Positions 1 to 64,000 of a DNA stretch of 64,000 nt are shown here, one piece after another. Origin of the DNA: a virus; the IMG/VR virus record IMGVR_UViG_3300037245_000806, positions 62,001 through 126,000 of that record; one strand, written 5' to 3'. Positions within the stretch are counted from its first letter, which is position 1; each line of letters begins with the position of its first letter. Under the pieces are notes generated by a model. The model was not told the origin of the DNA. It saw only the letters and a program-made list of their open reading frames with translations, and did not search any database. The translations under genes and the position numbers were made by a program.

Positions 1-553
1 GGCGACACTGCGCAAGAATGGCTAGGACCACGGCGAAGTCGAGCACGTAACATTCGTTGACATGCTGCGCGAGCGCGTACTGAAGCTCGCTCTGATACTC
101 AAAGTCGCCAACCTTCTCCTTGATGCCGTGGACCCAGAAGACGAAGAGCATCGCGGGGTTCGGGTCGAGCCCCCGATGCACGGGTTCATACGCCTCCGTC
201 AATTGCATGTAGTTATCTATCGCCCGTTCATGCAGGAAGAAGTGTCGGCCCCGTGGCCCGGTCGCCTTACACTCAATGAAGAATTCACCGTTGGCCTCAA
301 TGTGATCGGGGCACAGGTCTGCGTTGGAATCGTTGACGTATCGATTAGCGCCATTCACGCCGAAGAGGTGGCTCGTGAGTTCCTCGAAGAAGTCGCCGAC
401 AATCACGGAGCCATGCCAAGACCCGCGCACCTCGGGGTCGTCCCACGGGTCACCCCCGTCGTCTTTACCGCCAGCAGACGTGAGGGACATTTGATCGAAG
501 CGCGCCCTGTTCCGAGGCAGCTTCTTCGGTGGAGTCTCAGGTTCTTTTGCCAC
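1..553 (-). CDS. PD-(D/E)XK-like nuclease, partial at left edge
   Basis: The reading frame starts at a GTG (551-553) preceded by AGAGG and stays open to the window edge, so the C-terminus is missing. About 184 residues are visible. Around residues 83-96 the sequence shows an acidic residue (D83), then E94-C-K96, the spacing of the D...ExK core of restriction-endonuclease-fold nucleases (Holliday resolvase, VRR-NUC and RecB-like groups). The N-terminal 45 residues are charged and low in complexity. It is the last gene of the minus-strand run in this window, 22 bp downstream of a small hypothetical gene. A role in DNA processing is inferred from the motif alone; the exact family is uncertain. 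Confidence 0.6.
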   Translation of the reverse strand, partial: MAKEPETPPKKLPRNRARFDQMSLTSAGGKDDGGDPWDDPEVRGSWHGSVIVGDFFEELTSHLFGVNGANRYVNDSNADLCPDHIEANGEFFIECKATGPRGRHFFLHERAIDNYMQLTEAYEPVHRGLDPNPAMLFVFWVHGIKEKVGDFEYQSELQYALAQHVNECYVLDFAVVLAILAQCR

Positions 554-575
554 GGTACCTCTGGGGGGTCAATGT

Positions 576-893
576 TTAGAATGCGCGCTGAACCTCAGCG
601 TCACTCGGTAATGGGCCATCAGCACCTACGAGCGGGACTGACACTTCAATGGACCCGAAGACTGTAGTAAAGAACGTGATGTGATCCTCGTGTACGCGAC
701 TTATCACCTTGAGGCTCGGGTCGTCCACGATCTTTTCCATCGCCTTGCAGAGCGTCTCAGACACCTTCATGCGTGCCTCGACGATCTCAGAGGGTGTCGG
801 AGAATCCCCAAGTTGCTTCGTCAGTTCCTCCGTGAGTTCCTCGCTGAGTGCTGCGCCAGCACGGCATAAGAGCGCCAGTGTGTTCTCAGTCAT
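576..893 (-). CDS. Hypothetical protein, 105 aa
   Basis: The start is taken at the second of two adjacent ATGs (residues read MTENT), which sits 5 bp from GGAGG; the longer upstream frame lacks a ribosome site. The protein is acidic, alpha-helical looking in its first 60 residues and beta-like at the end (HITFFTTVFGSIEVSV). There is no motif I recognise. It lies between the RFG-tail protein gene and the partial nuclease gene and is probably co-transcribed with them. Confidence 0.6.
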   Translation of the reverse strand: MTENTLALLCRAGAALSEELTEELTKQLGDSPTPSEIVEARMKVSETLCKAMEKIVDDPSLKVISRVHEDHITFFTTVFGSIEVSVPLVGADGPLPSDAEVQRAF

Positions 894-903
894 CATGCCT
901 CCA

Positions 904-1620
904 TTATCCTGCGAGTACCGCGCCGAAGCGCTGTAGTGTTTCCATGGCTTCCGCTGAGATAGCAAGCTTTGGCTTGCCGCCATAGAGCGCCGCGAACTTC
1001 TCCTGCTTCGTGAGCTTGAACTCCTTCATGAGCTTCACCACCATTGACTCGCCGTACTCTGACGGCGGAAGACTCTGCACAAGCCCCATACCGTGGGGAG
1101 GCTCCATACCAGCGCATGAATCCCAGACCACCCCGGCTGCCTGCTGCTGTATACCGAAGTTCTTCACATTCGTGACTATCGCCGCCATCATCTTGTCCTC
1201 GGCCTCGGCGAAGTCGATACCGCCCATGTGCGCCACGTCCTTGGGGAAGTGAACCTGCTTGAGCCCCGGCAGGATAGACTTCGGCAGGGACTTAACCGCA
1301 GACGCGTTACCGTACAAAACATCGTGTAGCTGCCCCTTGAAAGCTGAGGGATGATGCTGGCCGACGATCACCCCGGACGCTGTCTCCAACGCTTTCGCTT
1401 CCAGCCATGCCTTGGCAGCGGACTCAGTCATTTCCAGACACATCTGGTCATACGCGTGGTCGGTGATTGCGAAAAGCTCCGCGAGGCACTTGCCACCACA
1501 GTACAACCGATACTGCAAGGTACAGAGGGACATGCTGCCCACACACATGATATCGTAGCTGTTCCCCTGAAACACGAATGACTTCACAGACGTGCCCGGA
1601 AGCAGCTTGGAATGTGTCAT
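904..1620 (-). CDS. Hypothetical protein with shared C-terminal RFG tail, 238 aa
   Basis: The ATG at 1618-1620 overlaps the stop of the upstream gene (ATGA) and follows GGAGGACGACTC, so the two are translationally coupled. The body is not recognised; it has a few cysteines and a central region around residue 140 with helical character. The last about 20 residues (AISAEAMETLQRFGAVLAG) are clearly related to the tails of the next two upstream proteins (1617-2135 and 2682-4430) although the bodies look unrelated. A shared tail on otherwise different proteins suggests a common targeting or docking signal; that is inference. Confidence 0.7.
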   Translation of the reverse strand: MTHSKLLPGTSVKSFVFQGNSYDIMCVGSMSLCTLQYRLYCGGKCLAELFAITDHAYDQMCLEMTESAAKAWLEAKALETASGVIVGQHHPSAFKGQLHDVLYGNASAVKSLPKSILPGLKQVHFPKDVAHMGGIDFAEAEDKMMAAIVTNVKNFGIQQQAAGVVWDSCAGMEPPHGMGLVQSLPPSEYGESMVVKLMKEFKLTKQEKFAALYGGKPKLAISAEAMETLQRFGAVLAG

Positions 1621-2135
1621 GAGTCGTCCTCCGATAGAACTGCACCGAAACGATTGAGCGTGCGCATGGCCATGGGCGTCAGGGCCTTGACGATCACAGC
1701 CTTCTCCTTCACCGTGACGTCCTTCTTGAAATCAATATCGCCCGGCGTGAACGTGAAGTCACCGGTAAAGGACACACGCACGTGCTCGTTGCCATGCATG
1801 AACTCGTACTGTGTCGGCCACAGTTTCATCAGACCACGCTCAGCAAGCACCTCACCCGCAGCATCGAGGTAGCAGAGCGTACCGTCCTGCTTGTGGCCTC
1901 CGCTGAGAATGGGCGGGTCGAATACTGTCTGCCGCCACTCCATGAGCTTCTGAAACTCCATCGAATCCGCAGGGACTATGACGCTAAGCTCAACGTCGGG
2001 GTCACGCTCTATGTACCCGCCGAGCGGATAAGGACAACCGGCGTAATTGGCCGGTGTGACCTCGAACACGTTGACGTCCAGCATCATCGGGACGCCAGCC
2101 ACGTCGGGCAACAGTAGTTTCAGTCCACTCGGCAT
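1617..2135 (-). CDS. Hypothetical protein with shared C-terminal RFG tail, 172 aa
   Basis: Starts with ATG at 2133-2135 and ends coupled to the next gene. The middle is rich in beta-type segments (around residues 15-75 and 110-135) and could be a small beta-sandwich. The C-terminus carries the tail ALTPMAMRTLNRFGAVL, matching those of the genes at 904-1620 and 2682-4430 in the pattern A-x-x-T-L-x-R-F-G. No known family was recognised. Confidence 0.68.
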   Translation of the reverse strand: MPSGLKLLLPDVAGVPMMLDVNVFEVTPANYAGCPYPLGGYIERDPDVELSVIVPADSMEFQKLMEWRQTVFDPPILSGGHKQDGTLCYLDAAGEVLAERGLMKLWPTQYEFMHGNEHVRVSFTGDFTFTPGDIDFKKDVTVKEKAVIVKALTPMAMRTLNRFGAVLSEDDS

Positions 2136-2143
2136 GACGGCTC

Positions 2144-2545
2144 CTAGCTTTCGAGGTACGCGCGCGCGTCGGTGCGCGGCTTGTTACTCCTGCGCGGCTT
2201 GCGAGTCTCGCGCCGCTTGTTCCGCTCCCGGCTCTTCTTCCGTTTCTCCCGGCAGGTCCGACAGTGCCTCGGGGGCACGAAATCATTCGTCGCGTAAAAC
2301 GCCTGATCCTTCTTGGACCATATGAAGGTGTTGTCGCAGGACTCGCACGTCATCCGCTTGCCGTCACCCTTCTGACTCTCGAAGGTAGTCTTGCGCACCT
2401 CGCGACAGGCCTTGCAACGCTTGGGCGTCTTGAACTTCTTCAGCGCGAAGAATGTCTGCTCGCTCTCGGTGTGTACGAATGCCTCCTGACAGTCCTCGCA
2501 AAAAATGGTTTGGTCCGGCACGGTCAATTGTCCTTTCCGGCGCAT
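2144..2545 (-). CDS. Double zinc-ribbon protein, 133 aa
   Basis: Two tandem copies of a probable zinc-ribbon module are visible: CEDC...EQTFFALKKF...RCKAC near residues 16-50 and CESC...DQAFYATNDF...HCRTC near 65-100. The CxxC, the (E/D)QxFYA centre and the P(K/R)xCxxCR end match the small probable zinc-ribbon family often seen in phages and bacteria (PF13451-like). The C-terminal 35 residues are strongly basic (RKKSRERNKRRETRKPRR), suited to nucleic-acid contact. The start is uncertain: the ATG at 2545 has GAGG only a base away and overlaps the preceding small gene by 22 bp. The function is probably nucleic-acid binding. Confidence 0.72.
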   Translation of the reverse strand: MRRKGQLTVPDQTIFCEDCQEAFVHTESEQTFFALKKFKTPKRCKACREVRKTTFESQKGDGKRMTCESCDNTFIWSKKDQAFYATNDFVPPRHCRTCREKRKKSRERNKRRETRKPRRSNKPRTDARAYLES

Positions 2546-2685
2546 ACCTCATGTATGAACCTTTGAAGAAATGGCACGCCGTCACGGTTCCATTTGCGCA
2601 CCTTGCGCATCCACTTCCGCTGGCGACGGCCCGCGCGCATTCGCTCGATGCCGCTCTCTCGAAGCTGTTCTGTGAGTGACTTCAT
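2524..2685 (-). CDS. Small basic protein, 53 aa
   Basis: An ATG at 2683-2685 overlaps the stop of the 582-residue protein gene (ATGA), giving a 53-codon frame beginning MKSLTEQLRESG. It is rich in Arg/Lys/Trp in the middle (RRQRKWMRKVRKWNRD) and ends at TGA 2524-2526, overlapping the next gene's start. The tight coupling and the absence of any other frame here make it likely real. No family was recognised; the basic patch suggests nucleic-acid or membrane-surface binding. Confidence 0.55.
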   Translation of the reverse strand: MKSLTEQLRESGIERMRAGRRQRKWMRKVRKWNRDGVPFLQRFIHEVCAGKDN

Positions 2686-4430
2686 TCTGAATCCTTCGGG
2701 GTCACGCCAAAGCGCTTGAGCGTAGCAAGGGCCTCCGGGCTCAGTGTGGCCTTGCTCGATATAGACATGGGTTGATGCGCTGGCGGTATGTGTACCCCCA
2801 TGAACGCGTCCGCTTTGAAGCCCATCAATTGCCCGCTGATAATACTCGCAATCGCGGGAGCATGCACGTCCTTGTTCTTGTCCGGTTCTCCGAACACCTT
2901 GATAAGCTCCTCGGTCGTCTTAATGACCTTCGTAGCTTTCAGCGGGAAGACGGTGTTGAAGTCGCTTTCCATCCCCGAGTCGAAATTACCATACGTCTGT
3001 TCCAGCGCCACCCGCAGCTTCGCAGCTATGCGAAACACCATGCGGGCCTTGAACTTTTCGTAGTCCTCCGGTGACGCTGTGTCAAGGTCGTCGAAGTCTG
3101 ACGCTATCTTTGCGTTGATCAAGATGTGCGCGGCGTAAAACGCTGACTTGCTCAGCGTGTCCATAAAGCCGAAGGCCGTATCCATGACGAACTCAGCACA
3201 CGCCACAGCCCACTTCTCACGCTCCATCGCCTCATTGAACACGTCGGGGGGCGTTGCATACGCGAACTCAGGCGACCACGGCACATTAACATAGCCCGGA
3301 GCCAAGTGCTTGAGCCCGACGACCTCGCCCGCCTTGTACCCCTTCGGCTCCACCCCAATCGCGCGCGCCTTCGCAGCGAGCATCGGGAATGACTTGTGTA
3401 CGGCAATCCACCAACTCGCGAGACGATCACGGTAGTCCTCGGCTATCTCCCCGTCGTACCGCTTCGGCACGAACTCAACGAAGTCCTTGAGCGATGTCTC
3501 ACCCAGCGCGTGTACCATCAAGTCATAGTGAACCTGCGCCACCTTACCGGCTGTGTGAACATAGGAGCCACAGCCTGTCAGCAGCGCATCCGGTACCGGC
3601 GTGTTCTTCACCTGATCTTCCAGCAACGACAGTGTTATATGGTCCGTGGTTGCGTCAGCAAGCATGAGGTACGCCTGCTCGGTCGGCGCAACCGTCAGCT
3701 TCGACGTCACCACACCAGCTGCTGCGTCAAGCATCTCCTCGGTGACAAAATCCGAAAGGTGCCCCACGAGCGCTCCCTTGGTGATGGACCCCCCAGACTC
3801 CGTAACAAAATCCGAGATTAGTTCCACGGGAATCTTCAGGGCGTTCGCCACTGCCTGTAGCTGCTTGGCGTTAAAGTGAAGGAAGTTATCCTGACCCTTC
3901 AGCGTGTTGCTGTAAATCTCCTGCGCACCTGCCTTGAGCTTCTCGTGAAAATACGCCTCATCCGCCTTGACGGCCTCGGAACTCGACAGCAGCTTCTTGT
4001 GCTTGCCCTTGGACCAGTGCTTCGCCACATGCTTCTTCCACGCCGCAATCGCCTGCGCCACGTCAGGGTCAAGCTCCGACACGTCGGTTTCCGTGACATG
4101 AACACCGGGCTTGAGGGATAGATTCTTCACCAACTCCGCATTGCACTCGACGTGATGGAAGTCGTCCGCAATCCCCACGCCCGGCGGTAAGTTGGTAGCA
4201 TCAAAGCCGCCACCGAATACACCGTCGAACTCGGGGAAGCCGGTCGGAATCGCTGTTTGGATAATCGCCTTCAGGTCAGCAAGTGAGGCAGGCTCCCCAA
4301 CGCATCCCTTGAGCGCCTGCCCCACCACTTTCTTGACCTTGGTGAGATTCGACTGTACGAACGCCTTGCCGCTGGCCTTCTTGAGCTTGGCCTTGAGACT
4401 CTTCGATGACTTCGGCTTCTTTGGCGGCAC
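2682..4430 (-). CDS. Large hypothetical protein with basic N-terminus and RFG tail, 582 aa
   Basis: A GTG start at 4428-4430 gives a very basic first 40 residues (PPKKPKSSKSLKAKLKKASGK), then a long, mostly helical body without motifs I recognise. The last 25 residues contain TLSPEALATLKRFGVT, the same tail as the two following genes. The size and lack of enzyme motifs suggest a structural or head-internal protein, but this is not shown. It starts a coupled run of four genes (this one, the small basic protein, the zinc-ribbon protein, then the two shorter RFG-tail proteins). Confidence 0.7.
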   Translation of the reverse strand: MPPKKPKSSKSLKAKLKKASGKAFVQSNLTKVKKVVGQALKGCVGEPASLADLKAIIQTAIPTGFPEFDGVFGGGFDATNLPPGVGIADDFHHVECNAELVKNLSLKPGVHVTETDVSELDPDVAQAIAAWKKHVAKHWSKGKHKKLLSSSEAVKADEAYFHEKLKAGAQEIYSNTLKGQDNFLHFNAKQLQAVANALKIPVELISDFVTESGGSITKGALVGHLSDFVTEEMLDAAAGVVTSKLTVAPTEQAYLMLADATTDHITLSLLEDQVKNTPVPDALLTGCGSYVHTAGKVAQVHYDLMVHALGETSLKDFVEFVPKRYDGEIAEDYRDRLASWWIAVHKSFPMLAAKARAIGVEPKGYKAGEVVGLKHLAPGYVNVPWSPEFAYATPPDVFNEAMEREKWAVACAEFVMDTAFGFMDTLSKSAFYAAHILINAKIASDFDDLDTASPEDYEKFKARMVFRIAAKLRVALEQTYGNFDSGMESDFNTVFPLKATKVIKTTEELIKVFGEPDKNKDVHAPAIASIISGQLMGFKADAFMGVHIPPAHQPMSISSKATLSPEALATLKRFGVTPKDSE

Positions 4431-4442
4431 GACGGTTCCCGT

Positions 4443-4871
4443 CTAGTTCTCGTCGGTGCCTTCAGGCTCGTTCTCGTCGTCGTCGTCGGTGCGGCTCTTG
4501 CAGACCTTGTGGCAACCGGAGCAAACGACTCTCTCGGCCCGCGCGAACTCGTCGGAGGACACGCCAAGGCCCGTCCCGCAGTTGCCGCAGACGAGCTTCG
4601 GGGCGATGCGAACCACCATCTCCGCTGGGTCTTTATAGTAGTCGCACTCGGTCGTCCGCGTCTTGCGGAACTTCGCGTTGCAGCGGCTGCACTTGAGCTT
4701 GATCGTCTTGGGCGTCCCTCTGGAACGCCGCCGGTATTCGAGGTCAACACCGCCACAGAGCGGGCACTTCGCCTTCTCGTCGTCGAAGTAATACTCCAAC
4801 CCCGGTCGCGTGAGAACCACGCCCTTCATGCCCTTCACCTCGGCACCGCTCGTCAACTTGTCCTCAGACAT
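4443..4871 (-). CDS. Double zinc-ribbon protein, 142 aa
   Basis: The start is the ATG at 4869-4871, which follows AAGGAGG; a longer upstream frame would run through the promoter. Four CxxC knuckles form two zinc ribbons: CPLCGG...CSRC and CGNCGTG...CSGC. The C-terminus is very acidic (TDDDDENEPEGTDEN), often seen in transcription-associated or DNA-mimic proteins. It is the first gene after a promoter at 4925-4972 and an iteron-like region, so it may be expressed from its own promoter. A role in transcription control is possible but not demonstrated. Confidence 0.72.
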   Translation of the reverse strand: MSEDKLTSGAEVKGMKGVVLTRPGLEYYFDDEKAKCPLCGGVDLEYRRRSRGTPKTIKLKCSRCNAKFRKTRTTECDYYKDPAEMVVRIAPKLVCGNCGTGLGVSSDEFARAERVVCSGCHKVCKSRTDDDDENEPEGTDEN

Positions 4872-4924
4872 TCTGTGCGCCTCCTTCTCTGGGGGCCGCG
4901 TTGTCGGCCCGTGTTCACTGCCAT

Positions 4925-4972
4925 AAGGTACGTGCTCGCGGGCTTGTACGCAAGGACTTTTTTCGCATGGCA
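4925..4972 (-). promoter_or_regulatory. Sigma70-like promoter with A-tract box (copy 1)
   Basis: Read on the minus strand: box CATGCGAAAAAAG, then -35 TTGCGT (4948-4953), a 17-bp spacer and -10 TACCTT (4925-4930). The downstream gene starts at 4871. The box and spacing are shared with five other sites in the window. Confidence 0.65.
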
Positions 4973-4979
4973 CGCGACT

Positions 4980-5251
4980 TTCTTTGTATGCGAATAGTGT
5001 GCAAGTAGTGTGCGAATAGTGTGTCTGCTTACAGACCCTTTACTTCCAAAGGGCGCGTTACTGCGCAGGTATCAGTTTGTAAGGTTGCGAATTCGTAAGG
5101 CCTCAGCCTGCTGTAGTGGTTCTATGAGCACATCGCCCAGATGGGTGTCACGCTGCCCTTAGAAGTAAAGGGGTGCGTGACAAAGGCAATACAAAGAGCA
5201 TACAAAGACCATACAGACCGTAACCAATGGACAGACCATAGCCAATGGTTA
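4980..5251. repeat. Iteron-like intergenic region
   Basis: This gene-free stretch holds several short repeat sets. Three 11-bp units (TGCGAATAGTG, TGCAAGTAGTG, TGCGAATAGTG) run head to tail at 4991-5023. A second set of three 11-bp units (GCAATACAAAG, AGCATACAAAG, ACCATACAGAC) lies at 5186-5218. Two 18-bp units beginning GACC and containing CCAATGG lie at 5216-5251. Two CCCTTTACTT/AAGTAAAGGG arms, one near 5040 and one near 5160, face each other. Repeats with helical-turn period are typical of replication origins or multi-site operators. It sits next to a promoter and between the ART-like gene and a zinc-ribbon gene. Confidence 0.6.
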
Positions 5252-6730
5252 CTCGTCGCTGGGTCCGGGCGAACCCTTTGGACCTTGTGGTCCCGTGGGG
5301 CCTTTCGGACCTTCGGGGAACTTGCCGCCGGTCGGAGGAGGTGCCCCACCACCGCCAGCTGGTGCGGGCTCGGGTTCAGGCTCGGGTTCAGGCTCAGGCG
5401 GCGGGGCCAACGCTGCTTCCTTCTTCCGCAGCCCTGTCGGGTCGGGGACTTGGGGAGCCAAGATGGTTCCGATGGGGCTCACCTTGATGCGCCTCAGCTT
5501 GAACTTCCGCTTCGTCTTGATGAGCGCGGCACCTTGGTCGAGACCGGAAGCGATCTGCATGTCGTAGTAGGCCTGCACATCCTTGAGTTCATACCCGATC
5601 TTCTCGGCCTGCTCCTCTGCCGTCTCAAGGTCGGACATCTCGTCCTCTTCGTCCTCGGGAGGCGGCGGGGGAGCTTTCTTCTTGGCCTTCTTCTTCTTCG
5701 CAACCTTCTTCACGGCGGGCTTCTTCTCAGGCTTTTCCTTCGGCTCATCCTCGGGCGGCTCGTCGTCTTCCTTCTCGACGAACATACCCTGAAGCGTCTC
5801 GACCACCTTGGGCTTCCCCTTCAGCGCGACGACCTCGCTCGGAACATTGCGCCGCACAGTCACGATGCCGTCGTAGCCGTCCTTGATAAGCGCGCGCGTG
5901 AGTGCCTTACCCTTCTTGCCGTACTTCTCCCAGAGCGCGTGCTTCCAGCTGGACTTGTCATACCCCATGCCGAATTCGAGCACGAGAGGGTTCTTGAACG
6001 TGGCGACCCCGTGCGCGAAGTCTTTCCCCGCACGCTTCCACGTCTTAATGCCCTGCTTCTCCGCGATGATCATGTAGTAACCGGCAGGCTCGATGTCCTG
6101 CTGGAAGCGCCCACCCATATTCGGGGCGCTCTCGTTGCTGTGCATGAACGGGAACGACACCTTCTTGCCGGTGCTGAACGATGCACCGTTGGTGTATGCG
6201 TTGGTCAGCCGAAGTCGCTCGTGAGGTTCTCGCGTGTCCAGCTTGGCCGGGGCAGCATCCGGTCGGGTCTCGTCTACGAACGCGGCACTGAGCGTATCCT
6301 CGTCGGTGCTGGGGGAGCTTCCCACGAACCACTTGATGAACTCCGCACGACTGATTTGACCGACAGGCTTATCGACCATGCCCTCTGCACGCTTGACCTT
6401 GGCCGTCATGCTCGCCTTGCCCCACCGACTGAAGGCAGCCATCATGAGCTTCGCGGCAGCCGCACGTGTCGCCGGGTTGTATCCCTTGCCGCCAGCGCCC
6501 GAGTGTGTCAGTTCCCAATAGAAGAGTTTCCATGCCTGCTTCGGGTCGTAGTTCTTCTTGATGTACTTGTGTCGCCAGAGTTGCCGGTACGAGAGTGCGA
6601 GGGCCGACTTGTTTGCGAGGCCCTGCTTGGCGAGTTGCTTCGCGAGTTTGCTGTCGGCGGGTTGCTCACCTGCTCCGGGCTCGCCTTCACTCACGCTTTT
6701 GTGCTCAACAAACAGGTCGGTAAGAGGCAT
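5249..6730 (-). CDS. ADP-ribosyltransferase-like protein with collagen-like tail, 493 aa
   Basis: Domain order: N-terminal leader; helical region (about 30-110); a region of about 190-320 resembling ADP-ribosyltransferase folds carried by phage polyvalent and head-injected proteins (YYMII, then KNPLVLEF, then GYDGIV followed by SEVVAL); a Lys/Pro-rich linker; a helical segment; a run of E-P repeats; and a terminal collagen-like run of G-x-y triplets (GPKGPTGPQGPKGSPGP). T4 Alt is a known head-packaged enzyme of this class. The leader MPLTDLFVE resembles a T4-type capsid-targeting peptide ending in x-x-E. Catalytic residues are not certain. It is followed by the iteron-like region. Confidence 0.5.
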   Translation of the reverse strand: MPLTDLFVEHKSVSEGEPGAGEQPADSKLAKQLAKQGLANKSALALSYRQLWRHKYIKKNYDPKQAWKLFYWELTHSGAGGKGYNPATRAAAAKLMMAAFSRWGKASMTAKVKRAEGMVDKPVGQISRAEFIKWFVGSSPSTDEDTLSAAFVDETRPDAAPAKLDTREPHERLRLTNAYTNGASFSTGKKVSFPFMHSNESAPNMGGRFQQDIEPAGYYMIIAEKQGIKTWKRAGKDFAHGVATFKNPLVLEFGMGYDKSSWKHALWEKYGKKGKALTRALIKDGYDGIVTVRRNVPSEVVALKGKPKVVETLQGMFVEKEDDEPPEDEPKEKPEKKPAVKKVAKKKKAKKKAPPPPPEDEEDEMSDLETAEEQAEKIGYELKDVQAYYDMQIASGLDQGAALIKTKRKFKLRRIKVSPIGTILAPQVPDPTGLRKKEAALAPPPEPEPEPEPEPAPAGGGGAPPPTGGKFPEGPKGPTGPQGPKGSPGPSDE

Positions 6731-6742
6731 GGCACACCCTTC

Positions 6743-7180
6743 TCATGGCAGGCTGACGTCACCTTTGTAGTCATTCGCCTCAGAATCGTCAAGCTCTTTC
6801 AGCAGGCAGTAACACCCGCCTTTGAGGATGCCTGAGGCAGTCCGATACTTGACGTCGTGGACGATGTTGTGAAACGTGAAGTCTAGAAGACCGCAATCGT
6901 CACAGTCAGGATCGGGTGTCGTAAGGGGGCAATTGGATATGTCATGGCAGGGCGGTAGTGCGTTCACATGAGCGGCACCCACGCCCTCCGTCCCAGCTGT
7001 GATAACCTCTAGCTTGGAAATTCCTTCTTCGTCCCATACGATGAACCTGTCGCCCTCTTGGAGGGCCTGTACACCGTTCGGGATTGCGGGGGTACCGTCA
7101 TCCACGGGTCTGTCCTCCGCATTAAAGGGGTGGGCGATACCGCGTATACGCACCTTGGTGGGGGGACTCCACGGAGACAC
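6743..7180 (-). CDS. Hypothetical cysteine-containing protein, 145 aa
   Basis: Start taken at GTG 7178-7180, about 5 bp after AGGGG; a GTG two codons earlier is too close to that site. The first 60 residues look like a small beta-barrel (VRIRG...GDRFIVWDEEGISKLEVI). The second half has Cys and His residues (CHDISNC...CDDCGLLDF) that could bind metal. Not recognised. Confidence 0.6.
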   Translation of the reverse strand: MSPWSPPTKVRIRGIAHPFNAEDRPVDDGTPAIPNGVQALQEGDRFIVWDEEGISKLEVITAGTEGVGAAHVNALPPCHDISNCPLTTPDPDCDDCGLLDFTFHNIVHDVKYRTASGILKGGCYCLLKELDDSEANDYKGDVSLP

Positions 7181-7251
7181 GCCCACCCCTCATGACGGTA
7201 ACACAATGCCACCGCCATATGCCTAGTAGTCTACAGCCATGATGCTCGATG

Positions 7252-7545
7252 TCAACCGAGGCGACCGAGGGTGCCCAGCGAAACGTTATCGTGGATGAAC
7301 ATGGCGATGTTCCCGACGTGCGCGGTACGCTTCGTAACCTCCGCGTCCACGCGCGCGAGGTCTTCCTCAGACTTGACGTGAGGGCGCTCCTCCAACGCAG
7401 TCCGCAGCAGGTGTGCCTGAGCTTCCAGCTGCGCGAGGTGGTCACGCAACGGAACGTCCTTGTACGGTACCGCCTTCTTCTCCTCCTCGTGTGAAACGAG
7501 TTCTGCTTCCATCCTGTCAGCGAATCGAGTTACTGCCGGTCGCAT
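7252..7545 (-). CDS. Hypothetical coiled-coil protein, 97 aa
   Basis: The ATG at 7543-7545 sits 7 bp from GGAGG, which decides the start; the longer frame is antisense-like. The protein is mostly charged helix (SHEEEKKAVPYKDVPL...LEAQAHLLRTALEE). It lies between the gp88-like gene and the cysteine-containing gene. No family recognised. Confidence 0.6.
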   Translation of the reverse strand: MRPAVTRFADRMEAELVSHEEEKKAVPYKDVPLRDHLAQLEAQAHLLRTALEERPHVKSEEDLARVDAEVTKRTAHVGNIAMFIHDNVSLGTLGRLG

Positions 7546-7562
7546 CACTTCCTCCTTCGTAG

Positions 7563-8225
7563 CTATCGGTGCTGCTTCAGATGTACGTCCACGCGGGCTG
7601 CCGAGAAGCAACCCTCCTCGCAGACAGCACAGTGACCGTGCGCGCCCTTCCACGTCTTCGCGCACCGTGCAAAGCCTTTCGTTCGACTGTCGGCAACGCC
7701 TGCCGGGGCGAGCACGAGTTGGTCGAGGTTGTTGTCCCCGGCGAAGAGCATCGACCAACCAGACTCACGTAGTACAAGCTCCTCACGCGGCGTGGTGGTC
7801 GGGTCAATCGAGGCCATGACCCGGCTATTGCACAGGCGCATGATCTGCATCTCGATCTCAAGCCGCAGCTTCCCGCGCCACGCTCGCGTTGGTATCCAGA
7901 AGAGCGTGTCAGGACAGCGTGACATAATGTCACGGACCTTCCCGACGTCCCGCACGCGCGTCCATATCTCGCCCCGCACTGCGAACCGGAAGCGCTTGAC
8001 GTCGAGGTCACGGATTATCTTGACGATCTCCGAAACTGAACGCCCCTGCCAGAAGGCCTCGTCAAGGACGTCGCGGTCAGGGAGCTTGGGGTTCACGCTG
8101 TAGAACTTCTTGTTGAAGCATCGATGCGAACACCAGCGGGTCGTCCAGAGGCACGTGTCCCGGCCCCGGCTGAATGAGAAGAGCCCCGTGGCTTTGACGA
8201 AGCGGATGGGGTCAGCGGGAGGCAT
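7563..8225 (-). CDS. gp88-like phage protein, 220 aa
   Basis: The ATG at 8223-8225 follows AGG and overlaps the stop of the preceding small gene. N-terminal cysteines C22, C30 and C34, a central TIM-barrel-like alternation, and a C-terminal cluster (CAKTWKGAHGHCAVCEEGCF) match the layout of the phage 'gene product 88' family, whose members have an N-terminal CxxxC region and end in a rubredoxin-like knuckle. That family has been suggested to be metal or radical-SAM-like; the function is unknown. Assignment rests on motif layout only. Confidence 0.5.
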   Translation of the reverse strand: MPPADPIRFVKATGLFSFSRGRDTCLWTTRWCSHRCFNKKFYSVNPKLPDRDVLDEAFWQGRSVSEIVKIIRDLDVKRFRFAVRGEIWTRVRDVGKVRDIMSRCPDTLFWIPTRAWRGKLRLEIEMQIMRLCNSRVMASIDPTTTPREELVLRESGWSMLFAGDNNLDQLVLAPAGVADSRTKGFARCAKTWKGAHGHCAVCEEGCFSAARVDVHLKQHR

Positions 8226-8401
8226 CAGTCCTCGCCTTCGATAATGACCTGCGTGACCTTGCACCACTCAGGCTTCTCGTCAGCCGGGAGCAGGTGATCC
8301 TCGATGCCCCTGTCGTAGTAACCGCAGCGCGGATCATCAAGGCGGTCAACGTACCCGAGCGGGCAGCGCATGCAATTCTCTACTTTGGTGCAGACGTCCA
8401 T
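8225..8401 (-). CDS. Small cysteine-rich protein, 58 aa
   Basis: The ATG at 8399-8401 follows GAGAGGACGCC and the frame ends coupled to the gp88-like gene. Residues begin MDVCTKVENCMRCPLG, with further cysteines at about 26 and 47, a probable metal-binding arrangement. It is translated upstream of the gp88-like protein and may act with it. No family recognised. Confidence 0.55.
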   Translation of the reverse strand: MDVCTKVENCMRCPLGYVDRLDDPRCGYYDRGIEDHLLPADEKPEWCKVTQVIIEGED

Positions 8402-8410
8402 GGCGTCCTC

Positions 8411-8602
8411 TCAGTACGGGCTCTTACACGCCTTCTCATAGAGCCCGTCAATGTACTTCTGCTGCGGCAGGGTCAGGCGGAAGGTCGAGTCCTTTAGCTT
8501 CCGCTCCATGTCGCGCAGGAACTGAATGTTCTGCGCATTGAAGAGACCCTCCCCGATGATCTCAATACACTCTGCAACCTTCTTGGCATTCGAGTCTGGC
8601 AC
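8411..8602 (-). CDS. Hypothetical helical protein, 63 aa
   Basis: GTG start with GGAGG at good distance. The sequence is charged and helical, ending ...QQKYIDGLYEKACKSPY, a pattern common in small phage helper proteins. It lies 20 bp downstream of the DUF3326 gene and is likely in the same transcript. Confidence 0.6.
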   Translation of the reverse strand: MPDSNAKKVAECIEIIGEGLFNAQNIQFLRDMERKLKDSTFRLTLPQQKYIDGLYEKACKSPY

Positions 8603-8622
8603 TGCTCACCTCCTTGACACCA

Positions 8623-9933
8623 TCAAACGTGGTGCCGAGTCTTCTTGAGTGGTCGCCGAAGCGACTCCATTGAGATACCTTCACGAAGCGCTGCCACAGC
8701 ACCCGCCGCTTCCATGTAGCTGTCCACCTGAATGCACGGCCCCACGAGGTCCGGGCGATTCTGCATCCAGTTGCGGTTCTTCACGAGAATCAACGGAATG
8801 CCCTGCGCGAAACACGCGAGTGTCGGCAGACCGAAGCACGTGTCAGGCATCACAACGCAGTCCACGTCGCTGGCATTGAGCACACCGGGGTCGTGGTATA
8901 TGTGATCGCCCATTGCAATCTGGGGAGCCTTGGCGAGCCCCTTCACAGTACAGTACGTGTAGTCGCCGACCGCTGCTTCAGAAGCCTTCCGAGGATCGAC
9001 GACCCCGTACAGCGCATCGGCTTCTTCCAACGTCGCCATGAGAGGTGCGTGGGCGACAGGCTTCCCGAGGAGCATCGTCATGGTGTGTGTCAACATCGCT
9101 TCGACACCACCCCACGGATTCACCATCTCAGCCGCCACCGTCATGTACGAATGCGCGCCGCCTTCAGGCATCGTAATCGGCGAGGAGATAGCAACCGTGT
9201 CGAAGTCGGACAGGAGTGGCTTGATGTGATCGCAGAGAACCCCAAGACCGTTGACCTCCCCGACCGCCGCACCGCTCTCCGTGTAGTCACTGCGCATCTT
9301 GAAGCCAATGTCCTTCGGGAGCACGAGAATCTCGGCCTCAATGCCGAGGACAGCGCGAGCGGCAGCAACCATGTTCCTACAGATATCAAGCACCCCGCCC
9401 TCCACGCCGCCGTCGAGGACGACCAGCACCTTGTTCGAGCGCACCGGAGTAAGCCCGCACGTCCCCATCAGGAAGCGCGTGAGAATGGAGCCCTCGACGT
9501 AAAGGGCATTCGACGGCATCTCATTGATCGCGGAGGAGTTCACGACGTTCGGATGCAGGATGAGGTTGTCGCAGATACTCCCGAGGAGGCGCGCGGCAGG
9601 CGTAGCGTCACCAGCGTGGCCCCCGACCTCAGCACCCACGCCGGTCGGTACGATCATCACCGCGTTGAAGCTGTTCGCCCTCGCGCCCATGCAGTGCTCG
9701 AACTCGAAGATGGAACTGAGGTGTCGGGGTGTCTCGCCATCATCCGGTGCCAGCGCACTGACGGAGTATTCGTAGCCGTCAACGTGCGGGTGGGAGCGGG
9801 TCACGAAGAAGCGGACAGGAGTACAGTCGCTCCCAACTGCCGCCTGCGCGCTCGCCGCCAACCGTTGCAGGATAGACGCTGAGGCCCTGCCCCACTTGCT
9901 GTCCATATAACTGCTGCACTCAAAGACCTTCAT
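8623..9933 (-). CDS. DUF3326 family protein, 436 aa
   Basis: The middle of the protein carries the signature blocks of DUF3326 as I know them from cyanobacterial, plant and proteobacterial proteins: IVPTGVGAEVGGHAGDATP, then CDNLILHPNVVN, then ALYVEG and LTPVRSNKVLVVLDGGVE; later VMPDTCFGLPTLACFAQ and the IPLILVKN end. An N-terminal extension of about 90 residues precedes them. The biochemical role of the family is unknown. It is a cellular-type gene in a phage, flanked by small phage genes and in the same orientation, so it has probably been acquired and retained. ATG start at 9931-9933. Confidence 0.75.
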   Translation of the reverse strand: MKVFECSSYMDSKWGRASASILQRLAASAQAAVGSDCTPVRFFVTRSHPHVDGYEYSVSALAPDDGETPRHLSSIFEFEHCMGARANSFNAVMIVPTGVGAEVGGHAGDATPAARLLGSICDNLILHPNVVNSSAINEMPSNALYVEGSILTRFLMGTCGLTPVRSNKVLVVLDGGVEGGVLDICRNMVAAARAVLGIEAEILVLPKDIGFKMRSDYTESGAAVGEVNGLGVLCDHIKPLLSDFDTVAISSPITMPEGGAHSYMTVAAEMVNPWGGVEAMLTHTMTMLLGKPVAHAPLMATLEEADALYGVVDPRKASEAAVGDYTYCTVKGLAKAPQIAMGDHIYHDPGVLNASDVDCVVMPDTCFGLPTLACFAQGIPLILVKNRNWMQNRPDLVGPCIQVDSYMEAAGAVAALREGISMESLRRPLKKTRHHV

Positions 9934-9944
9934 CCTGCCCCCTG

Positions 9945-10124
9945 TCAGCTTAGCTTTCCGTGCTTACGTAGTTCCTCGCGGGCTTCCTCGAAGTCCACCT
10001 TGCGATGCGCCTTGCACACCCAGAAGCGCCAATCCCAGCCGAGCAACCCTGTGAGGAACCAGCTGAGCCAGTGCATCTTGGGGCTCTTCTTCTTGCAGCC
10101 GTGGAACCAGCACTTGATCTTCAT
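9945..10124 (-). CDS. Small Trp-rich protein, 59 aa
   Basis: ATG at 10122-10124 after GGAGGCCTG. Begins MKIKCWFHGCKKKSP with two Cys and a His that could bind zinc, then a tryptophan-rich hydrophobic stretch (WLSWFLTGLLGWDWRFWVC) and a charged helical tail. Possibly membrane-surface associated. Related in style, not clearly in sequence, to the protein at 44859-45179. Confidence 0.6.
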   Translation of the reverse strand: MKIKCWFHGCKKKSPKMHWLSWFLTGLLGWDWRFWVCKAHRKVDFEEAREELRKHGKLS

Positions 10125-10279
10125 CAGGCCTCCAACATCTTGTGCCACATGATCGCCGCGACGATGATGCCGAGCGGCAGGAATTCCCAACTCCCTCGGG
10201 AGAGCATGTACGCCGTCAGGCCGAGTTCAACGAACGCCAAGCAGCCATACCGAAGGCGCTGCCCCCATTGCTTCGTCAT
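10124..10279 (-). CDS. Small membrane protein, 51 aa
   Basis: The frame starts at ATG 10277-10279 (MTKQWGQRLRYGCL) and stops in an overlap with the next ATG. It has two hydrophobic stretches, CLAFVELGLTAYML and FLPLGIIVAAIMW, so probably two short membrane segments. The ribosome site is weak (GGGAAG). One of several tiny membrane proteins in this phage. Confidence 0.5.
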   Translation of the reverse strand: MTKQWGQRLRYGCLAFVELGLTAYMLSRGSWEFLPLGIIVAAIMWHKMLEA

Positions 10280-10281
10280 GG

Positions 10282-10482
10282 CTATATCTTCCCGAGGAGC
10301 CAGAGACCCACAACGATGAGCCCGATCACCGCGACACCCCCGGCGACGATGAGCTTCTCACCCAAGGGCATGGACTCGTCGCGGCACTCCGGGCATCGCG
10401 TGTAGTACGGACCGCGTCTGTGCTCATGGTATTCCTTCTTGCACACACGGCACTTCTGATACGGACTCCCATACGCTGCCAT
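10282..10482 (-). CDS. Zinc-ribbon plus membrane-anchor protein, 66 aa
   Basis: ATG at 10480-10482 after GAGAGGG. Residues 14-37 hold CRVC...CPEC, a zinc ribbon, and the last 20 residues (LIVAGGVAVIGLIVVGLWLL) form one membrane helix. This layout would place a zinc-binding head at the inner face of the membrane. Followed within 3 bp by another small membrane protein gene. Confidence 0.6.
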   Translation of the reverse strand: MAAYGSPYQKCRVCKKEYHEHRRGPYYTRCPECRDESMPLGEKLIVAGGVAVIGLIVVGLWLLGKI

Positions 10483-10802
10483 TGCGATAACCCTCTCAAG
10501 GCATACACTAGCGAGCCATTGATGGCGGGATTCCCCACCCCGCACCTGCACCCATAGGGCGCGAACCGTTACTCCGGTAGTCTATATACCGCTGAATCGG
10601 CAGACGTCAGCGGACCGGCGGTGCATTTTCCTCTTCAACCACGGCGCTGCCGCGCGCGCATCAATGGCACGACTCCTGTCTTGTCGGCGTCCAGCACAAG
10701 CATGCTTACGTCGGTCCAAGCCCCGCCAAGCCAAAGTAGTGCGCGGCGATATATCGCGGGTTATACGCGGCGAATCGCAATGCTTAGACCAACTTTCTCG
10801 AA
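10483..10802. other. Gene-free stretch, 320 bp
   Basis: No frame here has a credible start and composition on either strand. It contains two GTAGT sites (10577, 10736) and short inverted repeats around 10580-10620 and 10740-10770. I see no tRNA arms and no copy of the A-tract promoter. It could hold an untranslated leader or small RNA, but nothing specific supports that. Confidence 0.4.
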
Positions 10803-11798
10803 TTATTCTGCTTCCCATCCCTGAGCCTCTAGGAGCACTCCTATGGCAGGCGGCTTGTGGCTTGCAGGCTTAATCCACTTGCCGTCATTTCGGCGATAAC
10901 CCGAGCGGAACTCGACGTCACAGTCCTGACAATGACGATCACCCGGCACTTTTCCGCCCCCGACAAATGGCCCACCCGGCTTACCGCACTCCGGGCAGTG
11001 ATGCTCGAACTTGGCGAGGTTGTTCTTGTCCACCTCCTGTAGTATCGCCACGTCGGTGATGCCGCAGGCGATGAGCATGCCCGCGTTGACCACGCTTATG
11101 TCAGCGAAGCCGTCAACGATGGCTTCAAGGTCCGGGCGGATGATGGAAGGCACGATCTCAACGGTGTCCTTGTTCACCTCCACCATCTCACCGTTCGATG
11201 AGCGCACCCGCACGCACGTGCCGAGCGCCAGCGTGGTCTCTAGCACTTCCTCGACCGAGAGCTTGGCCCTGAGGACGCGCGTCTCCTCGTCGGGGACGCA
11301 GGGCTTGTCAGGTGTGTCCTGATTCGCGTGCTCCATGAACTTCTTGACGCGGTCGTAGTGCGGAGTCGTCTTCGACTGAGGAGCGAGCAACCACGCGCAA
11401 CTGCGCATGGCCTCTTCGACCTCGATCTCCTGCACGATCATCTCGTCAGGCGCGCAGGTGAGCTTACCGTCCCACATGTTCAGCACATTCAAGACCGGGT
11501 TCAGGTCATCGCTGACCGGCTCGATCTTCTTGCCAGCGGTGTGCGGCTCCGCACCCGCAACGTTGTAGAAGTATGCTCCGACAGACAACTCATCGAAGCG
11601 ACACGTCGGCTTCCCGCGACTCGGGAAGTGCTCCTTTACCTCATCCACGGCGTCCGTCCTTCCTTGTTTGAATTGGCTGTCCCACTTGCGGCGGTCTTCC
11701 TCGCTAAGCCCGTAGTAGAAGCTCCCGATACCGCGAACGATTTCTTCCGTCTCTATGTCAAAGCACTTTTGCCGAAGCGCCTCTGCAAAGTCTTTCAT
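10803..11798 (-). CDS. MazG-like NTP pyrophosphohydrolase, 331 aa
   Basis: The second half shows the phage MazG/phosphoribosyl-ATP pyrophosphohydrolase-like pattern: AKLSVEEVLET (ExxE-type metal ligands), then DGFADISVVNAG (metal-binding Asp), NNLAKF, and the ending DGKWIKPASHKPP typical of phage members. A zinc-ribbon insert (CPECGKPGG...CQDCDVEF) lies just before that end. The first 150 residues are an extra domain without recognised motifs. Members hydrolyse nucleoside triphosphates to monophosphate and PPi, affecting nucleotide pools or modified-nucleotide synthesis. The start is the ATG at 11796-11798 after GGAGG. Confidence 0.75.
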   Translation of the reverse strand: MKDFAEALRQKCFDIETEEIVRGIGSFYYGLSEEDRRKWDSQFKQGRTDAVDEVKEHFPSRGKPTCRFDELSVGAYFYNVAGAEPHTAGKKIEPVSDDLNPVLNVLNMWDGKLTCAPDEMIVQEIEVEEAMRSCAWLLAPQSKTTPHYDRVKKFMEHANQDTPDKPCVPDEETRVLRAKLSVEEVLETTLALGTCVRVRSSNGEMVEVNKDTVEIVPSIIRPDLEAIVDGFADISVVNAGMLIACGITDVAILQEVDKNNLAKFEHHCPECGKPGGPFVGGGKVPGDRHCQDCDVEFRSGYRRNDGKWIKPASHKPPAIGVLLEAQGWEAE

Positions 11799-11937
11799 CA
11801 AGCCTCCACGAAAGAGTCAGGGGGCGGGGTCCACCAGAAGCAGACCGCAAGAGGAAAAGAGAGCATGCACGCAGCAGCTAGTTCCCGCCAGTTGTCACGT
11901 CACGCCCGGACCCAAGCCCGATGCCGCCCCCCGATTA

Positions 11938-12276
11938 CTAACGCGACGAATCGCTGTGCGACGGGTCACCGCGTCGAGTCACGTCACCCGGCCCGCCGGG
12001 CTTCTTCTCAACGTCGAGCTTTGTGGGTGCGTCCTGATTAGGCACGAGGACCGCGCGGTTCACGTCGATCCAGTGCTCCTTGATCTCACCCTTGTGGATG
12101 TACTCAAGGCAGACGCGGTTGCAGCCGGTGAACCAGAGCGAAACGCATATCGCAACGCCCTCGATCTTCTCACCATGCACCTTGTCATGGTAGCGCCACC
12201 CCAGACTGATCCCCGTGTCGCCAATGGTCACCGGCTCAGGCGACCCCTCTTTCTTCACGCCCACATCACCGTCCAT
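11938..12276 (-). CDS. Hypothetical protein, 112 aa
   Basis: ATG at 12274-12276 after GGAGGAGACTC. The first 75 residues look like a compact beta domain (GISLGWRYHDK...VAICVSLWFTGC); the last 30 are disordered and polar. No family recognised. A 139-bp gap with no convincing gene separates it from the MazG-like gene. Confidence 0.62.
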   Translation of the reverse strand: MDGDVGVKKEGSPEPVTIGDTGISLGWRYHDKVHGEKIEGVAICVSLWFTGCNRVCLEYIHKGEIKEHWIDVNRAVLVPNQDAPTKLDVEKKPGGPGDVTRRGDPSHSDSSR

Positions 12277-12332
12277 GAGTCTCCTCCTTCTTTCTGGTAC
12301 GTCACAAGCCTCACCCGCTCAGGTGAGGGTAG

Positions 12333-12548
12333 TCAGGTTCCGTTGTACCGACCGAAGCCCATGCCGCGACGACCGCGATTGCAGGGGACGCCCGCCGGTT
12401 CGTGAGCACAGCGCGGCTCTTGATCGCCCTCCTGCACCTTGGCGATGGCAGCCTCCACGAGCCCCACGACTTCATTGGGCCGGTAACCACCACGACTCGA
12501 CTTGCGCATGTCTGCCTCAAGCTGTCGCAGCACTTTCTCAGTATCCAT
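12333..12548 (-). CDS. Hypothetical protein, 71 aa
   Basis: ATG at 12546-12548 follows AGGGAGGCCCG, which overrules the much longer frame. The first 45 residues are helical (DTEKVLRQLEADMRK); the tail is Gly/Arg-rich with two cysteines. Not recognised. Confidence 0.55.
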   Translation of the reverse strand: MDTEKVLRQLEADMRKSSRGGYRPNEVVGLVEAAIAKVQEGDQEPRCAHEPAGVPCNRGRRGMGFGRYNGT

Positions 12549-12570
12549 CGGGCCTCCCTCTTTCTGTAGT

Positions 12571-12834
12571 CTACTCGTCCGTCCGGTCGCGCACCGGCAG
12601 GTCGCCAGCCATCGCTTCATGTCTGCTCGTGAAGACGTCTGCCCTTTTGTAAAAGCGTATGGCGTGCTTCGTCGGACGACCCCGGCCCTTGGAGTACACG
12701 CACACCTTCGCGTCGTCGAATGAAATGACGCGCGCCTGTATGACGGACACATACGTCTTGAACGCCAGCCTGATGAAGACACGTACACCGACGCCCATGC
12801 TCGGCACCAGACCGGCAGGCAACTCACCGCTCAT
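12571..12834 (-). CDS. Hypothetical beta-rich protein, 87 aa
   Basis: ATG at 12832-12834 overlaps the preceding stop. Beta strands dominate (GVRVFIRLAFKTYVSVIQAR, then VCVYSKGRGRPTKHAIRFYK). Probably a small single-domain protein. A GTAGT site fills most of the 22-bp gap to the next gene. No family recognised. Confidence 0.58.
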   Translation of the reverse strand: MSGELPAGLVPSMGVGVRVFIRLAFKTYVSVIQARVISFDDAKVCVYSKGRGRPTKHAIRFYKRADVFTSRHEAMAGDLPVRDRTDE

Positions 12835-13037
12835 CGTGTCGCTCCATCCTTCTTGTCAACGCCCCCGGCAGCGTGGGAATGCACGTCGAAGAAGACCGGG
12901 TTGTCCTGCTGGCAGCGCGTGCAGATGTCCCCGATCCATCCTTCTGTGCAATCTTCGCAGCACTCCTTCACACCACATTCGATACACACGCGTAGTTCCC
13001 TGATCTCCCGACACGAGCGACAGAGTTCTTTGCTCAT
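12831..13037 (-). CDS. Cysteine-rich zinc-binding protein, 68 aa
   Basis: Eight cysteines in four pairs (CRSC, CIEC, CCEDC, CTRC) within the first 45 residues suggest a two-zinc cross-brace or double ribbon, similar to RING or treble-clef folds, but too short to assign. It overlaps both neighbours by 4 bp, so it is translationally coupled. Confidence 0.65.
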   Translation of the reverse strand: MSKELCRSCREIRELRVCIECGVKECCEDCTEGWIGDICTRCQQDNPVFFDVHSHAAGGVDKKDGATR

Positions 13038-13264
13038 GACTTCTCCACAAATGCCTCAAGCCGGTCAGCGTAATCATTGGCGAGCTTGATGTAATACCCT
13101 CGTGCTTCCTTCGCCCCCTTGAAGACCTCGTGCTCCTCGCCCCCGGAAAGCGTCATCACCGGGCACGCTTCTGCGCGCTCAAGGGCCTGCTGGCGCGCGT
13201 CGGCCAGCCACAATCCTGTTACGACCTTGGGTTCTTTCGGGCGCTCCATCTGACCCCCACTCAT
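13034..13264 (-). CDS. Hypothetical helical protein, 76 aa
   Basis: Begins MSGGQMERPKEPKVV; either the first ATG or the sixth-codon ATG (closer to GGGGG) could be used. The body is helical and charged and ends YADRLEAFVEKS. Overlaps both neighbouring genes by 4 bp. Not recognised. Confidence 0.55.
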   Translation of the reverse strand: MSGGQMERPKEPKVVTGLWLADARQQALERAEACPVMTLSGGEEHEVFKGAKEARGYYIKLANDYADRLEAFVEKS

Positions 13265-13860
13265 CGCTTCGGCACATACAGCACAACCTCAGCCACGAAC
13301 TTCCCGGCGGTGGCCGTGCCGAGGATTCCATCGCGCCCCACGGCGAAGCACTTCGGCAAAGCCAGCACGTGCGAAAGGCGGTAGTCGAGTATGAAGAGGG
13401 GGGCAACGCGCCCGGAAGTCCTGATACCCAAGCGCACCTTCTTTACGTACCGTTGGTCTATGCCATCCGCTTCGATCTCGAAGAGGTGCGAGGCCACACT
13501 GCGCGTGAGCGGCAGTACCGGTTGGCCCGACTTGTCGAGCAACTTGATCTTCACGTCAGCGAGGTGGAAGTGCTTCGTCTCCACCACGTCACGCTCGAAC
13601 TCAGGGATATCAGCAGCGCGAAGCAGCGGACGTGACGCAGGTGAGAAGTCAGGCTTCTCCATGTGCGCGTCCTTGTCGAAGACCCAGCCGAGCCAGCCCT
13701 CGAAGTCACACGCGCACTTAACCGCGAACTCAGGCTTGCTCGTGTAACGCCCGACGCCCGTGTACTGCAAGTCGGGCTTGAGGCACTTCGGACAGGGGGT
13801 CTGAATCAGCTTCGCCACAGACTCCGCGCCCGGCATCTTCATTTCTTTGTCATTCGGCAT
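13261..13860 (-). CDS. Hypothetical zinc-ribbon-start protein, 199 aa
   Basis: ATG at 13858-13860, with GAAGGGAACTACAGCG ahead of it, a ribosome site that contains a GTAGT/ACTAC element. Near residues 22-52 CPKC...CACDFEG may bind zinc. The rest alternates beta strands (VKIKLLDKSGQPVLPL, RYVKKVRLGIRTSG, KFVAEVVLYVPKR). Not recognised. Confidence 0.58.
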   Translation of the reverse strand: MPNDKEMKMPGAESVAKLIQTPCPKCLKPDLQYTGVGRYTSKPEFAVKCACDFEGWLGWVFDKDAHMEKPDFSPASRPLLRAADIPEFERDVVETKHFHLADVKIKLLDKSGQPVLPLTRSVASHLFEIEADGIDQRYVKKVRLGIRTSGRVAPLFILDYRLSHVLALPKCFAVGRDGILGTATAGKFVAEVVLYVPKR

Positions 13861-14029
13861 CGCTGTAGTTCCCTTCTCGAACCCGCTTCCGAAGCTCACG
13901 CGCCGCCTTGCCAAAGCTCACGCCACGCCCCGGCACAATCGTCATGCCGTGCGGGCCTTTCCTTTGCATGCCATCATACTTATTCATCAGGACACGCTCA
14001 GCCTTGTTGATCGCTGCTAACGTCGCCAC
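13850..14029 (-). CDS. Small basic protein, 59 aa
   Basis: GTG start at 14027-14029 chosen because AAAGG lies 8 bp upstream; an internal ATG (MNKYDG) is an alternative. The gene begins inside the end of the CCHC gene (32-bp overlap) and ends inside the start of the next. Basic and helical (FGKAARELRKRVRE). Not recognised. Confidence 0.5.
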   Translation of the reverse strand: MATLAAINKAERVLMNKYDGMQRKGPHGMTIVPGRGVSFGKAARELRKRVREGNYSDAE

Positions 14030-14558
14030 TGGTCGGCCTTTCAAAGCGGCGCATGTCAGCCGCATTCTTCGGACAACTGCCACTGTAATGCCCGGCCCCA
14101 CCACAGTACCGACAGGGCCTCTCCTCCGTAGCCGGGTCAGCCCACTCAGGGCGCTCGATCTCCGAAGGCTTCGCAGTCACTGCCTCGCGAAGCGCTTCAA
14201 AGCAGCTGCCCCGAGCGTCTATAGCTGGCGTCGATTCCATCGGACCGAGCTTTCGGACGCGCCAACTCTGCCCGAGTATGTGCGCAAGTACGCGCTCCGC
14301 AGCCATGCGGACCTTGTGATCCATCGTGCTATTGACGCACGAGTCTCCCTGTAGTTTCCAGCCGGTCGCCACGGCTTCCTTGGGGGATTCCATCGCACGC
14401 TGCGCATCGCCCATGCCCCGGCAGAACTTGTATTGAAGCGCGCGCCTCTCGTCTGGGGTGACCTGCTCTGTGGCGACCATCTCATCCAAGGCCTTGATGC
14501 CGCCCTCTGTGAGATGCTTGATCATGTTCGCTATGCACTTGCGGAATTCGTCGGACAT
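13998..14558 (-). CDS. CCHC zinc-knuckle protein, 186 aa
   Basis: ATG at 14556-14558 after AAGGAG. The N-terminal 150 residues are mostly helical. Near residue 150 the motif CRYCGGAGHYSGSC fits C-x2-C-x4-H-x4-C exactly, the zinc knuckle of retroviral nucleocapsid and some RNA-binding proteins; it is uncommon in bacterial viruses. The knuckle suggests single-stranded nucleic-acid binding; the rest of the protein is not recognised. In a run of tightly spaced small genes. Confidence 0.65.
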   Translation of the reverse strand: MSDEFRKCIANMIKHLTEGGIKALDEMVATEQVTPDERRALQYKFCRGMGDAQRAMESPKEAVATGWKLQGDSCVNSTMDHKVRMAAERVLAHILGQSWRVRKLGPMESTPAIDARGSCFEALREAVTAKPSEIERPEWADPATEERPCRYCGGAGHYSGSCPKNAADMRRFERPTSGDVSSDQQG

Positions 14559-14567
14559 CAAAACTCC

Positions 14568-14942
14568 TTACCCGCGCAGCCTGAAACGGCCCTTGTATTC
14601 AGGTAACACGCGACAAAGATTGCAGAGCAATCGAATATCGTCCGGGTTGTACGTGCTGGCCGTGCCAGAAACCTTCATTTGAACCTTACGAATACCGTAC
14701 CGGATACCCGAACGCTGGCACCCGGCACAGGGCTTCGTCTTTGGCTGCTCGCCCTCGTAGTGCGGCCCCATATCAAACATACGCCGCTCGATCTCAGTCA
14801 ACGAAGTTGCCAGAGCGATAGCCGCGTTCTCTATTCTGTCCCGCTCAGGCTGGTCCACCCTATGCAGATTCCGTTCGCACCATGTGTCGAGCTTAGTCGA
14901 TACCCAACCAAGGCCCGCTATGCGCTTCTTACTTTTCAGCAT
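14568..14942 (-). CDS. Zinc-binding protein, 124 aa
   Basis: ATG at 14940-14942 overlaps the preceding stop. A helical N-terminal half is followed by CAGCQRSG and, after about 35 residues, CNLC, giving a four-cysteine zinc site across a beta-like segment. No family recognised. Confidence 0.62.
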   Translation of the reverse strand: MLKSKKRIAGLGWVSTKLDTWCERNLHRVDQPERDRIENAAIALATSLTEIERRMFDMGPHYEGEQPKTKPCAGCQRSGIRYGIRKVQMKVSGTASTYNPDDIRLLCNLCRVLPEYKGRFRLRG

Positions 14943-15418
14943 CAGGCACCAAACCTTCCGTAGACCTCCCGCTGGAACTGTGCTTCGTTACCGCAGTTGT
15001 CAATGACCAGAAAGACACGAGCGTGCCCGCCTTCAATACCCAACTCTGCAAGTATCGCCTGACAACGGCGCATCGTCTTCACGCACCCCTCAGCCGACGT
15101 GAATTCGTTTAGCCAACGCTCAGGGATATGCACGCGCACGACGATGAAGAAGCTGTACTTGATGGCGTCCATGATATCGTCGGCTGTCGGTCGGGCAATG
15201 AAGCGGAGAAGCGCGCGCACCACCGCAGGCGTTGACCCAAGTAGTAATCTGTCATACTCAGCTTGCTGCTGGACACACGCCTTTGAGAGCCCCCACCCAT
15301 CGCCATCGTCAGACTCAGTTGCACGAGCCACGGTGGGCATTGGCGTTATCGCCCCCGGCATCGTGGCCATGCGCTGTACGCGCTCACCCCACGCCGGTCC
15401 TCTGGGTTCATCGGTCAT
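14942..15418 (-). CDS. Hypothetical protein, paralogue A, 158 aa
   Basis: ATG at 15416-15418 overlaps the stop of its paralogue. Residues from about 90 onward match the next gene block by block: FFIVVRVHIPERW against FIVVRIRIPSHW, then ELGIEGGHARVFLVIDNC against ELDIVGGNPRVFLMADSC. Both share a helix with cysteine (MRRCQAIL / FKLCRAML). A recent-looking tandem duplication of an unknown single-domain protein. Confidence 0.62.
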   Translation of the reverse strand: MTDEPRGPAWGERVQRMATMPGAITPMPTVARATESDDGDGWGLSKACVQQQAEYDRLLLGSTPAVVRALLRFIARPTADDIMDAIKYSFFIVVRVHIPERWLNEFTSAEGCVKTMRRCQAILAELGIEGGHARVFLVIDNCGNEAQFQREVYGRFGA

Positions 15419-15873
15419 GCGCAGAATCCCGCGCGAACCTTCTCCTTGAACTCGTCGGCGGCAGTGCAGCTGTCGGCCATGAGGAAGACACGCGGATTTC
15501 CACCCACGATGTCCAACTCCTGTAGCATGGCCCGGCAGAGCTTGAACACCCGCAGCATGCCCTCTTCGGGCGTGAGTTCCTTGCGCCAATGTGACGGGAT
15601 GCGGATGCGCACGACGATGAACGTGTCGTCGGTAGTTGCGCGCTCGATGTCCTGCTTGGTTGGCCGGTCGATGAAGTGAACCCGCTTCGCGACGGCGGCA
15701 GCACTGGCCACCGGTGAGAGCGACTTGAATACCTGTATGAACTCGTGCTGCTGCTGGATGCATTCTAAGGACATGCCCATGCCCTCGTCATGATCGCCCT
15801 TGCACGTCGCGCGAGCCATCCCACGCAGTGTTCCCACGGCAGGTGCTTCCTTACGGTCCTCTTGGCTTGACAC
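15415..15873 (-). CDS. Hypothetical protein, paralogue B, 152 aa
   Basis: The start is taken as the GTG at 15871-15873, preceded by GGATGG at 7 bp; this codon lies inside a copy of the 13-bp palindrome. A longer frame exists but would overlap the small membrane protein gene fully. Homologous to the downstream gene over the last 100 residues. Function unknown. Confidence 0.58.
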   Translation of the reverse strand: MSSQEDRKEAPAVGTLRGMARATCKGDHDEGMGMSLECIQQQHEFIQVFKSLSPVASAAAVAKRVHFIDRPTKQDIERATTDDTFIVVRIRIPSHWRKELTPEEGMLRVFKLCRAMLQELDIVGGNPRVFLMADSCTAADEFKEKVRAGFCA

Positions 15874-15880
15874 AGTGTTA
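15868..15880. promoter_or_regulatory. 13-bp palindrome TGACACAGTGTTA
   Basis: Exact copy of the TRACACAGTGTYA family. It covers the GTG start of paralogue B and the stop of the small membrane protein gene, a position where a bound protein would block both transcription and translation start. Confidence 0.6.
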
Positions 15881-16003
15881 CCATCCAAACATGCTGAACA
15901 TCTCACGCATCTCCTTGAACGCATCGCGCAACAGTTTGCGCACGACACAATAGGCAGCCACAGCCACCGCAGCGACTGCACAGACAATGTATAGGGTAGT
16001 CAT
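15878..16003 (-). CDS. Small membrane protein, 41 aa
   Basis: ATG at 16001-16003 after GGGAGGCGCAT. Begins MTTLYIVCAVAAVAVAAYCVV, a single membrane helix, followed by a charged amphipathic tail (RKLLRDAFKEMREM). It is the first gene after a promoter at 16030-16072, so it is likely well expressed; its job is unknown. Confidence 0.6.
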   Translation of the reverse strand: MTTLYIVCAVAAVAVAAYCVVRKLLRDAFKEMREMFSMFGW

Positions 16004-16029
16004 ATGCGCCTCCCTCAATGAACACGGGC

Positions 16030-16072
16030 ATCCTTACGCATGCCTGTGCCCTTGTCAAGATGTTTTTTCGCA
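16030..16072 (-). promoter_or_regulatory. Sigma70-like promoter with A-tract box (copy 2)
   Basis: Minus strand: CATGCGAAAAAACATC, then -35 TTGACA (16053-16058) and a -10 around 16030-16036 (TAAGGAT) with 16-17 bp between. It drives the 41-residue membrane protein gene and the paralogue pair. Confidence 0.65.
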
Positions 16073-16088
16073 TGGAGCGTAAACTTAT

Positions 16089-16994
16089 TTAGGGCGAGTT
16101 CTCAGGGAGGAGCGCGAAATTGATGTTGTCAATATCAGGGATAATGTACTCGCACATGGAGACGCCACCCACCTTGAACGAATACTTGACGTTCTCTGCG
16201 GTGTACTCCCCGGAGCGATTAAGGACCAGTTCCCAATAGCCGTCAGGCCCGGCGGTGACAGTCTTCGCACTCTTGATGACCTGAATGCCACCCGTAGTGA
16301 AGAACTTGTAATCGACGAGGTTCGCCACGACGTCGCGCGCCGCAGGGTCGTCACTGATGTCGTGGAGGAAGCCCCACACAACACAGGTTCCCGGCGAGGG
16401 CGGCGAGGAGGGATTGAACGGGGCACCTTCGTAAAGAACCGGTGTTGCGCCGCTCACCACGAGGTCTTTCGGAAGCGGGTCGAAGGTGTACTGCCCGAGC
16501 TTCTTGAGCATCACCTTGTAGTTACCGTCGTCCAGATTCCTCAGGAGTTGGCCTGCCGCATCCGTGAGCCCGAAGGCGTACAGCGTCGTCAGCGTTGCGT
16601 CGAATATCTGAACAGTGCAGTCAGGAATAAGCGGTCCGCTGCCGACCTCTTGCACGGTGAAGGTCACGATGTTCGAGCCCGAACCCGCGCCGTCGATGTC
16701 GTCGAAGAGTTGGTTGTACACGTCGTAGTCATTCCGCTTGCCCTCGGGGAAGAAGGTCGCGTGCGTAATGATGATGAGCCAGCGGCCCGTGAGGTTAGGG
16801 GTGAAGACCGTGGCGTAATCGCCGTTGCCAAGCTCGGTGATCGTGACAGGGATGCTGCCCGAGACCTCTGCCCCGGCGGGGTTCCACAGGCGCACCCCGA
16901 ACGTGGCGGGGAGGACGCCCGTCTTCAGGTTGCCGAGGGCATCGTCGCATACAAAGGTGTCGTGAAGCGGCGTGGCCTTCTTGCCGAGCAGCAT
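16089..16994 (-). CDS. Fibre-associated beta-sandwich protein, 301 aa
   Basis: ATG at 16992-16994, directly after CTACG. The sequence is a series of beta modules; residues about 125-185 (DAAGQLLRNLDDGNYKVML... preceding LVVSGATPV) look like a carboxypeptidase-regulatory/Ig-like domain. It is the last gene of the fibre region and is followed by promoter copy 2. A structural or adhesion role is inferred from composition and neighbourhood. Confidence 0.6.
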   Translation of the reverse strand: MLLGKKATPLHDTFVCDDALGNLKTGVLPATFGVRLWNPAGAEVSGSIPVTITELGNGDYATVFTPNLTGRWLIIITHATFFPEGKRNDYDVYNQLFDDIDGAGSGSNIVTFTVQEVGSGPLIPDCTVQIFDATLTTLYAFGLTDAAGQLLRNLDDGNYKVMLKKLGQYTFDPLPKDLVVSGATPVLYEGAPFNPSSPPSPGTCVVWGFLHDISDDPAARDVVANLVDYKFFTTGGIQVIKSAKTVTAGPDGYWELVLNRSGEYTAENVKYSFKVGGVSMCEYIIPDIDNINFALLPENSP

Positions 16995-17003
16995 CGTAGT
17001 CCC

Positions 17004-17447
17004 CTATGGTGTTTGCTTGATCTTCTCGACCTTTTCGGCGAGGTCATCAAGAGTCTTACAGATACGCTCGTCTGTATCCTTGAATGATGTGTGTTCCGCG
17101 CGCATGTCGCGGAGTATAAGGCTCGTATCACGCGCGTCCTTCTCGCGTTGCTTGGCACCATCTTGGAGGGTCTGCTGAATGGTACTTACATGCTCTAGGC
17201 GCTTGGCAGTTTCCAGATTCATCGTAGTTTGCACGCCCCGGTCTGCATGGATGGCGTCGAACTTCTTGTCTGATTCCTCGACGTGCTTCTGGACAATGGT
17301 GAGGGTCTTCTCGATCTGCGTGCTCTGCTTTCCGATCACGCGATACTGGACTATCTCGGCCACGAAATAGGTGGTTACGAGAAACGCGACGAAAGCCAAC
17401 GCCCTGAGCACATTCGTGACCGTCAGGAACTTGCCTTCTTTAGGCAT
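17004..17447 (-). CDS. Membrane-anchored coiled-coil protein, 147 aa
   Basis: ATG at 17445-17447 with GGA upstream. Residues 8-28 (TVTNVLRALAFVAFLVTTYF) form one membrane helix; the rest is a long charged coiled coil (KTLTIVQKHVEESDKKF onward). The layout fits a spanin-like or holin-accessory protein, and two membrane protein genes precede it, but no lysis enzyme is recognisable nearby. Confidence 0.58.
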   Translation of the reverse strand: MPKEGKFLTVTNVLRALAFVAFLVTTYFVAEIVQYRVIGKQSTQIEKTLTIVQKHVEESDKKFDAIHADRGVQTTMNLETAKRLEHVSTIQQTLQDGAKQREKDARDTSLILRDMRAEHTSFKDTDERICKTLDDLAEKVEKIKQTP

Positions 17448-17610
17448 CGTTTTTGCGTCCTTCCATTCGAGGTCCAGCGTAGTTACCCAACGGCCAGTAC
17501 CACGGTGCCCCACTCGGCTTGAAACAGGACGCGCACGCTATTATCCCGGCACAATACGCTCCGGGTGTTGCAACAAGCATTCCTATCACCAATCCGAGGA
17601 GCCACCACAT
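17440..17610 (-). CDS. Small membrane protein, 56 aa
   Basis: ATG at 17608-17610 after AAGGGGGCGAA. Begins MWWLLGLVIGMLVATPGAYC with one N-terminal hydrophobic segment, possibly a signal anchor, then four cysteines or turn residues. Its stop overlaps the next gene's start. May belong to a lysis cassette with its two neighbours. Confidence 0.55.
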   Translation of the reverse strand: MWWLLGLVIGMLVATPGAYCAGIIACASCFKPSGAPWYWPLGNYAGPRMEGRKNDA

Positions 17611-17619
17611 TTCGCCCCC

Positions 17620-18024
17620 TTACGAACCGACTTCATCTCGATATTGAGGCCACATGAAGTGACCCACAGGGAACCCGAGCGCGAACACGACATGCGGATG
17701 ATTGCACAAGTAGTCGATTGGCGCAAGTGAAGGACACGTCAATGCGAGACCGGTGAGGAGAATGCCGAGGAGAGCGACGACGATCAACCGTTGCTTCAAT
17801 GTGGAGTTGTCGCGGGGTCCATCCTTGTGCCAGAAGATGTGCCCGGCGAGGACGCCGAACACATACGGGAAGCCCAACAGGCGAGACGTGATCCGCAGGA
17901 CTGCGCTGATCGTAGTGTCCTCCAACCCATCGTGTAATAGTACCACATCCCACACGATCAAGCCAGCAGCGAGCGCTAGAATTCCGTACAGCGTCTTTCG
18001 CCCGTCAGATGTCAGCAGACCCAT
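17620..18024 (-). CDS. Multi-pass membrane protein, 134 aa
   Basis: Three hydrophobic segments are visible (LYGILALAAGLIVWDVVLL; GFPYVFGVLAGHIFW; LIVVALLGILLTGLALTC) plus a possible fourth (HVVFALGFPVGHFMW). Size and position next to fibre genes and a coiled-coil membrane protein fit a holin, but the sequence does not identify one. Confidence 0.58.
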   Translation of the reverse strand: MGLLTSDGRKTLYGILALAAGLIVWDVVLLHDGLEDTTISAVLRITSRLLGFPYVFGVLAGHIFWHKDGPRDNSTLKQRLIVVALLGILLTGLALTCPSLAPIDYLCNHPHVVFALGFPVGHFMWPQYRDEVGS

Positions 18025-18029
18025 GTTAC

Positions 18030-18626
18030 CTACCGCTCATCTTCGACGGCGACGACCTCTGCGACTGTCTCGCAGGCAGCCACCAGCATCTTGAGCGCGC
18101 GTCCGCTGTCGGTGTGCGTCTTGACCGTGCCGAGCGCGGTCAGATAGAACGTGTTGTACGCGGCTTCGTCCGCAAGCGCATGCTCAATGTCAGCGTCACT
18201 CGTGGATACCTTGTGCGGGAACGTGATCTGACCCATGTCGATGGCAGCCTTCACCCCGACGATGTTCATCTGCGCTTGGTCAGACAAGCTGAACTGATGC
18301 CCGTCATAGGTGAAGCCCTCGCCGATCTTCACACGCGTAGTCACGTCGATCTCCGCACCCTTGGCGACCTTGACAACATCCAGCGGGCGCTCGTCGAGCG
18401 TCTTGGGGCGCACCGCCGTCTTGGCGTCGAGGTCGTAGGTCCAGTCATTCAACCGGACGGTGTGCGTGAGCGGGTTGAGTGCTGGCGTCGAGACAGTCGT
18501 CTCCGCGAGGAACACGATGTTCTCCGCGAGTCCCGGTATCTCCCCGGTGCCCTCTTCCGTCGTGGGCCACGGCCTGCCATGCGCGACGGCCTCGCCCGCG
18601 TCGGTGTCATAGATCGTATACAGCAT
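18030..18626 (-). CDS. DUF4376 tail-fibre-associated protein, 198 aa
   Basis: ATG at 18624-18626 after GGAGGACGAT. Residues about 85-195 follow the DUF4376 pattern found in phage fibre-assembly proteins: IGEGFTYDGHQFSLSDQAQ, NIVGVKAAI, then a helical end with ALKMLVAAC. The N-terminal part is beta-rich. Likely binds or completes the fibre encoded just upstream. Confidence 0.7.
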   Translation of the reverse strand: MLYTIYDTDAGEAVAHGRPWPTTEEGTGEIPGLAENIVFLAETTVSTPALNPLTHTVRLNDWTYDLDAKTAVRPKTLDERPLDVVKVAKGAEIDVTTRVKIGEGFTYDGHQFSLSDQAQMNIVGVKAAIDMGQITFPHKVSTSDADIEHALADEAAYNTFYLTALGTVKTHTDSGRALKMLVAACETVAEVVAVEDER

Positions 18627-18635
18627 ATCGTCCTC

Positions 18636-20735
18636 CTAGATCGTTGGTGCTGCATCCTTGTACGGATGTCCACCGGGGAGCTTGCTTTCCTGCCCCCACT
18701 TCCAAGCGAAGTAGCCTTCCATCCGCTGCCGATCAGCTTCGGTGAGTTCACCATCGACAATGACGATCTCACCGATCATACCATCCGCCGCGTGCGCGTA
18801 CTGGTTGTCCGCGATGGCATTCATACCGAGCGTCCTCGGATAGCGGTATAGTCCCGCGTTGTCGGTCAGTACACCATCGACACTGAACTGCTTCTGCGAC
18901 GTGCGGATGTGCGAGAGGAAGCCGAGGATGTAGTCGGTGGCGATGACCGCAGTCTGAGCCGCCTTCGTGTCGGTCGGACTCCACGGCGAGGCGCTTCCCC
19001 AGTTCCGAATCAAGCCGGTCGTGAGGACCGTGTTCTGCGTGTTGCTGCCTCCGATGCAGGTGAAGTCAGCGACCAGCGCGTCGATGTTGATGACGCACCA
19101 CATCTCCTTGCCGATCATGTCGATGGCTGAACCGAAGTCGAGGTGCTGACTCGACGCGCCCACGTAGTCGAAGACGTTCTCGCCGCCGATGGTGCGCGTC
19201 CCGGTCGTCGGCCTGTTCCCGCCCGACTGCGTGGCGTCGTTTTCCCTGCCGCTCTTGTCGTCAATCTGATCGACCGCGCCAGCCGTGTCGGAGATCGTCG
19301 CGGAGTCGGCGGTATCCCACCACGCTTCGAGGGGTTCCCCGGCGTCCTTCGGCGTCCACGCCCGCGTCGCACGAGTCGGAGCGTGGCCCTTGTACGGGTG
19401 CCCGATGGGGAGTAGTGCTTGGATGCCCCACTTCCACGCGAGGTATCCCTCGATCTTCTGAATGTTGGCAAGCGTCAGGTCCGTGATGACAATGAACTCA
19501 GCCATCGCGCCGTCAGGAATAGCCGTGCCCGCGCGGTCAGCGAACATCCTGAGAGTCTGCGAGGCCGAGAGCTTGGTCGAGTACGTCTGCGGCGTCCCGT
19601 TCACTTCCCCATCGACCCGCGCACTGATCTCTGTGTCGCCGGTGAAATCGAAGATGGACGCGAACATGTGCGCGCCCGTGTAAGGGCCACCCGTTAGCGC
19701 GACGTTGGTGCCTCCCGTGGCGTCAATCTCACCGTCGAACTGACTCGCGTTCGCAGCGTCTAGCTGGTAGTCCTCCGCAGCGTCCGCGCTCCACAGTGAA
19801 TCGTTCGCGTCGTCCACCGAGTCGATCAACACGACGCCGATGACCGCGTGGTCTCCCGAGGCGTCGATGGGGAAGGCGGTCTTCGCCATGAAGTCGCCGC
19901 CGTCGCAGTCGAGGACGTTCAAACCGTTCTGTGTGCGTGCGCCCGAGGTCGGCTGCGCTGCCACAGTCGCTTGAACCAGATCGCGCTGCTGGTTCGCCTT
20001 GTCCTGCCACAAGCTCACGTCTGCGGCTTCAACCGTCAGGAGTGGCGATATTCCGTAGATCGGAAGATCGTAGGTGTCAGTATTGACGCCACGATCAATC
20101 CAGAACTGTTGCTCGGCCCGTGCAAGACCCAAGTTGGTGTTGCCACCGTTGCCAAGAGGATTTTCGGCAGTGCCGTCCCAACGAGTACCCGTCCAGACAG
20201 CACACCACGATGTCCAAATAGGAGTGTCATTCGGACGCAGGTTTCCGTCTTCGTCCAAGTCTATATTGACTCTGGCCCAACTACTGCTAGGCCACATATC
20301 TGAGAGCTTGAGGAAAGCCACCTGTGCGCCGTCCATCAGGATAACCGCACTGTCCGTGTCGGAGCCGGGATCGGTGTTAGTATTATCTTTCGCGTCTACA
20401 GTGGCCGTGGACACAACAGCCGTCCATCCCGTACCGAGTCCAGCCGCAGTCGCTAGGTTCTGAATGAACGTGTTGTAGTCCGCTATCGTTGCAGACGACC
20501 CATCCCGCACGCCACTCGACACGAACATCAGTCGGTACTTGTCCCCGACCTGCCACGGCTTCCCTGTGTTGGGATTGATCGGGAGCGCGTCAACGTCGAG
20601 GACGCCAAGCTCGCCAGCCGCACCGAGGATCGTCGCCTCGTCGGCGGCGTCATACCACGCGTCGAGGTCGATCTCAGACGGGAGCCACGGCGTAGACGGG
20701 ATACCAAATGTCCTGAATGGGTTGATGATCTCCAT
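18636..20735 (-). CDS. Fibre/adhesin with two laminin-G-like domains, 699 aa
   Basis: Two copies of a phage LamG/concanavalin-like module are visible, each starting W(Y/W)D(A/T)AD and ending in a helix reading IEGYLAWKWG...LPIGHPYK or MEGYFAWKWG...LPGGHPYK. Between the first strand and the rest of module one there is an inserted domain (about residues 40-235, containing YRLMFVSSGVRDG) similar in style to secreted bacterial proteins. Probably binds host surface carbohydrate. ATG at 20733-20735 overlaps the upstream stop (TAATG). Confidence 0.75.
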   Translation of the reverse strand: MEIINPFRTFGIPSTPWLPSEIDLDAWYDAADEATILGAAGELGVLDVDALPINPNTGKPWQVGDKYRLMFVSSGVRDGSSATIADYNTFIQNLATAAGLGTGWTAVVSTATVDAKDNTNTDPGSDTDSAVILMDGAQVAFLKLSDMWPSSSWARVNIDLDEDGNLRPNDTPIWTSWCAVWTGTRWDGTAENPLGNGGNTNLGLARAEQQFWIDRGVNTDTYDLPIYGISPLLTVEAADVSLWQDKANQQRDLVQATVAAQPTSGARTQNGLNVLDCDGGDFMAKTAFPIDASGDHAVIGVVLIDSVDDANDSLWSADAAEDYQLDAANASQFDGEIDATGGTNVALTGGPYTGAHMFASIFDFTGDTEISARVDGEVNGTPQTYSTKLSASQTLRMFADRAGTAIPDGAMAEFIVITDLTLANIQKIEGYLAWKWGIQALLPIGHPYKGHAPTRATRAWTPKDAGEPLEAWWDTADSATISDTAGAVDQIDDKSGRENDATQSGGNRPTTGTRTIGGENVFDYVGASSQHLDFGSAIDMIGKEMWCVINIDALVADFTCIGGSNTQNTVLTTGLIRNWGSASPWSPTDTKAAQTAVIATDYILGFLSHIRTSQKQFSVDGVLTDNAGLYRYPRTLGMNAIADNQYAHAADGMIGEIVIVDGELTEADRQRMEGYFAWKWGQESKLPGGHPYKDAAPTI

Positions 20736-21535
20736 TATGGCTGCGCTCCGATCAGCGCAATCTTCAATCCCAAGCCCGCGACGGAGGCACCTACGGCGTC
20801 GATGTCCACTGTGATCTCCACGTCGCCCCCGAGATTCGGGTCGTCGATGACAGGAGGCGTCACTGCGGTCACGGAGGTCTTCTCCCCGGCGTCAATCGTG
20901 ATCTCCGTAGTGAGAATGGAGACGCCACCCACATTGATGTCCACCGTGATAGCAGAGCCGGTGGGCGCGGTCTTCACGTTCGCACGCACCCCCGAGAGTA
21001 CGAACGCGTAAGGCATTCGGAACGTGAGCTTGTCCGTTCCCGTAGTCAGCGGAGTAAACTCGTTGCTCACCGCAGCGACGATGGCCTCGACGGGGTTGCC
21101 AGCGTGACCAATCAACTCGATCTTCAAGCCCGCCCCGGCGATGGTCGAGCCTATAGCGTCGATGTCCACGGTGATCTCTGCATCGTCCACGAGGTTCACG
21201 TCGTCGAGCACAGGAGGATTCACTGAGTCGAGCGAGGTCTTGGTCCCCGCGTCAATGCTGATCTTCGTCGAGAGGATGCTTACGGGACCGCCGCCTGTGT
21301 CCTGATTGATGTCCACCACGAGGGCCGACCCCGTGGGAGCCGTCTTCGAGTTCGCGCGGACGCCGGTCAGTGTGAATCCATAGGGGACGCGGAACGTGAG
21401 CTTGGCGCTCCCTGTAGTCAGGATCGAATCTTCGTCGCCCACCGCAGCCATGATCGACTGCCTGACGTTGCCGCCGGGCACACCGGGATCGCCCTTCGGC
21501 CCTTGGAGTAGCTCAATCGCTGATTCATCAGCCAT
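20735..21535 (-). CDS. Tandem-repeat fibre protein, 266 aa
   Basis: After a short collagen-like start (GPKGDPGVPGG) there are two near-copies of a 105-residue beta-sandwich: each has LTFR(V/M)PY(G/A)F, GVRAN(S/V)KTAPTGSA, SIL(S/T)T(K/E)I(S/T)IDAG, PPV(L/I)DD and EITVDIDA(I/V)G. Similar modules occur in phage fibres and head-decoration proteins. Coupled to the LamG fibre gene. Confidence 0.7.
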   Translation of the reverse strand: MADESAIELLQGPKGDPGVPGGNVRQSIMAAVGDEDSILTTGSAKLTFRVPYGFTLTGVRANSKTAPTGSALVVDINQDTGGGPVSILSTKISIDAGTKTSLDSVNPPVLDDVNLVDDAEITVDIDAIGSTIAGAGLKIELIGHAGNPVEAIVAAVSNEFTPLTTGTDKLTFRMPYAFVLSGVRANVKTAPTGSAITVDINVGGVSILTTEITIDAGEKTSVTAVTPPVIDDPNLGGDVEITVDIDAVGASVAGLGLKIALIGAQP

Positions 21536-21543
21536 GACTCACC

Positions 21544-21804
21544 CTATCCTGCTTGCGCCAGCTTCGCCTTTATGCCAAGGCACTTGATGCTGCCTTCTTT
21601 GAACTTGCGACACGTCGCCGGACGATCTTCGTAGATGGTACATAACATTGTGTCAAGGTCCAGCGCCACGCACGTCTCGTCAGCCCGCTGTTGCATGTAC
21701 CTTACGCCGCCAAGGGTGAACGTCATCTCCTCGGGGACGTTGTTGAAGCGACCCACATCCGTGAGCATCTTGTGACAACACGCCCCGCAGCCCATGCAGC
21801 CCAT
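21544..21804 (-). CDS. YkgJ-like cysteine cluster protein, 86 aa
   Basis: Begins MGCMGCGACCHK and continues with CTIYEDRPATCRKF and a final C, the cysteine pattern of the YkgJ/UPF0153 (CxxCxxCC) family, which are thought to bind zinc or an iron-sulfur cluster. It sits between two fibre genes, so it may have a role in modification or assembly; that is a guess. A variant palindrome (21643-21655) lies inside. Confidence 0.72.
   Translation of the reverse strand: MGCMGCGACCHKMLTDVGRFNNVPEEMTFTLGGVRYMQQRADETCVALDLDTMLCTIYEDRPATCRKFKEGSIKCLGIKAKLAQAG
21643..21655. repeat. Variant palindrome TAACATTGTGTCA
   Basis: One-to-two-base variant of the 13-bp palindrome, inside the YkgJ-like gene. Similar variants lie at 23645-23657 (TGACACAATGTCA) and 59307-59319 (TGACATTGTGTCA). 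All are within coding regions and may be weaker sites. Confidence 0.4.
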
Positions 21805-21811
21805 GATTCAC

Positions 21812-24800
21812 CTACTCATTGAGAGTACCCACCTGCCACTCCCGAATACCATAGAAGAAGTTCTCCAACACGACGTCGGCTACAAGATCGTCACTCCCAT
21901 GATTGGCGGGGCGCTGTAGTCTACACCAGATGATATCGCCCGTCTTCCGGTCAGAGATGTCTATTCGCTTAGCGAGTACGTATCGTTGCGACCTGCCCGC
22001 AGGCCAAAGGTTAGTGAACGTGATGAGATTCACCTGCGTGGGCTCCTCAAGCGCAGAGCCATTGAACGTCGCACCCGGACCTGTCTTCGCTGCGTAGAGG
22101 TTCATCACAGCGACCTTGTCGCCCCCGGCAATTGGAGCATCAGCGGACAACTCGAAGACCACCTGTATACCGGACGACGTGTCCATGTCTGCCGTGATGA
22201 GAATGCGGAAGTACATGTCATCGTCTTTTGTGTCCTCGAACTTGTTCTCCTTGAGCCCGAACGCAGGGATGTTGGCCGATATGTCAATGGACTGATCGCC
22301 AGCGCCACCCTTGAACACACCCGACTCGGAAAGCTGAGGGCGGGCCGTGCGCGCGTCACCATGATGTGAGACCGTCCCGTTGGGGCGTATCTCGAAGTAA
22401 CTTCCCTTCATGCGGGGCGACCTGAGTATCGGCGACGTAGTGATCGCAGTCACGATGCGACAGCGCATCCAGTAACCGGTGTCGCCATCCACAGCAACCG
22501 TCGCCCAACCCGCCGCACTCGGGCTGGCCTCAGTGACCCCATCGTGGATGCGCTGGTCCCAACGGATCGTATAGCCCTTGTCGCTCGCGCCGCCGAAGCT
22601 CACGTCGGCAGTCGAGTTGGAGAAGCCCGACCGCGTGTTCAGTGAATTGATCGCCAGCCAACTCGCCGAACCGCCGTCGTAGTATTCCCACACGATAGAG
22701 CCCGCCCCGAGATTGATCGGGGTGATGCCCATGATGTACCCAATGGCGTGAAAGATGAATGGGCTCAGGTCACCGAAATAGATCGCCGCGTCGGCGTTCA
22801 CATTCGGGAAGCTGATATCATTACCATCGGCCACGTCGGCATAGGTGGCGCTGCCATCGAACGTCTTGACCTTCGTCCCGAAGAAGTACGGGCCACCCTG
22901 CCCTGCGCGGAGGAAGTTGCCACCCGTTTGTCCGTGAGAGCCGACCGCCATGTCTTCGAGGAAGCGGTACACGTTCACATCGGTATCGAATCCACCAATG
23001 TTGACCGTAGCACCCGCAGCGATGCTCACACGGTCCCGCGAGAAGGAGACGGTCTGCGCCTCGATGACACCCGACGCCGTCTCGACAAGTATGTCAAAGA
23101 TGGTTGACTCGATCTGAATACCCTGCGCGGAAATCTGACCTCCGCTGCCGCCTGTACGGAAACCGTAGTCCCCTCCGCTTAGTCGTCCACCGATTACAGC
23201 GATAACACCGCTGTCGGCGTATGCGCTATTGATGACCTGATTGCTTGTTGACGCGAAGCCGACTGCCGCCACCACAGCACCCGGCGCAGAGGCATGAAGG
23301 ACTGTATCAACAGGCGCATTCCTGATAATCATCGACGTGTACGACAAGACCGTTCCGCCAGCAACCGACGACCTGAAGTACGTCCCAAGCGATGTTATCG
23401 GCGCAGCCGCGCAGTCATAGCAGAGGACGAGAGCGCCTGCTGCGGCACACTCGATGCCGACCAGCCCATCCTCAACACGAATGTCGCGGAGAACCCATGT
23501 ACCATTACTGACGGACATCTTGGCGAGCGCAGCAGTCGTAGTGCCCCTCAGCGTGAAGCCCTCAAGCTCGCTGTTGTCTGCGCCAGCGAACAGGTCGGAA
23601 CTCGACGTGTCAGCCTCGATGACTGTACTCGACGCGCCATTGCATGACACAATGTCAACATACGGGATGTTCACGAGCGGGTTGTCTTCAATGAAGACGC
23701 CGGGGCCGACCTTGATGATGTATCGGTTGGTCACGTCTGCATCCGTGATCGTGGACAACGCGTGCTTGAGCGTCAGGAACGGGGAGGTCATGTGCCCCAA
23801 CCCGGTGAGGTCACTCCCGTTCTTCGCAACCCACAAGAGATTCTTGATTACGGTCTGAGGCTGCGCGGAGAGCTTGAGACCGATCAGGTCGAGTATCTCG
23901 CCCTTGTCTGTTGTCGAGGTGCGGAGGACGGGGAGGACGATCTGACCCACCGTTGTCGGCTTGGTCGTAGTGGGGACACCTGCCGACGTCGGGCTGAGGA
24001 AGTATGTCGTGTTGACAGTCAGCGCGCCACCATTCTGCCACCCCGTGATAACCACGTCACCGATCTTCTGCACGGTGAAGTTGTCCACGCCAGCAACAGC
24101 GATAACGACCCAACACGCCTCCGCGTTAAGCGACGAGTCAGCCTTCGCGCGGACCCAACCTGCGTTGGTCGGGCGAACCACGGTGACTGCCGTAGTCGGT
24201 GCAGTGAAACCATGCGCCACCTGATTGACGCTCAACGAACCGCCACCGAGGTCGAGGTCGTCAATCGTGTCAAGCGCCTTCTGCACATCGGTATCTGAGG
24301 CGGACAGGTTCTTGGTGAAGGCAGCCACGACTGTGGAGATAGCGCTCGCCGGGTGCGAGTCGGGTGCGGAGCGACCCGTCGTGCCAGCGTGTACTATCGA
24401 GCCCGCATCGACAGCCGGGCCAGTGCTGACGTTACGGTAGTCTACCGCTGAGATGAAGTCAGGCGTCCCGCCCACGTTCCGATACGTGACGCGGTACAGC
24501 AACTTCCACTCGGCCACGCCCATCAAGATAGCCGGGAAGCTCTCATTCTCTGCCCCGGACACAGTGGTGTATTGCGCCTGCCCGACGAGCGTCTGAATCG
24601 GTGAGCCCAAGACGCCTGCGCCATAGATGTAGTAGTTGATGTACCGATTGTTCGCCGCAGCGGTCAGCGTTCCCGCATCGTCAAACATGAGCGTGTCATC
24701 GACGCCCGCGTTGACAACACGATACGGTGTGGCGACGGCGTTCTCTACGCGCATCGACGTGAGGCCAGCATTCCGATACCAGATGTTACCGCTCGCCTGC

Positions 24801-25309
24801 GCGATGATGTTGTGCAGCAACTCCTCGTCGAAGACCACGCCCTGTTCGATGCTGAATGCCGCATCGAGGAACGCGCCCGCGAGGCCAGAGCCATAGCGCG
24901 TCCCGATAGAGAAATGGTCCAAGCGGTGCTGCACCCGGTTGCTGCTGTAGTCATGGCGCTCTTCGGTGATCTTGTAAATCGCGCCGTCTCGGAACACCGT
25001 CGCCACAGGCACAGTGGAGGCGAGCAAGTCCCACGGAGTCGTACTCTGCTGAAGCACGCCTGCGGGATCGAAATACACGAAGGTCAGGTCTTGGTCAGCC
25101 GCGATGGTGACGATATCCGTAGTCGTCTTTATTACGAGCACTCCCTCGACCCAATAAGTATAGGACGCCGCCGAAGGCGCAATCTCGAAGTCCCCACCGT
25201 TCATCACCATGGTGGAGTCGGTGAGGTTCGGGAAGCCATGGAAAATCTTCTTGCCAGCGAGCGCGGGCAGAAGACCGGCAACCTGTTTCTGTTCAACCGG
25301 ACTTGACAT
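21812..25309 (-). CDS. Tail fibre with beta-helix, 1165 aa
   Basis: ATG at 25307-25309 after GGGGG. The N-terminus is an attachment-like region; a trimeric-fibre style central part follows. Around residues 490-800 the sequence has pectate-lyase/pectinesterase-like right-handed beta-helix features (LLWVAKNGSDLTGLG, then repeated short strands with Asn/Gly turns). The C-terminal third looks like receptor-binding beta modules. Likely the main receptor-binding or depolymerising fibre. Confidence 0.75.
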   Translation of the reverse strand: MSSPVEQKQVAGLLPALAGKKIFHGFPNLTDSTMVMNGGDFEIAPSAASYTYWVEGVLVIKTTTDIVTIAADQDLTFVYFDPAGVLQQSTTPWDLLASTVPVATVFRDGAIYKITEERHDYSSNRVQHRLDHFSIGTRYGSGLAGAFLDAAFSIEQGVVFDEELLHNIIAQASGNIWYRNAGLTSMRVENAVATPYRVVNAGVDDTLMFDDAGTLTAAANNRYINYYIYGAGVLGSPIQTLVGQAQYTTVSGAENESFPAILMGVAEWKLLYRVTYRNVGGTPDFISAVDYRNVSTGPAVDAGSIVHAGTTGRSAPDSHPASAISTVVAAFTKNLSASDTDVQKALDTIDDLDLGGGSLSVNQVAHGFTAPTTAVTVVRPTNAGWVRAKADSSLNAEACWVVIAVAGVDNFTVQKIGDVVITGWQNGGALTVNTTYFLSPTSAGVPTTTKPTTVGQIVLPVLRTSTTDKGEILDLIGLKLSAQPQTVIKNLLWVAKNGSDLTGLGHMTSPFLTLKHALSTITDADVTNRYIIKVGPGVFIEDNPLVNIPYVDIVSCNGASSTVIEADTSSSDLFAGADNSELEGFTLRGTTTAALAKMSVSNGTWVLRDIRVEDGLVGIECAAAGALVLCYDCAAAPITSLGTYFRSSVAGGTVLSYTSMIIRNAPVDTVLHASAPGAVVAAVGFASTSNQVINSAYADSGVIAVIGGRLSGGDYGFRTGGSGGQISAQGIQIESTIFDILVETASGVIEAQTVSFSRDRVSIAAGATVNIGGFDTDVNVYRFLEDMAVGSHGQTGGNFLRAGQGGPYFFGTKVKTFDGSATYADVADGNDISFPNVNADAAIYFGDLSPFIFHAIGYIMGITPINLGAGSIVWEYYDGGSASWLAINSLNTRSGFSNSTADVSFGGASDKGYTIRWDQRIHDGVTEASPSAAGWATVAVDGDTGYWMRCRIVTAITTSPILRSPRMKGSYFEIRPNGTVSHHGDARTARPQLSESGVFKGGAGDQSIDISANIPAFGLKENKFEDTKDDDMYFRILITADMDTSSGIQVVFELSADAPIAGGDKVAVMNLYAAKTGPGATFNGSALEEPTQVNLITFTNLWPAGRSQRYVLAKRIDISDRKTGDIIWCRLQRPANHGSDDLVADVVLENFFYGIREWQVGTLNE

Positions 25310-25321
25310 CAGCGCCCCCTA

Positions 25322-26683
25322 CTAGGCAGCGGTATCGTAGACAAGCGCAATCGAGTCAGTCGCGGCATCAAGCTGATAGCCCGCACTTGAACCGCGCCAG
25401 TGCAGCGTGTCGGCAGCGTCGATGGCGCTCAGGGCACGGGCTGTTATCCCGGCGTCATCTGAGAAGAAACAGTCCTTCGTCTTGTCGCCGCCAAGCTCCA
25501 CGCGAACGCCGTTGACATACACGTTGACCGCTCTGTCCCCGGCGGGCCTCTTCGTGATGGCAACGCCGGTCGCGTCATCGTCAGTCGTCGTAGTGCTCAC
25601 CGGAAGGTCTTTGTCAGCGGCGGTCGGGGTCGCGGCCTTGAGTTGACTGCCGCTCTCCTTCACGGTGTCATCGTCAATCTTGACCGCGACACCGTTCACG
25701 TTCACGTCGATAACCTTGGCGAGGTTCGCACCGCCCGTAGCGTCAGGAACCACTGCGAGAGGTGTACCGCCACCGCCCGAGATGCCGTTGCCCGCGACCG
25801 AAGTGTTCAGATGCGACTCGGTGATACCGGCTGCCTTGACCCGCACTTCACCGACTTGCCCTGCCACGTCCGAAACCTCAATGGTAGCGTTGTCAGGGTT
25901 GACAGCGATGTCGTCGGCGTTGGCAAGGATGCCGCCGCCTTCATTGCCGCCACCGTCACCGAGCTTCTCACCGACGCTAATCGTGTTGCCACTCTTGGTG
26001 AGGCCTGCGCCCGCGTCGATCTGTCCAGCGCCGGAGGTCTGCGTGAACGTGAGCGCGGTCGTGTCAACGGTGATTGTGTCTGGTGTGATGAGCGTCCACT
26101 GCGAGTCCTGATTCACCGTTCCCGCAGCAACCCACGCGTAGTCGCCGTGCTCGACTTCACCTGTGGGTGAACCGTCGAAGTCCTCGGCACGTGTGAATTC
26201 CGCCTGCACGCCGGTCGCGCCTTCGGTCGTACACTTGTAAATACCGTGATCGACGTGCGCGCCTTCTGCCCCCTGCGCACCATTCTCGTTCTTCACGATC
26301 AAGCGGTCATCGAGGAGCACCTTCACGCTATCCACGAAGAAGTCGCCGGTCGCGTCAATGGTGAGCGTGCGGCCCACGCCAGCCGGGCCACCCATCGTGT
26401 ACGCGGGTAGTGCAGCAGCGGTCGCAAGGTTACAGGTCTGCTTGGGGTGAAGCCCATTGGCAATATCGTCAACGTACTTCTTGTTGACCGCAGACGAGTC
26501 ACCCGCTGGGGTGTCGGCTACTTGGATGTCACCTCCCGAGAAGTCGTAGGTCTGCGTCTTATCGACCTTCGAGGGGATCACTGCATTGTTGGCGAGTTGT
26601 GTGGTATCGACCGCGCCGTCTTCGAGCTTCCCGCCGGGGATGCTCTGGTCCTGCATCTGCTTTCCGTGAATCGGCTTACTCAT
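25322..26683 (-). CDS. Tail fibre protein, 453 aa
   Basis: Begins with a phage fibre N-terminal pattern (DGAVDTTQLANNAVIPSKV, VNKKYVDDIANG), continues with Thr/Gly/Asp-rich beta repeats and ends in a 45-residue module (CFFSDD...LHWRGSSAGYQLD...IALVYD) that is homologous to the end of the next upstream fibre. Short-fibre or baseplate-fibre role inferred. Confidence 0.72.
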   Translation of the reverse strand: MSKPIHGKQMQDQSIPGGKLEDGAVDTTQLANNAVIPSKVDKTQTYDFSGGDIQVADTPAGDSSAVNKKYVDDIANGLHPKQTCNLATAAALPAYTMGGPAGVGRTLTIDATGDFFVDSVKVLLDDRLIVKNENGAQGAEGAHVDHGIYKCTTEGATGVQAEFTRAEDFDGSPTGEVEHGDYAWVAAGTVNQDSQWTLITPDTITVDTTALTFTQTSGAGQIDAGAGLTKSGNTISVGEKLGDGGGNEGGGILANADDIAVNPDNATIEVSDVAGQVGEVRVKAAGITESHLNTSVAGNGISGGGGTPLAVVPDATGGANLAKVIDVNVNGVAVKIDDDTVKESGSQLKAATPTAADKDLPVSTTTTDDDATGVAITKRPAGDRAVNVYVNGVRVELGGDKTKDCFFSDDAGITARALSAIDAADTLHWRGSSAGYQLDAATDSIALVYDTAA

Positions 26684-26693
26684 CGAACACCCC

Positions 26694-28265
26694 CTAGACC
26701 TCGTAAATAAGGTCGATCACATCCGTGGGATCAAGCTGGAAGCCCGCCGCCCCGCCGCCCCAATAGAGCTTACTGGCACCACCCGCGATGGAACCTATTG
26801 TAGTCACCGTGCCGCCGCCGTCATCTGAAAAAAAGCAGAATGATGTGAGTTTCTCAGCAGTGTCTCGTGCGGGCTTGTACTCCACCCCGTTCACACGCAC
26901 GATCACGTCATGCTCGGGCGTCCGCGTGATGGCTGCTGTTGCAGCAAGCTGGTACACACCCGTCGTCGTGAGCGCAGGGATGTCGTAGTCACCGTTGAGC
27001 GCGGGGGCCGGTACCGAGTTCCACCGCTGTCCGTCATGGCGGCGTATGTCACCAACATTGGCAGTCGGTGCCTCCTTGAAGGTCACCGCATTCGTTCCGG
27101 CAATGACAAGCTCGACAGGGACAGGGCCGGGATAGATCGCTGAGTAGCAGTCCTTCCAGAAAGAGAAGGAACTCAGCGTACCGTCCACGATGATGTCCGC
27201 TGTTCCCCTGCGCCAGAATCCCACGCCACTCAATACCAGCAGGTTGTTCACAGTTCCGACGAGCACTTCGATCTCGCCGTTTATCACGCCCTTCCCAAGC
27301 CCCGGCGTACCCCTGCCTGCGTACATGAAGAATGCATTGCCAGACAAGCGGAACACTGTCCCTTGGAACGAACCTGCATACGCCGTGCAGTCGATGCCTG
27401 CGAAGCGGCCACCCGTAGTAATGTCCATCACAATGTAACCGACCTCGCTGGTGAGCGTACATCTCTCAGGTGCTATCGTGACACCACCCGAAGCCAGCGG
27501 TGCATATGTGATCGTGTCCGAGTCCGGCGAGCCCTTCACGTTGCAATCGAAGAGATAGATGCGCTTGCTGTAGTCGCCCCCTGCAACGTGGATCGCTGGA
27601 CCCGTTGTTGGCAGAACAGCAATCCCGCGCAGCGTGATGTCGTTGGCTATCCCCGACAGGTTGACCGTATACGTCAGCGTTCCGAGGATGCTAACTCGCT
27701 GCCCGGTCGGGTAAACATCCACCACGCCCGTGAACACGTCCACAGCTTCGAGGTTGATCCACGGGCTCGGAATCGAAACGCTCTCAGCGTAATCCCCGTT
27801 CAGGATGCCGACGCGCGCTTGGATGTCCCTTGTCCAGCCCGCATCCGTGGCGGCTTGATCCACGGCGGATTGAATCGTCTGGAAGGGTGCCTTACCTACC
27901 GGCCCCACGAGGTAGTCGTAATCGAATAGCGGCGTGCGGTTGCGCCACACCGCTGCGCCGATTGAGTTGTCGAGGCACTGGAACACATTCTCAGTGGTAG
28001 TGTTCAGCCAGCCACCGCCCGCATTGAAGCCCGCGTTGGCATCATCGTTGACAGTCGGGTCGATGGCAGACACGTACACACCCGCGCCGCCTGACTCGGT
28101 CCATACTGCCGCGCCAATCGCAGCGTTCGTACACATGAAGGCTTCGTCAGTTGCCGTGTTGATCCAGAACGTGAAATACCCGAAGCCCAAGCTGCTGTCA
28201 TCCGTGGGCAGCGGGTCGCGGGTATCAGTCCACAGCTTGATGCGTTGAACCGGACGCTCGATCAT
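26694..28265 (-). CDS. Tail fibre with beta-helix, 523 aa
   Basis: ATG at 28263-28265. The first 110 residues hold two copies of a short repeat (NTATDEAFMCTNAAIGAAVW; NTTTENVFQCLDNSIGAAVW). Residues about 115-330 show beta-helix character (APFQTIQSAVDQA start, as in pectate-lyase-like fibres). The C-terminus shares the CFFSDD...QLDPTDVIDLIY module with the 453-residue fibre. A palindrome copy lies 22 bp upstream of the start. Confidence 0.72.
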   Translation of the reverse strand: MIERPVQRIKLWTDTRDPLPTDDSSLGFGYFTFWINTATDEAFMCTNAAIGAAVWTESGGAGVYVSAIDPTVNDDANAGFNAGGGWLNTTTENVFQCLDNSIGAAVWRNRTPLFDYDYLVGPVGKAPFQTIQSAVDQAATDAGWTRDIQARVGILNGDYAESVSIPSPWINLEAVDVFTGVVDVYPTGQRVSILGTLTYTVNLSGIANDITLRGIAVLPTTGPAIHVAGGDYSKRIYLFDCNVKGSPDSDTITYAPLASGGVTIAPERCTLTSEVGYIVMDITTGGRFAGIDCTAYAGSFQGTVFRLSGNAFFMYAGRGTPGLGKGVINGEIEVLVGTVNNLLVLSGVGFWRRGTADIIVDGTLSSFSFWKDCYSAIYPGPVPVELVIAGTNAVTFKEAPTANVGDIRRHDGQRWNSVPAPALNGDYDIPALTTTGVYQLAATAAITRTPEHDVIVRVNGVEYKPARDTAEKLTSFCFFSDDGGGTVTTIGSIAGGASKLYWGGGAAGFQLDPTDVIDLIYEV

Positions 28266-28286
28266 AGGTCAGTCCCCACGTAGTCG

Positions 28287-28299
28287 TGACACAGTGTTA
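28287..28299. promoter_or_regulatory. 13-bp palindrome TGACACAGTGTTA
   Basis: Exact copy lying between the polyprotein-like gene's stop and the fibre gene start, upstream of the GGGGA ribosome site. The 21 bp beginning with a GTAGT site and ending in this palindrome (28279-28299) are identical to 36771-36791. Confidence 0.6.
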
Positions 28300-31227
28300 C
28301 GCTCTGGCCGGTCCGATCTTCGACATGCCATCGTACCAGATGAGTCCCTTCTTGCCGAGCGCTTTTGCGGCACTCATGAGTTTCTTGAAGTGAATACCGG
28401 TGAACTCAGGGCGCTTGGCGATTGCGGATAGCTTGTAGTCGCCCCCCTCGGCAGTCTTCTCCATGAACGCGAGCAACGCCGCCTGCGCCTTGCCCTTCGC
28501 GGCTGCCTCCTGAATGCCCTCCGCGACCTTCTCGGCACTCACAGAGTCCGTGCCATACATGGAGTCGTCAGCGGGCGTGAGGTACCGCTGAACCTGTCGC
28601 TTCGTGAAGCGGTCCGTGTTGCCGGTCAGCGTGGTGAGCGCCACGATGTCTGGCAGGATGTACTGGACGAACACGCGGCCTGCACCGATCCGCACGCCAG
28701 TGCCGCCCTTCATCTCCTTGTTCAGGATCGCATTGCCCTTGTAGTTGTCGTTGTCATCGATCACGAGCCCGAGCTTCGTGACAAGCTTGTCATTGGACCC
28801 GGCGACACCCTCGGCAATGCCCTTCTTCCAGAGGTCGCAGATATCATCCTGCTCGATCTTCCCGCGCACCAGCTGGCAGGCATCGGGGAGGACCACAGAC
28901 GAGCAAGTTCCGCAGCGCTTGTCGCCGTCCTTGTCAGTCTGCGAATGGCGGTAGTTCACTTCCTCCTTGGGCTTCCGGTCCACCGCTTTGTTGCGGGTGG
29001 GGGCGGCTGCCTCATCGACGGGCTCCAAGACTTTCTCACCCACGTCCTTCGAGGTCATTGAAACGCGCCAACCCTTGCCATTCTTCTTTCGCCACTTACG
29101 CATCAACCTCGCAGAGCCGCGCTTGACCACAATACCCGCAGGGTCCACAAGCACATAGCCCACCATGGCTTCCTGTAGTTTGATGATATTGGCAATGCCT
29201 TTCCCCGCCGGAAGCGAGCGCTGTGACGCCGGGGTGACACCAAGCTCCTTCTTCAGCGCAGCCCGGAACGATGGACTCTTCATGGCGTCAGCAAAGGACA
29301 CGCTGGCGAAGCCACCACTGAGCCTGACCTTCCCGCCGTACTTCTTGGCGAGCGCGCGAAGTGACTTCGTGAACGCACTGTCGGTCGCCTCATCGAGCTT
29401 GACGCGTGTGGTATTGAAGCCCGCGCCCTTGACTGCTCGAATGATGCGACTCACTGAGGCCACTGCTTCTGCTGCCGTCGCAGGCTTACGCCGTAGTGTT
29501 GCCATGAGTTTCTTCGCCCCCGTACCAATTGCCTTGAGCACCTTCACGAGCGTTGCGTCCGGTCGCTTGTCATCCACCGCGCGAATCGCATACGCCTTGA
29601 TCTTATGCTTCCCCTTCGGACCGAAGTCAACAAGATACTCAGGATCAACGGTAGTGTCCTTCGCGACCAGTGACACAATGTTGCCCCGGAGGCTCGCAAC
29701 CTTGACCTTCTGGCCGGGCTTGAAGAAGCTCTCCTCGTCGATGGATTCGCGCAGTGCTCTATGGGGCTCATCCGCGAGGCGATACTTCTGACCCTTGAGC
29801 GTGAACCAATGCTTCTTGCCGTGCGACACCATCACGCCCTTGAGTTGCTCATCCGACACAGCTTCAGCAACCCCCAGCTGAACGTAAACGCGGTAGACGT
29901 GCGAGCGGAAGCTGCTGTCCTCCTCGATGTCGTCCAACGCGAGGTAAATGCGCTTGGCTGCCTGCGTGTTCAGGGCGATACGGTAGTTGGCTCCCGCCTT
30001 CTTCGCCTCGCCTATCGCTTTGACGCCAGCCCGATCCAAGGCATCCTGCGGGTCGTCCACTTCGACGATCTTGTAACGCAACTCCTCGAACAGCTTCTTC
30101 GATACGACAATGTGCCGGGGCAGCTTGTACACTTCATCGATGGACTCGCGCGCGGACTTGAGTTCCTTGTACTCACTCCACCAACCGTCCAACGTCATGG
30201 CGTCCACTTGCGAGGTCATGACGCTCGCCGTGTACCATCCCGACGCACCCCCGCCAATGAAGTAGTAGTAACCCTTACCCTTTACCAGCTTCTCCTTGAC
30301 GCCCTTCGCCTTGAGCATCTTGTTGACCGTGCCGAGGGTCACCTTGCCCTCATCGATGGATTCATTCTTCCTCTTGAGCCGCACCTCGTCAGCCTTCACG
30401 GTGATCTCATTCGGGGTCTGCGTCTTCGTGCCGGGTGCGACACGTGCGTAGTCCTTTGGATCGATCAGGACCACGAGTGTCGCTGGACCCTTCGGATAGA
30501 AGACATTGACATCGCGCTTGATGATCTTGCCGGGGACCGGAGGCTTGACTGCGATGGGCTTGTACCCGCGCTTCCATCCGAACCTGCGGACGACCACGAT
30601 CTCATCGCCCACCTTGTACGTTGGGCCTTTGTAAATGCTCGGTATGAAGATGCGCTTCTCATCGATGGCAGCCGCCTCGAACACTTTCTTCGGACCGCAG
30701 TAGTCACATACACCACATTGCGCGGTGCCACGCCACTGAGTATCCGGGTCGTCCTTGGGGCCGAACCTGATGTGCTCCGTCGAACCGCACTCGGGGCAGA
30801 GCACCTCACTGATATCTTCAGTGGCAAGCAAGGTACCGCTAAGCGGAACCGTGAAGAATCCCTGCTTGCCAGAGCCGCTCGTCCCCGAAGGCCCGTGGCC
30901 GCTGTAGTGCATATGCACCTGAGCACCAGAGCGAGCGTACTTCGGGAAATACTTGGCGATGATCTTCTGCGTCTTCTCAGGGCTGTGATACAGGCGCGCG
31001 ACCGTGAAGTCCTTCGCGTCCTGTGACTTCCCCTTGGTGGCGTCATCGAACTTCAGGTACCGGGCCTTCATGAACGTGTCGGAGTATGCGATGCGCCGTA
31101 GTTTGCTGGCCATCTCAGTGGTGACGAGCACCTCGTACACGCGCAGCTGCTTGCCGACCACCTCGATGGCAAGGTCGCCCCGATAGACTTGGCCCGCACG
31201 CTTCTCAGCTTCTAGGATGGCTGGCAT
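28297..31227 (-). CDS. Polyprotein-like multidomain protein, about 976 aa
   Basis: The ATG at 31225-31227 (MPAILEAEKR) after GAAGGGG is preferred over a longer frame. Small domains are strung together and separated by ESIDE-type motifs: AAAIDEK (near 30665), ESIDEG (30358), ESIDEV (30141), ESIDEE (29747), EPVDEA (29016). Between them lie zinc ribbons (CPEC...CGVC), basic KOW-like beta modules, a module starting GYVLVD that also occurs in the 2081-residue protein, a CGTC...CQLV...CDLW cysteine domain known from phage head regions, and a winged-helix-like end. The motif fits T4-type prohead protease sites; cleavage is not shown. Confidence 0.65.
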   Translation of the reverse strand: MPAILEAEKRAGQVYRGDLAIEVVGKQLRVYEVLVTTEMASKLRRIAYSDTFMKARYLKFDDATKGKSQDAKDFTVARLYHSPEKTQKIIAKYFPKYARSGAQVHMHYSGHGPSGTSGSGKQGFFTVPLSGTLLATEDISEVLCPECGSTEHIRFGPKDDPDTQWRGTAQCGVCDYCGPKKVFEAAAIDEKRIFIPSIYKGPTYKVGDEIVVVRRFGWKRGYKPIAVKPPVPGKIIKRDVNVFYPKGPATLVVLIDPKDYARVAPGTKTQTPNEITVKADEVRLKRKNESIDEGKVTLGTVNKMLKAKGVKEKLVKGKGYYYFIGGGASGWYTASVMTSQVDAMTLDGWWSEYKELKSARESIDEVYKLPRHIVVSKKLFEELRYKIVEVDDPQDALDRAGVKAIGEAKKAGANYRIALNTQAAKRIYLALDDIEEDSSFRSHVYRVYVQLGVAEAVSDEQLKGVMVSHGKKHWFTLKGQKYRLADEPHRALRESIDEESFFKPGQKVKVASLRGNIVSLVAKDTTVDPEYLVDFGPKGKHKIKAYAIRAVDDKRPDATLVKVLKAIGTGAKKLMATLRRKPATAAEAVASVSRIIRAVKGAGFNTTRVKLDEATDSAFTKSLRALAKKYGGKVRLSGGFASVSFADAMKSPSFRAALKKELGVTPASQRSLPAGKGIANIIKLQEAMVGYVLVDPAGIVVKRGSARLMRKWRKKNGKGWRVSMTSKDVGEKVLEPVDEAAAPTRNKAVDRKPKEEVNYRHSQTDKDGDKRCGTCSSVVLPDACQLVRGKIEQDDICDLWKKGIAEGVAGSNDKLVTKLGLVIDDNDNYKGNAILNKEMKGGTGVRIGAGRVFVQYILPDIVALTTLTGNTDRFTKRQVQRYLTPADDSMYGTDSVSAEKVAEGIQEAAAKGKAQAALLAFMEKTAEGGDYKLSAIAKRPEFTGIHFKKLMSAAKALGKKGLIWYDGMSKIGPARA

Positions 31228-31237
31228 GACTGCCCCT

Positions 31238-31378
31238 TCAGATGAGGTCTTCGATGGAATCGAGCACGCGCTCTGTATCCGGCGACAGCATGATCTCCAT
31301 GACGACCAATGGTAGTGCAATGACGAGCACAACGAAAGCGCGAAGACTGAAGTTCAGCCGTGGCAGATCAGGATACAT
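31238..31378 (-). CDS. Small membrane protein, 46 aa
   Basis: ATG at 31376-31378 after AAAGGGGGCG, coupled to the DUF6527-like gene stop. One membrane helix (FVVLVIALPLVVMEIML) with a short basic N-terminus and acidic tail. Function unknown. Confidence 0.58.
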   Translation of the reverse strand: MYPDLPRLNFSLRAFVVLVIALPLVVMEIMLSPDTERVLDSIEDLI

Positions 31379-31686
31379 TAGAGCGCCCCCTTTGGCGTCG
31401 GTCCACACCACTTGATCTCACCCTTGGTCAGGAAGAAATGGCTCTTGCATTCGCAGGTTCGCTGTAGTGATGGTGTCAATGTCACGCGCTTGTCCTCGGC
31501 GACGGTCAAGTCCCAGCGTGGACCCTTGCCGGGCAGCACTGGAATGTTCACAGCGCGCCCGCACCCGCAGGGGCACACAAACGCAACACACCAAATGCAA
31601 TCGTCCTCGCCACAGACATAGACGACGCCCGGCTTCATGTCTTGGAGATCAGGCCGATAGTGTGTACGCTCAGCGAGCCAGATCAT
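31378..31686 (-). CDS. DUF6527-like protein, 102 aa
   Basis: Pattern GVVYV, then CPCGCGRAVNIPV, then WDLTVAEDKRVTLTPSL, then C-E-C-K-SHF-x-L-x-x-G-x-I-x-W matches the small DUF6527 family: a CPCGCG knuckle followed by PS and a CxSHF...W end. DUF6527 genes are found next to bacterial ubiquitin-like conjugation genes in some genomes; no such partners are in this window. Probably zinc-binding. Confidence 0.65.
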   Translation of the reverse strand: MIWLAERTHYRPDLQDMKPGVVYVCGEDDCIWCVAFVCPCGCGRAVNIPVLPGKGPRWDLTVAEDKRVTLTPSLQRTCECKSHFFLTKGEIKWCGPTPKGAL

Positions 31687-31985
31687 GCGCCCTCCCGTGG
31701 AAGCTCACCGTGCTGGACCTTCTTCTCGAACAGCGCCGGGTTGCGGAAGAAGAGGCGCTTGGCCTCCTCGATCTTGTTGGGGTCCGTAGTGTTCCAGAGG
31801 AGGTGGGCCTTCGCTTGGTACACCTCGACCTCGACGTGTCGCCGACCCTTACCATCTTCGTCGGCGTCCCACTCGGTGATGTACAGGAAGTAATGGCCAT
31901 CCTGCCACTCCTGCACACTGCCCTTGCGCCTCGGGGTGAACGGCATGGACTCGGGGATCGTAGTCTCCACGTTGGCCTCCTGCAT
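31683..31985 (-). CDS. Hypothetical protein, 100 aa
   Basis: ATG at 31983-31985 with a weak ribosome site; the end is coupled to the DUF6527-like gene. Residues 25-70 are beta-rich (HYFLYITEWDADEDG... HVEVEVYQAKAHLLW), the end helical. Not recognised. Confidence 0.55.
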   Translation of the reverse strand: MQEANVETTIPESMPFTPRRKGSVQEWQDGHYFLYITEWDADEDGKGRRHVEVEVYQAKAHLLWNTTDPNKIEEAKRLFFRNPALFEKKVQHGELPREGA

Positions 31986-32084
31986 GCAGCGGCTTCAGGC
32001 ACCCCCTATGGTCCCAGCGTACCGCGATTCTGAAGGCGCAGAAGCCGGGGAGGGAAGGAGGTGCCGGGAGCGGCTGAAAGCTCC

Positions 32085-32555
32085 CTAACCCACTCGGGCA
32101 GCAGGGGTCACCCTTCGTGCTCTCGCGGCCATGGTATTATCGTTGTCGTCGCTGCGGGCTCCGTATCTAGAGCGCGTCAGGACAAGGCCCGTGTCCACAG
32201 GAAGGTCGCCGATGATCGTGCTCTCCGCTTGGTAGTCTTTAGGCGGATGTTTCAGCACTGTCCGTGACTCGTTGTCAGCATGGATGTCGGTGCCGTGTTG
32301 AGACTCACTGTTGGGCTCGGCATCTGGCGCACTGACCTGCGGAAGTTTCAGCGAGTAAACCCCGGTCGCTTGGACCTCGGCGTCGTAGTGCGCGGGTACC
32401 ATGTTGTCCGTCACGTCCATCGTGCAGCCCGCGTGGAACGGGGCGTCGGCAAGAAGCACCGTGCCCTGCTCAACCACAGGAGCTGTGTTCGACGTGCCCG
32501 CAACGAACAGTGCGAGCATTACTGCGATGAGAATCCCTGCCATGCACATGCGCAT
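32085..32555 (-). CDS. Predicted secreted protein, 156 aa
   Basis: ATG at 32553-32555 after GAAAGGAGGAG. The N-terminus (MRMCMAGILIAVMLALFVAG) is a clear signal peptide with a likely cleavage before TAP. The mature part is polar, low in structure and has one cysteine. A phage-coded exported protein could act in the periplasm, for example in superinfection exclusion or lysis; nothing in the sequence decides. Confidence 0.6.
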   Translation of the reverse strand: MRMCMAGILIAVMLALFVAGTSNTAPVVEQGTVLLADAPFHAGCTMDVTDNMVPAHYDAEVQATGVYSLKLPQVSAPDAEPNSESQHGTDIHADNESRTVLKHPPKDYQAESTIIGDLPVDTGLVLTRSRYGARSDDNDNTMAARARRVTPAARVG

Positions 32556-32584
32556 TCGACTCCTCCTTTCAAGAGGTAAACCAC

Positions 32585-35500
32585 TTACTCGTCAAGTGCC
32601 GGGTCGGCTGCCTCGATCTCCTCTTCCGTCGCAGGTCTGACCTCTCCCGTTGGTGACACAACGTCACTGCCGCACTCGACGCACTTCGCGACGGTAGTCA
32701 GATTGAGGAATGCAATCGATGCACTTGAGCAATGCTCGCACCGAACCTCAGCCATGATGGGGCCGACGTCCGCGCACTCCTCTTTGCCTAGCCCGAGCAT
32801 GTTCTTGAACACTGCGGTGACAAGCTTGTAGTAACGCGAGCCATCACCACCCTCATCCTTGGACTTCTTGATATCCGGGTACTGCTTGTTGACCGCAGCC
32901 TGCGCCTTGCCCCACAGCTTGATCGCTTCATTCGCTGTCTTGCCCGCCTTGCGTGCGAGCGCCTTCATGTGCGTGGGCTCTTTCACCTTGCCCGCGCCGG
33001 GATAGGTCGTGGAAAGCTGGGCTTCGGTCACGCCCTCGACGGCTTCACCCAACGCCTTGAGCACCTTCGTGAGATGCCACAGGCCGATCTTGATATTGGA
33101 CGCGGAGACGAACGTGTCACGTAGTGTTTTCCCGTCACCCTTGGCCGCAGCATCGAACTTATTCACGAGCGCGACAGGGAGCGACCTCGTGAACGTGAAC
33201 ACGAGACGACCCTTACTGTCCACGACCCACTTGTCCCACGCGACGTTGTTCTTCTTGAGCCACCCGATCATCTTGTTGATGACCTTCTTGGCAGCCGGGT
33301 GCTTGTCCAAGTCGTCCTGCGTGTAGCCCTTGTCAGCTTCGTCCACATCTTCCTTGACCGTGAAGCCCTTGCCCTTCTTGAGGCCGTGCTTGGCGAGCGC
33401 TGGCAGCAGGTACTTCATGTGCTTCTGCTGGACGATCACGTAGTGGGTTCCGTCCGTGTCCTTCCGCATCCCGCTCGCTGTCTGCGAACTGATGACCGCA
33501 GCGATGTCGTCGGCCTTCTGCTTCGAGAGCTTGCCGAACTCCAAGGTCACCGCAGCCTCATCGAGGTCTTCCGTCTTGATATCCTTCGCACGATCCGCCA
33601 GCCCCTTGGCACCCTTGAGCGTAGGGTGAGAGCCGATGTCCTTGATGACCTTCTTGCCCTTCAGGATGACAACCCCGAACTGGTCCTGATGCGGCACCGG
33701 CTTGGGGTATCGCAGGAACACAACGCCGCCGCCTGTCTTCGCCCGGTACACGATCTTCTTGCCGGGGGCGTAGTCCTCTTCGAGGTCTTCGGACTCGGCA
33801 ACCTTCTTGATCACCGTGGCAGCCTTACGTGCGTTGTCGAACTTCTGGCCCTTCGCTTCGAGTTCGCCCTGCTTGCCACCCACCCACGCCTTGCCCGTCC
33901 ACACCTCGCGCGGATTGGCAATCGACCCCGACTTCCGGCGCACGAGAATAACTTCAGCGTACCCGGTCGCGGAAAGCTTGAGCGTCATGTACTCGTAGTC
34001 GCCCTTGGTGAACGAGACTTCGTCGAGGCCCGCCGCCTCAAGCTCGTCGCCCCCATCGAAGTCCTCGTCGGTCTTCTTCTTGCTGATCTTATCAATGGTG
34101 ACGATCTTGCCGCCGGGGAACTCAGTGAGCATTATCCGCGCGAGCTTCATGCTCTTCATGTAGAGGGGTTTGCCCGAACCCTTTTGAACGACGGCGTGCG
34201 TGTACCCGCGTGCCTGCAAGATGGCGGCGAGGCGCTTCTCTTGCACGTCCACAACTTCGTCGAGGTCCACGTCTTCCTTGACCACCTTGACGTCTGCCTT
34301 CAGGAACTTGCGCCCGTCTGCCACGACGACAATGTACTTGCCCTCGTCACGTAGTTTCGTCGGGTCCGCAACGCCCTCGCCCTTCTTCCAGACGCCGCCC
34401 TTCGATCCGTCCTTGTTGACCGGGACGGTGCCCCTCGGGTTAGAGATCGAGAAGGTGCCCTTGAAGGTCTTCGCCTCATCGAGGTCTTCCTTGAGCGCCG
34501 GGTCATTCAGGTTCACGACAATCGTGTTGCCACGGAACTGAATCGACTTCTTGTTGGTCTCCGGGTACTCGATGCTGAACGTGCGCATGAAACTGTCCCG
34601 GCGGTCCTCGCTTGGTAGTGTGATGACTGCGGTCTTACCGGAGACCTTCAGCTTGCCCTTGTCGTCCTTCGCCATGATCTTCAGGGAGGCGAGCGCAGCC
34701 TCATCGACAGACTCGTGGGCTTTCTTCTTGCGCCACTTCCAGCCCTTGTTCGCCACCTCGTTGGACTTGTTGAGCTTGGCAGCCTCCTTGGGAGTCATGG
34801 ACTTGAAGACCTTCTTGACGCCGGTCTTCCTGACCGGGTTGTTCTGCGAGTCAACGAGTACGTAGTCTGCTTCGTCGATGCCTTCCCTCGGACCCGTCTT
34901 CTTGGCCTTCGCAATCGGGACAAGGACTTCCTCGTCGCCCTTCTTGGGGCGGGGGTTCGTCACCCTGACCTTGAGCGTGTTGTTGACATCGCTTATCACC
35001 GCACCCTGCATCAGCTTTCCATTGGGCGCAGTCCACGTGATGCGCTGGCCCTTCTTGAACACCTCGTCAAGGCCCTCGGTGGGATTCTTGTTGTAGTCGG
35101 CCCCGAAGACATACCCGTACTTCTTGAGCGCCTTGAGCATCTCCTTGTCCTTGAGGGCTTTCTTGTCACCGCGTCCAGCGGGCGTCATGGACAATACCGA
35201 CAGGCCCATCAACCGCGCGGTCACGACGGCAACCTGCTCGTCGCCCTTAAACACGGGGCGCACGATCACCGAAAACCGATTCGGATACTTCCCTGCCTTA
35301 TCCGTGTGGAAGCCGCCGAGCCCGTAGACGTCCCCGAGCGTCATCACGATGTGTCGGCCAACCTTGCGCGTAAGCTTCCCGTCACTGCCGGGGGTTGGCC
35401 CCTTCTCATCGAGGTCGTCATCGGACTCGTTCTTCTTCTTGTCGGCCACCCCGCGAGCGTAGCCTTTCTTGTATGCCTTGATCCGGGCGCGTGACCAATT

Positions 35501-38500
35501 CTTCTTGTCGAACTCCTTCTTCTCCTGCTCGCCCTTCGTCGCCGCGATGTGCCCGTGCATGAATGAAGCATGAGCCGCATCACCACGGGTGCCACTGCGA
35601 CCGTACTCCTCGATGGCCGCTGCTTCCGCGAGGTCTTCGTAGTCATCCCCATCAATGGACTCTGCAACATAGGTCGCATTGAGGGCCTGAGCCACAACGT
35701 CTTTACCGGACCCCTTCTTGGTGAGCTTCACGTGACGATACATCTGAAGGAGCAGTAGTCCCGCTGAGACCTCAGGCTCCGAGAGCCCCGTGGCCTTCAC
35801 GATGGCCTTGCCAGTGATAGGCTTCTTCGCCTTCTTCACCGCAGCGAGCATCGCCTTCTCACGCTTGTCCAGCGGCGCGCGCTCATCGAGGTCGTCCTCG
35901 GAGACAGTCTTCTTCTTGCACTTCACGCAGTACCCTGTCGCGGCGAGCACCTTGCTGCCGCAGCCCGGACACTTGACGGTCCCCGTAGTGGCCTTCTCAT
36001 CGAGCATGGCTTCGGAGTGCAGGAGCAAGTCCTCCGCATCCTCATCCGCGATGTGCCCCATGTCCTCGCCGTCAATCACGAGCGAGTAGGTATCGTCGTC
36101 CTCCGTAACGATCTCGATCTCGCACTCCTTGACCTTGCGGTCAAGCTGGATCATGTGACCAAGCTTGGCCTCGTCATCGCGGAGCGGCCTGACCCACGTG
36201 CCCTTGCCCTTCACCTTCCACCCGGCGGCGGTCATACCGAGCGCGCGTGAAACAGCGCGGAGAATCGTCTTGATCTGGTTGTCGCCCTCAGCTGCCGGGG
36301 CACCCAACGTGACCTGCGCAGTCTTGCCAACAACCTTGCGCGTTGCGATGGGGTTGTCGGCACCGCGACGAACTGCAACAAGGGCGTCACCCTTGATGCC
36401 GATGGTCCTCGTAGTACGCCCCTTGCCATCGCCGCCGCGCACGAAGTCCGAGATAACTATCTTGGCCTTCATCGGGATGCTATAGCCCTTCACCTCATCG
36501 ACTGACTCGATGATCGAGAGCCCCTCTGCCTTGGCTGCCTTGCGGATTGCGTTGACCCATGTCTGACTCACGTTGCCCTGCGGATCACCGAGCACAATCC
36601 GGTTGCCCTTGCGCGTAGCGAGCGGGTCTTTGCGACCGCGCGAAGGTCCGGTGAGGATGTCGCCCTCGATGTCAAGGTTCTTCGCCTTGACGCCCGAGCC
36701 ATCCTTGCCCTGCACGAAGGCCTTGATCATCTTGCGGTCGCCCGCCTTCAGCTTGTAGCCCATGGACTCCCGTAGTCGTGACACAGTGTTATCATCTTCG
36801 CCGAGGGCGAGGAGACGCATGCGACAGGCGCTTTCGACCGCTACGTCCCGAGTCGCTATAAACTCGTGGCTTCTCCCACTTTTGATGCCTTCAAACAGGC
36901 TCGTAACACAACGTTCGCCCTCCACAACAGTACCATGCTCCTCAACGTACTCCTGAAAGAAGGCTTCAACCATGACGTCAAACTCGTTGGGAAGGTCCGC
37001 ATAGAATTCAACCATCTTCTCAAGAAGGCTATGGACTTCCTGTAGTGTGATCGGAACCCTGTACGCCTGACCGCCAACCTGTACCAACGTCTTCCCATCA
37101 TCCGTACCATCCCTGCGTGCGGTCCATGAAAGGAACTTGGACTGAAAGCCCTCCTCCCCCTCCATGTACAGCGGGCCTTGCTGTAGTTCAGGCTCGAAGC
37201 CCACGCACAGTACCTCACCGGGGTGGATCATCTTGTTCTCGCCTGAGCCCACCACGGGAGCGCCTATAAGATTGTGCGAACCCTCGGGGTCATCCTTACC
37301 CTTGTCTGACTCACTGACATCCTTGCTGAGGCTCTTGAGCATACGCAGGTCTGTTGCCACCGAAGCGTTCTTCTTCTTCTTGCCTGACTTGATATCCTTC
37401 CGCAGCTGCCTGAGGGCTTTCTTCATCCCGTCCGCTGTGGCCCGCACTCCATAGCCCTTGGCGTACTGCTTCAGTTCCCTGCTGTGACCGTAGGCTTCGT
37501 CGATACCTTCGTTGGGGGCCTTCGCGCTGAACTTCTTGACTTCCTTCTTGAGCACGTGTGTCTGGACTCCCGGTTCGAGTTCCACCTTGTACCCGGTCGC
37601 GGTCTTCTTGATAACCGTGACGGTCTTGCCCTTGGCGTACTTCTTGCCCTTGAGCTTCAGGTCCGTAGTGAGCATGTACGCCTCGTCGATAGACTCGAAG
37701 GGCTTCGTGAGTTTCGTCATGCGCGCATACGGGAGCTTGTCCCAATGCGCGTGGGCAGCCTTGACCACTTCAGCCTTCTCCTTCGGATCGCCGTAGTCAC
37801 CGAAGGACATCGCAGCTTTCTTCCACCCTCTCGGGCTCAGCTTCTTCAGGCGCTTCTGAATCTTCTTGACCGTCTTCACCTCGTTGTCGGCGAAGCTCAG
37901 GATCATGAAGGCGACAAGGTCTTTGATGGTACCCTTGTCTGCTTCGTCGAGGTCTTCCACTTTGGGGAACCACAGCCCGCCGTTGCCATACCACCGCACG
38001 CCATTGGCATCCTCAACACAGAGGATACTGTTCTCGGCATCCTCATTGAGCGTGGAGTCGTGCAGGTCGGGGTACAGGAACTGGAACGCATTGTCAGTGA
38101 CCCCACCCTCTTCGCAGATGGCTACGTAGTCTGCCTTGGTCTCGGGGCGCAGGCCCTCGGTCTTCATCGCGGGGTCTTCCTCTTTGGACTTCGCGGTTGC
38201 CTTGGCGAAGCCCGCACGCTTCGGGAAGCATTCGATGATCGTGAAGTCGCTGACCTGACCGGACTCGAAGTCGGTATCGCCAGCGGTGACGAGAGTGTCC
38301 AGCTTGCAGAAACCCCTCACACCTTCGTTGAGCTTCTGAAGAGGCTCGGCAGCAATCTTGCCTTGGAAGATCGCGAGGAACGTAGTGTCCGTTCCTTCGA
38401 GTTGTGTCTCAAGGAACTGCGTGATGAGGTCGCCGCACTTCTCCATGAGGTACGCCTCGAAGAGGATCGCGGCCATGCCCGTGTCGGTGTTGCTGAAGGC

Positions 38501-38830
38501 CGGGCTCTTGTCGGTGAAGTTCTTGGCGAACTCGCGGGCGCTCTGCTTCTCGTCCTGAAACCCGGAGGCGACTTCGAGGATGAGGTCAATGTACTCGTCG
38601 CGGTGTGAGATGCTGCCGGTGATGGTAGCGGGGAGGTCGAGGCTCGACCGGAGCTTGGCAACCTTCTTATAGAATCCGCTGGCCTTCTTCTGGCGAACCG
38701 ATGCCTTCTGCTTGGCACTCAGGCGCTTGGGCTTCCTGAACTTCATGAGCCTGCGGCGCTTCTTGGCCTTGATGCCCTGTAGTCTGCGCTGGGAGGAAGA
38801 CTGCCGACGAACGGTTGCCTCAAATACCAT
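32585..38830 (-). CDS. Giant polyprotein-like protein, 2081 aa
   Basis: ATG at 38828-38830 after GAGAGGGGTAAACG. An N-terminal basic segment and a domain of about 290 residues are followed by about 18 small domains, each bounded by E-[SGD]-[ILV]-D-E-type motifs, for example near residues 292, 378, 440, 773, 940, 977, 1135, 1251, 1315, 1371, 1447, 1518, 1598, 1753 and 1826; the last residues are PALDE. Domains include zinc ribbons, a winged-helix-like module, KOW-like basic modules, two tandem copies of one domain (about 690-770 and 775-860) and a YKKGYARG helix. The motif equals the T4 gp21-type (I/L)xE rule, so I infer a head-internal polyprotein processed during capsid maturation. Confidence 0.65.
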   Translation of the reverse strand: MVFEATVRRQSSSQRRLQGIKAKKRRRLMKFRKPKRLSAKQKASVRQKKASGFYKKVAKLRSSLDLPATITGSISHRDEYIDLILEVASGFQDEKQSAREFAKNFTDKSPAFSNTDTGMAAILFEAYLMEKCGDLITQFLETQLEGTDTTFLAIFQGKIAAEPLQKLNEGVRGFCKLDTLVTAGDTDFESGQVSDFTIIECFPKRAGFAKATAKSKEEDPAMKTEGLRPETKADYVAICEEGGVTDNAFQFLYPDLHDSTLNEDAENSILCVEDANGVRWYGNGGLWFPKVEDLDEADKGTIKDLVAFMILSFADNEVKTVKKIQKRLKKLSPRGWKKAAMSFGDYGDPKEKAEVVKAAHAHWDKLPYARMTKLTKPFESIDEAYMLTTDLKLKGKKYAKGKTVTVIKKTATGYKVELEPGVQTHVLKKEVKKFSAKAPNEGIDEAYGHSRELKQYAKGYGVRATADGMKKALRQLRKDIKSGKKKKNASVATDLRMLKSLSKDVSESDKGKDDPEGSHNLIGAPVVGSGENKMIHPGEVLCVGFEPELQQGPLYMEGEEGFQSKFLSWTARRDGTDDGKTLVQVGGQAYRVPITLQEVHSLLEKMVEFYADLPNEFDVMVEAFFQEYVEEHGTVVEGERCVTSLFEGIKSGRSHEFIATRDVAVESACRMRLLALGEDDNTVSRLRESMGYKLKAGDRKMIKAFVQGKDGSGVKAKNLDIEGDILTGPSRGRKDPLATRKGNRIVLGDPQGNVSQTWVNAIRKAAKAEGLSIIESVDEVKGYSIPMKAKIVISDFVRGGDGKGRTTRTIGIKGDALVAVRRGADNPIATRKVVGKTAQVTLGAPAAEGDNQIKTILRAVSRALGMTAAGWKVKGKGTWVRPLRDDEAKLGHMIQLDRKVKECEIEIVTEDDDTYSLVIDGEDMGHIADEDAEDLLLHSEAMLDEKATTGTVKCPGCGSKVLAATGYCVKCKKKTVSEDDLDERAPLDKREKAMLAAVKKAKKPITGKAIVKATGLSEPEVSAGLLLLQMYRHVKLTKKGSGKDVVAQALNATYVAESIDGDDYEDLAEAAAIEEYGRSGTRGDAAHASFMHGHIAATKGEQEKKEFDKKNWSRARIKAYKKGYARGVADKKKNESDDDLDEKGPTPGSDGKLTRKVGRHIVMTLGDVYGLGGFHTDKAGKYPNRFSVIVRPVFKGDEQVAVVTARLMGLSVLSMTPAGRGDKKALKDKEMLKALKKYGYVFGADYNKNPTEGLDEVFKKGQRITWTAPNGKLMQGAVISDVNNTLKVRVTNPRPKKGDEEVLVPIAKAKKTGPREGIDEADYVLVDSQNNPVRKTGVKKVFKSMTPKEAAKLNKSNEVANKGWKWRKKKAHESVDEAALASLKIMAKDDKGKLKVSGKTAVITLPSEDRRDSFMRTFSIEYPETNKKSIQFRGNTIVVNLNDPALKEDLDEAKTFKGTFSISNPRGTVPVNKDGSKGGVWKKGEGVADPTKLRDEGKYIVVVADGRKFLKADVKVVKEDVDLDEVVDVQEKRLAAILQARGYTHAVVQKGSGKPLYMKSMKLARIMLTEFPGGKIVTIDKISKKKTDEDFDGGDELEAAGLDEVSFTKGDYEYMTLKLSATGYAEVILVRRKSGSIANPREVWTGKAWVGGKQGELEAKGQKFDNARKAATVIKKVAESEDLEEDYAPGKKIVYRAKTGGGVVFLRYPKPVPHQDQFGVVILKGKKVIKDIGSHPTLKGAKGLADRAKDIKTEDLDEAAVTLEFGKLSKQKADDIAAVISSQTASGMRKDTDGTHYVIVQQKHMKYLLPALAKHGLKKGKGFTVKEDVDEADKGYTQDDLDKHPAAKKVINKMIGWLKKNNVAWDKWVVDSKGRLVFTFTRSLPVALVNKFDAAAKGDGKTLRDTFVSASNIKIGLWHLTKVLKALGEAVEGVTEAQLSTTYPGAGKVKEPTHMKALARKAGKTANEAIKLWGKAQAAVNKQYPDIKKSKDEGGDGSRYYKLVTAVFKNMLGLGKEECADVGPIMAEVRCEHCSSASIAFLNLTTVAKCVECGSDVVSPTGEVRPATEEEIEAADPALDE
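36779..36791. promoter_or_regulatory. 13-bp palindrome TGACACAGTGTTA inside the polyprotein gene
   Basis: Exact copy inside the coding region (encoding DDNTVS), about residue 680. With the adjoining GTAGT it repeats the 21 bp found at 28279-28299, which is not explained by protein similarity there. Confidence 0.55.
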
Positions 38831-38888
38831 CGTTTACCCCTCTCGAAGCCTGTAGTGTCTTCACGAGGGATCAAGGATAGGTGAGCCT

Positions 38889-38901
38889 TAACACAGTGTC
38901 A
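38889..38901. promoter_or_regulatory. 13-bp palindrome TAACACAGTGTCA
   Basis: Exact copy about 60-70 bp upstream of the 2081-residue polyprotein start and at the end of the HNH gene: a good operator position for the polyprotein. Confidence 0.6.
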
Positions 38902-39411
38902 AGCGACATGTTGCCACGATTTGCGCGTGACAACGGCACTGATTGCACCGAGACTTACAAGGTATTCCGCAGCAAGATCAGCGTATGTTACGCCACCAAC
39001 GGCATAGAGCGCCCTGATTTCTTTGACGTCACACGCGGTCAACTTGGAGCCATAATTCTTTTCACCCACGTTGTTTTGCAAGACAATGGCGCTATGCCTT
39101 TGGTTGTCTTCGGGTGTCGCGTACTCAAGGTTCACCAAGCGACAGTCAGCCTTAATGCCGTTTATGTGGTTCACGTGGTAGCCCCAAGGGCATGGGCCGA
39201 TGAACGCGGCGGCTACCTGTTGATGCACCTGAACTGTTTCAGCCATCCCGTCCACACTGAAGTCCAGATGCAAATAACCAGTGCTCAGATTAACATGCGT
39301 CTTTAGAATACCGCCGTTGGTCCTCTTGCGCGCGATACTGAAAATCCGACCTAAATCTGAAATACGGTAGTAGCCCACGTACCCTACAACGTCCTCCCAG
39401 AGTTCGACCAA
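38899..39411 (-). CDS. HNH homing endonuclease with NUMOD4 motif, 170 aa
   Basis: TTG start at 39409-39411 after GGGAGGCGTCAC. The N-terminus (GYVGYYRISDLGRIFSI) is a NUMOD4 motif; residues about 64-105 contain the HNH core (VHQQVAAAFIG, HVNHINGIKADCRLVNLEYAT). The C-terminal 50 residues look like a helix-turn-helix DNA-binding part. Such freestanding enzymes spread between phages by cutting target DNA. It looks less GC-rich than its neighbours and has only one GTAGT site, near its start, consistent with a later insertion. Confidence 0.85.
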   Translation of the reverse strand: MVELWEDVVGYVGYYRISDLGRIFSIARKRTNGGILKTHVNLSTGYLHLDFSVDGMAETVQVHQQVAAAFIGPCPWGYHVNHINGIKADCRLVNLEYATPEDNQRHSAIVLQNNVGEKNYGSKLTACDVKEIRALYAVGGVTYADLAAEYLVSLGAISAVVTRKSWQHVA

Positions 39412-39429
39412 GTGACGCCTCCCTTGTTG

Positions 39430-39855
39430 CTATCCCCGAGCTTGAACGATGCCGCCCGGTCCACCCCGCAGCTTACCACCCTCGCCGAGCATGCTGCCGG
39501 GGGCGGTCTGAATCTTGTCCTCCCTCAGCTGGTCCACCACGGCCTGCTTCAAGCCGTCACGGAGTTCCTTGGATGCCTTGGCCATCGCGGCGTCGTACTC
39601 CTTCTCGATCTCCGCGTAAGCTTCCTCCACGGTAGTGGCGGTCGGCAACGGTATGTCGAACTTCTTCGTCGCCTTGCCGCCCTCGAACTCGGCCTTGACC
39701 ATCGCGCGGACGCTGAAGCGCACCCAACCCTCAGGAGCCTTACCGGAGATGATGATGCTCTCGTCGAGGACGCGCTTGTTGTTGTCGCGGTACGACACCT
39801 TGCGCTCGATGAACGTGACATCCTTGTGCTCGTACTTCGGTGCTTTCGCAGACAT
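39430..39855 (-). CDS. Hypothetical protein, 141 aa
   Basis: ATG at 39853-39855 after GAAAGGAAG. A beta-rich first half (DVTFIERKVSYRD, WVRFSVRAMVKAEF) is followed by a helical stretch (EEAYAEIEKEYDAAMAKASK) and a Gly-rich tail. Not recognised; it could be a structural or DNA-binding accessory protein. Confidence 0.6.
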   Translation of the reverse strand: MSAKAPKYEHKDVTFIERKVSYRDNNKRVLDESIIISGKAPEGWVRFSVRAMVKAEFEGGKATKKFDIPLPTATTVEEAYAEIEKEYDAAMAKASKELRDGLKQAVVDQLREDKIQTAPGSMLGEGGKLRGGPGGIVQARG

Positions 39856-39891
39856 GGTACTTCCTTTCAGTAGGTGGGTGGGGGGCTGTCG

Positions 39892-40008
39892 CTATTGGCC
39901 AGCCCATGCTTGGTCGTCAGAGTTGTTTTGCTTCGCCCGTAAAAACCCTGAAGCAGCTTTCGCCGCACCGCCACGCGACCCAGCACCCAAAACGGCCCAC
40001 CCGCTCAT
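39892..40008 (-). CDS. Small Gly/Ala-rich protein, 38 aa
   Basis: ATG at 40006-40008 overlaps the upstream stop (AAATGA) with AGAGGAA just before it. Reads MSGWAVLGAGSRGGAAKAAS and ends in a polar tail. Very short, so moderate confidence; the coupling is the main support. Confidence 0.4.
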   Translation of the reverse strand: MSGWAVLGAGSRGGAAKAASGFLRAKQNNSDDQAWAGQ

Positions 40009-40790
40009 TTCCTCTTTCGTAGTGTCCCAGACTTCCCGCGCTTCGACAAGGGGGCTTTACGCCGCTGCTCCTTCGACCCCAACAGCTTCTTCGATACCGC
40101 TGGCACATGCACCGGCTTGGCCTCGACAGGTACCGGGTCACACACCATAGGGCCACATACCGGCGCGAGAAGCTCAGGCGTTATCAGCGACGTGAGGCTC
40201 GCCAGATTCTTGTCAATGTTCTCGGGGCTCAGGAACTCCTGCATGCGCCCACGTAGTTGACCGAGCCTCCGCGCGAACTCCTCAAGGCATTCCGTGTTGG
40301 CATCCGATGCGAGTACGAGCGCCCGCGTCGTACCCCGCGCACCCATCTCTTTCAGGTTGGGCCAGCCCTTGCGAATGTCTTGGCCCCGCCCACGGCTAGA
40401 CTCCATGCGGTGTACAGTCTCACCCTCTGGCGTCTCCCCGACCTGAATGTAAGTCCAATCCAACTCGACGCCAGCACTGTTGCCCTTCCACGTCCTGAAG
40501 CTCTCCTCCACCTCGACGATCCAATACTCTTCCCACTTGATCGCGTAGTGGTCTGCCAGCGCATCCATGACTGCCCCGCGCAGCGCCTCGATATCCGTGG
40601 ACCACAGATTGATCTTCAACTCGGGGATGTCAACGCCGAAGGTCGCGCTGAGGGTCTGCTGCGGTCCAGCATATCGCTTCGACTCGCGACCGGCAGGAGG
40701 CTCTGCCGTCTTGTGCAAGCGCACTGGCACCTTGAACGTTTCACCGTGGCGCTTGAACGTGAACGCGTCAACGATCTTACCTACTGGCAT
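40005..40790 (-). CDS. Hypothetical protein with basic tail, 261 aa
   Basis: ATG at 40788-40790 (MPVGKIVDAF) is preferred to a longer frame. The first half alternates beta strands and helices (LKINLWSTDIEALRGAVM; YWIVEVEESFRTWKG); the C-terminal 30 residues are very basic (KKLLGSKEQRRKAPLSKRG and onward). One of several proteins in this window with a Lys/Arg-rich terminal tail. Not recognised. Confidence 0.6.
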   Translation of the reverse strand: MPVGKIVDAFTFKRHGETFKVPVRLHKTAEPPAGRESKRYAGPQQTLSATFGVDIPELKINLWSTDIEALRGAVMDALADHYAIKWEEYWIVEVEESFRTWKGNSAGVELDWTYIQVGETPEGETVHRMESSRGRGQDIRKGWPNLKEMGARGTTRALVLASDANTECLEEFARRLGQLRGRMQEFLSPENIDKNLASLTSLITPELLAPVCGPMVCDPVPVEAKPVHVPAVSKKLLGSKEQRRKAPLSKRGKSGTLRKRK

Positions 40791-41010
40791 TCGGGTTCTC
40801 CATGACGTGTGCAACAGCGGCCTGCACTGAAGCAAATGTTCTAGGGCTGTAGTCGCCCATGCGGGCGATGACCCGAACGCGTTGCCCGGCCTGCTGAACC
40901 TGCCCGAGCAACTGCCTACCCTTGAACACCATGCGCAGTGTTGACGGTGGCGAAGGGTCGTGAAGCTCGATACCCTCAGGCACTTCGTAGTCGTCGAACA
41001 ACGTCATCAT
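40777..41010 (-). CDS. Hypothetical protein, 77 aa
   Basis: Begins with two adjacent ATGs overlapping the upstream stop. Beta strands (TLRMVFKGRQLLGQVQ, RVRVIARMG) then a helix. Overlaps the next gene's start by 14 bp. Not recognised. Confidence 0.55.
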   Translation of the reverse strand: MMTLFDDYEVPEGIELHDPSPPSTLRMVFKGRQLLGQVQQAGQRVRVIARMGDYSPRTFASVQAAVAHVMENPNASR

Positions 41011-41492
41011 GCGTGCATCCTACTTCGCAGGCTGCTGCTGCTGCGAGTCTTGCCGTTGGCGGGCTTCTTGTCCGGTGCCGGGGCATCGTGCATCAGCGCT
41101 GCAATGCTCGTGCGTACCGGGGCGTCCTCCTCGTGGAGCAACTCATCGATCTCCACGCTGGCATGCACGAGCGCCTCAGGCATGCACTCGTCCACCTGCA
41201 CAGAAGGCTCAGCCGCCTTCGCCTCATTGGCCTCCTTGATCGCTGCCATCACGGCCTCCCGCTGCTCGTCGGCGTCAGCAACGTCTTCGTCGGTCGGCAT
41301 GAATAGCTGCCCGTCAATCCACACGCACCCCTCGGGGCTTTCCTCCCACAGGTCGAGGAGCCATCGCGTGGCGTACCAGCGATTCTTCGTCTCGCCCATG
41401 CTGAGGGTACCATGCTCTATGGCGTCCTCAGGTTTACCGGTGCGCGAGAAGCTCAGGCGCGGCTGATTGTCGAAGTCGTGTTCGTAGTACAA
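41007..41492 (-). CDS. Hypothetical acidic protein, 161 aa
   Basis: The frame opens at a TTG (41490-41492) after GGGAAT, only 2 bp from the thymidylate kinase stop. It is acidic, with a Trp-containing first half (WYATRWLLDLWEE) and a low-complexity Ser/Arg tail. Start uncertain. Not recognised. Confidence 0.5.
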   Translation of the reverse strand: MYYEHDFDNQPRLSFSRTGKPEDAIEHGTLSMGETKNRWYATRWLLDLWEESPEGCVWIDGQLFMPTDEDVADADEQREAVMAAIKEANEAKAAEPSVQVDECMPEALVHASVEIDELLHEEDAPVRTSIAALMHDAPAPDKKPANGKTRSSSSLRSRMHA

Positions 41493-41494
41493 TG

Positions 41495-42124
41495 CTAGAT
41501 TCCCCTCGCTATCCGTGCATCGACCGCTGCGACTATGTGCTCTGCAAGCGTCTCGGCACAGAAAACTTCAGCGTCCAACGCGGTGAGGTACGTGGGCACG
41601 AGTTCCGTGTACGCTTCGCGGAGCTTCTGCTGGAAGGGCAGACCCTGCATCTCGAAACGATCCTTGAACCCCTCCCCGGACATGTTTGCCGAGCGGCGCA
41701 TCGCCACCTTGGGTGACACGTCGAGGAGGAAGCTGAGTTCCTTCTCGGTACGAAAATCAGACACGCGCGCGTTCGTCGTGACAATGAGGTCGGAGGGCAC
41801 ACCCTCTATGGATTGGTAGGCATAGGTGCTCATCCACCAGCGGTCAAGTATCACGATCCTCCCCGCCTTGAGCGAGTCGAGAAGATGCTCATGGATAAGC
41901 TGGACCCGAGCGGCGGTGAACATAAGCATCTGCGTCATGGGGCAGAGGTGTACCTCGGGGCGCTTGAGCATGCTCCGTAGTTCCTCCCCGATGGCCGTCG
42001 AACCGGGGTCGCGGTATGCGTCAACCGCATAGCCCTTGTCAGCGAGCATCTCGGTCAGGAGCACCATCACTGACGACTTGCCCGAACCGTTGAGACCCTC
42101 AAGCACAATCACTGGCATCGACAT
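41495..42124 (-). CDS. tmk: Thymidylate kinase, 209 aa
   Basis: ATG at 42122-42124 after GGAAGTTGTG. The P-loop GLNGSGKSS lies at residues 10-18, the DRW motif with following Tyr residues at 94-103, and the lid-like Arg-rich region after residue 140. It phosphorylates dTMP to dTDP. Together with the ThyX gene about 1 kb upstream it supplies dTTP for phage replication. Length is normal for the family. Confidence 0.85.
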   Translation of the reverse strand: MSMPVIVLEGLNGSGKSSVMVLLTEMLADKGYAVDAYRDPGSTAIGEELRSMLKRPEVHLCPMTQMLMFTAARVQLIHEHLLDSLKAGRIVILDRWWMSTYAYQSIEGVPSDLIVTTNARVSDFRTEKELSFLLDVSPKVAMRRSANMSGEGFKDRFEMQGLPFQQKLREAYTELVPTYLTALDAEVFCAETLAEHIVAAVDARIARGI

Positions 42125-42815
42125 CACAACTTCCTTCCGGTGGTAGTTCAGGCATGCTCTTCCACATGCGGCGACGGTCAACAATCGCAATAGCCATCGT
42201 AACGAGCCCGGTCAGCAAACCTAGCCCCGCGACCACAACCACTGAACACGCCAAGAGCCGCGTGCTTAGGAAGCGTGGTATCTGCAAGGCAAGGCCACTG
42301 GCTATGATGAGTGCGAGGGGGCGGTTGGTCCTGCTGCGTATCGCTTCAAGGAGTTCCATGCGCTTGTGGCAAATCGCGATTACATCCTCGTGCGCCGAGT
42401 CCTGCTTCTTTCGTAACACAGTGTCAACCTCCCGCCGATGATTACGGCGTGCCCGATGCACAGCAAGGCGACCGCGTAGTGCCTTCAACTCCTTCTCATG
42501 TGCCTCGGGAGACTTGGCCCGGCGAGCATCGTCAGCTGCGTCCAACTCACCCGACACAAAAGATATGTGGCAACTCAGACCGAAGTAATGCTCACGCTCA
42601 ACAAGAGACGCCGGGATAGCGCCAGCAAACAACGCGTCCTCAACACCGTCAGCGTCAAGCAGCATGTACCGTGCGCGACCATTTACGGTCATGGTTGTCG
42701 GGTCAAAGTCCATGATACGCGCGATACGCTTCATGTACTCCGCGTCACCAAACAGGAAGTTATTGTGTAAGTACGGGCCATCAGACCGCCCCAGATACTT
42801 CCGTTGCTTGGCCAC
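42099..42815 (-). CDS. Membrane protein with helical cytoplasmic domain, 238 aa
   Basis: The GTG at 42813-42815 is chosen because GAGAGGG lies 8 bp upstream; the element between them contains an ACTAC site. A globular-to-helical N-terminal part is followed by two membrane segments near residues 165-215 (PLALIIASGLALQIP; CSVVVVAGLGLLTGLVTMAI). A palindrome inside the gene (42414-42426) has GGGAGG before a GTG, so a shorter product beginning at that GTG is possible. Confidence 0.6.
   Translation of the reverse strand: MAKQRKYLGRSDGPYLHNNFLFGDAEYMKRIARIMDFDPTTMTVNGRARYMLLDADGVEDALFAGAIPASLVEREHYFGLSCHISFVSGELDAADDARRAKSPEAHEKELKALRGRLAVHRARRNHRREVDTVLRKKQDSAHEDVIAICHKRMELLEAIRSRTNRPLALIIASGLALQIPRFLSTRLLACSVVVVAGLGLLTGLVTMAIAIVDRRRMWKSMPELPPEGSCDVDASDCA
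42414..42426. promoter_or_regulatory. 13-bp palindrome TAACACAGTGTCA inside a gene
   Basis: Exact copy. On the minus strand GGGAGG, 8 bp, then a GTG within the palindrome forms a good ribosome site, in frame with the host gene. Confidence 0.55.
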
Positions 42816-42848
42816 CGTAGTCACCCTCTCAGCCAACCCGAATGAAGA

Positions 42849-42968
42849 TGCCGGGCAGAGGGATTGAACCCCCCACGTACCGCCTTAGCTTTGCTCAACA
42901 ATACGCCCTGCCCTTAAAGCCCTTGAGCTTCTTGCGCGCCGTCCACTGTCGGGCTCCGACAAACCCGG
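42849..42968 (-). ncRNA. tRNA-like RNA, unusual
   Basis: On the minus strand GCCGGGT (5' side) can pair over seven positions with GCCCGGC (3' side, followed by A), and just before the latter GGGGG-TTCAATC-CCTCT forms a T-arm with a canonical T-loop. After the 5' arm GTCGG-AGC-CCGAC can form a D-arm-like hairpin. The total is about 120 nt, too long for a plain tRNA, and no clear anticodon arm is visible; GCTCAA/TTGAGC and GCTTT/AAAGC could pair in a pseudoknot. It could be a degenerate or interrupted tRNA, or a tRNA-like regulatory RNA. The region (42816-43118) has no gene. Confidence 0.4.
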
Positions 42969-43118
42969 CCCCACTTACAGCTGGTACAACAAACGGAATA
43001 GGGTGAGAGCGACGGTGCTCCACAGGAGGGCTAGTCGATGCAAGCGTCACTCTCGACTCCCATTCGTGGGCCGCGATGTCCCACGGACTACGCCCCCACC
43101 CCTGCCGTGAGTCCCGAC

Positions 43119-44003
43119 CTAGCAGCGGAAGTCCGACCGCACGAGTTGCTCCTGCCTCGCCTCGCGCTTCAACGCGTAGGCACCTTCAGACTTCTGCACC
43201 TTGGCGTTGCACTCGTCGATCTTCTCGGCGAGGTCACTGAAGACTGAAGGCCACCGCTCAGCGAAGACGCGGAGCACGTTCTGCGCGATGCCCCTGATCT
43301 CCCACTGCGCGCGCGGGTTCAGGCCCCGGTGCTCGAAGATGTGCCGCCACGTGTGGAAATTGAAGGTAGCGGCGACCTCTGTCTTCGTCTCGTTGGGGAG
43401 CTTGAAGCGGGCGTCCTCTGCCTTGAAGCCCGCCTTGTCGCGCCACCACAGGTACTTCAGGTACGCATCGCGACAGTCGGAGAGCCACTGGAACTTGAGA
43501 AGCTCCTGCGTGGGTGTGGTGTTGAGCGCGTATATCGACTCACCACTCTCATGGGACCACCTCGGTGAGCCCTCACAAGCGCCGTGCTCGATGGCACCGA
43601 ACTCCCACCGTCCGGTCGCGAGCGGCATCGGCTGCGCGGGCACCACGGCAAAGCCCTTCTTGCCGTAGTCACAGTACCTCTGGGACTCCTGCGAGTACGC
43701 AGCAATCCGGTGCCTGACGAGTTGATGCGACATCGCACGCGAACCCGTCCAGACGACCGACGCCGTGGCATGCTCGATCATGGAGGTATGCCCCATGTCA
43801 CGGCAGAAGCGCGCGACGAAGTCGGGTGCCGAGCCGGGTGCAATCTTGTGCTCCGACTTATAGCAGCGCCGCCCGGCGTTCTCGATAAGCTCGACCAGCC
43901 CGCTCGTCCAGCCATCCGGCGTGAGCACCTCAAACGTCGGCGCGTGTACCGTCAGCACATCACCCTTCTTGGGCTCCATCACTGCGTCTTGTTTCTCGTC
44001 CAC
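43119..44003 (-). CDS. thyX: FAD-dependent thymidylate synthase, 294 aa
   Basis: GTG start (44001-44003) after GGGAGGAG. The ThyX motif RHRxxxxSxxSxR is present as RHRIAAYSQESQR at residues 97-109, preceded by SMIEH and followed by the conserved RHIFEHR-like C-terminal segment. The enzyme makes dTMP from dUMP using methylene-tetrahydrofolate and FAD. Slightly longer than typical cellular ThyX because of N-terminal and central additions. It works with tmk. Confidence 0.93.
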   Translation of the reverse strand: MDEKQDAVMEPKKGDVLTVHAPTFEVLTPDGWTSGLVELIENAGRRCYKSEHKIAPGSAPDFVARFCRDMGHTSMIEHATASVVWTGSRAMSHQLVRHRIAAYSQESQRYCDYGKKGFAVVPAQPMPLATGRWEFGAIEHGACEGSPRWSHESGESIYALNTTPTQELLKFQWLSDCRDAYLKYLWWRDKAGFKAEDARFKLPNETKTEVAATFNFHTWRHIFEHRGLNPRAQWEIRGIAQNVLRVFAERWPSVFSDLAEKIDECNAKVQKSEGAYALKREARQEQLVRSDFRC

Positions 44004-44025
44004 GGCTATCTCCTCCCGTGTAGTC

Positions 44026-44223
44026 CTATGACCTCTTTAGGTCGATACCCACTGCGCCATCCAGCACGTCACTTACGTCACCACCCTCCGCACCAACGGA
44101 AAGCTTCCCATCCTTTATCGCGGCGGCGAGCACGACAGAGCCCTTGGGGTGGCACGCAAACACGGTGTGTATACCCTCGAAGATCAGCTTCTTGCCGTTC
44201 TCGTCGATCACTGTTACGACCAT
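44026..44223 (-). CDS. Hypothetical small beta protein, 65 aa
   Basis: ATG at 44221-44223 after GGGGGAGG. Short beta-barrel-like sequence (VVTVIDENGKKLIFEGIH...). The 19-22-bp gaps on both sides each contain a GTAGT site. Not recognised. Confidence 0.6.
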   Translation of the reverse strand: MVVTVIDENGKKLIFEGIHTVFACHPKGSVVLAAAIKDGKLSVGAEGGDVSDVLDGAVGIDLKRS

Positions 44224-44242
44224 CACGGCCTCCCCCGTAGTC

Positions 44243-44857
44243 TTATATCGCCCCCGTCTTTCGCTCGACCTTGATGCGCGACTCAGCATCCGCGAGCAAC
44301 TCCTTGAAGTCAGCCCCATGCACCTGAAAATTCACATGCTTCATGGGCTTCTGGTATGGATCACGGATGCTGAACGAGGCGCTGATAGGCCCCGTGACCT
44401 CAAGGCTCCACATATCCGCGCGCTTGCCGTCGTAGATACGTTTGGCCTGTGACGTGATGTGAAGGTTCTCAACGTGGTGCTCACCGAGCACGTACAACTG
44501 CCCGACGAACGTTGCCTCAGACATCACACCAAACACCGTGCGCATGTCCTTGCCATCGCCGGGTGCCCGCGCGGGGAGGAACGCCAACTCCCCCTGAGCA
44601 AGCCGACGCGTAATAACAGCGAGTGCCTTGCCGTAGTTGTATGGCTTCTTGTCAATGAGGATGAGCGGCACGTTGTCATCTATCATGGTGTGCGCAGCCA
44701 TGACATCAACGGTACCGTCCTCACGCCATGTCTCGCACTGCGTGAGCGCCTGCTGAAGATCGCGGTTAAGGTACGGAACCTTGAGGAAGACGGCGAGCTT
44801 GGTCTTGAAGCCCTCGCACAGTTTGCAGCCCAGCTTGGAATACACGATGATCTCCAC
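44243..44857 (-). CDS. Glutaredoxin-like fusion protein, 204 aa
   Basis: Residues 1-75 are glutaredoxin/NrdH-like: IIVYSKLGCKLC puts the redox CxxC at 11-14, and VPLILIDKKP supplies the cis-Pro region. Residues about 100-204 form a second, unrecognised beta-rich domain. A redox partner for ribonucleotide reductase is the usual role of phage glutaredoxins; no reductase is in the window. The C-terminal addition is unusual. Confidence 0.7.
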   Translation of the reverse strand: MEIIVYSKLGCKLCEGFKTKLAVFLKVPYLNRDLQQALTQCETWREDGTVDVMAAHTMIDDNVPLILIDKKPYNYGKALAVITRRLAQGELAFLPARAPGDGKDMRTVFGVMSEATFVGQLYVLGEHHVENLHITSQAKRIYDGKRADMWSLEVTGPISASFSIRDPYQKPMKHVNFQVHGADFKELLADAESRIKVERKTGAI

Positions 44858-44858
44858 G

Positions 44859-45179
44859 TCACTCGCCTTTCAGTTCTTCCGCAGTGCCCTCAGTAGTGTG
44901 CTTACATTTGGCCTCACTGACCGCTTCCTCAGCCGACTTCACCGCCGACGTGGGGTCGAACACGGCGACCAGCCGCCGGTAAGGGTTGTGCTTGTGGAAG
45001 AAGATACGCAGGAACCAGCACACAGGATTGAGCCAGCACTTCCAGAAGAGCCAGCATAGAATCTGCCCGCGCAACGGATACGTCCACGGCGCGAGCGCCA
45101 TGTCTGGCACGCCCTTATGTGGATCAGCCGGATCGTTCCGGTAAGCCCACACACCCTTTGACTCGTTCTGCTCAGGCAT
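44859..45179 (-). CDS. Trp-rich membrane-associated protein, 106 aa
   Basis: Central hydrophobic, Trp/Cys-rich region (ILCWLFWKCWLNPVCWFLRI) likely inserts in or lies on the membrane; the C-terminal 40 residues are acidic and helical. ATG at 45177-45179 overlaps the upstream stop. Not recognised. Confidence 0.58.
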   Translation of the reverse strand: MPEQNESKGVWAYRNDPADPHKGVPDMALAPWTYPLRGQILCWLFWKCWLNPVCWFLRIFFHKHNPYRRLVAVFDPTSAVKSAEEAVSEAKCKHTTEGTAEELKGE

Positions 45180-45477
45180 CAGGGTCTCTCACGCTTTCAA
45201 TGTCATCGCCGTAGAGGTACACCTTCGCGCGCTCCAAGAGATCGCGGAAGTCGTTAATCCAGTCATTGCCGCACTGCTGGCAGAAGACGCTCGTAGTCGC
45301 GTGACGTCCCGCCCCTTTGGTAACTCGGAGGCGTTTACCGGTGGGGCGCTCCCCACACATCTCGCACAACTTCTTGTGCGCGGAGCGCACGTCCTGAATG
45401 TCAGCACGCATGGTGCCGAACCAAAGGCCCTTGTTCTGAATGCGCCGCTTCTTCTTGGGCTCTTCTTCTCGTGACAC
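45172..45477 (-). CDS. Zinc-binding protein, 101 aa
   Basis: Start taken at GTG 45475-45477, with GAGAGG 11 bp upstream; this GTG is inside a palindrome copy, as for 15873 and 62561. An internal ATG (MRADIQ) is the alternative. After a basic N-terminus (EEEPKKKRRIQNK) the motif CEMCG...CQQCG forms an HNH-like or zinc-ribbon knuckle, but catalytic His residues are not clear. Confidence 0.55.
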   Translation of the reverse strand: MSREEEPKKKRRIQNKGLWFGTMRADIQDVRSAHKKLCEMCGERPTGKRLRVTKGAGRHATTSVFCQQCGNDWINDFRDLLERAKVYLYGDDIESVRDPDA

Positions 45478-45484
45478 AGTGTTA
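45472..45484. promoter_or_regulatory. 13-bp palindrome TGACACAGTGTTA
   Basis: Exact copy that contains the probable GTG start of the zinc-binding protein gene. Confidence 0.6.
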
Positions 45485-45511
45485 CGAACCTCTCGTCTAG
45501 GCACACTGGCA

Positions 45512-45537
45512 GGGGACCGGCTTTTAGACCGGCCCCC
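45512..45537 (-). terminator. Hairpin GGGGaCCGG/CCGGcCCCC, possible terminator
   Basis: Stem of eight G-C pairs with one mismatch and an 8-nt loop (CTTTTAGA), located in the gap between the gene ending at 45559 and the gene starting at 45477. There is no clear T-run after it, so it may be an attenuator or processing site instead. Confidence 0.35.
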
Positions 45538-45558
45538 CAACCTAAGCGCCCCCCAGCG

Positions 45559-46107
45559 CTAGAATCCAGCGTGTCTGTAACTCTTCTGAAGGAAACGGCG
45601 CATCGCGAAGCGGTACGCTTTCTTGCGCTGCGCGAAGTCCGGGTTGTCGATCTTGTCATCGCCGGTACCGTACTTGCGCTCGCGGTACGTCGCGTAAGCC
45701 TCCGGGTCAAGCACGCGGAGGAAGGTCACGGCGCGCTGTCGCCACATTTCGCCAGCAACCTGAAGCTTCGTCGGTGACTCGGGCGTGGTCGCGGTGTAGC
45801 TGAGGTCGAGGAACCGCGTGACGGCGTACAGGTACGCCAGCTTCCTCTGCTTGAGGTCAGGCTTCTCGACCGCGTCGTCGCCTTCACCGTACTTGCGCCT
45901 GCGGTACTCGGCGTAGCCTTCTTCGTCCTCTTCCTTGAGCACGGTCACCGCGAACTGACGCCAGTGCGTTGACTCCAAGTCAAGCTGCGTGATCGATGTC
46001 GGAACACCGTCCACGTCGATCTTCTTGATCTCTTTGGTCAACGCTGCCTTCATCATCTCGAACTTCTCCGAATTGTCCTGCGGCTGCCCTTGTTTGCCGT
46101 CACTCAT
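45559..46107 (-). CDS. Protein with internal duplication, 182 aa
   Basis: ATG at 46105-46107 after GGAGG. Two 60-residue repeats are clear: W-R-Q-F-A-V-T-V-L...YAEYRRRKYGEGDD...QRKLAYLYAVTRFL and W-R-Q-R-A-V-T-F-L...YATYRERKYGTGDD...QRKKAYRFAMRRFL. Helical and basic; the duplicated unit probably binds nucleic acid or another protein. Not recognised. Confidence 0.65.
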   Translation of the reverse strand: MSDGKQGQPQDNSEKFEMMKAALTKEIKKIDVDGVPTSITQLDLESTHWRQFAVTVLKEEDEEGYAEYRRRKYGEGDDAVEKPDLKQRKLAYLYAVTRFLDLSYTATTPESPTKLQVAGEMWRQRAVTFLRVLDPEAYATYRERKYGTGDDKIDNPDFAQRKKAYRFAMRRFLQKSYRHAGF

Positions 46108-46288
46108 TTGCGGCCTCCTTTTCTGCGCGCTTTTGCGCGCTCTTACGACCACACTCTATGAGGTGCCCGAGCATACACCCCGGACGGGGGTGCAGGCACT
46201 CGGGGCCATCGCCAAGGTCTGCAACACCATACACGTTGCCACAACGCCTGCACTTTCTGCGCTTGGCCGGATCGATCAAAGTCCCCAT
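46100..46288 (-). CDS. Small zinc-ribbon protein, 62 aa
   Basis: ATG at 46286-46288 after GGGAGA. CRRCGNVYG followed by three more Cys/His (CLHPRPGC, HLIEC) fits a small zinc ribbon. First gene after promoter copy 3. Confidence 0.6.
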   Translation of the reverse strand: MGTLIDPAKRRKCRRCGNVYGVADLGDGPECLHPRPGCMLGHLIECGRKSAQKRAEKEAANE

Positions 46289-46362
46289 TGCCGATCTCCC
46301 TTTTCTGAGCGCTGTTGCGCTCCGGGTCCGACAGGCGGAATCCCCGCCCTTCACTGCAAAGA

Positions 46363-46405
46363 AGATTAGCGCATAGCACGGAAGATGTCAAGAGTTTTTC
46401 CGTGC
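46363..46405 (-). promoter_or_regulatory. Sigma70-like promoter within an inverted repeat (copy 3)
   Basis: Minus strand: GGAAAAACTC, -35 TTGACA (46386-46391), 17-bp spacer, -10 TAATCT (46363-46368). The -35 lies in the loop of an 11-bp inverted repeat (ATAGCACGGAA / TTCCGTGCTAT), so a repressor dimer or an RNA hairpin could control it. Confidence 0.7.
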
Positions 46406-46421
46406 TATACGCAAAAATTCC

Positions 46422-46721
46422 TCACTTATTTTCCTGCGGGTCTGTGGCCTCTGTGAGCGCATCCGCGCCGCCCTCAGGTGTCTTGGCCCGAATGACCGGG
46501 GCACCCGTAGTCTTGTCAATGCCCCCCACTGTCTGTGTGTCCTCCACAATCGGAGCCTTCACAGGATTCGGCTTCAACGGTTCGTCGCCATCTGCCACGA
46601 TGATCTCCTTCCATGCGTCCATGAGCGGAGTGAAGCACTCGCTGCACTCCGCGTACCCACCAGCACGAAACCGACCTTCACCGACACCAATGTCACGACC
46701 ACACTTCTCGCACGTGTCCAC
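46422..46721 (-). CDS. Zinc-binding protein, 99 aa
   Basis: GTG at 46719-46721, 4 bp after GGACGGG and overlapping the end of the upstream gene. VDTCEKCGRDIG...CSECF gives a four-Cys zinc site in the first 35 residues; the rest is acidic and probably disordered. Not recognised. Confidence 0.55.
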   Translation of the reverse strand: MDTCEKCGRDIGVGEGRFRAGGYAECSECFTPLMDAWKEIIVADGDEPLKPNPVKAPIVEDTQTVGGIDKTTGAPVIRAKTPEGGADALTEATDPQENK

Positions 46722-46722
46722 G

Positions 46723-47415
46723 TTACCCGTCCATTGCCTCCTGTGCGTCGAATATCGGCGCACCACTGATCTTGGCTTCGGACCACGGCATATGCCGGAA
46801 CTCCGGGTGCGCCACAACATCGCAGACCTCTGCCGCAATGGCGTCCGCGTAGGCACGTTCCGGCTCCGCATAACAACTAGGCGACCATACGACAACGACC
46901 TCATTGCCGTTGTCCTGATCGAGGACAACGAGCACGTCTGCACTTGGCCCCGGCTCCTCTCTAAGCGGCGGGCTCTCCGACGTGTCCTCAGGCACCTCAG
47001 CGGTTGAACTCGTTGAGTATATACCGGGGCCGTACTTGTCGCCTTGGAATCCATACGCAGCGCTCCACACCTTCATGAGAAGATCATGATAGCGGCGCTG
47101 CTCCGGGGTGGTCGTCCCCCACGCGCTGTCAACCGCGCCCTTGAAGTTGTCGTAATCCTGCTCTTCTATAAGGGCGGTCATCACCTCTTGCCACACGGCC
47201 TTGGGCGCGATGATACGGAACCTGTAGTCGTTCCGCGTGCTCTCCTTGATGTCGTACTCCTTGAGCGCCGGGAAGCGGGCTTGAAGCTGCTCGATGTGCT
47301 CCAAGTCGCGCGCACGAATCATCATCGTACTCGGGTCAGGGGGATTGGCATGGCTGCCGTCGCCCTTGCGCGCACATACGACGCTGTAAAAACCATAGAC
47401 AGTGAATACCCACAT
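46723..47415 (-). CDS. Conserved hypothetical protein (MWVFTxxGFxS type), 230 aa
   Basis: ATG at 47413-47415 after GAAGGAGG. The opening MWVFTVYGFYSVVCARKGDG, the RARDLEHIEQL segment and DYRFRI...DYDNFK are hallmarks of a conserved small family found in many bacteria and phages, whose function is unknown. The last 100 residues are an extra acidic part. First gene after promoter copy 4. Confidence 0.68.
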   Translation of the reverse strand: MWVFTVYGFYSVVCARKGDGSHANPPDPSTMMIRARDLEHIEQLQARFPALKEYDIKESTRNDYRFRIIAPKAVWQEVMTALIEEQDYDNFKGAVDSAWGTTTPEQRRYHDLLMKVWSAAYGFQGDKYGPGIYSTSSTAEVPEDTSESPPLREEPGPSADVLVVLDQDNGNEVVVVWSPSCYAEPERAYADAIAAEVCDVVAHPEFRHMPWSEAKISGAPIFDAQEAMDG

Positions 47416-47441
47416 TTCGCCACCTCCTTCTATGCCGGGGC

Positions 47442-47486
47442 ATATTAAGGGGGAAGCACGTGAATGTCAAGTTGTTTTTTCGCATG
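47442..47486 (-). promoter_or_regulatory. Sigma70-like promoter with A-tract box (copy 4)
   Basis: Minus strand: CGCCATGCGAAAAAACAAC, -35 TTGACA (47465-47470), 17 bp, -10 TAATAT (47442-47447). The closest to the sigma70 consensus of the six; the next gene starts at 47415. Confidence 0.78.
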
Positions 47487-47499
47487 GCGCGAGAAATAT

Positions 47500-48366
47500 C
47501 TAGGCGTGACCTTGCTTCTTGATCGTGCGAAGTTTGCGCACGTAATGTTGACGTTGTGTCAAGGCCCCGAACGACATTGACTCCGCTTGCTCAGGGGACA
47601 CGCGCCGGATGAACAAATGGTCCCGGCAGTTGGTCAGGCAGATTGTCGCACCGCTCCGTGGCGTAGTAGGCAAGGTCAACTTGGTGTATGGGCTGTGCTC
47701 GAACATGTACCGACACGATGGACAGGTCACCTTGTCGTCTGGACCCTTCCACCATATGGCGACGTTAGCCGGAAGGGCAATCACGCGCGCGCTCTCGTAG
47801 AAACTATTCAGCGCACTGAGGTACATACCGACGCGGCGATTGAGAGGCATGACATACGTCTCGTTGACAACAGCGTTGATGAACCCATTGAGGAAACGCA
47901 TCTCATGCTGCACGGCACTCTTCAGCCACTTGTCGTCCCCGACGTCGAGCTTCACCATCACCTTGTTCTTGCCCGAGCCCTCACCCTTCGCACCACCCGC
48001 GCGAAGGCCTGCGAGGAAGACGTCCCGCCACGCCATACGCATGGTCTTCGTAACGTCTTTCCTGAACTCTTTCTCGTCAAGCTCACTTTTCTGGTATTTG
48101 CCAATAGCACGTTGTAGTGCAGCGCGTGTTCGCTTCGTGGCGACCTTGAACTTCCGAGCCCCGACTGTCTGCCCCTTCTTGCGCTCGTTGGCAAACGCCT
48201 TGGGGTCGGCGTCCTGCATACCCAATTGGTCACGCTTGAGGGCGAGGTCGGCGAGGGCTGCGGTACCTATGGCCTTGCCCTCGAAGACAAGACCCTGCTC
48301 TTCCATCTGTTCAGCTATGAGGAAGCTGGGCTCGTAGACGAAGAGGTCGTCGAACTCGGGCTTCAT
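47500..48366 (-). CDS. Mu F-like minor head protein, 288 aa
   Basis: ATG at 48364-48366. The C-terminal third has the cysteine signature of Mu gpF-type head morphogenesis proteins: CPSCRYMFEHSP, then TICLTNCRDHLFIRRV. Helical N-terminal part. Located right after the portal and the HU-like gene, the usual position for this minor head protein, which helps connect portal and capsid or is injected. Confidence 0.72.
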   Translation of the reverse strand: MKPEFDDLFVYEPSFLIAEQMEEQGLVFEGKAIGTAALADLALKRDQLGMQDADPKAFANERKKGQTVGARKFKVATKRTRAALQRAIGKYQKSELDEKEFRKDVTKTMRMAWRDVFLAGLRAGGAKGEGSGKNKVMVKLDVGDDKWLKSAVQHEMRFLNGFINAVVNETYVMPLNRRVGMYLSALNSFYESARVIALPANVAIWWKGPDDKVTCPSCRYMFEHSPYTKLTLPTTPRSGATICLTNCRDHLFIRRVSPEQAESMSFGALTQRQHYVRKLRTIKKQGHA

Positions 48367-48839
48367 GCTGACAGTATCCCCGTGGGTCGAGACTTAATGC
48401 CGAACTTCCGCGCCTGCGCGTCAATGTGCTGCCGGAATGAGTGCATCGCACTCGACGTCCGACTCGTATGGCTCTTGGCCTTGGAGCTACCATGGTTGGT
48501 GCGCCGGTACGTGTCGATCTCTTTATTGCGGTGCCTGCGATAAGGGCACGCGGCCCTGAGTTGATTCCTGAACGCGCGCGACCCGTTGAAGGACGGAAGG
48601 CAGTGCTTCTCCAAGCCCTTCTTACGTGGCGTGTAGCCATACGGGGCGAAGATTCCGAAGCCGGGGATGCGCACGATCTCGCCCCGCGTAACCTCGTCGG
48701 CGGTGTATTCGAGGAAATAGGCGACAAGGTTCGCAGCGAAATGGTCGCTCACGCCCATCTTCTGCGCACACTTCGTGATGGTGCGCTGTAGTGGCTCGCC
48801 CTGCTTCGTCGTCGGCATGAACGGTATGCGTACAATCAC
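48363..48839 (-). CDS. HU/IHF-like DNA-binding protein, 158 aa
   Basis: GTG start in a 4-bp overlap with the portal stop; an inner ATG (MPTTKQ) is possible. Residues about 12-95 resemble HU/IHF: a helical start, then EIVRIPGFGIFAPYGYTPRK and PSFNGSRAFRNQLR for the beta-arm and end. A basic, polar C-terminal extension follows. Possibly packaged with or bound to DNA during head filling. Confidence 0.6.
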   Translation of the reverse strand: MIVRIPFMPTTKQGEPLQRTITKCAQKMGVSDHFAANLVAYFLEYTADEVTRGEIVRIPGFGIFAPYGYTPRKKGLEKHCLPSFNGSRAFRNQLRAACPYRRHRNKEIDTYRRTNHGSSKAKSHTSRTSSAMHSFRQHIDAQARKFGIKSRPTGILSA

Positions 48840-50785
48840 TTGGCTTCGTCCTTCCCCGTGTCTTCGTCCTTCTCAGCGTCTTCGTCCTCGTTGATCGGAG
48901 GCGCAACCTTGAGCGCCGCCATGTCCTCCTTGAGCAACTTCGCTTCCTTGTCGTCCTCGTAATCGTCTTCCAACAACTTCCCGGCGACAACAGGAGGCAG
49001 AATGCTCGGGTCGGTCTGCTGGAACGCACGACGCACCAACATGCTAACCTGCGCGTCCTTAGCGTCTGCCTCGTCAGCTGCCTCGTTGACTTCGTCTTCG
49101 TAGTAGTACGCTAGGTCGCCAACAACCTTCCGAAGCTCAGGGCTGCGGTGCATCATCTTGGCGATCTCAAGCTGCTCATTCGGGCTGACCGAAGTGAACC
49201 CGGTTGGCGTCATGTCCTCCATGATTGCGTTACGCGCGTCTGGGTTCATGGCCAACAGCGTACCCCTGACGCGGGGTGACAGGTTCTCCATACCTCCGAA
49301 GCCTTCACCACCACCACCAGCAGCAGCAGCGGCAGGCTCGACCGGCGTCTTGGAAATAAGCTTCAGCACAAGGTCTTCAGGAAGCTTCGCGTAGTTCAGG
49401 AGAATGTAAATCGCCCACACCTTCGGGTCCAACTGCATGTCGGCGGCGAGTCTGCTCATCGACTCCACGATCTGGTACCGCAGCTGGACGAGTTCAAGCC
49501 GCTCCCACTCGTCCAAGTACGATATCGGCGACATCTGTACAAGGAATTCCTTGTCAGGCTGATGGAAGTCATAGGTGTCATCGTTGGGCTCAGTCGGGAG
49601 CAACGTGTAGTGTATTTCTAGCGTCTGCCTGATCCCATATATCGTTGACCGCTGAAGACGCTTCGCACTGCGCGCGAACCGCACGTCCTGCTGGACAAGC
49701 GTTGCCTTCGCGTTGATCTCGCCCTCGAAGCCGAAGTACGCCTTGGGCACCTTGGCGGTACCGAAGAACTTGTCGCGGAAGTGTTCGAGGTCGTACAACT
49801 CGCCCATATTACCCGCGCCGGAAAGCGTCTCGATACGCGTGTTGTTATTCGGGCGCATCGCCACGAAGACATCTTCCAGCGGCGTCAGAGGATTATACTG
49901 CTTCTTGTAGTTGGGGCTCGACGGATCAATGAACTCAAGCTTCCTGAACCGCTTCCGCCAACTGTTGAGGTACGAAACAGCGTCGTGCTCCTCCATATTC
50001 CCGACGTCAACCATCACAAGATTGCGGTCCGGTGCGCGCCGCATCCGGTACATGAGCACACTGTCCTCGGCGAGGGTGAGTTGCCGCCACGGTCGGAATA
50101 GAGCGTCCAGTATCGCGGTGCCGTATCCGGCCTCCTCGTACTTGCCTAGCAACCGGAAGTGTACGTAGTCCCACGGCCACGAAACCTTCCGCTTCTTCTG
50201 CCGATACTTCTGGCCGTCTTCCCTGAAGCCGATCAAGCGGCCATACTTATCTTCAAGTCGATGCACCTTGCTAGACGATGCCACCTTCCAGCCGAGCACA
50301 CCCTTGCCTGTCTGATAGATCAACCGCTGGAATGCGTCACCGAGCTTGCCTGTCCGACGCGTTATGAACTGGACCCGGTCTTCCATCTGCGTGTTACGCA
50401 GGCACTCGTTACCGGCAGTGATCATGGCCTTCGACTTGGATTCGATCCACACGGAAACACCACGGTCGTAATCACGCTGGGTGGCTTCTTCCGCGTACAC
50501 GTCGAGGATAGCTGAGACGAGACCGAACGTATCCATCTCTGAAAAGATGCGATACCGCTCCTTGCGATCACGCGCGATGCTGAGGTAGTTGGTATACCAT
50601 TCCTGCGACTGCTCCGCGAGGGCGGCAGCTTCGTCACCATCGCCGGTAACAGTCACCGGGTGCGAGTGGCGTCCAAACAATCCAGTGAGTCGCCAAAACC
50701 ACCCAACTTGGTGGGGGTCGGCCAAGCGCTGCTCACCGGAGTAACTCGGCACAGGCTTCTTTACTTGATCCTGAAGACCGGGCAC
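48836..50785 (-). CDS. Portal protein, T4 gp20-like, 649 aa
   Basis: GTG start after GAAGGACAAGCCA. Strong T4-type portal blocks: LAEDSVLMYRMRRAPDRNL, FVAMRPNNNTRIETLSGAGN, LEHFRDKFFGTAKVPKAYFG and LVQQDVRFARSAKRLQRS. It forms the dodecameric DNA entry ring of the head. The C-terminal 150 residues are acidic and Ala-rich. The T4-like type predicts a gp21-type prohead protease elsewhere in this genome. Confidence 0.92.
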   Translation of the reverse strand: MPGLQDQVKKPVPSYSGEQRLADPHQVGWFWRLTGLFGRHSHPVTVTGDGDEAAALAEQSQEWYTNYLSIARDRKERYRIFSEMDTFGLVSAILDVYAEEATQRDYDRGVSVWIESKSKAMITAGNECLRNTQMEDRVQFITRRTGKLGDAFQRLIYQTGKGVLGWKVASSSKVHRLEDKYGRLIGFREDGQKYRQKKRKVSWPWDYVHFRLLGKYEEAGYGTAILDALFRPWRQLTLAEDSVLMYRMRRAPDRNLVMVDVGNMEEHDAVSYLNSWRKRFRKLEFIDPSSPNYKKQYNPLTPLEDVFVAMRPNNNTRIETLSGAGNMGELYDLEHFRDKFFGTAKVPKAYFGFEGEINAKATLVQQDVRFARSAKRLQRSTIYGIRQTLEIHYTLLPTEPNDDTYDFHQPDKEFLVQMSPISYLDEWERLELVQLRYQIVESMSRLAADMQLDPKVWAIYILLNYAKLPEDLVLKLISKTPVEPAAAAAGGGGEGFGGMENLSPRVRGTLLAMNPDARNAIMEDMTPTGFTSVSPNEQLEIAKMMHRSPELRKVVGDLAYYYEDEVNEAADEADAKDAQVSMLVRRAFQQTDPSILPPVVAGKLLEDDYEDDKEAKLLKEDMAALKVAPPINEDEDAEKDEDTGKDEAK

Positions 50786-50854
50786 TGGCTTGTCCTTCCT
50801 CGTAGTTCACAATCGCGGAGTATAAGGCACGACATGAACTCAGTCCAGCAAAAT

Positions 50855-52942
50855 TCAGTCGTCCATGGTCAAATTCGCCACGTCAACTCTAACGCCGCCG
50901 ATCTCCCGCACAGCACGCTTGGCCTGCGCATGCAAGTCAACGCCGCTGTCCGGGTCAACGATCTGCCGTATGATCTTGTCGTCAATGTCCTCAATGTCCA
51001 CCAGCGTGGCCCCGGCGATAGCGCGGTCGTCGGTCATGCACGCGTACACAACGCCAGCCACAGCATCACTGACATCCTTGGTACCTTTGCCACCATGCGT
51101 TGCTCGCGTCGGGTGATCGACCTTCTGCTTCTTGGCGTTCCGCTCTAGGTCAAGCAACTCACGGATATAGGGCTCGTAGCTGTACATGGCAATACGACGA
51201 TCAAAGTGTGCGGCGCGAAGACTGAGGTACGGTTCGTCTGACTTGTCAACAGACTGAAGCTTCGCGTCGTAACCAGCCTTCCGCAGAAGCTGCTTGCAGT
51301 CGGCACTCTGAAAACCGTCGAAGGTTATCATGGTCAGCGGGTACAGTTTGGCGATGTAGTACACAAACGACCTGATCTTCTCCAAGTCGATTTCGGAGCC
51401 GGGTGGAGGATTGATCCTGAGCATGAAGTCGATGATGATAAACGGGTATTCGGATACAGACCGCGTACCGTCAGGCTTCATCTTCTCCTTGCGAATGAGC
51501 CCACTCACGTGCCCCATCGCAATACCGGCGCAGTCGCCTGAGAGCGAGAGGTCAATGTGCATGAACCTCGCGGCCATGGGGTTCAAGCGCGGGGTCCAAT
51601 TTGACTCGCTGATACGACACGCGATGTTCACGACGAAAAACTCGTCAAGCATGATATCGTCTTGGTAGTCGATCATGGCCTCATGCTTGGTGAACGGATG
51701 TATGAGCGAATCGCGAACAGCATCGAATATAGACTGCCTGTCGCGCACCAGCGGCGAGATGTTGAACGTTGCCACACCGGCTATGTCCCGCAGGTTCTGG
51801 TCAACGTCTTCGTCAAACACGGAACGGAAGTCACCGGGGATGCCGCCAATTATCTTCGCGCCAGCCCGTGGCTCCTCGTCGTCATCAAGAATACGACTCT
51901 GAGAAACACGGTCCCCAACCTGAACACGGAAAGGCGGAAGCTTGAACTTCGACTTCGCCTTGACCTCCCACAGAGCGTAGTCTGATACAAACGTATGCGG
52001 CGAGTCCTGCACCTTCTTGAGCCGCGTCTCAAGGAAACTCGTCTGCGCGTTCCTCGACGACATCAACAGCATGATGCCGGGTATAGCCCCGCCGGGACGC
52101 AGGAAGCGTGACGTGATTCTTGAGTGTGTCGCGTTGTACAGTTCGTATGCCTGCCCGGCGATGATACCACGCTCGTTATCGCGCTTCTCACGCATGAAGT
52201 TGACTTCGTCCATGCTGAACGCGAACAGGTCAAGGCCAAGCGCGTGGAGTTCCTGCGACCCCGGTATGACTTGGAGATTCTGCCCGCCGGGCTTGAAGTC
52301 GATCTTGGAATCAATCTTCATGGAACGGGGGAACTCTTTGCGAAAGTACGGACTCGTGTCGATCCAGCCGCGCAGCTTGAAGTACCCCGTGTCCGCGACC
52401 TGTCGCTTCGTGATTGAGTAGATACCGAAGATCAGAAGCGAGCCGGGCAAGAGCCCGTAGTAGCGCGCTGGGTCGCGAAGACAAGACATACGCTGAAGCA
52501 GGTACCCCAGCGCGGTCATGGCGAGCGTGGTTTTCCCAATCCCGATAGCCCCGGTGATTATCCACTCAAATATCTTGCTGCCGGGCTTGAACACCTCGTT
52601 CAGGTCTTCAACCCACCTCGGGTGCAAGTCCTTGCATATGAGCCCGAAGTAATGGTCGTCATTGATGAACGTATGGATATCCACGGGCTTCCTGCGGTAG
52701 TCAACCTCCCACAGAGTATCGTGTACGATGTTATTGCTCTTGTCCTCGATGATAGCTTCGGAGAGCCACGCCAAGACGATCTTACGCTCATGCGTGCTCA
52801 AGCCGTCGAAGGTTTCGCGGTCGGTGTGAATAGCCTCTTCGGCTATACGTGTGAAGAGCCGCTCGGACTCGTCACCTAGACACGACTTGGGGAGCTTGAG
52901 TAGTGTCCCCGGCTTGCGTGCTTTAGGTCGCTTCTTCGCCAT
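50855..52942 (-). CDS. Large terminase subunit, 695 aa
   Basis: ATG at 52940-52942. Walker A GAIGIGKTT (131-139), Walker B LFAFSMDE with D245-E246, and a C-terminal RNase H-like nuclease starting MHIDLSLSGDCAG (D464, D470). It powers DNA packaging and cuts the genome. It lies directly downstream of the probable small terminase gene and upstream of the portal, the standard order. Confidence 0.92.
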   Translation of the reverse strand: MAKKRPKARKPGTLLKLPKSCLGDESERLFTRIAEEAIHTDRETFDGLSTHERKIVLAWLSEAIIEDKSNNIVHDTLWEVDYRRKPVDIHTFINDDHYFGLICKDLHPRWVEDLNEVFKPGSKIFEWIITGAIGIGKTTLAMTALGYLLQRMSCLRDPARYYGLLPGSLLIFGIYSITKRQVADTGYFKLRGWIDTSPYFRKEFPRSMKIDSKIDFKPGGQNLQVIPGSQELHALGLDLFAFSMDEVNFMREKRDNERGIIAGQAYELYNATHSRITSRFLRPGGAIPGIMLLMSSRNAQTSFLETRLKKVQDSPHTFVSDYALWEVKAKSKFKLPPFRVQVGDRVSQSRILDDDEEPRAGAKIIGGIPGDFRSVFDEDVDQNLRDIAGVATFNISPLVRDRQSIFDAVRDSLIHPFTKHEAMIDYQDDIMLDEFFVVNIACRISESNWTPRLNPMAARFMHIDLSLSGDCAGIAMGHVSGLIRKEKMKPDGTRSVSEYPFIIIDFMLRINPPPGSEIDLEKIRSFVYYIAKLYPLTMITFDGFQSADCKQLLRKAGYDAKLQSVDKSDEPYLSLRAAHFDRRIAMYSYEPYIRELLDLERNAKKQKVDHPTRATHGGKGTKDVSDAVAGVVYACMTDDRAIAGATLVDIEDIDDKIIRQIVDPDSGVDLHAQAKRAVREIGGVRVDVANLTMDD

Positions 52943-52943
52943 A

Positions 52944-53639
52944 TCACGTTGCCGCCTTGGCCTTCTTCTTCACGCGCTTCTTCTTCTTCACGTGCGTCTT
53001 CTTCTTCTTCTTCTTCTTCGCACCGGACGGGAGGGCCTTGGCTGCCCGCTCCTTCATTGCCGGGAGCTTCTTCGACAGGATATCAATGGCGGTTCGACAC
53101 CGCTCGCGCGACAGAGCCTTCTCCTCTTCAGTCTCGTGCGTGGGGTCATCTTCAATCTGAATCTTGACCTCCTCGGCTGAAGCGAAGGTCAAGTTCACGT
53201 TGACAGCCGCGCGATCTGAAATCTGAACCCCGCCCTTGCCCTCGGCAGTCACGCCTATGCGATCCAGTATTTCCTTCGCGGCAGATACCTGTGTCGTAGT
53301 AGGGCCGGTCTCCATGAGAACCGGCTTCCCAGAAACATCGTTGAGGATATGGCCATTCTTGTCGCGGGCATAGATAGGACCGGCCAACGCAGCTGCCAAG
53401 ACAGACGTAGCGCCGGTACCGAAGCGACCGAGCTGGCGCTTCAGCCCGTACTTCATGCGGGCGGCTAGACCTTCAGCATCCCTGAACGACTTGACAAGCT
53501 CTTCTGCTTCAAGCTTCACATCCGGGCGAGCAAAGAACTTCTCAATCTGGTCGCCATTCCAACCCTCCTCGAAAAGCGCAGAAGGGCCACGCATGAACGC
53601 CGTCTCGATAGATGTACGCTCAGTGGCATTCAAAGGCAC
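52944..53639 (-). CDS. Probable small terminase subunit with Lys-rich tail, 231 aa
   Basis: GTG start 7 bp after AGGGG, just downstream of a palindrome copy. Helical, with TQVSAAKEILDRIGV typical of terminase small subunits before the oligomer-forming part. The last 35 residues are a nearly pure Lys run (KKKKKKKTHVKKKKRVKKK), unusual for the family. Position before the large terminase supports the call. Confidence 0.65.
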   Translation of the reverse strand: MPLNATERTSIETAFMRGPSALFEEGWNGDQIEKFFARPDVKLEAEELVKSFRDAEGLAARMKYGLKRQLGRFGTGATSVLAAALAGPIYARDKNGHILNDVSGKPVLMETGPTTTQVSAAKEILDRIGVTAEGKGGVQISDRAAVNVNLTFASAEEVKIQIEDDPTHETEEEKALSRERCRTAIDILSKKLPAMKERAAKALPSGAKKKKKKKTHVKKKKRVKKKAKAAT

Positions 53640-53650
53640 GGGCTACCCCT

Positions 53651-53663
53651 TGACACAGTGTTA
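53651..53663. promoter_or_regulatory. 13-bp palindrome TGACACAGTGTTA
   Basis: Exact copy immediately upstream of the AGGGG ribosome site of the small terminase gene, in the 21-bp gap between genes. Confidence 0.62.
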
Positions 53664-54083
53664 CGCGCTCTTACTGCGAAGGGCGCTCTTGAGGCTGGGG
53701 GAAAGCACGAACCGCACGTGCTTCCGCCGTGGTGTATCCTGCATCTCGCCGGTCTCCGGGTGACGGTACCGCGTTGGCTTCTTCATGAACGGCTCCAACG
53801 TTCCGATATTCGTCAGCGCAACCGGCTTGCCCTTACGTAGTGTGCCCCGTATCTTGTCCAGAATCAAGGCCCACAAAGACTGCGCCTCGTCACCGTCGAG
53901 CTTGAGCTTCTTGCTGAGGTATATCTCCATCCCGCGCCGGGTCAGCTTACCGCGTTTACTAAAGCCCTCACCCTTCGCTTTGGCACTGCCAGCAGATTTT
54001 CCACCGCGCTTACCACCACGCGCTCCCCGCTTGGTCGCTCCACTCGCAACAGCGGTCCGTGTTCTGGTTTTAGTGTCAGACAT
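53661..54083 (-). CDS. HU/IHF-like protein with basic N-terminal tail, 140 aa
   Basis: ATG at 54081-54083 after AAGGAGACCGCACA. The first 45 residues are Lys/Arg/Gly/Ala/Ser-rich (KRGARGGKRGGKSAGSAKAK), like a histone tail; residues 46-135 are IHF/HU-like (KLTRRGMEIYLSKKL, VALTNIGTLEPFMKKP, RKHVRFVLSPSLKSAL). Probably bends or compacts DNA. The tail is encoded in the stretch that overlaps the nuclease gene. Confidence 0.72.
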   Translation of the reverse strand: MSDTKTRTRTAVASGATKRGARGGKRGGKSAGSAKAKGEGFSKRGKLTRRGMEIYLSKKLKLDGDEAQSLWALILDKIRGTLRKGKPVALTNIGTLEPFMKKPTRYRHPETGEMQDTPRRKHVRFVLSPSLKSALRSKSA

Positions 54084-54487
54084 TGTGCGGTCTCCTTATC
54101 CACGACCACGTAGACCCGGCGGTGCGGTCTCGTGAAAAACATCAGCGGCGTGGCGGCCACTTTTGCAGCTTGCTTCTTGCACTGGTCCCACCAGCCCCAC
54201 GGGGGCCACTTCGGGTTCATCAGGATGCCATCGAGTTCCCAACCCTTTTGACTCTTACACTCGACACAGAAGGGACAGACAATCCCCATCGCAGCCGTGT
54301 GTAGTATATCACCCTGCCCGTTCCAGTGACCCACCAGAGGCATGCGGTCAGTCGAAGCCCGCCGGAACGGCAAGTCAAACACCGTGAACTGCTTCGTGTC
54401 AACGTACTCGTCAGACACGAGCCACACCGACAAGAGTCGGCAGACCTTGTTCTCGAAGAGGTTACCCTTTATTCGACCGTCTACCAT
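53942..54487 (-). CDS. PD-(D/E)XK nuclease, 181 aa
   Basis: ATG at 54485-54487 after AAGGAACTACAC. GDILHTAAMG followed by VECKSQKGWE puts D60, E76 and K78 in the D...ExK pattern of the restriction-like nuclease fold, with E13 as possible helix ligand. First gene after promoter copy 5. Its last 142 bp overlap the HU-like gene in another frame. Confidence 0.7.
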   Translation of the reverse strand: MVDGRIKGNLFENKVCRLLSVWLVSDEYVDTKQFTVFDLPFRRASTDRMPLVGHWNGQGDILHTAAMGIVCPFCVECKSQKGWELDGILMNPKWPPWGWWDQCKKQAAKVAATPLMFFTRPHRRVYVVVDKETAQCLTLKPEHGPLLRVERPSGERVVVSAVENLLAVPKRRVRALVNAVS

Positions 54488-54505
54488 GTGTAGTTCCTTA
54501 CACAC

Positions 54506-54552
54506 ACCATACCGCACCCTGTGGTGGTCCGTCAAGTGATTTTTTGTTGTAT
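54506..54552 (-). promoter_or_regulatory. Sigma70-like promoter with A-tract box (copy 5)
   Basis: Minus strand: CATACAACAAAAAATCAC, -35 TTGACG (54530-54535), 18 bp, -10 TATGGT (54506-54511). The next gene (nuclease) starts at 54487. Confidence 0.6.
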
Positions 54553-54587
54553 GACGCGGAAAATTAGGGGGGCTAATCTGTGTAGGA

Positions 54588-56597
54588 TCAGCGTTTAGAG
54601 GCCTTCTGCGGCTTCTTCTTTCTCTTCACCTTCTTGGTCACCTTCTTGACCACCTTCTTCTTCGCCTTCTTCGTCACGCCTTTGCGCTTCACGCCAAGAT
54701 TCTTCGTGACGCCCTTCGCCGCACCCTCAATAATGGCACGACCCTCCTTGTGGCACACGAGCACAACCCGGTCAGCTACGGGCTTAATCCTTTTGTCGTG
54801 CGTAATGAGCGACACGGGACATACGGCGGCGATACCCTGCAAAAGCTCGCAGATGGTATCGGCCCCCGCCGGGTCAAGGCCGTCAAATATCTCGTCCATG
54901 AACAACTGCGAGAAGGCGCGCACTTGTCGTGTAGACACAAGCTCCCTGAAAGCAAGGAGGAGCGACAGGTCCATGCGCTTCTTCTGACCACGTGAAGCAC
55001 CGGCATAGCTCTCGGTACACTGCGGGATGGAACCCTCGACGGTGAGATTCTCCCGCACCACGTCCTTCGTCTTGAGCGCCTTCGTGGCATTCAGCTTAAC
55101 GACCGCCCCGATCCCAAGAAGCTCCTGCGCATACGTAGTCGCCAGCCTGTTGATCTCCGGTATCTCTGCCTCGATCAAGAACGACTTGAGCCCTCGATTG
55201 CCAAAACCCTCAACCCAGAACTCTAGATCGTCTGAACGCTTCTTGACCTCTGCGTACTCTTCGTCAACCGCCTGCAAGGACTCCTCTGCCGACTCCACCG
55301 CAGTCGTTAGCTCGGTCACCTGCGTATCGACCCGCTGCTGTGCCTCCTCCATCTCAGACGCGCGAGCCTCCGCGACCTTCGCGTCATTGTTGGCAGCGTT
55401 AAGCTCCTCCTTCACGCCCTCAATCTTAGCGTAAAGCTCAGCGATTTCCGGGGGCTTCTCGGGGGCCTCGGGCTCGACGAGCTTGCCCTCTTCCTTGTCT
55501 ATGCCTGCGAGCTTGGTCACACAACACTTAACTGACTTCTCTGCGACCTCGATCTCCTCGACGTAGCGCTTGCCGCATTCGTCCGCGCGCTTCTTCGCCA
55601 GCTTCTGCTCACACTCCGGGCAATTCTTCCCGGCGAGCTTGTCAAACTTCGCCTTCTTCTTGAGCGCAGCAGACTGCTTGGTCTTCAGCCCCGCGCGCTC
55701 CTGCTTGACGCGCATGCGCTTCTGCGACAACGCCAGCAACGCATCGTCGTACTCCTCGTGCGCTTCGTCGTACTGTACGACTGCCTCGTCATGTGCGGCC
55801 ACGTTCAGGTCGTGGACATCCGTCAACGTGTCCCTTTGCTTGACGTGCTTCGTCGCCGTCTTCCGAAGACGCTTCGCCTCCAACCTGAGTCGCTTTGCCT
55901 TGAACTCAACATCGTCTTCCTTCTCAGCGGTGAGGAAGGAGTTCAAAAGCTGTCGCCGCTCCCCGATGGTGCCCTGAAGCCTTGTACGTTGTAGTGTCAA
56001 GCGCTCAACATCTTCGGACACTTCAGTCAGCATCTTCCGGGCAAGCTTCTCTGCGCTCGAATACAGTTCCAGCCCGAGGATGCGCTCAAGCACCTTCTTC
56101 CGGTCGCTGTCGGTTGCTGCGAAGAAGCTCTTGATATCCTCGTGAACGCCGAAAGCCACTGAGTTGCAGAAGGACGTGAAGTCCATCCCGACGAGCTTCG
56201 CTATCGCCAGCGTCGTGGCACCGTTCGTGCCCCGCGTCTTGTTCTTGCCGTTGACGTAGAGGAGTACCTTGTCACCGTTCATGGGGTGCTTCCGGTACCT
56301 GACGATCTTGATAGCCGCTGGGCCACCGACAAGGTTGACTTCGACCGAGCAACCGGCCTTCGACGCGAGGTGTATCACCTCGTTACCCTTGTACTTCTCG
56401 CGTATACACCGACCGAAGAGCGCCCATGCAGGGCCGTCGAACAGGAAGGACTTGCCCGCGCCATTCGAGTTGCAACCACGCTTGCCTTCGATGGAGCCCT
56501 CAATGACAGTGAGGCCCGGCGTATCGAAGTCATGCGTCACATTCTCGAAGGGGCCAAAGTTCTTGTAGTTGACAACGCCTATACGGTATCCGGTCAT
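54588..56597 (-). CDS. SbcC/gp46-like recombination ATPase, 669 aa
   Basis: Rad50/SbcC layout: Walker A GCNSNGAGKS (41-50), long coiled coils with a zinc-hook CPEC near residue 325, ABC signature YAGASRGQKKR and Walker B LFMDEIFDGLD. The last 40 residues are a Lys-rich tail (KKAKKKVVKKVTKKVKRKKK). With the SbcD-like protein (58743-59738) it makes a nuclease complex that resects DNA ends for recombination-dependent replication, as gp46/gp47 do in T4. Confidence 0.92.
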   Translation of the reverse strand: MTGYRIGVVNYKNFGPFENVTHDFDTPGLTVIEGSIEGKRGCNSNGAGKSFLFDGPAWALFGRCIREKYKGNEVIHLASKAGCSVEVNLVGGPAAIKIVRYRKHPMNGDKVLLYVNGKNKTRGTNGATTLAIAKLVGMDFTSFCNSVAFGVHEDIKSFFAATDSDRKKVLERILGLELYSSAEKLARKMLTEVSEDVERLTLQRTRLQGTIGERRQLLNSFLTAEKEDDVEFKAKRLRLEAKRLRKTATKHVKQRDTLTDVHDLNVAAHDEAVVQYDEAHEEYDDALLALSQKRMRVKQERAGLKTKQSAALKKKAKFDKLAGKNCPECEQKLAKKRADECGKRYVEEIEVAEKSVKCCVTKLAGIDKEEGKLVEPEAPEKPPEIAELYAKIEGVKEELNAANNDAKVAEARASEMEEAQQRVDTQVTELTTAVESAEESLQAVDEEYAEVKKRSDDLEFWVEGFGNRGLKSFLIEAEIPEINRLATTYAQELLGIGAVVKLNATKALKTKDVVRENLTVEGSIPQCTESYAGASRGQKKRMDLSLLLAFRELVSTRQVRAFSQLFMDEIFDGLDPAGADTICELLQGIAAVCPVSLITHDKRIKPVADRVVLVCHKEGRAIIEGAAKGVTKNLGVKRKGVTKKAKKKVVKKVTKKVKRKKKPQKASKR

Positions 56598-56734
56598 CGC
56601 TTACTCCCAAAGTTGATCCTGAGCCCAAGCCAAAAGAACGGTTGCAGGTACAGGTGCTTGTGCCGCCGGTCGTAGTAATACCCGAACCAGCCATCGTACC
56701 ACGCCACGTACAGCTTGAAGCGCCAGAGCTTCAT
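56594..56734 (-). CDS. Small aromatic-rich protein, 46 aa
   Basis: ATG at 56732-56734, coupled at both ends (ATGA overlap with the SbcC-like gene). Reads MKLWRFKLYVAWYDGWFGYY and is rich in Trp/Tyr/Arg. Not recognised; tight coupling supports it. Confidence 0.5.
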   Translation of the reverse strand: MKLWRFKLYVAWYDGWFGYYYDRRHKHLYLQPFFWLGLRINFGSKR

Positions 56735-57336
56735 CGTTCACTCCGAAGCTTCTTGAAGAAGCCCACCAGCGTGGTGAACATCTCCTGCTCTGGCGGGAGC
56801 CTGTTGGGTGCATACCACCCCCACCCGTCGCACAGGTCGGGCTCCTCATTCACCGGATTCTGATGCGCCGTGCAGCCCATGAAAATCACCGGCTGGCAGA
56901 TACCAGCATCCGGGCGAACATCATCCTGCACGTCAATCACGTGAAGATTGTACAGACGATAAATGCCCGTCTCTTCCCTCACCTCGCGGCGCGCGCATAC
57001 CCCGATGGACTCACCACGTCGCATGTGCCCGCCGGGTAGTCCGAAGAGCCCTGACCCTTCAGCATCCTTGCCACGTCGCCCAAGGAGCACCTTGCCCGTG
57101 GCCTTGTACTGAATCGCCACAGCCACAATGACATCCGGGCGCTCGACTGCGTTGTCGCGCTCGACAAGCGCACGGTCCACCATACGAGTCAGCGCGCCAA
57201 CAGCGTCCTGCTCCTCCGGGTGACGCTCCAAGAAGCCCTCAGTCAAGTCGAGTAGTAGCTTGGCCTCCTCGTACTCAGGAGTACCTTCAAGCCGTTCGAC
57301 TTCTCCCTTGAACCACTCGGACATCTTGCGTTCCAT
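56731..57336 (-). CDS. NUDIX hydrolase, 201 aa
   Basis: ATG at 57334-57336 (MERKMSEWFK). The NUDIX box starts GGHMRRGESIGVC at residue 102 and continues with REVREETGI (to 125), matching Gx5Ex7REUxEExGU. An N-terminal helical domain of about 65 residues precedes it. These enzymes hydrolyse nucleotide diphosphate derivatives; the substrate cannot be told. Confidence 0.88.
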   Translation of the reverse strand: MERKMSEWFKGEVERLEGTPEYEEAKLLLDLTEGFLERHPEEQDAVGALTRMVDRALVERDNAVERPDVIVAVAIQYKATGKVLLGRRGKDAEGSGLFGLPGGHMRRGESIGVCARREVREETGIYRLYNLHVIDVQDDVRPDAGICQPVIFMGCTAHQNPVNEEPDLCDGWGWYAPNRLPPEQEMFTTLVGFFKKLRSER

Positions 57337-57344
57337 CGCGCCCC

Positions 57345-57875
57345 CTAGAAGATATTCGATATGAACCAATCGCGGTCCGCACGCCGCCCAAGGCAGGCCA
57401 CGGCATTCTGCGCCGTCATCCGTGCCATCTTCTCGACGAAGGGGCGGTACTGCATACGACCACAGGTGAGCGTGACACTGACCTTGGCAATCCTGCCGTT
57501 GGGGTCATCGTGGATGAGGCGCTCCAAGGCGTACTCGCGCGCTTGCAGCTTGTCGTACATCTCGTCACGCGAACATATCGAGGCAGCGAACGTGTACACG
57601 CCGTCCACCTCACGCATGACAACGCAGACGCCCCCGTGGCCGTCACGCATCGGGTTGTATATCGACCTGTAGTGGAAGTACCTGACACCCTCGACCGAGT
57701 TGACGCTGGCCTTCTTCTTGTCGCGCTCAGCCTTCCTGCGTGCGTGCTTCGCGTTGAGCACCTTGCGCTTCTCGGCGGTGCGCGCCAGACTTGCGCCCTT
57801 CTCAGCAAGCCACTGCGAAAGGGCCACCTCAGCCGACAGACTGCGCCAAGCCTTACTCTGGTCTTCGGACGTCAT
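57345..57875 (-). CDS. Hypothetical protein, 176 aa
   Basis: Starts MTSEDQSKAW; a basic helical N-terminal third (KHARRKAERDKKKASV) is followed by a globular part (VCVVMREVDGVYTFAASIC). Overlaps the upstream gene by 4 bp. Not recognised. Confidence 0.6.
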   Translation of the reverse strand: MTSEDQSKAWRSLSAEVALSQWLAEKGASLARTAEKRKVLNAKHARRKAERDKKKASVNSVEGVRYFHYRSIYNPMRDGHGGVCVVMREVDGVYTFAASICSRDEMYDKLQAREYALERLIHDDPNGRIAKVSVTLTCGRMQYRPFVEKMARMTAQNAVACLGRRADRDWFISNIF

Positions 57876-58357
57876 GCCTTTTTCCCTTCTGCTTTGTCAC
57901 TCAGCCATCGAGCGATAGCCTCGGTCTGTGTCATCACTATCTCCCCGGCAACATAGCCCCATATGGGAAGCTCCCCACCGGAGACCATCGAAGGCCACCA
58001 GTTGTCCATCCAATCTTCGAGGAGCTTCCGGTGACACACCCCGTAGTGCTGCGCGACCGGGCGCAGCAGAAACGCAATCCACTTCTGCCACGTGTCCAGC
58101 TGATACCGGTGAATCATCCCGGCAGGCGGCATGTGCATGAGCATCTCTTCGAGCCCGACGAGCGCGAAGAGTTCGTTATCCTCCTTGTCAAGAGGATCGT
58201 CACCCGGATTCGGGGGCTTCAGCGGAAAGAGGCAGTTGTCAATCAGCAGCCCCTCGTGCTCCGCGCCCTCGGTGATCCCCTTGACCACGCGGAATTCCTT
58301 GTGCGTGTCGAGACCTGCTTTCATGATCTCGTGGGCGATCTTCTCTGGACCCGTCAT
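57872..58357 (-). CDS. Hypothetical protein, 161 aa
   Basis: Helical, Trp-rich protein (HRYQLDTWQKWIAFLLRP; WMDNWWPSMV). ATG in a 4-bp overlap with the upstream gene. Lies in the SbcCD-NUDIX run. Not recognised. Confidence 0.6.
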   Translation of the reverse strand: MTGPEKIAHEIMKAGLDTHKEFRVVKGITEGAEHEGLLIDNCLFPLKPPNPGDDPLDKEDNELFALVGLEEMLMHMPPAGMIHRYQLDTWQKWIAFLLRPVAQHYGVCHRKLLEDWMDNWWPSMVSGGELPIWGYVAGEIVMTQTEAIARWLSDKAEGKKA

Positions 58358-58746
58358 CCTTGGGCCTCATCCTTCACCTTGAGGAAGTAGCGCCGCTTGA
58401 ACTCCTCCACGGTGAAATGGAAGACGTCCGAACGCTTCTTGCCGGGCCACTGGCAGAGCACCTGCGTCTGGGGCTCGTACTGCGATGCCAGCCTCTCTGC
58501 ACTCCTCTCCGTGGTGACGAGCCCTGCGGGCGTTATCACAATGAACGCATTGTGTAGCCGCTTTTCGCACGTCAGGGTATCGGTCAGCCTGAAGAAGTCT
58601 TCCAAGTCATGCCGAACGCCCGAGAATATCAGCGTCGTGGACGAGAGAGGCACAGGCGTAACCGGCTTGGCCTTCTTCGGCGCAACCTTCTTCTTCTTGG
58701 CAACCTTCTTCTTCGGCCCCTTGGCCTTCTTCTTCTTCGCACTCAT
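58354..58746 (-). CDS. Protein with Lys-rich N-terminus, 130 aa
   Basis: ATG at 58744-58746 after GAAAGGGGC. The first 30 residues are histone H1-like (KKKKAKGPKKKVAKKKKVAP); the rest (TTLIFSGVRHDLEDFFRLT...) is a small alpha/beta domain, not recognised. Between the SbcD-like gene and two unknowns, coupled at both ends. Confidence 0.6.
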   Translation of the reverse strand: MSAKKKKAKGPKKKVAKKKKVAPKKAKPVTPVPLSSTTLIFSGVRHDLEDFFRLTDTLTCEKRLHNAFIVITPAGLVTTERSAERLASQYEPQTQVLCQWPGKKRSDVFHFTVEEFKRRYFLKVKDEAQG

Positions 58747-59738
58747 CCCTTTGCCCCTTTCAAGATTTCGAGCCCCAATTCAAGAAGCTCAGCCTCGTCA
58801 CGTCCCTGAAACTCCATGTAGCGTCCAAGGACTTCCTCGTTCGTGTCCTTCGTGTGAACTGCAATCCGTGGTGCCTGCTCGTCGGTCTCGACGAGCGTGC
58901 CCTCGACCCAGCCGGTCTTACCCTGTGCGGCCTCAATAGCTGCAAGAGCGGCCTTGGGGTCAGAGGTCTTAACCCGCACGAAGTCACGCTTCCCCACCTG
59001 CGACACGTCGTCGTCAACCAAGATATGAAACTCGGGACTCACGTTGTTGTAATGGCACTTCCACTTGCCCGTCTTCGAGTCCACCACATAGAAGCCGCGC
59101 TTCTGCCCGGCGTCCCTGAAGTCGATCTGAAGCGGCGAGCCCACGTAGCGTACATTCGGAGTAATCACCTTGGGCTCGTGGACGTCACCAAGGAAGACGT
59201 GCCTGAACCGCTTCGGGCACAGGTACGAGAGCGGCACACCCTTGCCTTTGTAGCCTGCCTCCTCAAGGAGCACGTGGCTCAGGAGGTATTCGGACCCGTG
59301 CTTCTTTGACATTGTGTCAACGGCCTTGCGGTACGCGTCGATGTCCTCAGTCCATGGGACCAGCAGGAACTCATCGAAGGTATCCGGCGTCTCGATCACG
59401 TGCGTATAGCCCCGGAAGACCTGAAGGCTATTTCGTTCCGGTGACCGCAGCAGCGCGTCGTGGTTCCCAACGAGCACCACGACATTCTCCAACACCGTCG
59501 CGGCCTCATAGAACTCCCGGCATACAATGTCGAGCACGCCGAGCGGAATCTCCGTGCGCGAGTTGAATATGTCGCCTATGACGAATATACCTTCGCAGCC
59601 TTCCGCAACGCTCGTCTTGACGATCCAGCGCCAGCACTCAATAAGGTCGATCAGGCGCGTAGTCAGCCCGCTGGGGTGCAACGTCGAGAGGCGTGAGTAT
59701 TCATCAAATTGCAGGTCTGCCGTGATAGCCCACTTCAT
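58743..59738 (-). CDS. SbcD/gp47-like nuclease, 331 aa
   Basis: Calcineurin-like metallophosphoesterase motifs: ITADLQ (D8, with Gln in place of the usual His at position 10), FVIGDIFNS (D56), VGNHD (91-94) and FLGDVHEPK. Partner of the SbcC-like ATPase. The Gln at the first motif is also seen in some phage relatives, so activity is not excluded. Contains a variant palindrome at 59307-59319. Confidence 0.9.
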   Translation of the reverse strand: MKWAITADLQFDEYSRLSTLHPSGLTTRLIDLIECWRWIVKTSVAEGCEGIFVIGDIFNSRTEIPLGVLDIVCREFYEAATVLENVVVLVGNHDALLRSPERNSLQVFRGYTHVIETPDTFDEFLLVPWTEDIDAYRKAVDTMSKKHGSEYLLSHVLLEEAGYKGKGVPLSYLCPKRFRHVFLGDVHEPKVITPNVRYVGSPLQIDFRDAGQKRGFYVVDSKTGKWKCHYNNVSPEFHILVDDDVSQVGKRDFVRVKTSDPKAALAAIEAAQGKTGWVEGTLVETDEQAPRIAVHTKDTNEEVLGRYMEFQGRDEAELLELGLEILKGAKG

Positions 59739-60403
59739 GCCAACATCCCTTCAATGCGCGGGAGGAACGCAGCCACTGTCGGAATCAGCTGCTTCAAGTC
59801 ACGCAGCGCCTTCGCGTCAAACCAGTACCATTCATCCGTCTTGTCCTTCTCCTTCGAGAAAGGCACCACACCGTCAGGCACGTAACAGCGGACCAGCGCG
59901 GCAATGTAGTGATGGTCTTCACCATCGACCACGTGCTCATTCCAGCCGATCAACTCCGTGCCCGTCGCGACCAGACCGGTCTCCTCCTCAAGCTCCCGGC
60001 ACGCGGTCTTCTCAGCGCTCTCACGCCACTCCACGTGCCCGCCCGGAGGAGCCCACCAGCCTTTCAAGCCACCGGCCAGCCGCTTCCCCAACAGGATACG
60101 CCCGCCCGAGATCACCAAGCAACCAGCGCCCACCTTCGGCTGTTTCAGACCATCGCGGTCGTCGCCGCGCCAGTGGTTGCGAAGCCCGTTGATACACGCG
60201 CCTGTATGCCACGCGCACAGAAGCATGATCCCCCACTGCTTGTTCAAGTAGGTAGTGATCCACCAGAAAGGTTGGTTCAACAGACTCGCCAAGAAACCCC
60301 ACCGCTTCACCTTCCGGCGCTTCATACTGACCAAGAGTGCGCCAGTAGTGCCAAGGATCACGATGCCAATCTGGCATATGAGTTCAAGCGTCTTCACAGT
60401 CAC
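59735..60403 (-). CDS. Membrane domain-NUDIX hydrolase fusion, 222 aa
   Basis: GTG at 60401-60403, 6 bp after GGAGG. Residues 1-80 hold two to three membrane segments of the small PnuC-like/phage membrane type (ELICQIGIVILGTTGALLV; LASLLNQPFWWITTYLNKQW; GIMLLCAWHTGACINGL). Residues 90-222 are a NUDIX domain with the box from GGHVEWRESAEKTAC to RELEEETGL (121-144). The fusion suggests nucleotide hydrolysis coupled to the membrane or to uptake of a precursor; both halves are known, their fusion is unusual. Confidence 0.78.
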   Translation of the reverse strand: MTVKTLELICQIGIVILGTTGALLVSMKRRKVKRWGFLASLLNQPFWWITTYLNKQWGIMLLCAWHTGACINGLRNHWRGDDRDGLKQPKVGAGCLVISGGRILLGKRLAGGLKGWWAPPGGHVEWRESAEKTACRELEEETGLVATGTELIGWNEHVVDGEDHHYIAALVRCYVPDGVVPFSKEKDKTDEWYWFDAKALRDLKQLIPTVAAFLPRIEGMLA

Positions 60404-60404
60404 A

Positions 60405-61673
60405 TCAAACCTCCACGCTCTTGCAATACGCCACGATGGCTGGGTCAACACTGACGTGCCGCGCCTGCATGGGCTCTGTGAGTCTGAGCCCTGCGAGCGA
60501 ACGCACACGCGAAAGCGCCACGTATGCCTGCCCCGGCGCGAAGCACTCGGACACGTCGCATTCGAGTAGATCGAGCGTCATGCCCTGAGACTTGTGAATC
60601 GTCAGAGCCCACGCGAGCTTGACGGGGAATTGCTTGAGACTGGCCAGCTGCTTATCGTTGGCGTCCTTCAAATCCCACGTCATTGGAACAACCCCGACGA
60701 CATTTCCATCAGGCTTCCGCACCCATATCGTGTCGTCGTCCATCCGTTCTACGACGCCACGCTCCCCGTTCACAAATTCACGCTCGTAGTCATTCCACAG
60801 GAAGATCACCGGGGCACCGACCTTCAATTCGAGGAACGTCTCGGCGAGGCAGTCACGCACCAAACGCTCCGCGTACTGGTCCTCACCCCAAAGCTCAGCC
60901 TCATACTCCTTGGCCTCACCCTCGAACGCCTTGAGGTGCTGATAATTCACCATGGACGCGGCGTCATTGCGTGCGTATAAGCACGTAGGCTCATCACCAT
61001 CACCCAACTCGGCACCAACACGGGAATTGAAATACGCTAGGACTGAGGCGTCAGTGTTGCCATACCGAACACGACTAAGCGCGGCGACAAACTCAGCGTC
61101 GTCCTGTCGGAAGACTTTGGACAGCACGTGGACTTCAGGCTCGACCAACAGCCATGAGGATGCCTGAAACGCATACGGGTACTCGACCTCGTCGGCACGC
61201 TTGGAGACCGGAGGGAGTTGCAAGAAGTCACCCGTGAAGATTACCTGAATCCCCCCAAAAGGCTTCTTGGAGACCCGTATTCGCTTGAGCCAGAAGTTTA
61301 TCATGTCGATGTAGTCACCAGAAAGCATGGAGACCTCGTCGATGATGAGCACCTGACAGGCCTTCACGCGCTCACACATCTCGCCGAAGTTCTTCACCCG
61401 GCGGCTGTTCAGGAGCACACTAGCTTCCGCCTTGTTCTTCTTGATCTGTGTCCCGAGCCACGAGTGAATCGTGCAGCCACTCACGCGGATAGCTGCAATG
61501 CCCGTGGACGCGGTGACGGCAACCCGCTTGGTCCCGCCAAGCTGCTCGATGATCTCCTCGACCAGCACTGACTTCCCCGTCCCGCCGGGTCCAGTGATGA
61601 AGATATTCCTACCCGCAAGCGCTGCGGCGAGCGCGGCCTCTTGGCCGTCGCTGAGTACAATTTTAGACCCCAT
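60405..61673 (-). CDS. Pif1/RecD-like helicase, 422 aa
   Basis: ATG at 61671-61673 after GGAGTTACCAG. SF1B motifs: Walker A GPGGTGKS (28-35), motif Ia TASTGIAA, Walker B LIIDEVSML (109-117), GDFLQLPPV, and the C-terminal LTIHKSQGMTLD and YVALSRVRS. It unwinds DNA 5' to 3' in replication or recombination, similar to T4 Dda or Pif1. Confidence 0.92.
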   Translation of the reverse strand: MGSKIVLSDGQEAALAAALAGRNIFITGPGGTGKSVLVEEIIEQLGGTKRVAVTASTGIAAIRVSGCTIHSWLGTQIKKNKAEASVLLNSRRVKNFGEMCERVKACQVLIIDEVSMLSGDYIDMINFWLKRIRVSKKPFGGIQVIFTGDFLQLPPVSKRADEVEYPYAFQASSWLLVEPEVHVLSKVFRQDDAEFVAALSRVRYGNTDASVLAYFNSRVGAELGDGDEPTCLYARNDAASMVNYQHLKAFEGEAKEYEAELWGEDQYAERLVRDCLAETFLELKVGAPVIFLWNDYEREFVNGERGVVERMDDDTIWVRKPDGNVVGVVPMTWDLKDANDKQLASLKQFPVKLAWALTIHKSQGMTLDLLECDVSECFAPGQAYVALSRVRSLAGLRLTEPMQARHVSVDPAIVAYCKSVEV

Positions 61674-62058
61674 CTGGTAACTCCTCCACAACGTGTACAG
61701 GGATATTAAGCGGTCCAGTGAACTGCGGCGCTTTCAGGTACGCATGCCCGGTCTCGTAGTTATAGTGGAAGCCGCCGCCAAGCTGACGCACTGTCGCGCC
61801 AAACACTTGCAGCAAATCCCATACGTCCAAAGTGCTGAGTTCGCCCTCCTTCGGGAGTCGCGTCGATGCGCCCCGAAGCGCTTTCTCCGCGAAGGCGCTC
61901 GCCCAACACGCCCGGCAGCAATCACCAGACTCGACGTCCTCAGGCTTGCACGGGCCTCTTGGTGCGAGGAGATTACTGCACTCCCACTTCACCATCTCCG
62001 TGAGGTCTGCGCGCCTGACGGCGAGGAGCCTACGTGGGTTCTTTTGTTCGTTCTTCAT
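61663..62058 (-). CDS. Cysteine-motif protein, paralogue 1, 131 aa
   Basis: ATG at 62056-62058 (MKNEQK). Shares with the next gene the block WxC-x(6-9)-GPC-(K/T)PxxV-x-(S/A)GDCC-x-AC-x(4)-AFAE; the four or five cysteines likely bind metal. Tandem duplicates of an unknown domain. Confidence 0.6.
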   Translation of the reverse strand: MKNEQKNPRRLLAVRRADLTEMVKWECSNLLAPRGPCKPEDVESGDCCRACWASAFAEKALRGASTRLPKEGELSTLDVWDLLQVFGATVRQLGGGFHYNYETGHAYLKAPQFTGPLNIPVHVVEELPDGV

Positions 62059-62398
62059 ATACCAATCCAATGGGCATCACCACGTAGCGCCGCATCGCAC
62101 CTATCCCGGCCTTCTCGACCGCATCATCTTCCGCCTGTGTCCGTGTCGAATGTACGCCTTTGAATTCGAGCGAATTCGCAACAAGCTCGAAAACAGCATG
62201 CCTCCGCAACACGAGCACGTGGGGAGGCCTGTCAGCTTCTAGCAGCATCCGCTCTGCGAACGCACGCCCCTTGCACGCACAGCAGCAATCGCCAGCGCTT
62301 ACAGCGTCCGGGGTACACGGCCCCTGCTTCGCAGGATGCTCGCACTTCCACCGCGACATCCGCACGAGGTCGTCACGCTCGATCTCAACCTTGGGCAT
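62030..62398 (-). CDS. Cysteine-motif protein, paralogue 2, 122 aa
   Basis: ATG at 62396-62398 after AGGAGGAG. Homologous to the following gene over the first 60 residues (WKCEHPAKQGPC, SAGDCCCACKGRAFAE). C-terminal halves differ. Function unknown. Confidence 0.6.
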   Translation of the reverse strand: MPKVEIERDDLVRMSRWKCEHPAKQGPCTPDAVSAGDCCCACKGRAFAERMLLEADRPPHVLVLRRHAVFELVANSLEFKGVHSTRTQAEDDAVEKAGIGAMRRYVVMPIGLVYEERTKEPT

Positions 62399-62561
62399 TC
62401 TTCTCCTCCTTGAGTATAGACCCGAGCGTCGGGAGCGAGAGCGCAATAGGCCACGTCGCCCACCACGGGTGGTCGCACAGTATGAGGGCCAGAGCGGTTG
62501 CAGAAAGACCGAGGAGGCAGATGGTCAGTGCCGCGTAGCGTGCGCCGAGTCGTCGTAACAC
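62385..62561 (-). CDS. Small membrane protein, 58 aa
   Basis: GTG start (62559-62561) inside a palindrome copy. Two hydrophobic segments (ALTICLLGLSATALALILC; WATWPIALSLPTLGSIL) around a His-Pro-Trp-Trp turn. Third gene whose GTG start coincides with the palindrome. Confidence 0.5.
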   Translation of the reverse strand: MLRRLGARYAALTICLLGLSATALALILCDHPWWATWPIALSLPTLGSILKEEKNAQG

Positions 62562-62568
62562 AGTGTTA
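62556..62568. promoter_or_regulatory. 13-bp palindrome TAACACAGTGTTA (perfect)
   Basis: The most symmetric copy: GTAACACAGTGTTAC over 62555-62569. It contains the GTG of the small membrane protein gene and the stop of the 312-residue gene. Confidence 0.65.
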
Positions 62569-63504
62569 CCGATCTAGGAGAATCCTGTACCTGTGATTGC
62601 CAATGACCGCTTCGCTGTCACCGACCCACGTGGCCGGAATCATGACAGTCTTGCCCTTCATCGCCTTGTACCGCCCGTCGCGATATGTTCGAGAATGCCG
62701 CCTGCGTTCGTGCGGGCGCTTGGGGCCATGAGCTTCGAGCGGCGGTAGGTTCAACCGCTTCCTGATCTCACTCGGCCTGAGGAGTGTATACGTCGGGCGG
62801 TCATGCCGCCTGCGGATACGCTCCTTGTGCTTCCCCTTGCGCGCCTGTCGCTTCCTGTGCCGTTCCGCTGCCTTGAGCGGACTGTCCTCGACAATGAAAC
62901 GATTCGGGGAGTTGAAGTAGAAGACCTCCTGAAGCCCCACGTTCACGTTCCGCAGGATGGGGGGCGTCATCAGCTTGAGGCTCTCTTGATCCTTAGGGCG
63001 GCTTGCTATGTCAACGCCAATGATGCCGTCTGCCTTTGTGGCCAACGCTGACCACAACACCATGCCCATGAAGTCAATCGGGCCTTCAGGATTCAGCTTC
63101 ACCGGGCCGAAGCGACCTTCGCTGATAAGCACGGAACCCTCGGGGTAGCCTTCGATCACTTTCTTGATCGCGGCTGCCTCCTCCGGGTCGTCACCTTCCA
63201 CAAAGGCGTCCACATGCCACGCGTCTATGGGTTCAATCTCAAGGAACCCGCGCTCGCCGCTGAGCCCCTCTTGATCCTTCTCGGTATCCCACAGGACAGT
63301 ACACGTCGCCTTGTCCTCGACGGCCATGGTCGGAAAGGGCAGGAAGAAATGCTCGTGGAGCATGGCAACAGTCTCCACGTCGCTATGCTTCGGTAGCACG
63401 TCCTGCGCCCTCGCGTCGAACAGGAAGACGCGCGCTTGCTCCATGCGCTTAATGACCGCCGGTATGTGTCGTTCAATGATGCCCGCAGCTTGATCAAAGA
63501 TCAT
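62566..63504 (-). CDS. Conserved phage hypothetical protein, 312 aa
   Basis: ATG at 63502-63504 after GAGGCGG. An alpha/beta first 200 residues, a very basic linker (RHRKRQARKGKHKERIRRRH) and a C-terminal module (GRYKAMKGKTVMIPATWVG...) that I recall from other phages, without known function. First gene after promoter copy 6. Confidence 0.62.
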   Translation of the reverse strand: MIFDQAAGIIERHIPAVIKRMEQARVFLFDARAQDVLPKHSDVETVAMLHEHFFLPFPTMAVEDKATCTVLWDTEKDQEGLSGERGFLEIEPIDAWHVDAFVEGDDPEEAAAIKKVIEGYPEGSVLISEGRFGPVKLNPEGPIDFMGMVLWSALATKADGIIGVDIASRPKDQESLKLMTPPILRNVNVGLQEVFYFNSPNRFIVEDSPLKAAERHRKRQARKGKHKERIRRRHDRPTYTLLRPSEIRKRLNLPPLEAHGPKRPHERRRHSRTYRDGRYKAMKGKTVMIPATWVGDSEAVIGNHRYRILLDR

Positions 63505-63526
63505 TTTTTACCGCCTCACACGATAG

Positions 63527-63572
63527 AATGTACAGGGACACACGCGCCACGTCAAGATGTTTTTCGCGTCAC
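63527..63572 (-). promoter_or_regulatory. Sigma70-like promoter with A-tract box (copy 6)
   Basis: Minus strand: GACGCGAAAAACATC, -35 TTGACG (63550-63555), 17 bp, -10 TACATT (63527-63532). The next gene starts at 63504. Confidence 0.65.
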
Positions 63573-64000
63573 GCTAAACTTTTTTGCTGACCGCCGGAAC
63601 GGTTGGTCGTACCGGTCGGGCGCACCGATGATCGATTGAAGGTCCAGCTTCTTACACAGACGTAGGAAGCCGAGCTTCTGCACATCCGGCACCCAATTGA
63701 CCAGTTGCTTCGTCAGGCCCTCCGTGCCACCGAACGACCGGCGCAAGTCGATTGCCTTCACGACACGCTTGAGGTAATCGATATTCTCGTACAGTGACTT
63801 CTCGAATTTCCTCGGCTTCGGTCGCTGTGCTGCGCGATTGCGAAGCACGCAGAGTTGGGCCGTAGTTGACATCCGCTCGAAGCCCTTGACATGCTCCGTG
63901 GCCTCTAGGATGAGTTCCTTAGCGCGCTTGTCGCCACACCCGGAGCAACCAGCAATTGAGTCTGACGGGTCACCCACGAGAGTCTTGTACAGCAGATAGG
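63552..64000 (-). CDS. 5'-3' exonuclease, C-terminal part
   Basis: The frame is open to the right edge (reading LLYKTLVGDPSDSIAGCSGCG), so the start is outside. The GDPSDSIAGCSGCG block is the helix-3-turn-helix (GDxSDNIPG...G) of FEN/T4 RNase H-type 5'-3' exonucleases. These remove RNA primers in lagging-strand synthesis. Ends at 63552 just upstream of promoter copy 6. Confidence 0.75.
   Translation of the reverse strand, partial: YLLYKTLVGDPSDSIAGCSGCGDKRAKELILEATEHVKGFERMSTTAQLCVLRNRAAQRPKPRKFEKSLYENIDYLKRVVKAIDLRRSFGGTEGLTKQLVNWVPDVQKLGFLRLCKKLDLQSIIGAPDRYDQPFRRSAKKFSVTRKTS

Follow-up and report, generated by a model that had tools for sequence, protein, structure and literature searches.

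A phage genome that carries a gene of the DUF3326 family raises the question of what this protein does there, with which other enzymes it works and whether it tells anything about the host. The window, by which the whole 64,000-nucleotide stretch of DNA analysed here is meant, comprises positions 62001-126000 of the 143,033-base virus record IMGVR_UViG_3300037245_000806. From the sequence alone, the original prediction described a full-length DUF3326 gene with its conserved blocks in a phage transcription unit, took it for an auxiliary metabolic gene and supposed that it may hint at host range.

The DUF3326 gene and its phage setting

The gene and its surroundings comprise the following features, given in window coordinates.

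7563..8225, minus strand: Gp88-family gene in the same run as the DUF3326 gene (PF17338, 35.6 bits)
8411..8602, minus strand: small downstream gene of 63 aa, a gene call of its own that starts 20 nt past the DUF3326 stop; no PHROG match
8623..9933, minus strand: DUF3326 gene, long form, 436 aa, with an ATG start and 0 internal stops
8656..9666, minus strand: part of the gene matched by PF11805, residues 90-426 (all profile positions, 1-337 of 337)
9667..9933, minus strand: N-terminal part, residues 1-89, outside the Pfam model; found in cellular long forms and missing in viral short forms
9938..9943, minus strand: Shine-Dalgarno-like AGGGGG, read from the sequence, 4 nt 5' of the DUF3326 ATG
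9945..10124, minus strand: small upstream gene of 59 aa, a gene call of its own whose stop lies 11 nt ahead of the DUF3326 start
10803..11798, minus strand: MazG/PRA-PH-like pyrophosphohydrolase gene in the same run as the DUF3326 gene (phrog_671, 62 bits; PF01503, 23.8 bits)

The PF11805 (DUF3326) profile matched the window protein with 262.1 bits (cut-off 25, E 9e-78) over its entire length, and a search of the whole record gave 262.8 bits and a single copy. The same profile matched a Synechococcus elongatus protein that served as positive control. The assignment to the family is thus confirmed. The copy is also intact, as had been predicted, with an uninterrupted frame and with all 27 residues that are invariant in an alignment of 137 sequences, in which the window protein is the reference row. 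No match to the protein was obtained from PHROGs at E <= 1. The N-terminal part was traced in cellular forms by tblastn matches that start at residue 1 in loci such as L059 and L085, and its absence from the viral short forms is seen in the alignment as well.

Proteins of phage type in the record include a portal, a large terminase, a thymidylate kinase, SbcC and a Dda-like helicase. Further markers are a Gp20 portal, a Gp23 capsid protein, an S77 prohead protease and a family A DNA polymerase, and ThyX is also encoded by this phage. The record is a genuine phage with a T4-like head. The DUF3326 gene lies in a run of genes that are all on the minus strand, with the MazG-like gene on one side and the Gp88-family gene on the other, and the predicted phage setting therefore holds. 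The closest terminases among GenBank phages, those of Maribacter phages first, are only 32% identical to that of the window phage and thus give no pointer to its host.

Other genes of the same phage were recorded in passing. A Tad6 match (Thoeris inhibitor family, 95 bits; G000:C1:56147-56440, minus strand, also L201) lies within a 460-aa open frame; as an anti-defence link to DUF3326 it was dropped, being about 14 kb away and beyond the window. Within the window, 32585-38830 encodes a 2081-aa protein with no PHROG match at E <= 0.01, and 2682-4430 encodes a 582-aa protein without a clear family.

Distribution and origin of the phage copy

The family had been placed in cyanobacteria, plants and some other bacteria. 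This range proved too narrow: a scan of one genome per species returned 257 cellular relatives from many bacterial phyla, and an alignment-based scan located DUF3326 in 68 IMG/VR contigs, some of them 240-548 kb long. The best 80 of the 257 cellular relatives were fetched; Planctomycetota, Nitrospirota, Pseudomonadota, Chloroflexota and Omnitrophota are represented among them, together with others. The spread is patchy, with DUF3326 in 2 of 398 Pseudomonadota genomes, one of the two being the centre genome. Scanning the viral contigs with the full window protein as query gave no match; the viral DUF3326 contigs were recovered with a conserved-block fragment and then an alignment as query. Four different DUF3326 queries found no match in 50,697 GenBank phage records, and plasmids contained no match to the window protein or to one cellular DUF3326. 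The viral DUF3326 contigs look genuine. A large terminase (phrog_2) is present in 17 of 50, and portal, capsid, terminase, RecA and ribonucleotide reductase occur among 124 neighbour proteins of viral DUF3326.

Two observations on individual genomes may be added. A Neomarinimicrobiota genome contains both a long-form DUF3326 of the host and a prophage pair of a SpeD-like gene and a short-form DUF3326 (L198 6777-12855), the latter near terminase and portal genes. In G056 and G048, the contigs of L182 and L190, the large-terminase matches cross one and two TGA codons, respectively; TGA may be read as an amino acid in these phages, or the terminase genes may be interrupted.

A tree was built from 137 sequences (the window copy, 77 cellular and 59 viral) and 356 columns. 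Truncated viral copies (L191, L194, L195), one member of each of four near-duplicate pairs and three cellular loci with no clean ORF (L070, L084, L122) were left out. The cellular rows were picked by likeness to the window copy, so that cellular short forms may be missing from the tree, and they include no cyanobacterial copies. One branch (98% SH-aLRT) separates 44 viral short forms, which lack the N-terminal part, from the long forms, namely the window copy, every one of the 77 cellular rows and 15 of the viral ones. A single viral clade that includes the window copy was rejected (AU p 0.0009), and more than one transfer thus seems to have brought DUF3326 into viruses.

The window copy stands alone at the base of the long-form side on a branch of length 1.24, its exact place being unsure given this long branch. 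It looks like an old, separate long-form lineage, but one with no host lineage nearby, cyanobacterial copies being outside the tree. The best identity to it is 51%, in a marine alphaproteobacterial MAG (L063), and the rows separated from it by the shortest paths belong to several bacterial phyla and to viruses. The supposed hint at host range is accordingly not supported. The presence of the family in cyanobacteria, where the Synechococcus elongatus control was matched, would suit a recent capture from which the host, perhaps a cyanobacterium, could be read; given the low top identity and the mixture of phyla and viruses among the nearest rows, in a tree free of cyanobacterial copies, such a capture is hardly credible.

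Decarboxylase genes beside DUF3326

Gene partners of DUF3326 were recounted by tblastn, in the cellular loci within 2.5 kb and on the same strand; clustering of the longest ORFs had under-counted them. Cellular counts cover the best 80 of 257 relatives, ranked by match to the window copy. Viral counts cover 66 of the 68 loci (L130-L195, leaving out L022 and L023), among which four pairs (L144/L145, L160/L161, L164/L190 and L169/L192) are different contigs whose gene calls near DUF3326 are identical or almost so. Profiles served to test family identity in representatives, and for PF02675 on 50 viral contigs; the remaining loci were assigned via clustering or tblastn.

In phages and in bacteria alike, a decarboxylase gene almost always lies next to DUF3326, and this link is new here. 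A SpeD-like pyruvoyl enzyme is the partner in 41 cellular loci and an NspC-like PLP decarboxylase (ornithine/carboxynorspermidine type) in 36; no locus has both, and three have neither, DUF3326 being at a contig edge in two of these. The zero overlap would have a chance of 1e-19 under independence, a figure inflated by relatedness, and at least eight switches between the two partner types are required on the tree. The viral loci comprise 51 with a SpeD-like gene, nine with a phosphatidylserine-decarboxylase (PSD)-like gene, three with a gene of the ornithine-cyclodeaminase family and three (L156, L168 and L193) in which no partner was found. The PSD-like gene is ahead of DUF3326 in L131 and behind DUF3326 in eight contigs of low GC. 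The cyclodeaminase is no decarboxylase; the decarboxylases linked to DUF3326 are of three unrelated families that replace each other. As a control against chance, 50 of the 66 viral contigs (3.76 Mb) were searched: all 36 PF02675 matches were at most 2.4 kb from DUF3326, 31 of them within 100 bp, and no SpeD-like gene was found away from DUF3326 in those contigs.

Three SpeD-like partners tested match PF02675 (48-55 bits), and three of three tested fail the AdoMetDC equivalog TIGR03330 (19-29 bits, cut-off 75.65). Aligned to the AdoMetDC of T. maritima, the SpeD-like partners still have the pyruvoyl serine as well as the catalytic His and Cys (Ser63, His68, Cys83), usually have Thr in place of Glu before the pyruvoyl serine, and have lost WPE. 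PMC10407285 gives a proline as the marker of true AdoMetDC, and the proline lost in the SpeD-like partners is probably this one. The same paper names Gln, Thr, Phe and Tyr as diagnostic of SpeDC; compared by residue type rather than by mapped position, the partners show a conserved Gln and, usually, a Thr ahead of the pyruvoyl serine, with Phe/Tyr close by. Phage homologues of SpeD that act on ornithine or arginine instead of AdoMet have been described (PMC9992855).

Other neighbours are also of polyamine type. A gene of the glutathionylspermidine-synthase family is present in 19 of the 80 cellular loci; an arginase-family gene adjoins DUF3326 in viral L149, and another was located by tblastn near cellular L090. 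These neighbours count for an amine-related function. Along with the glutathionylspermidine-synthase-family gene, DUF350 and DUF1190 genes are near cellular DUF3326 in 16 and 17 loci, respectively, as counted by clustering. Two further neighbours were noted separately: a DUF2828/DUF7788 protein (L157 5708-7090, with relatives in L152 and L154) upstream of the pair of DUF3326 and a PSD-like gene, on the opposite strand, in three low-GC phage contigs, and a protein of about 260-420 aa upstream of the decarboxylase and DUF3326 in L069, L074, L091, L092, L100 and L118, from several bacterial phyla, with no Pfam match in the two tested.

The window record does not follow the rule. Its search with PF02675, PF02784, PF02666, PF02423 and PF01862 gave no match even at E <= 10, the record being possibly incomplete, and no decarboxylase is among 25 of the 31 Pfam families listed for 115 of its proteins. 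With no recognized partner in 143 kb, the window copy is therefore a lone half and an exception to the family rule. It is thus either a half that, although intact, relies on the host or on a gene missed in an incomplete record, or a passenger. As a passenger it would be a gene acquired long ago and retained without a metabolic reason related to decarboxylation. The missing partner and the long branch agree with this, as does the absence of DUF3326 from 11 of 11 portal-related viral records, which are fragments and mostly short; the full-length frame and the retention of every invariant residue despite the long branch speak for selection, and a passenger is distinctly unlikely.

Our preferred reading, to which we give about an even chance, is that the long-form DUF3326 protein of the window is most probably an enzyme whose step directly precedes or follows that of a dedicated amino-acid decarboxylase. 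Together the two would form a short pathway for the synthesis or modification of a polyamine-like amine. The decarboxylases are unrelated yet interchangeable and have the reaction in common rather than the fold; what DUF3326 would need is therefore decarboxylation itself, and the two enzymes would share a substrate or product. Most likely, DUF3326 would use the product of the decarboxylase, or make its substrate, in polyamine-type metabolism. Counted against a step next to a decarboxylase are the partnerless window record and three viral contigs, the cyclodeaminase and a cyanobacterial cluster without a decarboxylase (see below). Neighbouring genes are, besides, indirect evidence, taken on the cellular side from the 80 loci that best match the window copy. 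The two main partners have AdoMet decarboxylase and carboxynorspermidine decarboxylase as their nearest named enzymes, and each of these takes the carboxyl off a 3-amino-3-carboxypropyl group. For this reason the preferred guess, still a rather doubtful one, is that the product of DUF3326 is a conjugate in which an alpha-amino-acid end, e.g. a 3-amino-3-carboxypropyl group, is free, and that the decarboxylase turns this end into an amine. In the reverse order, the decarboxylase would make putrescine or agmatine, which DUF3326 would then use. The window phage, with the DUF3326 half only, would draw on a host decarboxylase or intermediate, or its partner may be outside the 143-kb record or unrecognized. 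Its description as an auxiliary metabolic gene is plausible: the genuine phage genome, the cellular homologues and the neighbours of its relatives, which suggest amine metabolism, favour it, but the usual partner gene is missing in this phage.

The predicted fold of DUF3326 was also considered. Two structure models were obtained (pLDDT 82.7 and 93.7). Foldseek gave no match at E <= 0.001 against the PDB (best 1.3e-3, TM 0.17) or against viral structures, and no useful result came from searching the PDB by sequence with DUF3326. VIA rows with Z 8-10, mainly over residues 166-337, are common flavodoxin-like or periplasmic-binding-like folds, lumazine synthase, type II dehydroquinase, PurE and LarB. 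A glycosyltransferase reading was rejected; most glycosyltransferase-like and UDP-GlcNAc-epimerase-like rows seen with the poorer model did not recur with the better one (for MGD1, Z went down from 10.7 to 8.7). With a high-confidence model and no confident structural relative, the reaction of DUF3326 is not readable from its fold.

Septu, phage SpeD and other known systems

In bacteria, DUF3326 has a repeated link to the Septu genes ptuA and ptuB. Both are upstream and on the same strand in 14 of the 80 cellular loci, with both partner types, and the PADLOC Septu models gave 218 and 207 bits with representative neighbours. The loci are as follows.

L051, L054, L056, L058, L083, L095, L098, L101, L102, L106, L107, L117, L120, L127, same strand as the decarboxylase and DUF3326: PtuA+PtuB loci, from many bacterial phyla

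PtuB is beside the pair in 15 of the 80 loci, a link for which the tree requires 11 changes. Of the genes that flank the window DUF3326 and were scanned with Pfam or PHROGs, none was named PtuA or PtuB. The decarboxylase/DUF3326 pair might belong to the anti-phage immunity of bacteria, with a PtuA-PtuB effector in some loci, the phage copies being counter-defence or mimics. The Septu genes with their model scores, the number of changes on the tree, the patchy spread among Pseudomonadota genomes and the short form carried by many phages all fit this proposal. The PtuA+PtuB pair is absent from 66 of the 80 loci, however, 19 loci have the glutathionylspermidine-synthase-family gene instead, and neither DUF3326 nor either of the decarboxylase partners tested has a PADLOC model; we consider immunity unlikely.

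Phage DNA is known to be hypermodified with amino acids that are then decarboxylated. By analogy, the pair would attach an amine or amino acid to a nucleic acid (phage DNA or tRNA), the decarboxylase would trim it, and PtuB would tell marked from unmarked. That PtuB is an HNH nuclease found beside the pair is in keeping with such a role; no known base-hypermodification gene is beside the pair among the first 25 of the 68 neighbour families, and the window phage, with ThyX and thymidylate kinase, makes ordinary thymidylate, which leaves nucleic-acid modification very unlikely. A broader idea, itself a long shot, is that the joint product of DUF3326 and its interchangeable decarboxylases is a small molecule or mark, derived from an amine, with a part in phage-bacteria conflict. 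Bacteria would couple this product to Septu nucleases and other effectors, and phages with a shortened pyruvoyl version, or with DUF3326 alone as in the window, would mimic, supply or disarm it. Our preferred reading remains an enzyme of amine metabolism coupled to a decarboxylase.

Full-text literature searches, which left most subscription journals and all bioRxiv preprints outside their coverage so that a report elsewhere is possible, returned no mention of PF11805; within the same limits, none mentioned PtuA, PtuB and a decarboxylase together. DUF350, glutathionylspermidine and a decarboxylase did not occur together in the full-text literature searched, and Septu with polyamine and phage gave nothing on topic among the matches listed. 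Auxiliary metabolic gene, S-adenosylmethionine decarboxylase and domain of unknown function led to PMC9992855 alone. DUF3326 itself turned up in two papers of this literature: the one published cluster is the cyanobacterial fed3-DUF650-DUF3326 cluster, with a ferredoxin, DUF650 and no decarboxylase (PMC4284462), and the other mention concerns a potato transcript (PMC13294368).

The larger finding is the conserved link of DUF3326 to interchangeable decarboxylases in phages and bacteria, together with the repeated Septu link in bacteria. A family without known function, from cyanobacteria to plants, thereby gains a testable one, that of a decarboxylase-coupled enzyme. Its minimal two-gene form of about 1.4 kb is carried by many phages; a large set of uncultured phages thus has a polyamine-type gene pair that was found in none of the reference phages or literature searched.

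Among known systems, Septu resembles this module in that PtuA and PtuB adjoin the cellular DUF3326 genes in the 14 loci given above. To our knowledge, neither a decarboxylase nor DUF3326 belongs to Septu as described. NspC (TIGR01047) is the best match of the PLP partner tested, with 298 bits, yet this is under the cut-off of 409, and the usual dehydrogenase partner of NspC was not seen in the recurrent neighbour families of DUF3326. The SpeD-derived ornithine/arginine decarboxylases of phages (PMC9992855, PMC10407285) resemble the SpeD homologue that usually adjoins DUF3326 in viruses, which falls in the same size class and keeps the three catalytic residues. However, the DUF3326-linked SpeD matches only two GenBank records at E <= 1e-3, with 29% identity; the word DUF3326 occurs in neither paper, and the window phage has no SpeD. 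With the DUF3326 family itself (PF11805), the window protein shares all 337 profile positions; it differs in having no PHROG and no GenBank-phage relative, in its location in a phage and in its 89 extra N-terminal residues.

What the first reader, a model, noticed from the sequence alone, without database searches (positions are those of the whole stretch)
32585..38830. 2081-residue phage polyprotein with about 18 predicted cleavage motifs
The protein is a chain of small domains separated by E-[SGD]-[ILV]-D-E-[AV] motifs and ends in PALDE. T4-type prohead proteases cut after (I/L)-x-E, and this phage has a T4-type portal. The simplest reading is a single precursor packed into the prohead and cut into about 18 head-internal or injected proteins, including zinc-ribbon, winged-helix-like and KOW-like basic units. 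T4 internal proteins are processed this way, but as separate genes; a giant multi-effector polyprotein looks undescribed.
Basis: partly seen in the sequence, partly recalled or inferred. Interest (0 to 1): 0.93.

Follow-up and report, generated by a model that had tools for sequence, protein, structure and literature searches.

The report
Phage head polyprotein with protease-site linkers
An uncultivated T4-related phage encodes one 2,081-residue protein that looks like a string of about 17 small proteins joined by cutting sites for the phage's own head-maturation protease, which would let a virus pack, release and reshuffle many head-internal proteins from a single gene.

Summary
The 16 internal sites read E-[D/G/S]-[L/I/V]-D-E|[A/V], and the P1' and P5 preferences were not used to pick them. 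One is a gp21-type prohead protease (Pfam S77, 2.9e-17) with an invariant H/S/D triad, fused to a scaffold. The other is a gp23-type capsid protein whose predicted maturation site is [IL][DN]E|[AVT] in 20 of 20 relatives, the same motif as the linkers. Relatives carry other motif-dense polyproteins of up to 2,600 aa. Homologous units recur there in new orders, and their C-terminal ends coincide with motifs (17/89 within 3 residues; 3.9 expected). Single units also occur as stand-alone genes, one beside the protease. AlphaFold places confident domains between motifs. Best explanation: a precursor packed in the prohead and cut in trans by the prohead protease into about 17 small, mostly basic proteins. 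Cleavage is well supported by sequence but not shown; packaging, injection and effector function are inferred. It resembles T4 internal proteins and 'polyvalent proteins' combined; I found no description of it.

The parts
32585..38830 (-). Polyprotein A, 2081 aa (basic overall: K+R 357, D+E 300)
38837..38844 (-). Shine-Dalgarno-like GAGAGGGG before the ATG
   Evidence: read from sequence
37943..38830 (-). Unit 1, residues 1-296; conserved N-terminal unit; starts MVFE|A and ends EDLDE|A
   Evidence: homologues in five other polyprotein ORFs of relatives; AF2-confident core A48-184
37682..37942 (-). Unit 2, residues 297-383, ends ESIDE|A, net charge +7
37496..37681 (-). Unit 3, residues 384-445, ends EGIDE|A, net charge +7
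   Evidence: next confident domain begins at A449
36494..37495 (-). Units 4-6, residues 446-779, ends ESVDE|V; contains unit 551-639 found in G010, G019, G020 and unit 688-779 found in G019 ending ESIDE|G
35996..36493 (-). Residues 780-945, ends AMLDE|K; resembles unit 688-779 by eye (possible tandem copy)
35882..35995 (-). Zn-ribbon unit, residues 946-983, CPGC-CVKC, ends EDDLDE|R
   Evidence: AF2 pLDDT about 85; stand-alone 64-aa gene at L003:3151-3345, 64% identity
35405..35881 (-). Residues 984-1142, winged-helix-like part, ends DDDLDE|K
   Evidence: fold not confirmed (low pLDDT)
35063..35404 (-). Residues 1143-1256, net +8, ends EGLDE|V
34871..35062 (-). KOW/Tudor-like beta-barrel unit, residues 1257-1320, ends EGIDE|A
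   Evidence: AF2 pLDDT about 90 between the two sites; Foldseek Tudor/KOW, TMt 0.7-0.8; G004 homologue flanked by ESVDE|A and EDLDE|D in a different neighbourhood
34700..34870 (-). Residues 1321-1377, net +7, ends ESVDE|A
34475..34699 (-). Residues 1378-1452, ends EDLDE|A
34256..34474 (-). Residues 1453-1525, ends VDLDE|V
34019..34255 (-). Residues 1526-1604, ends AGLDE|V
33776..34018 (-). Residues 1605-1685, ends EDLEE|D
33557..33775 (-). Residues 1686-1758, net +6, ends EDLDE|A
33338..33556 (-). Alpha/beta (b-a-b-a-b) unit, residues 1759-1831, ends EDVDE|A
   Evidence: AF2 pLDDT about 92 from A1758 to A1828, between the two sites
32588..33337 (-). Residues 1832-2081, C-terminal units; includes the 1949-2022 unit (stand-alone gene beside the protease in G025) and a second Zn ribbon (S27e-like, sub-threshold); ends PALDE
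28297..31227 (-). Polyprotein B, 976 aa from ATG (MPAILE|A...); ESIDE|G, ESIDE|V, ESIDE|E, KLDE|A and EPVDE|A linkers
48836..50785 (-). T4-type portal protein (gp20)
   Evidence: Portal_T4 1.2e-44

Best explanation
The 2,081-aa protein is a precursor (polyprotein) of head-internal proteins. It is made as one chain and incorporated into the prohead with the scaffold. There the phage's gp21-type serine protease, the same enzyme that trims the capsid protein, cuts it in trans after E in E-x-[L/I/V]-D-E|[A/V], giving about 17 small, mostly basic folded proteins. They stay with the DNA and are most likely delivered into the host at infection, as T4 IPI and Alt are. SHOWN by sequence: the site repeat, the protease, identity of the site consensus with the predicted capsid maturation site, shuffling of units at the sites, and domain limits at the sites. 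INFERRED: actual cleavage, packaging, injection and anti-defence or takeover roles.
For: Protease: Pfam Peptidase_S77 2.9e-17; T4 gp21 structure 5JBL 3e-8, including the conserved LLIE autocleavage region; H145, S200 and D223 invariant in 6 relatives. Substrate rule: T4 gp21 cuts after L/I-x-E (PMC9026906); this clade's gp23 homologues have [IL][DN]E|[AVT] just before the conserved capsid fold, 20/20. Linkers: same P3-P1', with independent P1' A/V (12/16, p 7e-7) and P5 E (11/16, p 7e-10) preferences. Relatives: motif clusters in G020, G029, G019 and G022, absent from ESIDEA-containing contigs picked at large and from the nearest isolates checked. Unit shuffling with ends at motifs. A capsid-site copy (IDE.TRS..VGGF) lies inside the G005 polyprotein, 54% identity, E 1e-4. 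Stand-alone units at L003 and at G025 next to the protease. Structures: confident domains sit between sites.
Against: No proteomics exists for this uncultivated phage. Some homologues of unit 1 or of other units (G019 1609 and 3604 aa, G010 1322 aa) are giant but have few or no strict sites, so dense cleavage is not universal in the family. Three of 16 sites have V at P3, not seen in the 20 capsid sites. The polyprotein gene lies about 53 kb from the protease/capsid cluster. No T4-type capsid-targeting leader is recognisable; only a short VFE|A start. Most of the AF2 models is low confidence. Many non-linker [IL]-x-E occurrences exist and would need protection by folding.
Confidence: 0.78

Rival explanations
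1. An uncut giant multidomain 'polyvalent' protein: the acidic motif is only a flexible linker or a docking site for the scaffold or protease, and the chain is packed or injected whole, as phage N4 virion RNA polymerase is.
For: Polyvalent proteins of 2-15 domains are known in phages and some are packaged whole (PMC5512222). Some relatives' giant chains lack dense sites.
Against: The linker has the exact consensus of the predicted capsid maturation site in P3-P1'. The protease is present and its triad conserved. A neutral linker would not need invariant E at P1 and A/V at P1'. The same phage's 2589-aa giant shows no enrichment.
Confidence: 0.12
2. A scaffold/core protein like T4 gp22, gp67 or gp68: cut at many sites into peptides that leave the head and have no later role.
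For: T4 core proteins are cut repeatedly by gp21 (PMC9026906). The protease-scaffold fusion of this phage also carries such sites.
Against: Units are folded, conserved domains (Zn ribbon, KOW/Tudor barrel, alpha/beta) that also exist as separate genes. Relatives' polyproteins include an AAA+ ATPase (7e-14). Scaffold coiled coils are already supplied by the protease fusion.
Confidence: 0.07
3. The repeated linker is only a recombination seam left by unit duplication and exchange, with no proteolysis.
For: Units are shuffled at the motif.
Against: DNA of the linkers varies (GAAGGCATCGACGAAGC, GAGTCTGTCGATGAGGC and others), so protein, not DNA, is conserved. The site equals the predicted capsid maturation site.
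Confidence: 0.03

Closest known systems
T4 internal proteins IPI/IPII/IPIII and Alt (prohead core proteins trimmed by gp21)
   Same: gp21-type protease in the same phage; L/I-x-E|A-type sites; small basic head-internal products expected; unit content highly variable between relatives; one unit occurs as a separate gene beside the protease in a relative.
   Different: T4 uses one gene per protein with a single N-terminal (Alt also C-terminal) cut; here about 17 units are fused in one ORF with a site at each joint. The T4 targeting leader was not recognised.
Polyvalent proteins of phages and conjugative elements (Iyer et al. 2017, PMC5512222)
   Same: Giant chains of many small domains with rapid reshuffling, thought to be delivered with DNA; an analogy to RNA-virus polyproteins was drawn there.
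   Different: Proposed processing there is by a peptidase domain inside the same chain; here no peptidase domain was found in the chain and the cutter would be the prohead protease acting in trans at linker sites. No polyvalent-type domain was matched by Pfam above cut-off.
Giant-phage (phiKZ/SPN3US) ejection proteins with propeptides cut at (A/S)-x-E
   Same: Prohead protease of gp21 ancestry; many head proteins processed after Glu, some at several sites.
   Different: Cuts remove propeptides from single proteins (PMC10052503); no chain of separate functional units.
Phage P1 DarB/DdrB/DarA
   Same: Large head-packaged anti-restriction proteins, some processed.
   Different: Different proteins; DarB packaged via an N-terminal signal (PMC9024508); no repeated protease-site linkers reported there.

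Membership tests
T4-type head-morphogenesis phage (gp20/gp21/gp23 lineage) | Portal_T4, Peptidase_S77 and Gp23 families present | tested here: met
   1.2e-44, 2.9e-17, 6.1e-42, all above the gathering cut-off
T4-type head-morphogenesis phage (gp20/gp21/gp23 lineage) | Protease catalytic H/S/D conserved | tested here: met
   H145, S200, D223 invariant in 6 sequences; aligned with 5JBL
gp21-type prohead protease substrate | L/I-x-E| sites | tested here: met
   13 of 16 internal sites have L/I at P3, 3 have V; P1 Glu in all
gp21-type prohead protease substrate | Cut in the prohead | not testable with these tools
   Needs virion proteomics or in vitro assay
T4 internal proteins (IP) | Short N-terminal capsid-targeting leader ending in a cleavage site | tested here: inconclusive
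   Starts MVFE|A; B starts MPAILE|A; relatives start MLTETEQVDE|A, MGNSGISLFE|A, but similarity to a T4 leader was not tested
T4 internal proteins (IP) | Separate small gene per protein | tested here: not met
   One 2081-codon ORF; stand-alone versions of single units exist only in other phages
Polyvalent proteins | Many domains in one chain | tested here: met
Polyvalent proteins | Embedded peptidase (MPTase) domain in the chain | tested here: not met
   No peptidase hit in A, or in the relatives scanned with Pfam; this feature is common, not universal, in the published class
Polyvalent proteins | Domains of the published set (ART, ParB-like DNase, YodL, ArdC etc.) | tested here: inconclusive
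   Only a sub-threshold PARP hit in relative G019 (0.018) and a YodL-like look by eye in G020/G029

The most novel reading that the evidence does not exclude
A whole clade of uncultivated T4-related phages delivers a reshuffled 'cassette' of dozens of injected proteins per virion as head polyproteins. The prohead protease acts as a trans-acting polyprotein protease, and new cargo is gained simply by inserting a domain between two IDE|A sites.
Probability: 0.55. Interest if true: 0.9.

Novelty: new variant of a known kind. Interest (0 to 1): 0.84.

Why it matters
Polyproteins cut at repeated sites are a hallmark of RNA viruses and retroviruses; multi-unit polyproteins processed in trans by a capsid-maturation protease have not, as far as I could find, been described for tailed phages. 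If true, it gives a simple rule (cut at [ILV]DE|[AV]) for splitting unannotated giant phage ORFs into testable small proteins, many probably counter-defence factors. It would also explain how head-internal cargo can be swapped as modules, and suggests a way to load many proteins into a phage head in fixed ratio.

Tried and rejected
Pfam and PHROGs on the whole 2081-aa protein: no family above cut-off; S27e Zn ribbon at 2028-2062 just below it. tblastn against 50,697 phage records: no match to the protein or to its N-terminal unit. MCP relatives in 84,980 bacterial/archaeal genomes: none, so the host is unknown. The same-phage 2589-aa giant (L007:5554-13323) was considered as another polyprotein and rejected: no site enrichment. 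Nearest isolates by MCP (Listeria LIS04, Maribacter Colly) were checked for motif clusters: no more than the reversed-pattern control. Contigs picked only for carrying one ESIDEA-type coding sequence have 1-6 sites each, mostly scattered (G033 has three within 0.5 kb, not followed up), so dense clusters are not a general feature. Foldseek of the N-half model found nothing useful. Papers naming a 'phage polyprotein': none in the library. One alignment (A4) contained a misplaced first row (MCP C-terminal part); it was ignored when counting the 20 capsid sites.
Full report
OBSERVATION. The ORF at window:32585-38830 (minus strand) is intact, 2,081 aa, carries the best coding signal in the window and a good ribosome-binding site. 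It holds 16 [ILV]DE tripeptides where shuffling gives 2.2 (maximum 8 of 5,000) and other window genes predict 2.9. E-x-[ILV]-[DE]-E-[AV] occurs 10 times against 0.1 expected. The window is part of a 143,033-base uncultivated virus record, G000. Across the record, a DNA pattern for E-x-[ILVM]-D-E-[AV] hits 12 times, all in this ORF or in the neighbouring ORF 28297-31332, with none in the reversed control. The neighbour is therefore a second, smaller polyprotein (B).

THE SITE. The 16 internal sites (residues 296, 383, 445, 779, 945, 983, 1142, 1256, 1320, 1377, 1452, 1525, 1604, 1685, 1758, 1831) share P5 E (11/16), P4 D/G/S (15/16), P3 L/I/V, P2 D (15/16), P1 E, and P1' A or V (12/16). P5, P4 and P1' were not part of the [ILV]DE definition; their binomial probabilities are 7e-10, 1e-9 and 7e-7.

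THE PROTEASE AND THE CAPSID SITE. The rest of the record was fetched in stretches. L007:1759-3378(-) is a prohead protease (Peptidase_S77 2.9e-17; PHROG head maturation protease 1.6e-32) fused to a scaffold-like coiled region. It aligns with the T4 gp21 crystal structure 5JBL (3e-8), and H145, S200 and D223, the positions corresponding to the catalytic triad, are invariant in six relatives. L007:219-1730(-) is the gp23-type capsid protein (6e-42). T4 gp21 cuts after L/I-x-E (PMC9026906). In 20 related capsid proteins the segment just before the conserved GGFSDYLFPIIRA reads [IL][DN]E|[AVT] without exception, E81 being invariant. That this is the maturation cut is inferred from gp23 biology. 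The capsid site and the polyprotein linkers thus share one consensus. The G005 polyprotein even contains a 28-residue copy of the capsid site region (IDEMTRSGTVGGF..., 54% identity, E 1e-4), and similar T-[RT]-S-x-x-V-G/S-G-[FY] pieces occur in the G013, G020 and G029 polyproteins.

RELATIVES. Scans of IMG/VR with the capsid, portal and N-terminal unit brought in about 30 related contigs. Polyproteins with homologous units occur in G004, G005, G010, G013, G019 and G020. Motif clusters point to further polyproteins without detectable similarity to A: G029 (821, 2503 and 575 aa), G020 (1029 and about 2600 aa), G019 (1075 aa), G022 (636 and 682 aa). Units are shuffled. The Zn ribbon and the KOW-like barrel, about 270 residues apart in A, are neighbours in G004, joined by KTESVDE|A. 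The unit A688-779 ends ESVDE in A and ESIDE in G019 with different neighbours. A G029 821-aa unit sits in the middle of the G020 2619-aa protein. Ends of homologous stretches fall on sites more often than chance: C-ends within 3 residues 17/89 against 3.9 (0 of 2,000 random placements reach it); N-ends within 10 residues 26/95 against 11.4 (p 0.0005) (stretches are not fully independent). Single units also exist as separate genes: the Zn ribbon (64 aa, L003) and the A1949-2022 unit, encoded beside the protease in G025. Negative controls: contigs chosen for one ESIDEA-type coding match, and the nearest cultivated phages checked, show no comparable clusters; the same phage's 2589-aa giant shows no enrichment.

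STRUCTURE. Two AlphaFold2 runs with very shallow alignments (means 46.7 and 54.9) gave a few confident domains: Zn ribbon A951-976; a beta barrel filling A1257-1313 (Foldseek: Tudor/KOW, TM 0.7-0.8 on the target); an alpha/beta domain from A1758 to A1828; and domains at A48-184, A449-508, A551-639 and A739-777. The barrel and the alpha/beta domain begin at a site and end a few residues before the next. None of the 16 sites falls in a 10-residue block with mean pLDDT of 70 or more, although 23% of residues have pLDDT of at least 70; this alone is modest evidence (about p 0.02).

MECHANISM. Most likely the chain is incorporated into the prohead core, then cut in trans when the protease is activated. 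It yields about 17 products of roughly 4-35 kDa, mostly net positive, that remain with the DNA and are probably ejected. Cleavage is inferred with high confidence; packaging with moderate confidence (protease compartment, capsid-site mimicry, stand-alone unit in the head cluster); injection and effector roles by analogy with T4 IPI and Alt (PMC3012670, PMC9026906). A relative's polyprotein includes an AAA+ ATPase (7e-14), which speaks against a pure scaffold.

LIMITS. Some giant homologues have few strict sites (G019 3604 and 1609 aa, G010 1322 aa), so processing density varies or those proteins stay whole. V at P3 in three sites is outside the capsid-site range. No host is known, and no proteomics exists.

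KNOWN OR NEW. T4 internal proteins are trimmed by the same type of protease but are single genes. Polyvalent proteins are giant multidomain chains but were proposed to be processed by their own peptidase domain (PMC5512222). Giant-phage ejection proteins lose propeptides at A/S-x-E (PMC10052503). I found no paper describing a phage head polyprotein with a protease site at each joint (open-access library only). I rate it a new variant that combines two known kinds.

Noticed in passing
L007:16144-17517 (-) (same phage record, outside the window): A 457-aa protein joins a zeta-toxin-type kinase to a C-terminal domain matching the type I Thoeris inhibitor Tad6 (Pfam 2e-25), in the head gene region; a similar kinase lies in G019 (L076).
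   Followed up: partly
L007:5554-13323 (-) (same record): A 2589-aa giant protein with a NUDIX domain (1.8e-10) and no cleavage-site enrichment; a candidate uncut polyvalent-type protein.
   Followed up: partly
G005_1112 349-376 (L035); G013_557 about 282 (L031); G020_2619 about 2060 (L075); G029_2503 about 1923 (L074): Polyproteins of relatives contain pieces resembling the capsid protein's maturation-site region (E-x-T-[RT]-S-x-x-V-G/S-G-[FY]); may be a recognition or shell-binding element.
   Followed up: partly
L007:1759-3378 (-): Prohead protease and scaffold are one fused gene in this clade, with ESIDE|S, EGLDE|S and other sites inside.
   Followed up: partly
L036:6621-10589 (+) (G010): An AAA+ ATPase domain (7e-14) sits inside a relative's polyprotein.
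   Followed up: no
L068:89-10903 (-) (G019): A 3604-aa protein with stretches that look like ADP-ribosyltransferases (PARP hit 0.018, sub-threshold).
   Followed up: no
window:5249-6730 (-) and 20735-21535 (-): Collagen-like GPKG..GDPG stretches, probably fibre proteins.
   Followed up: no
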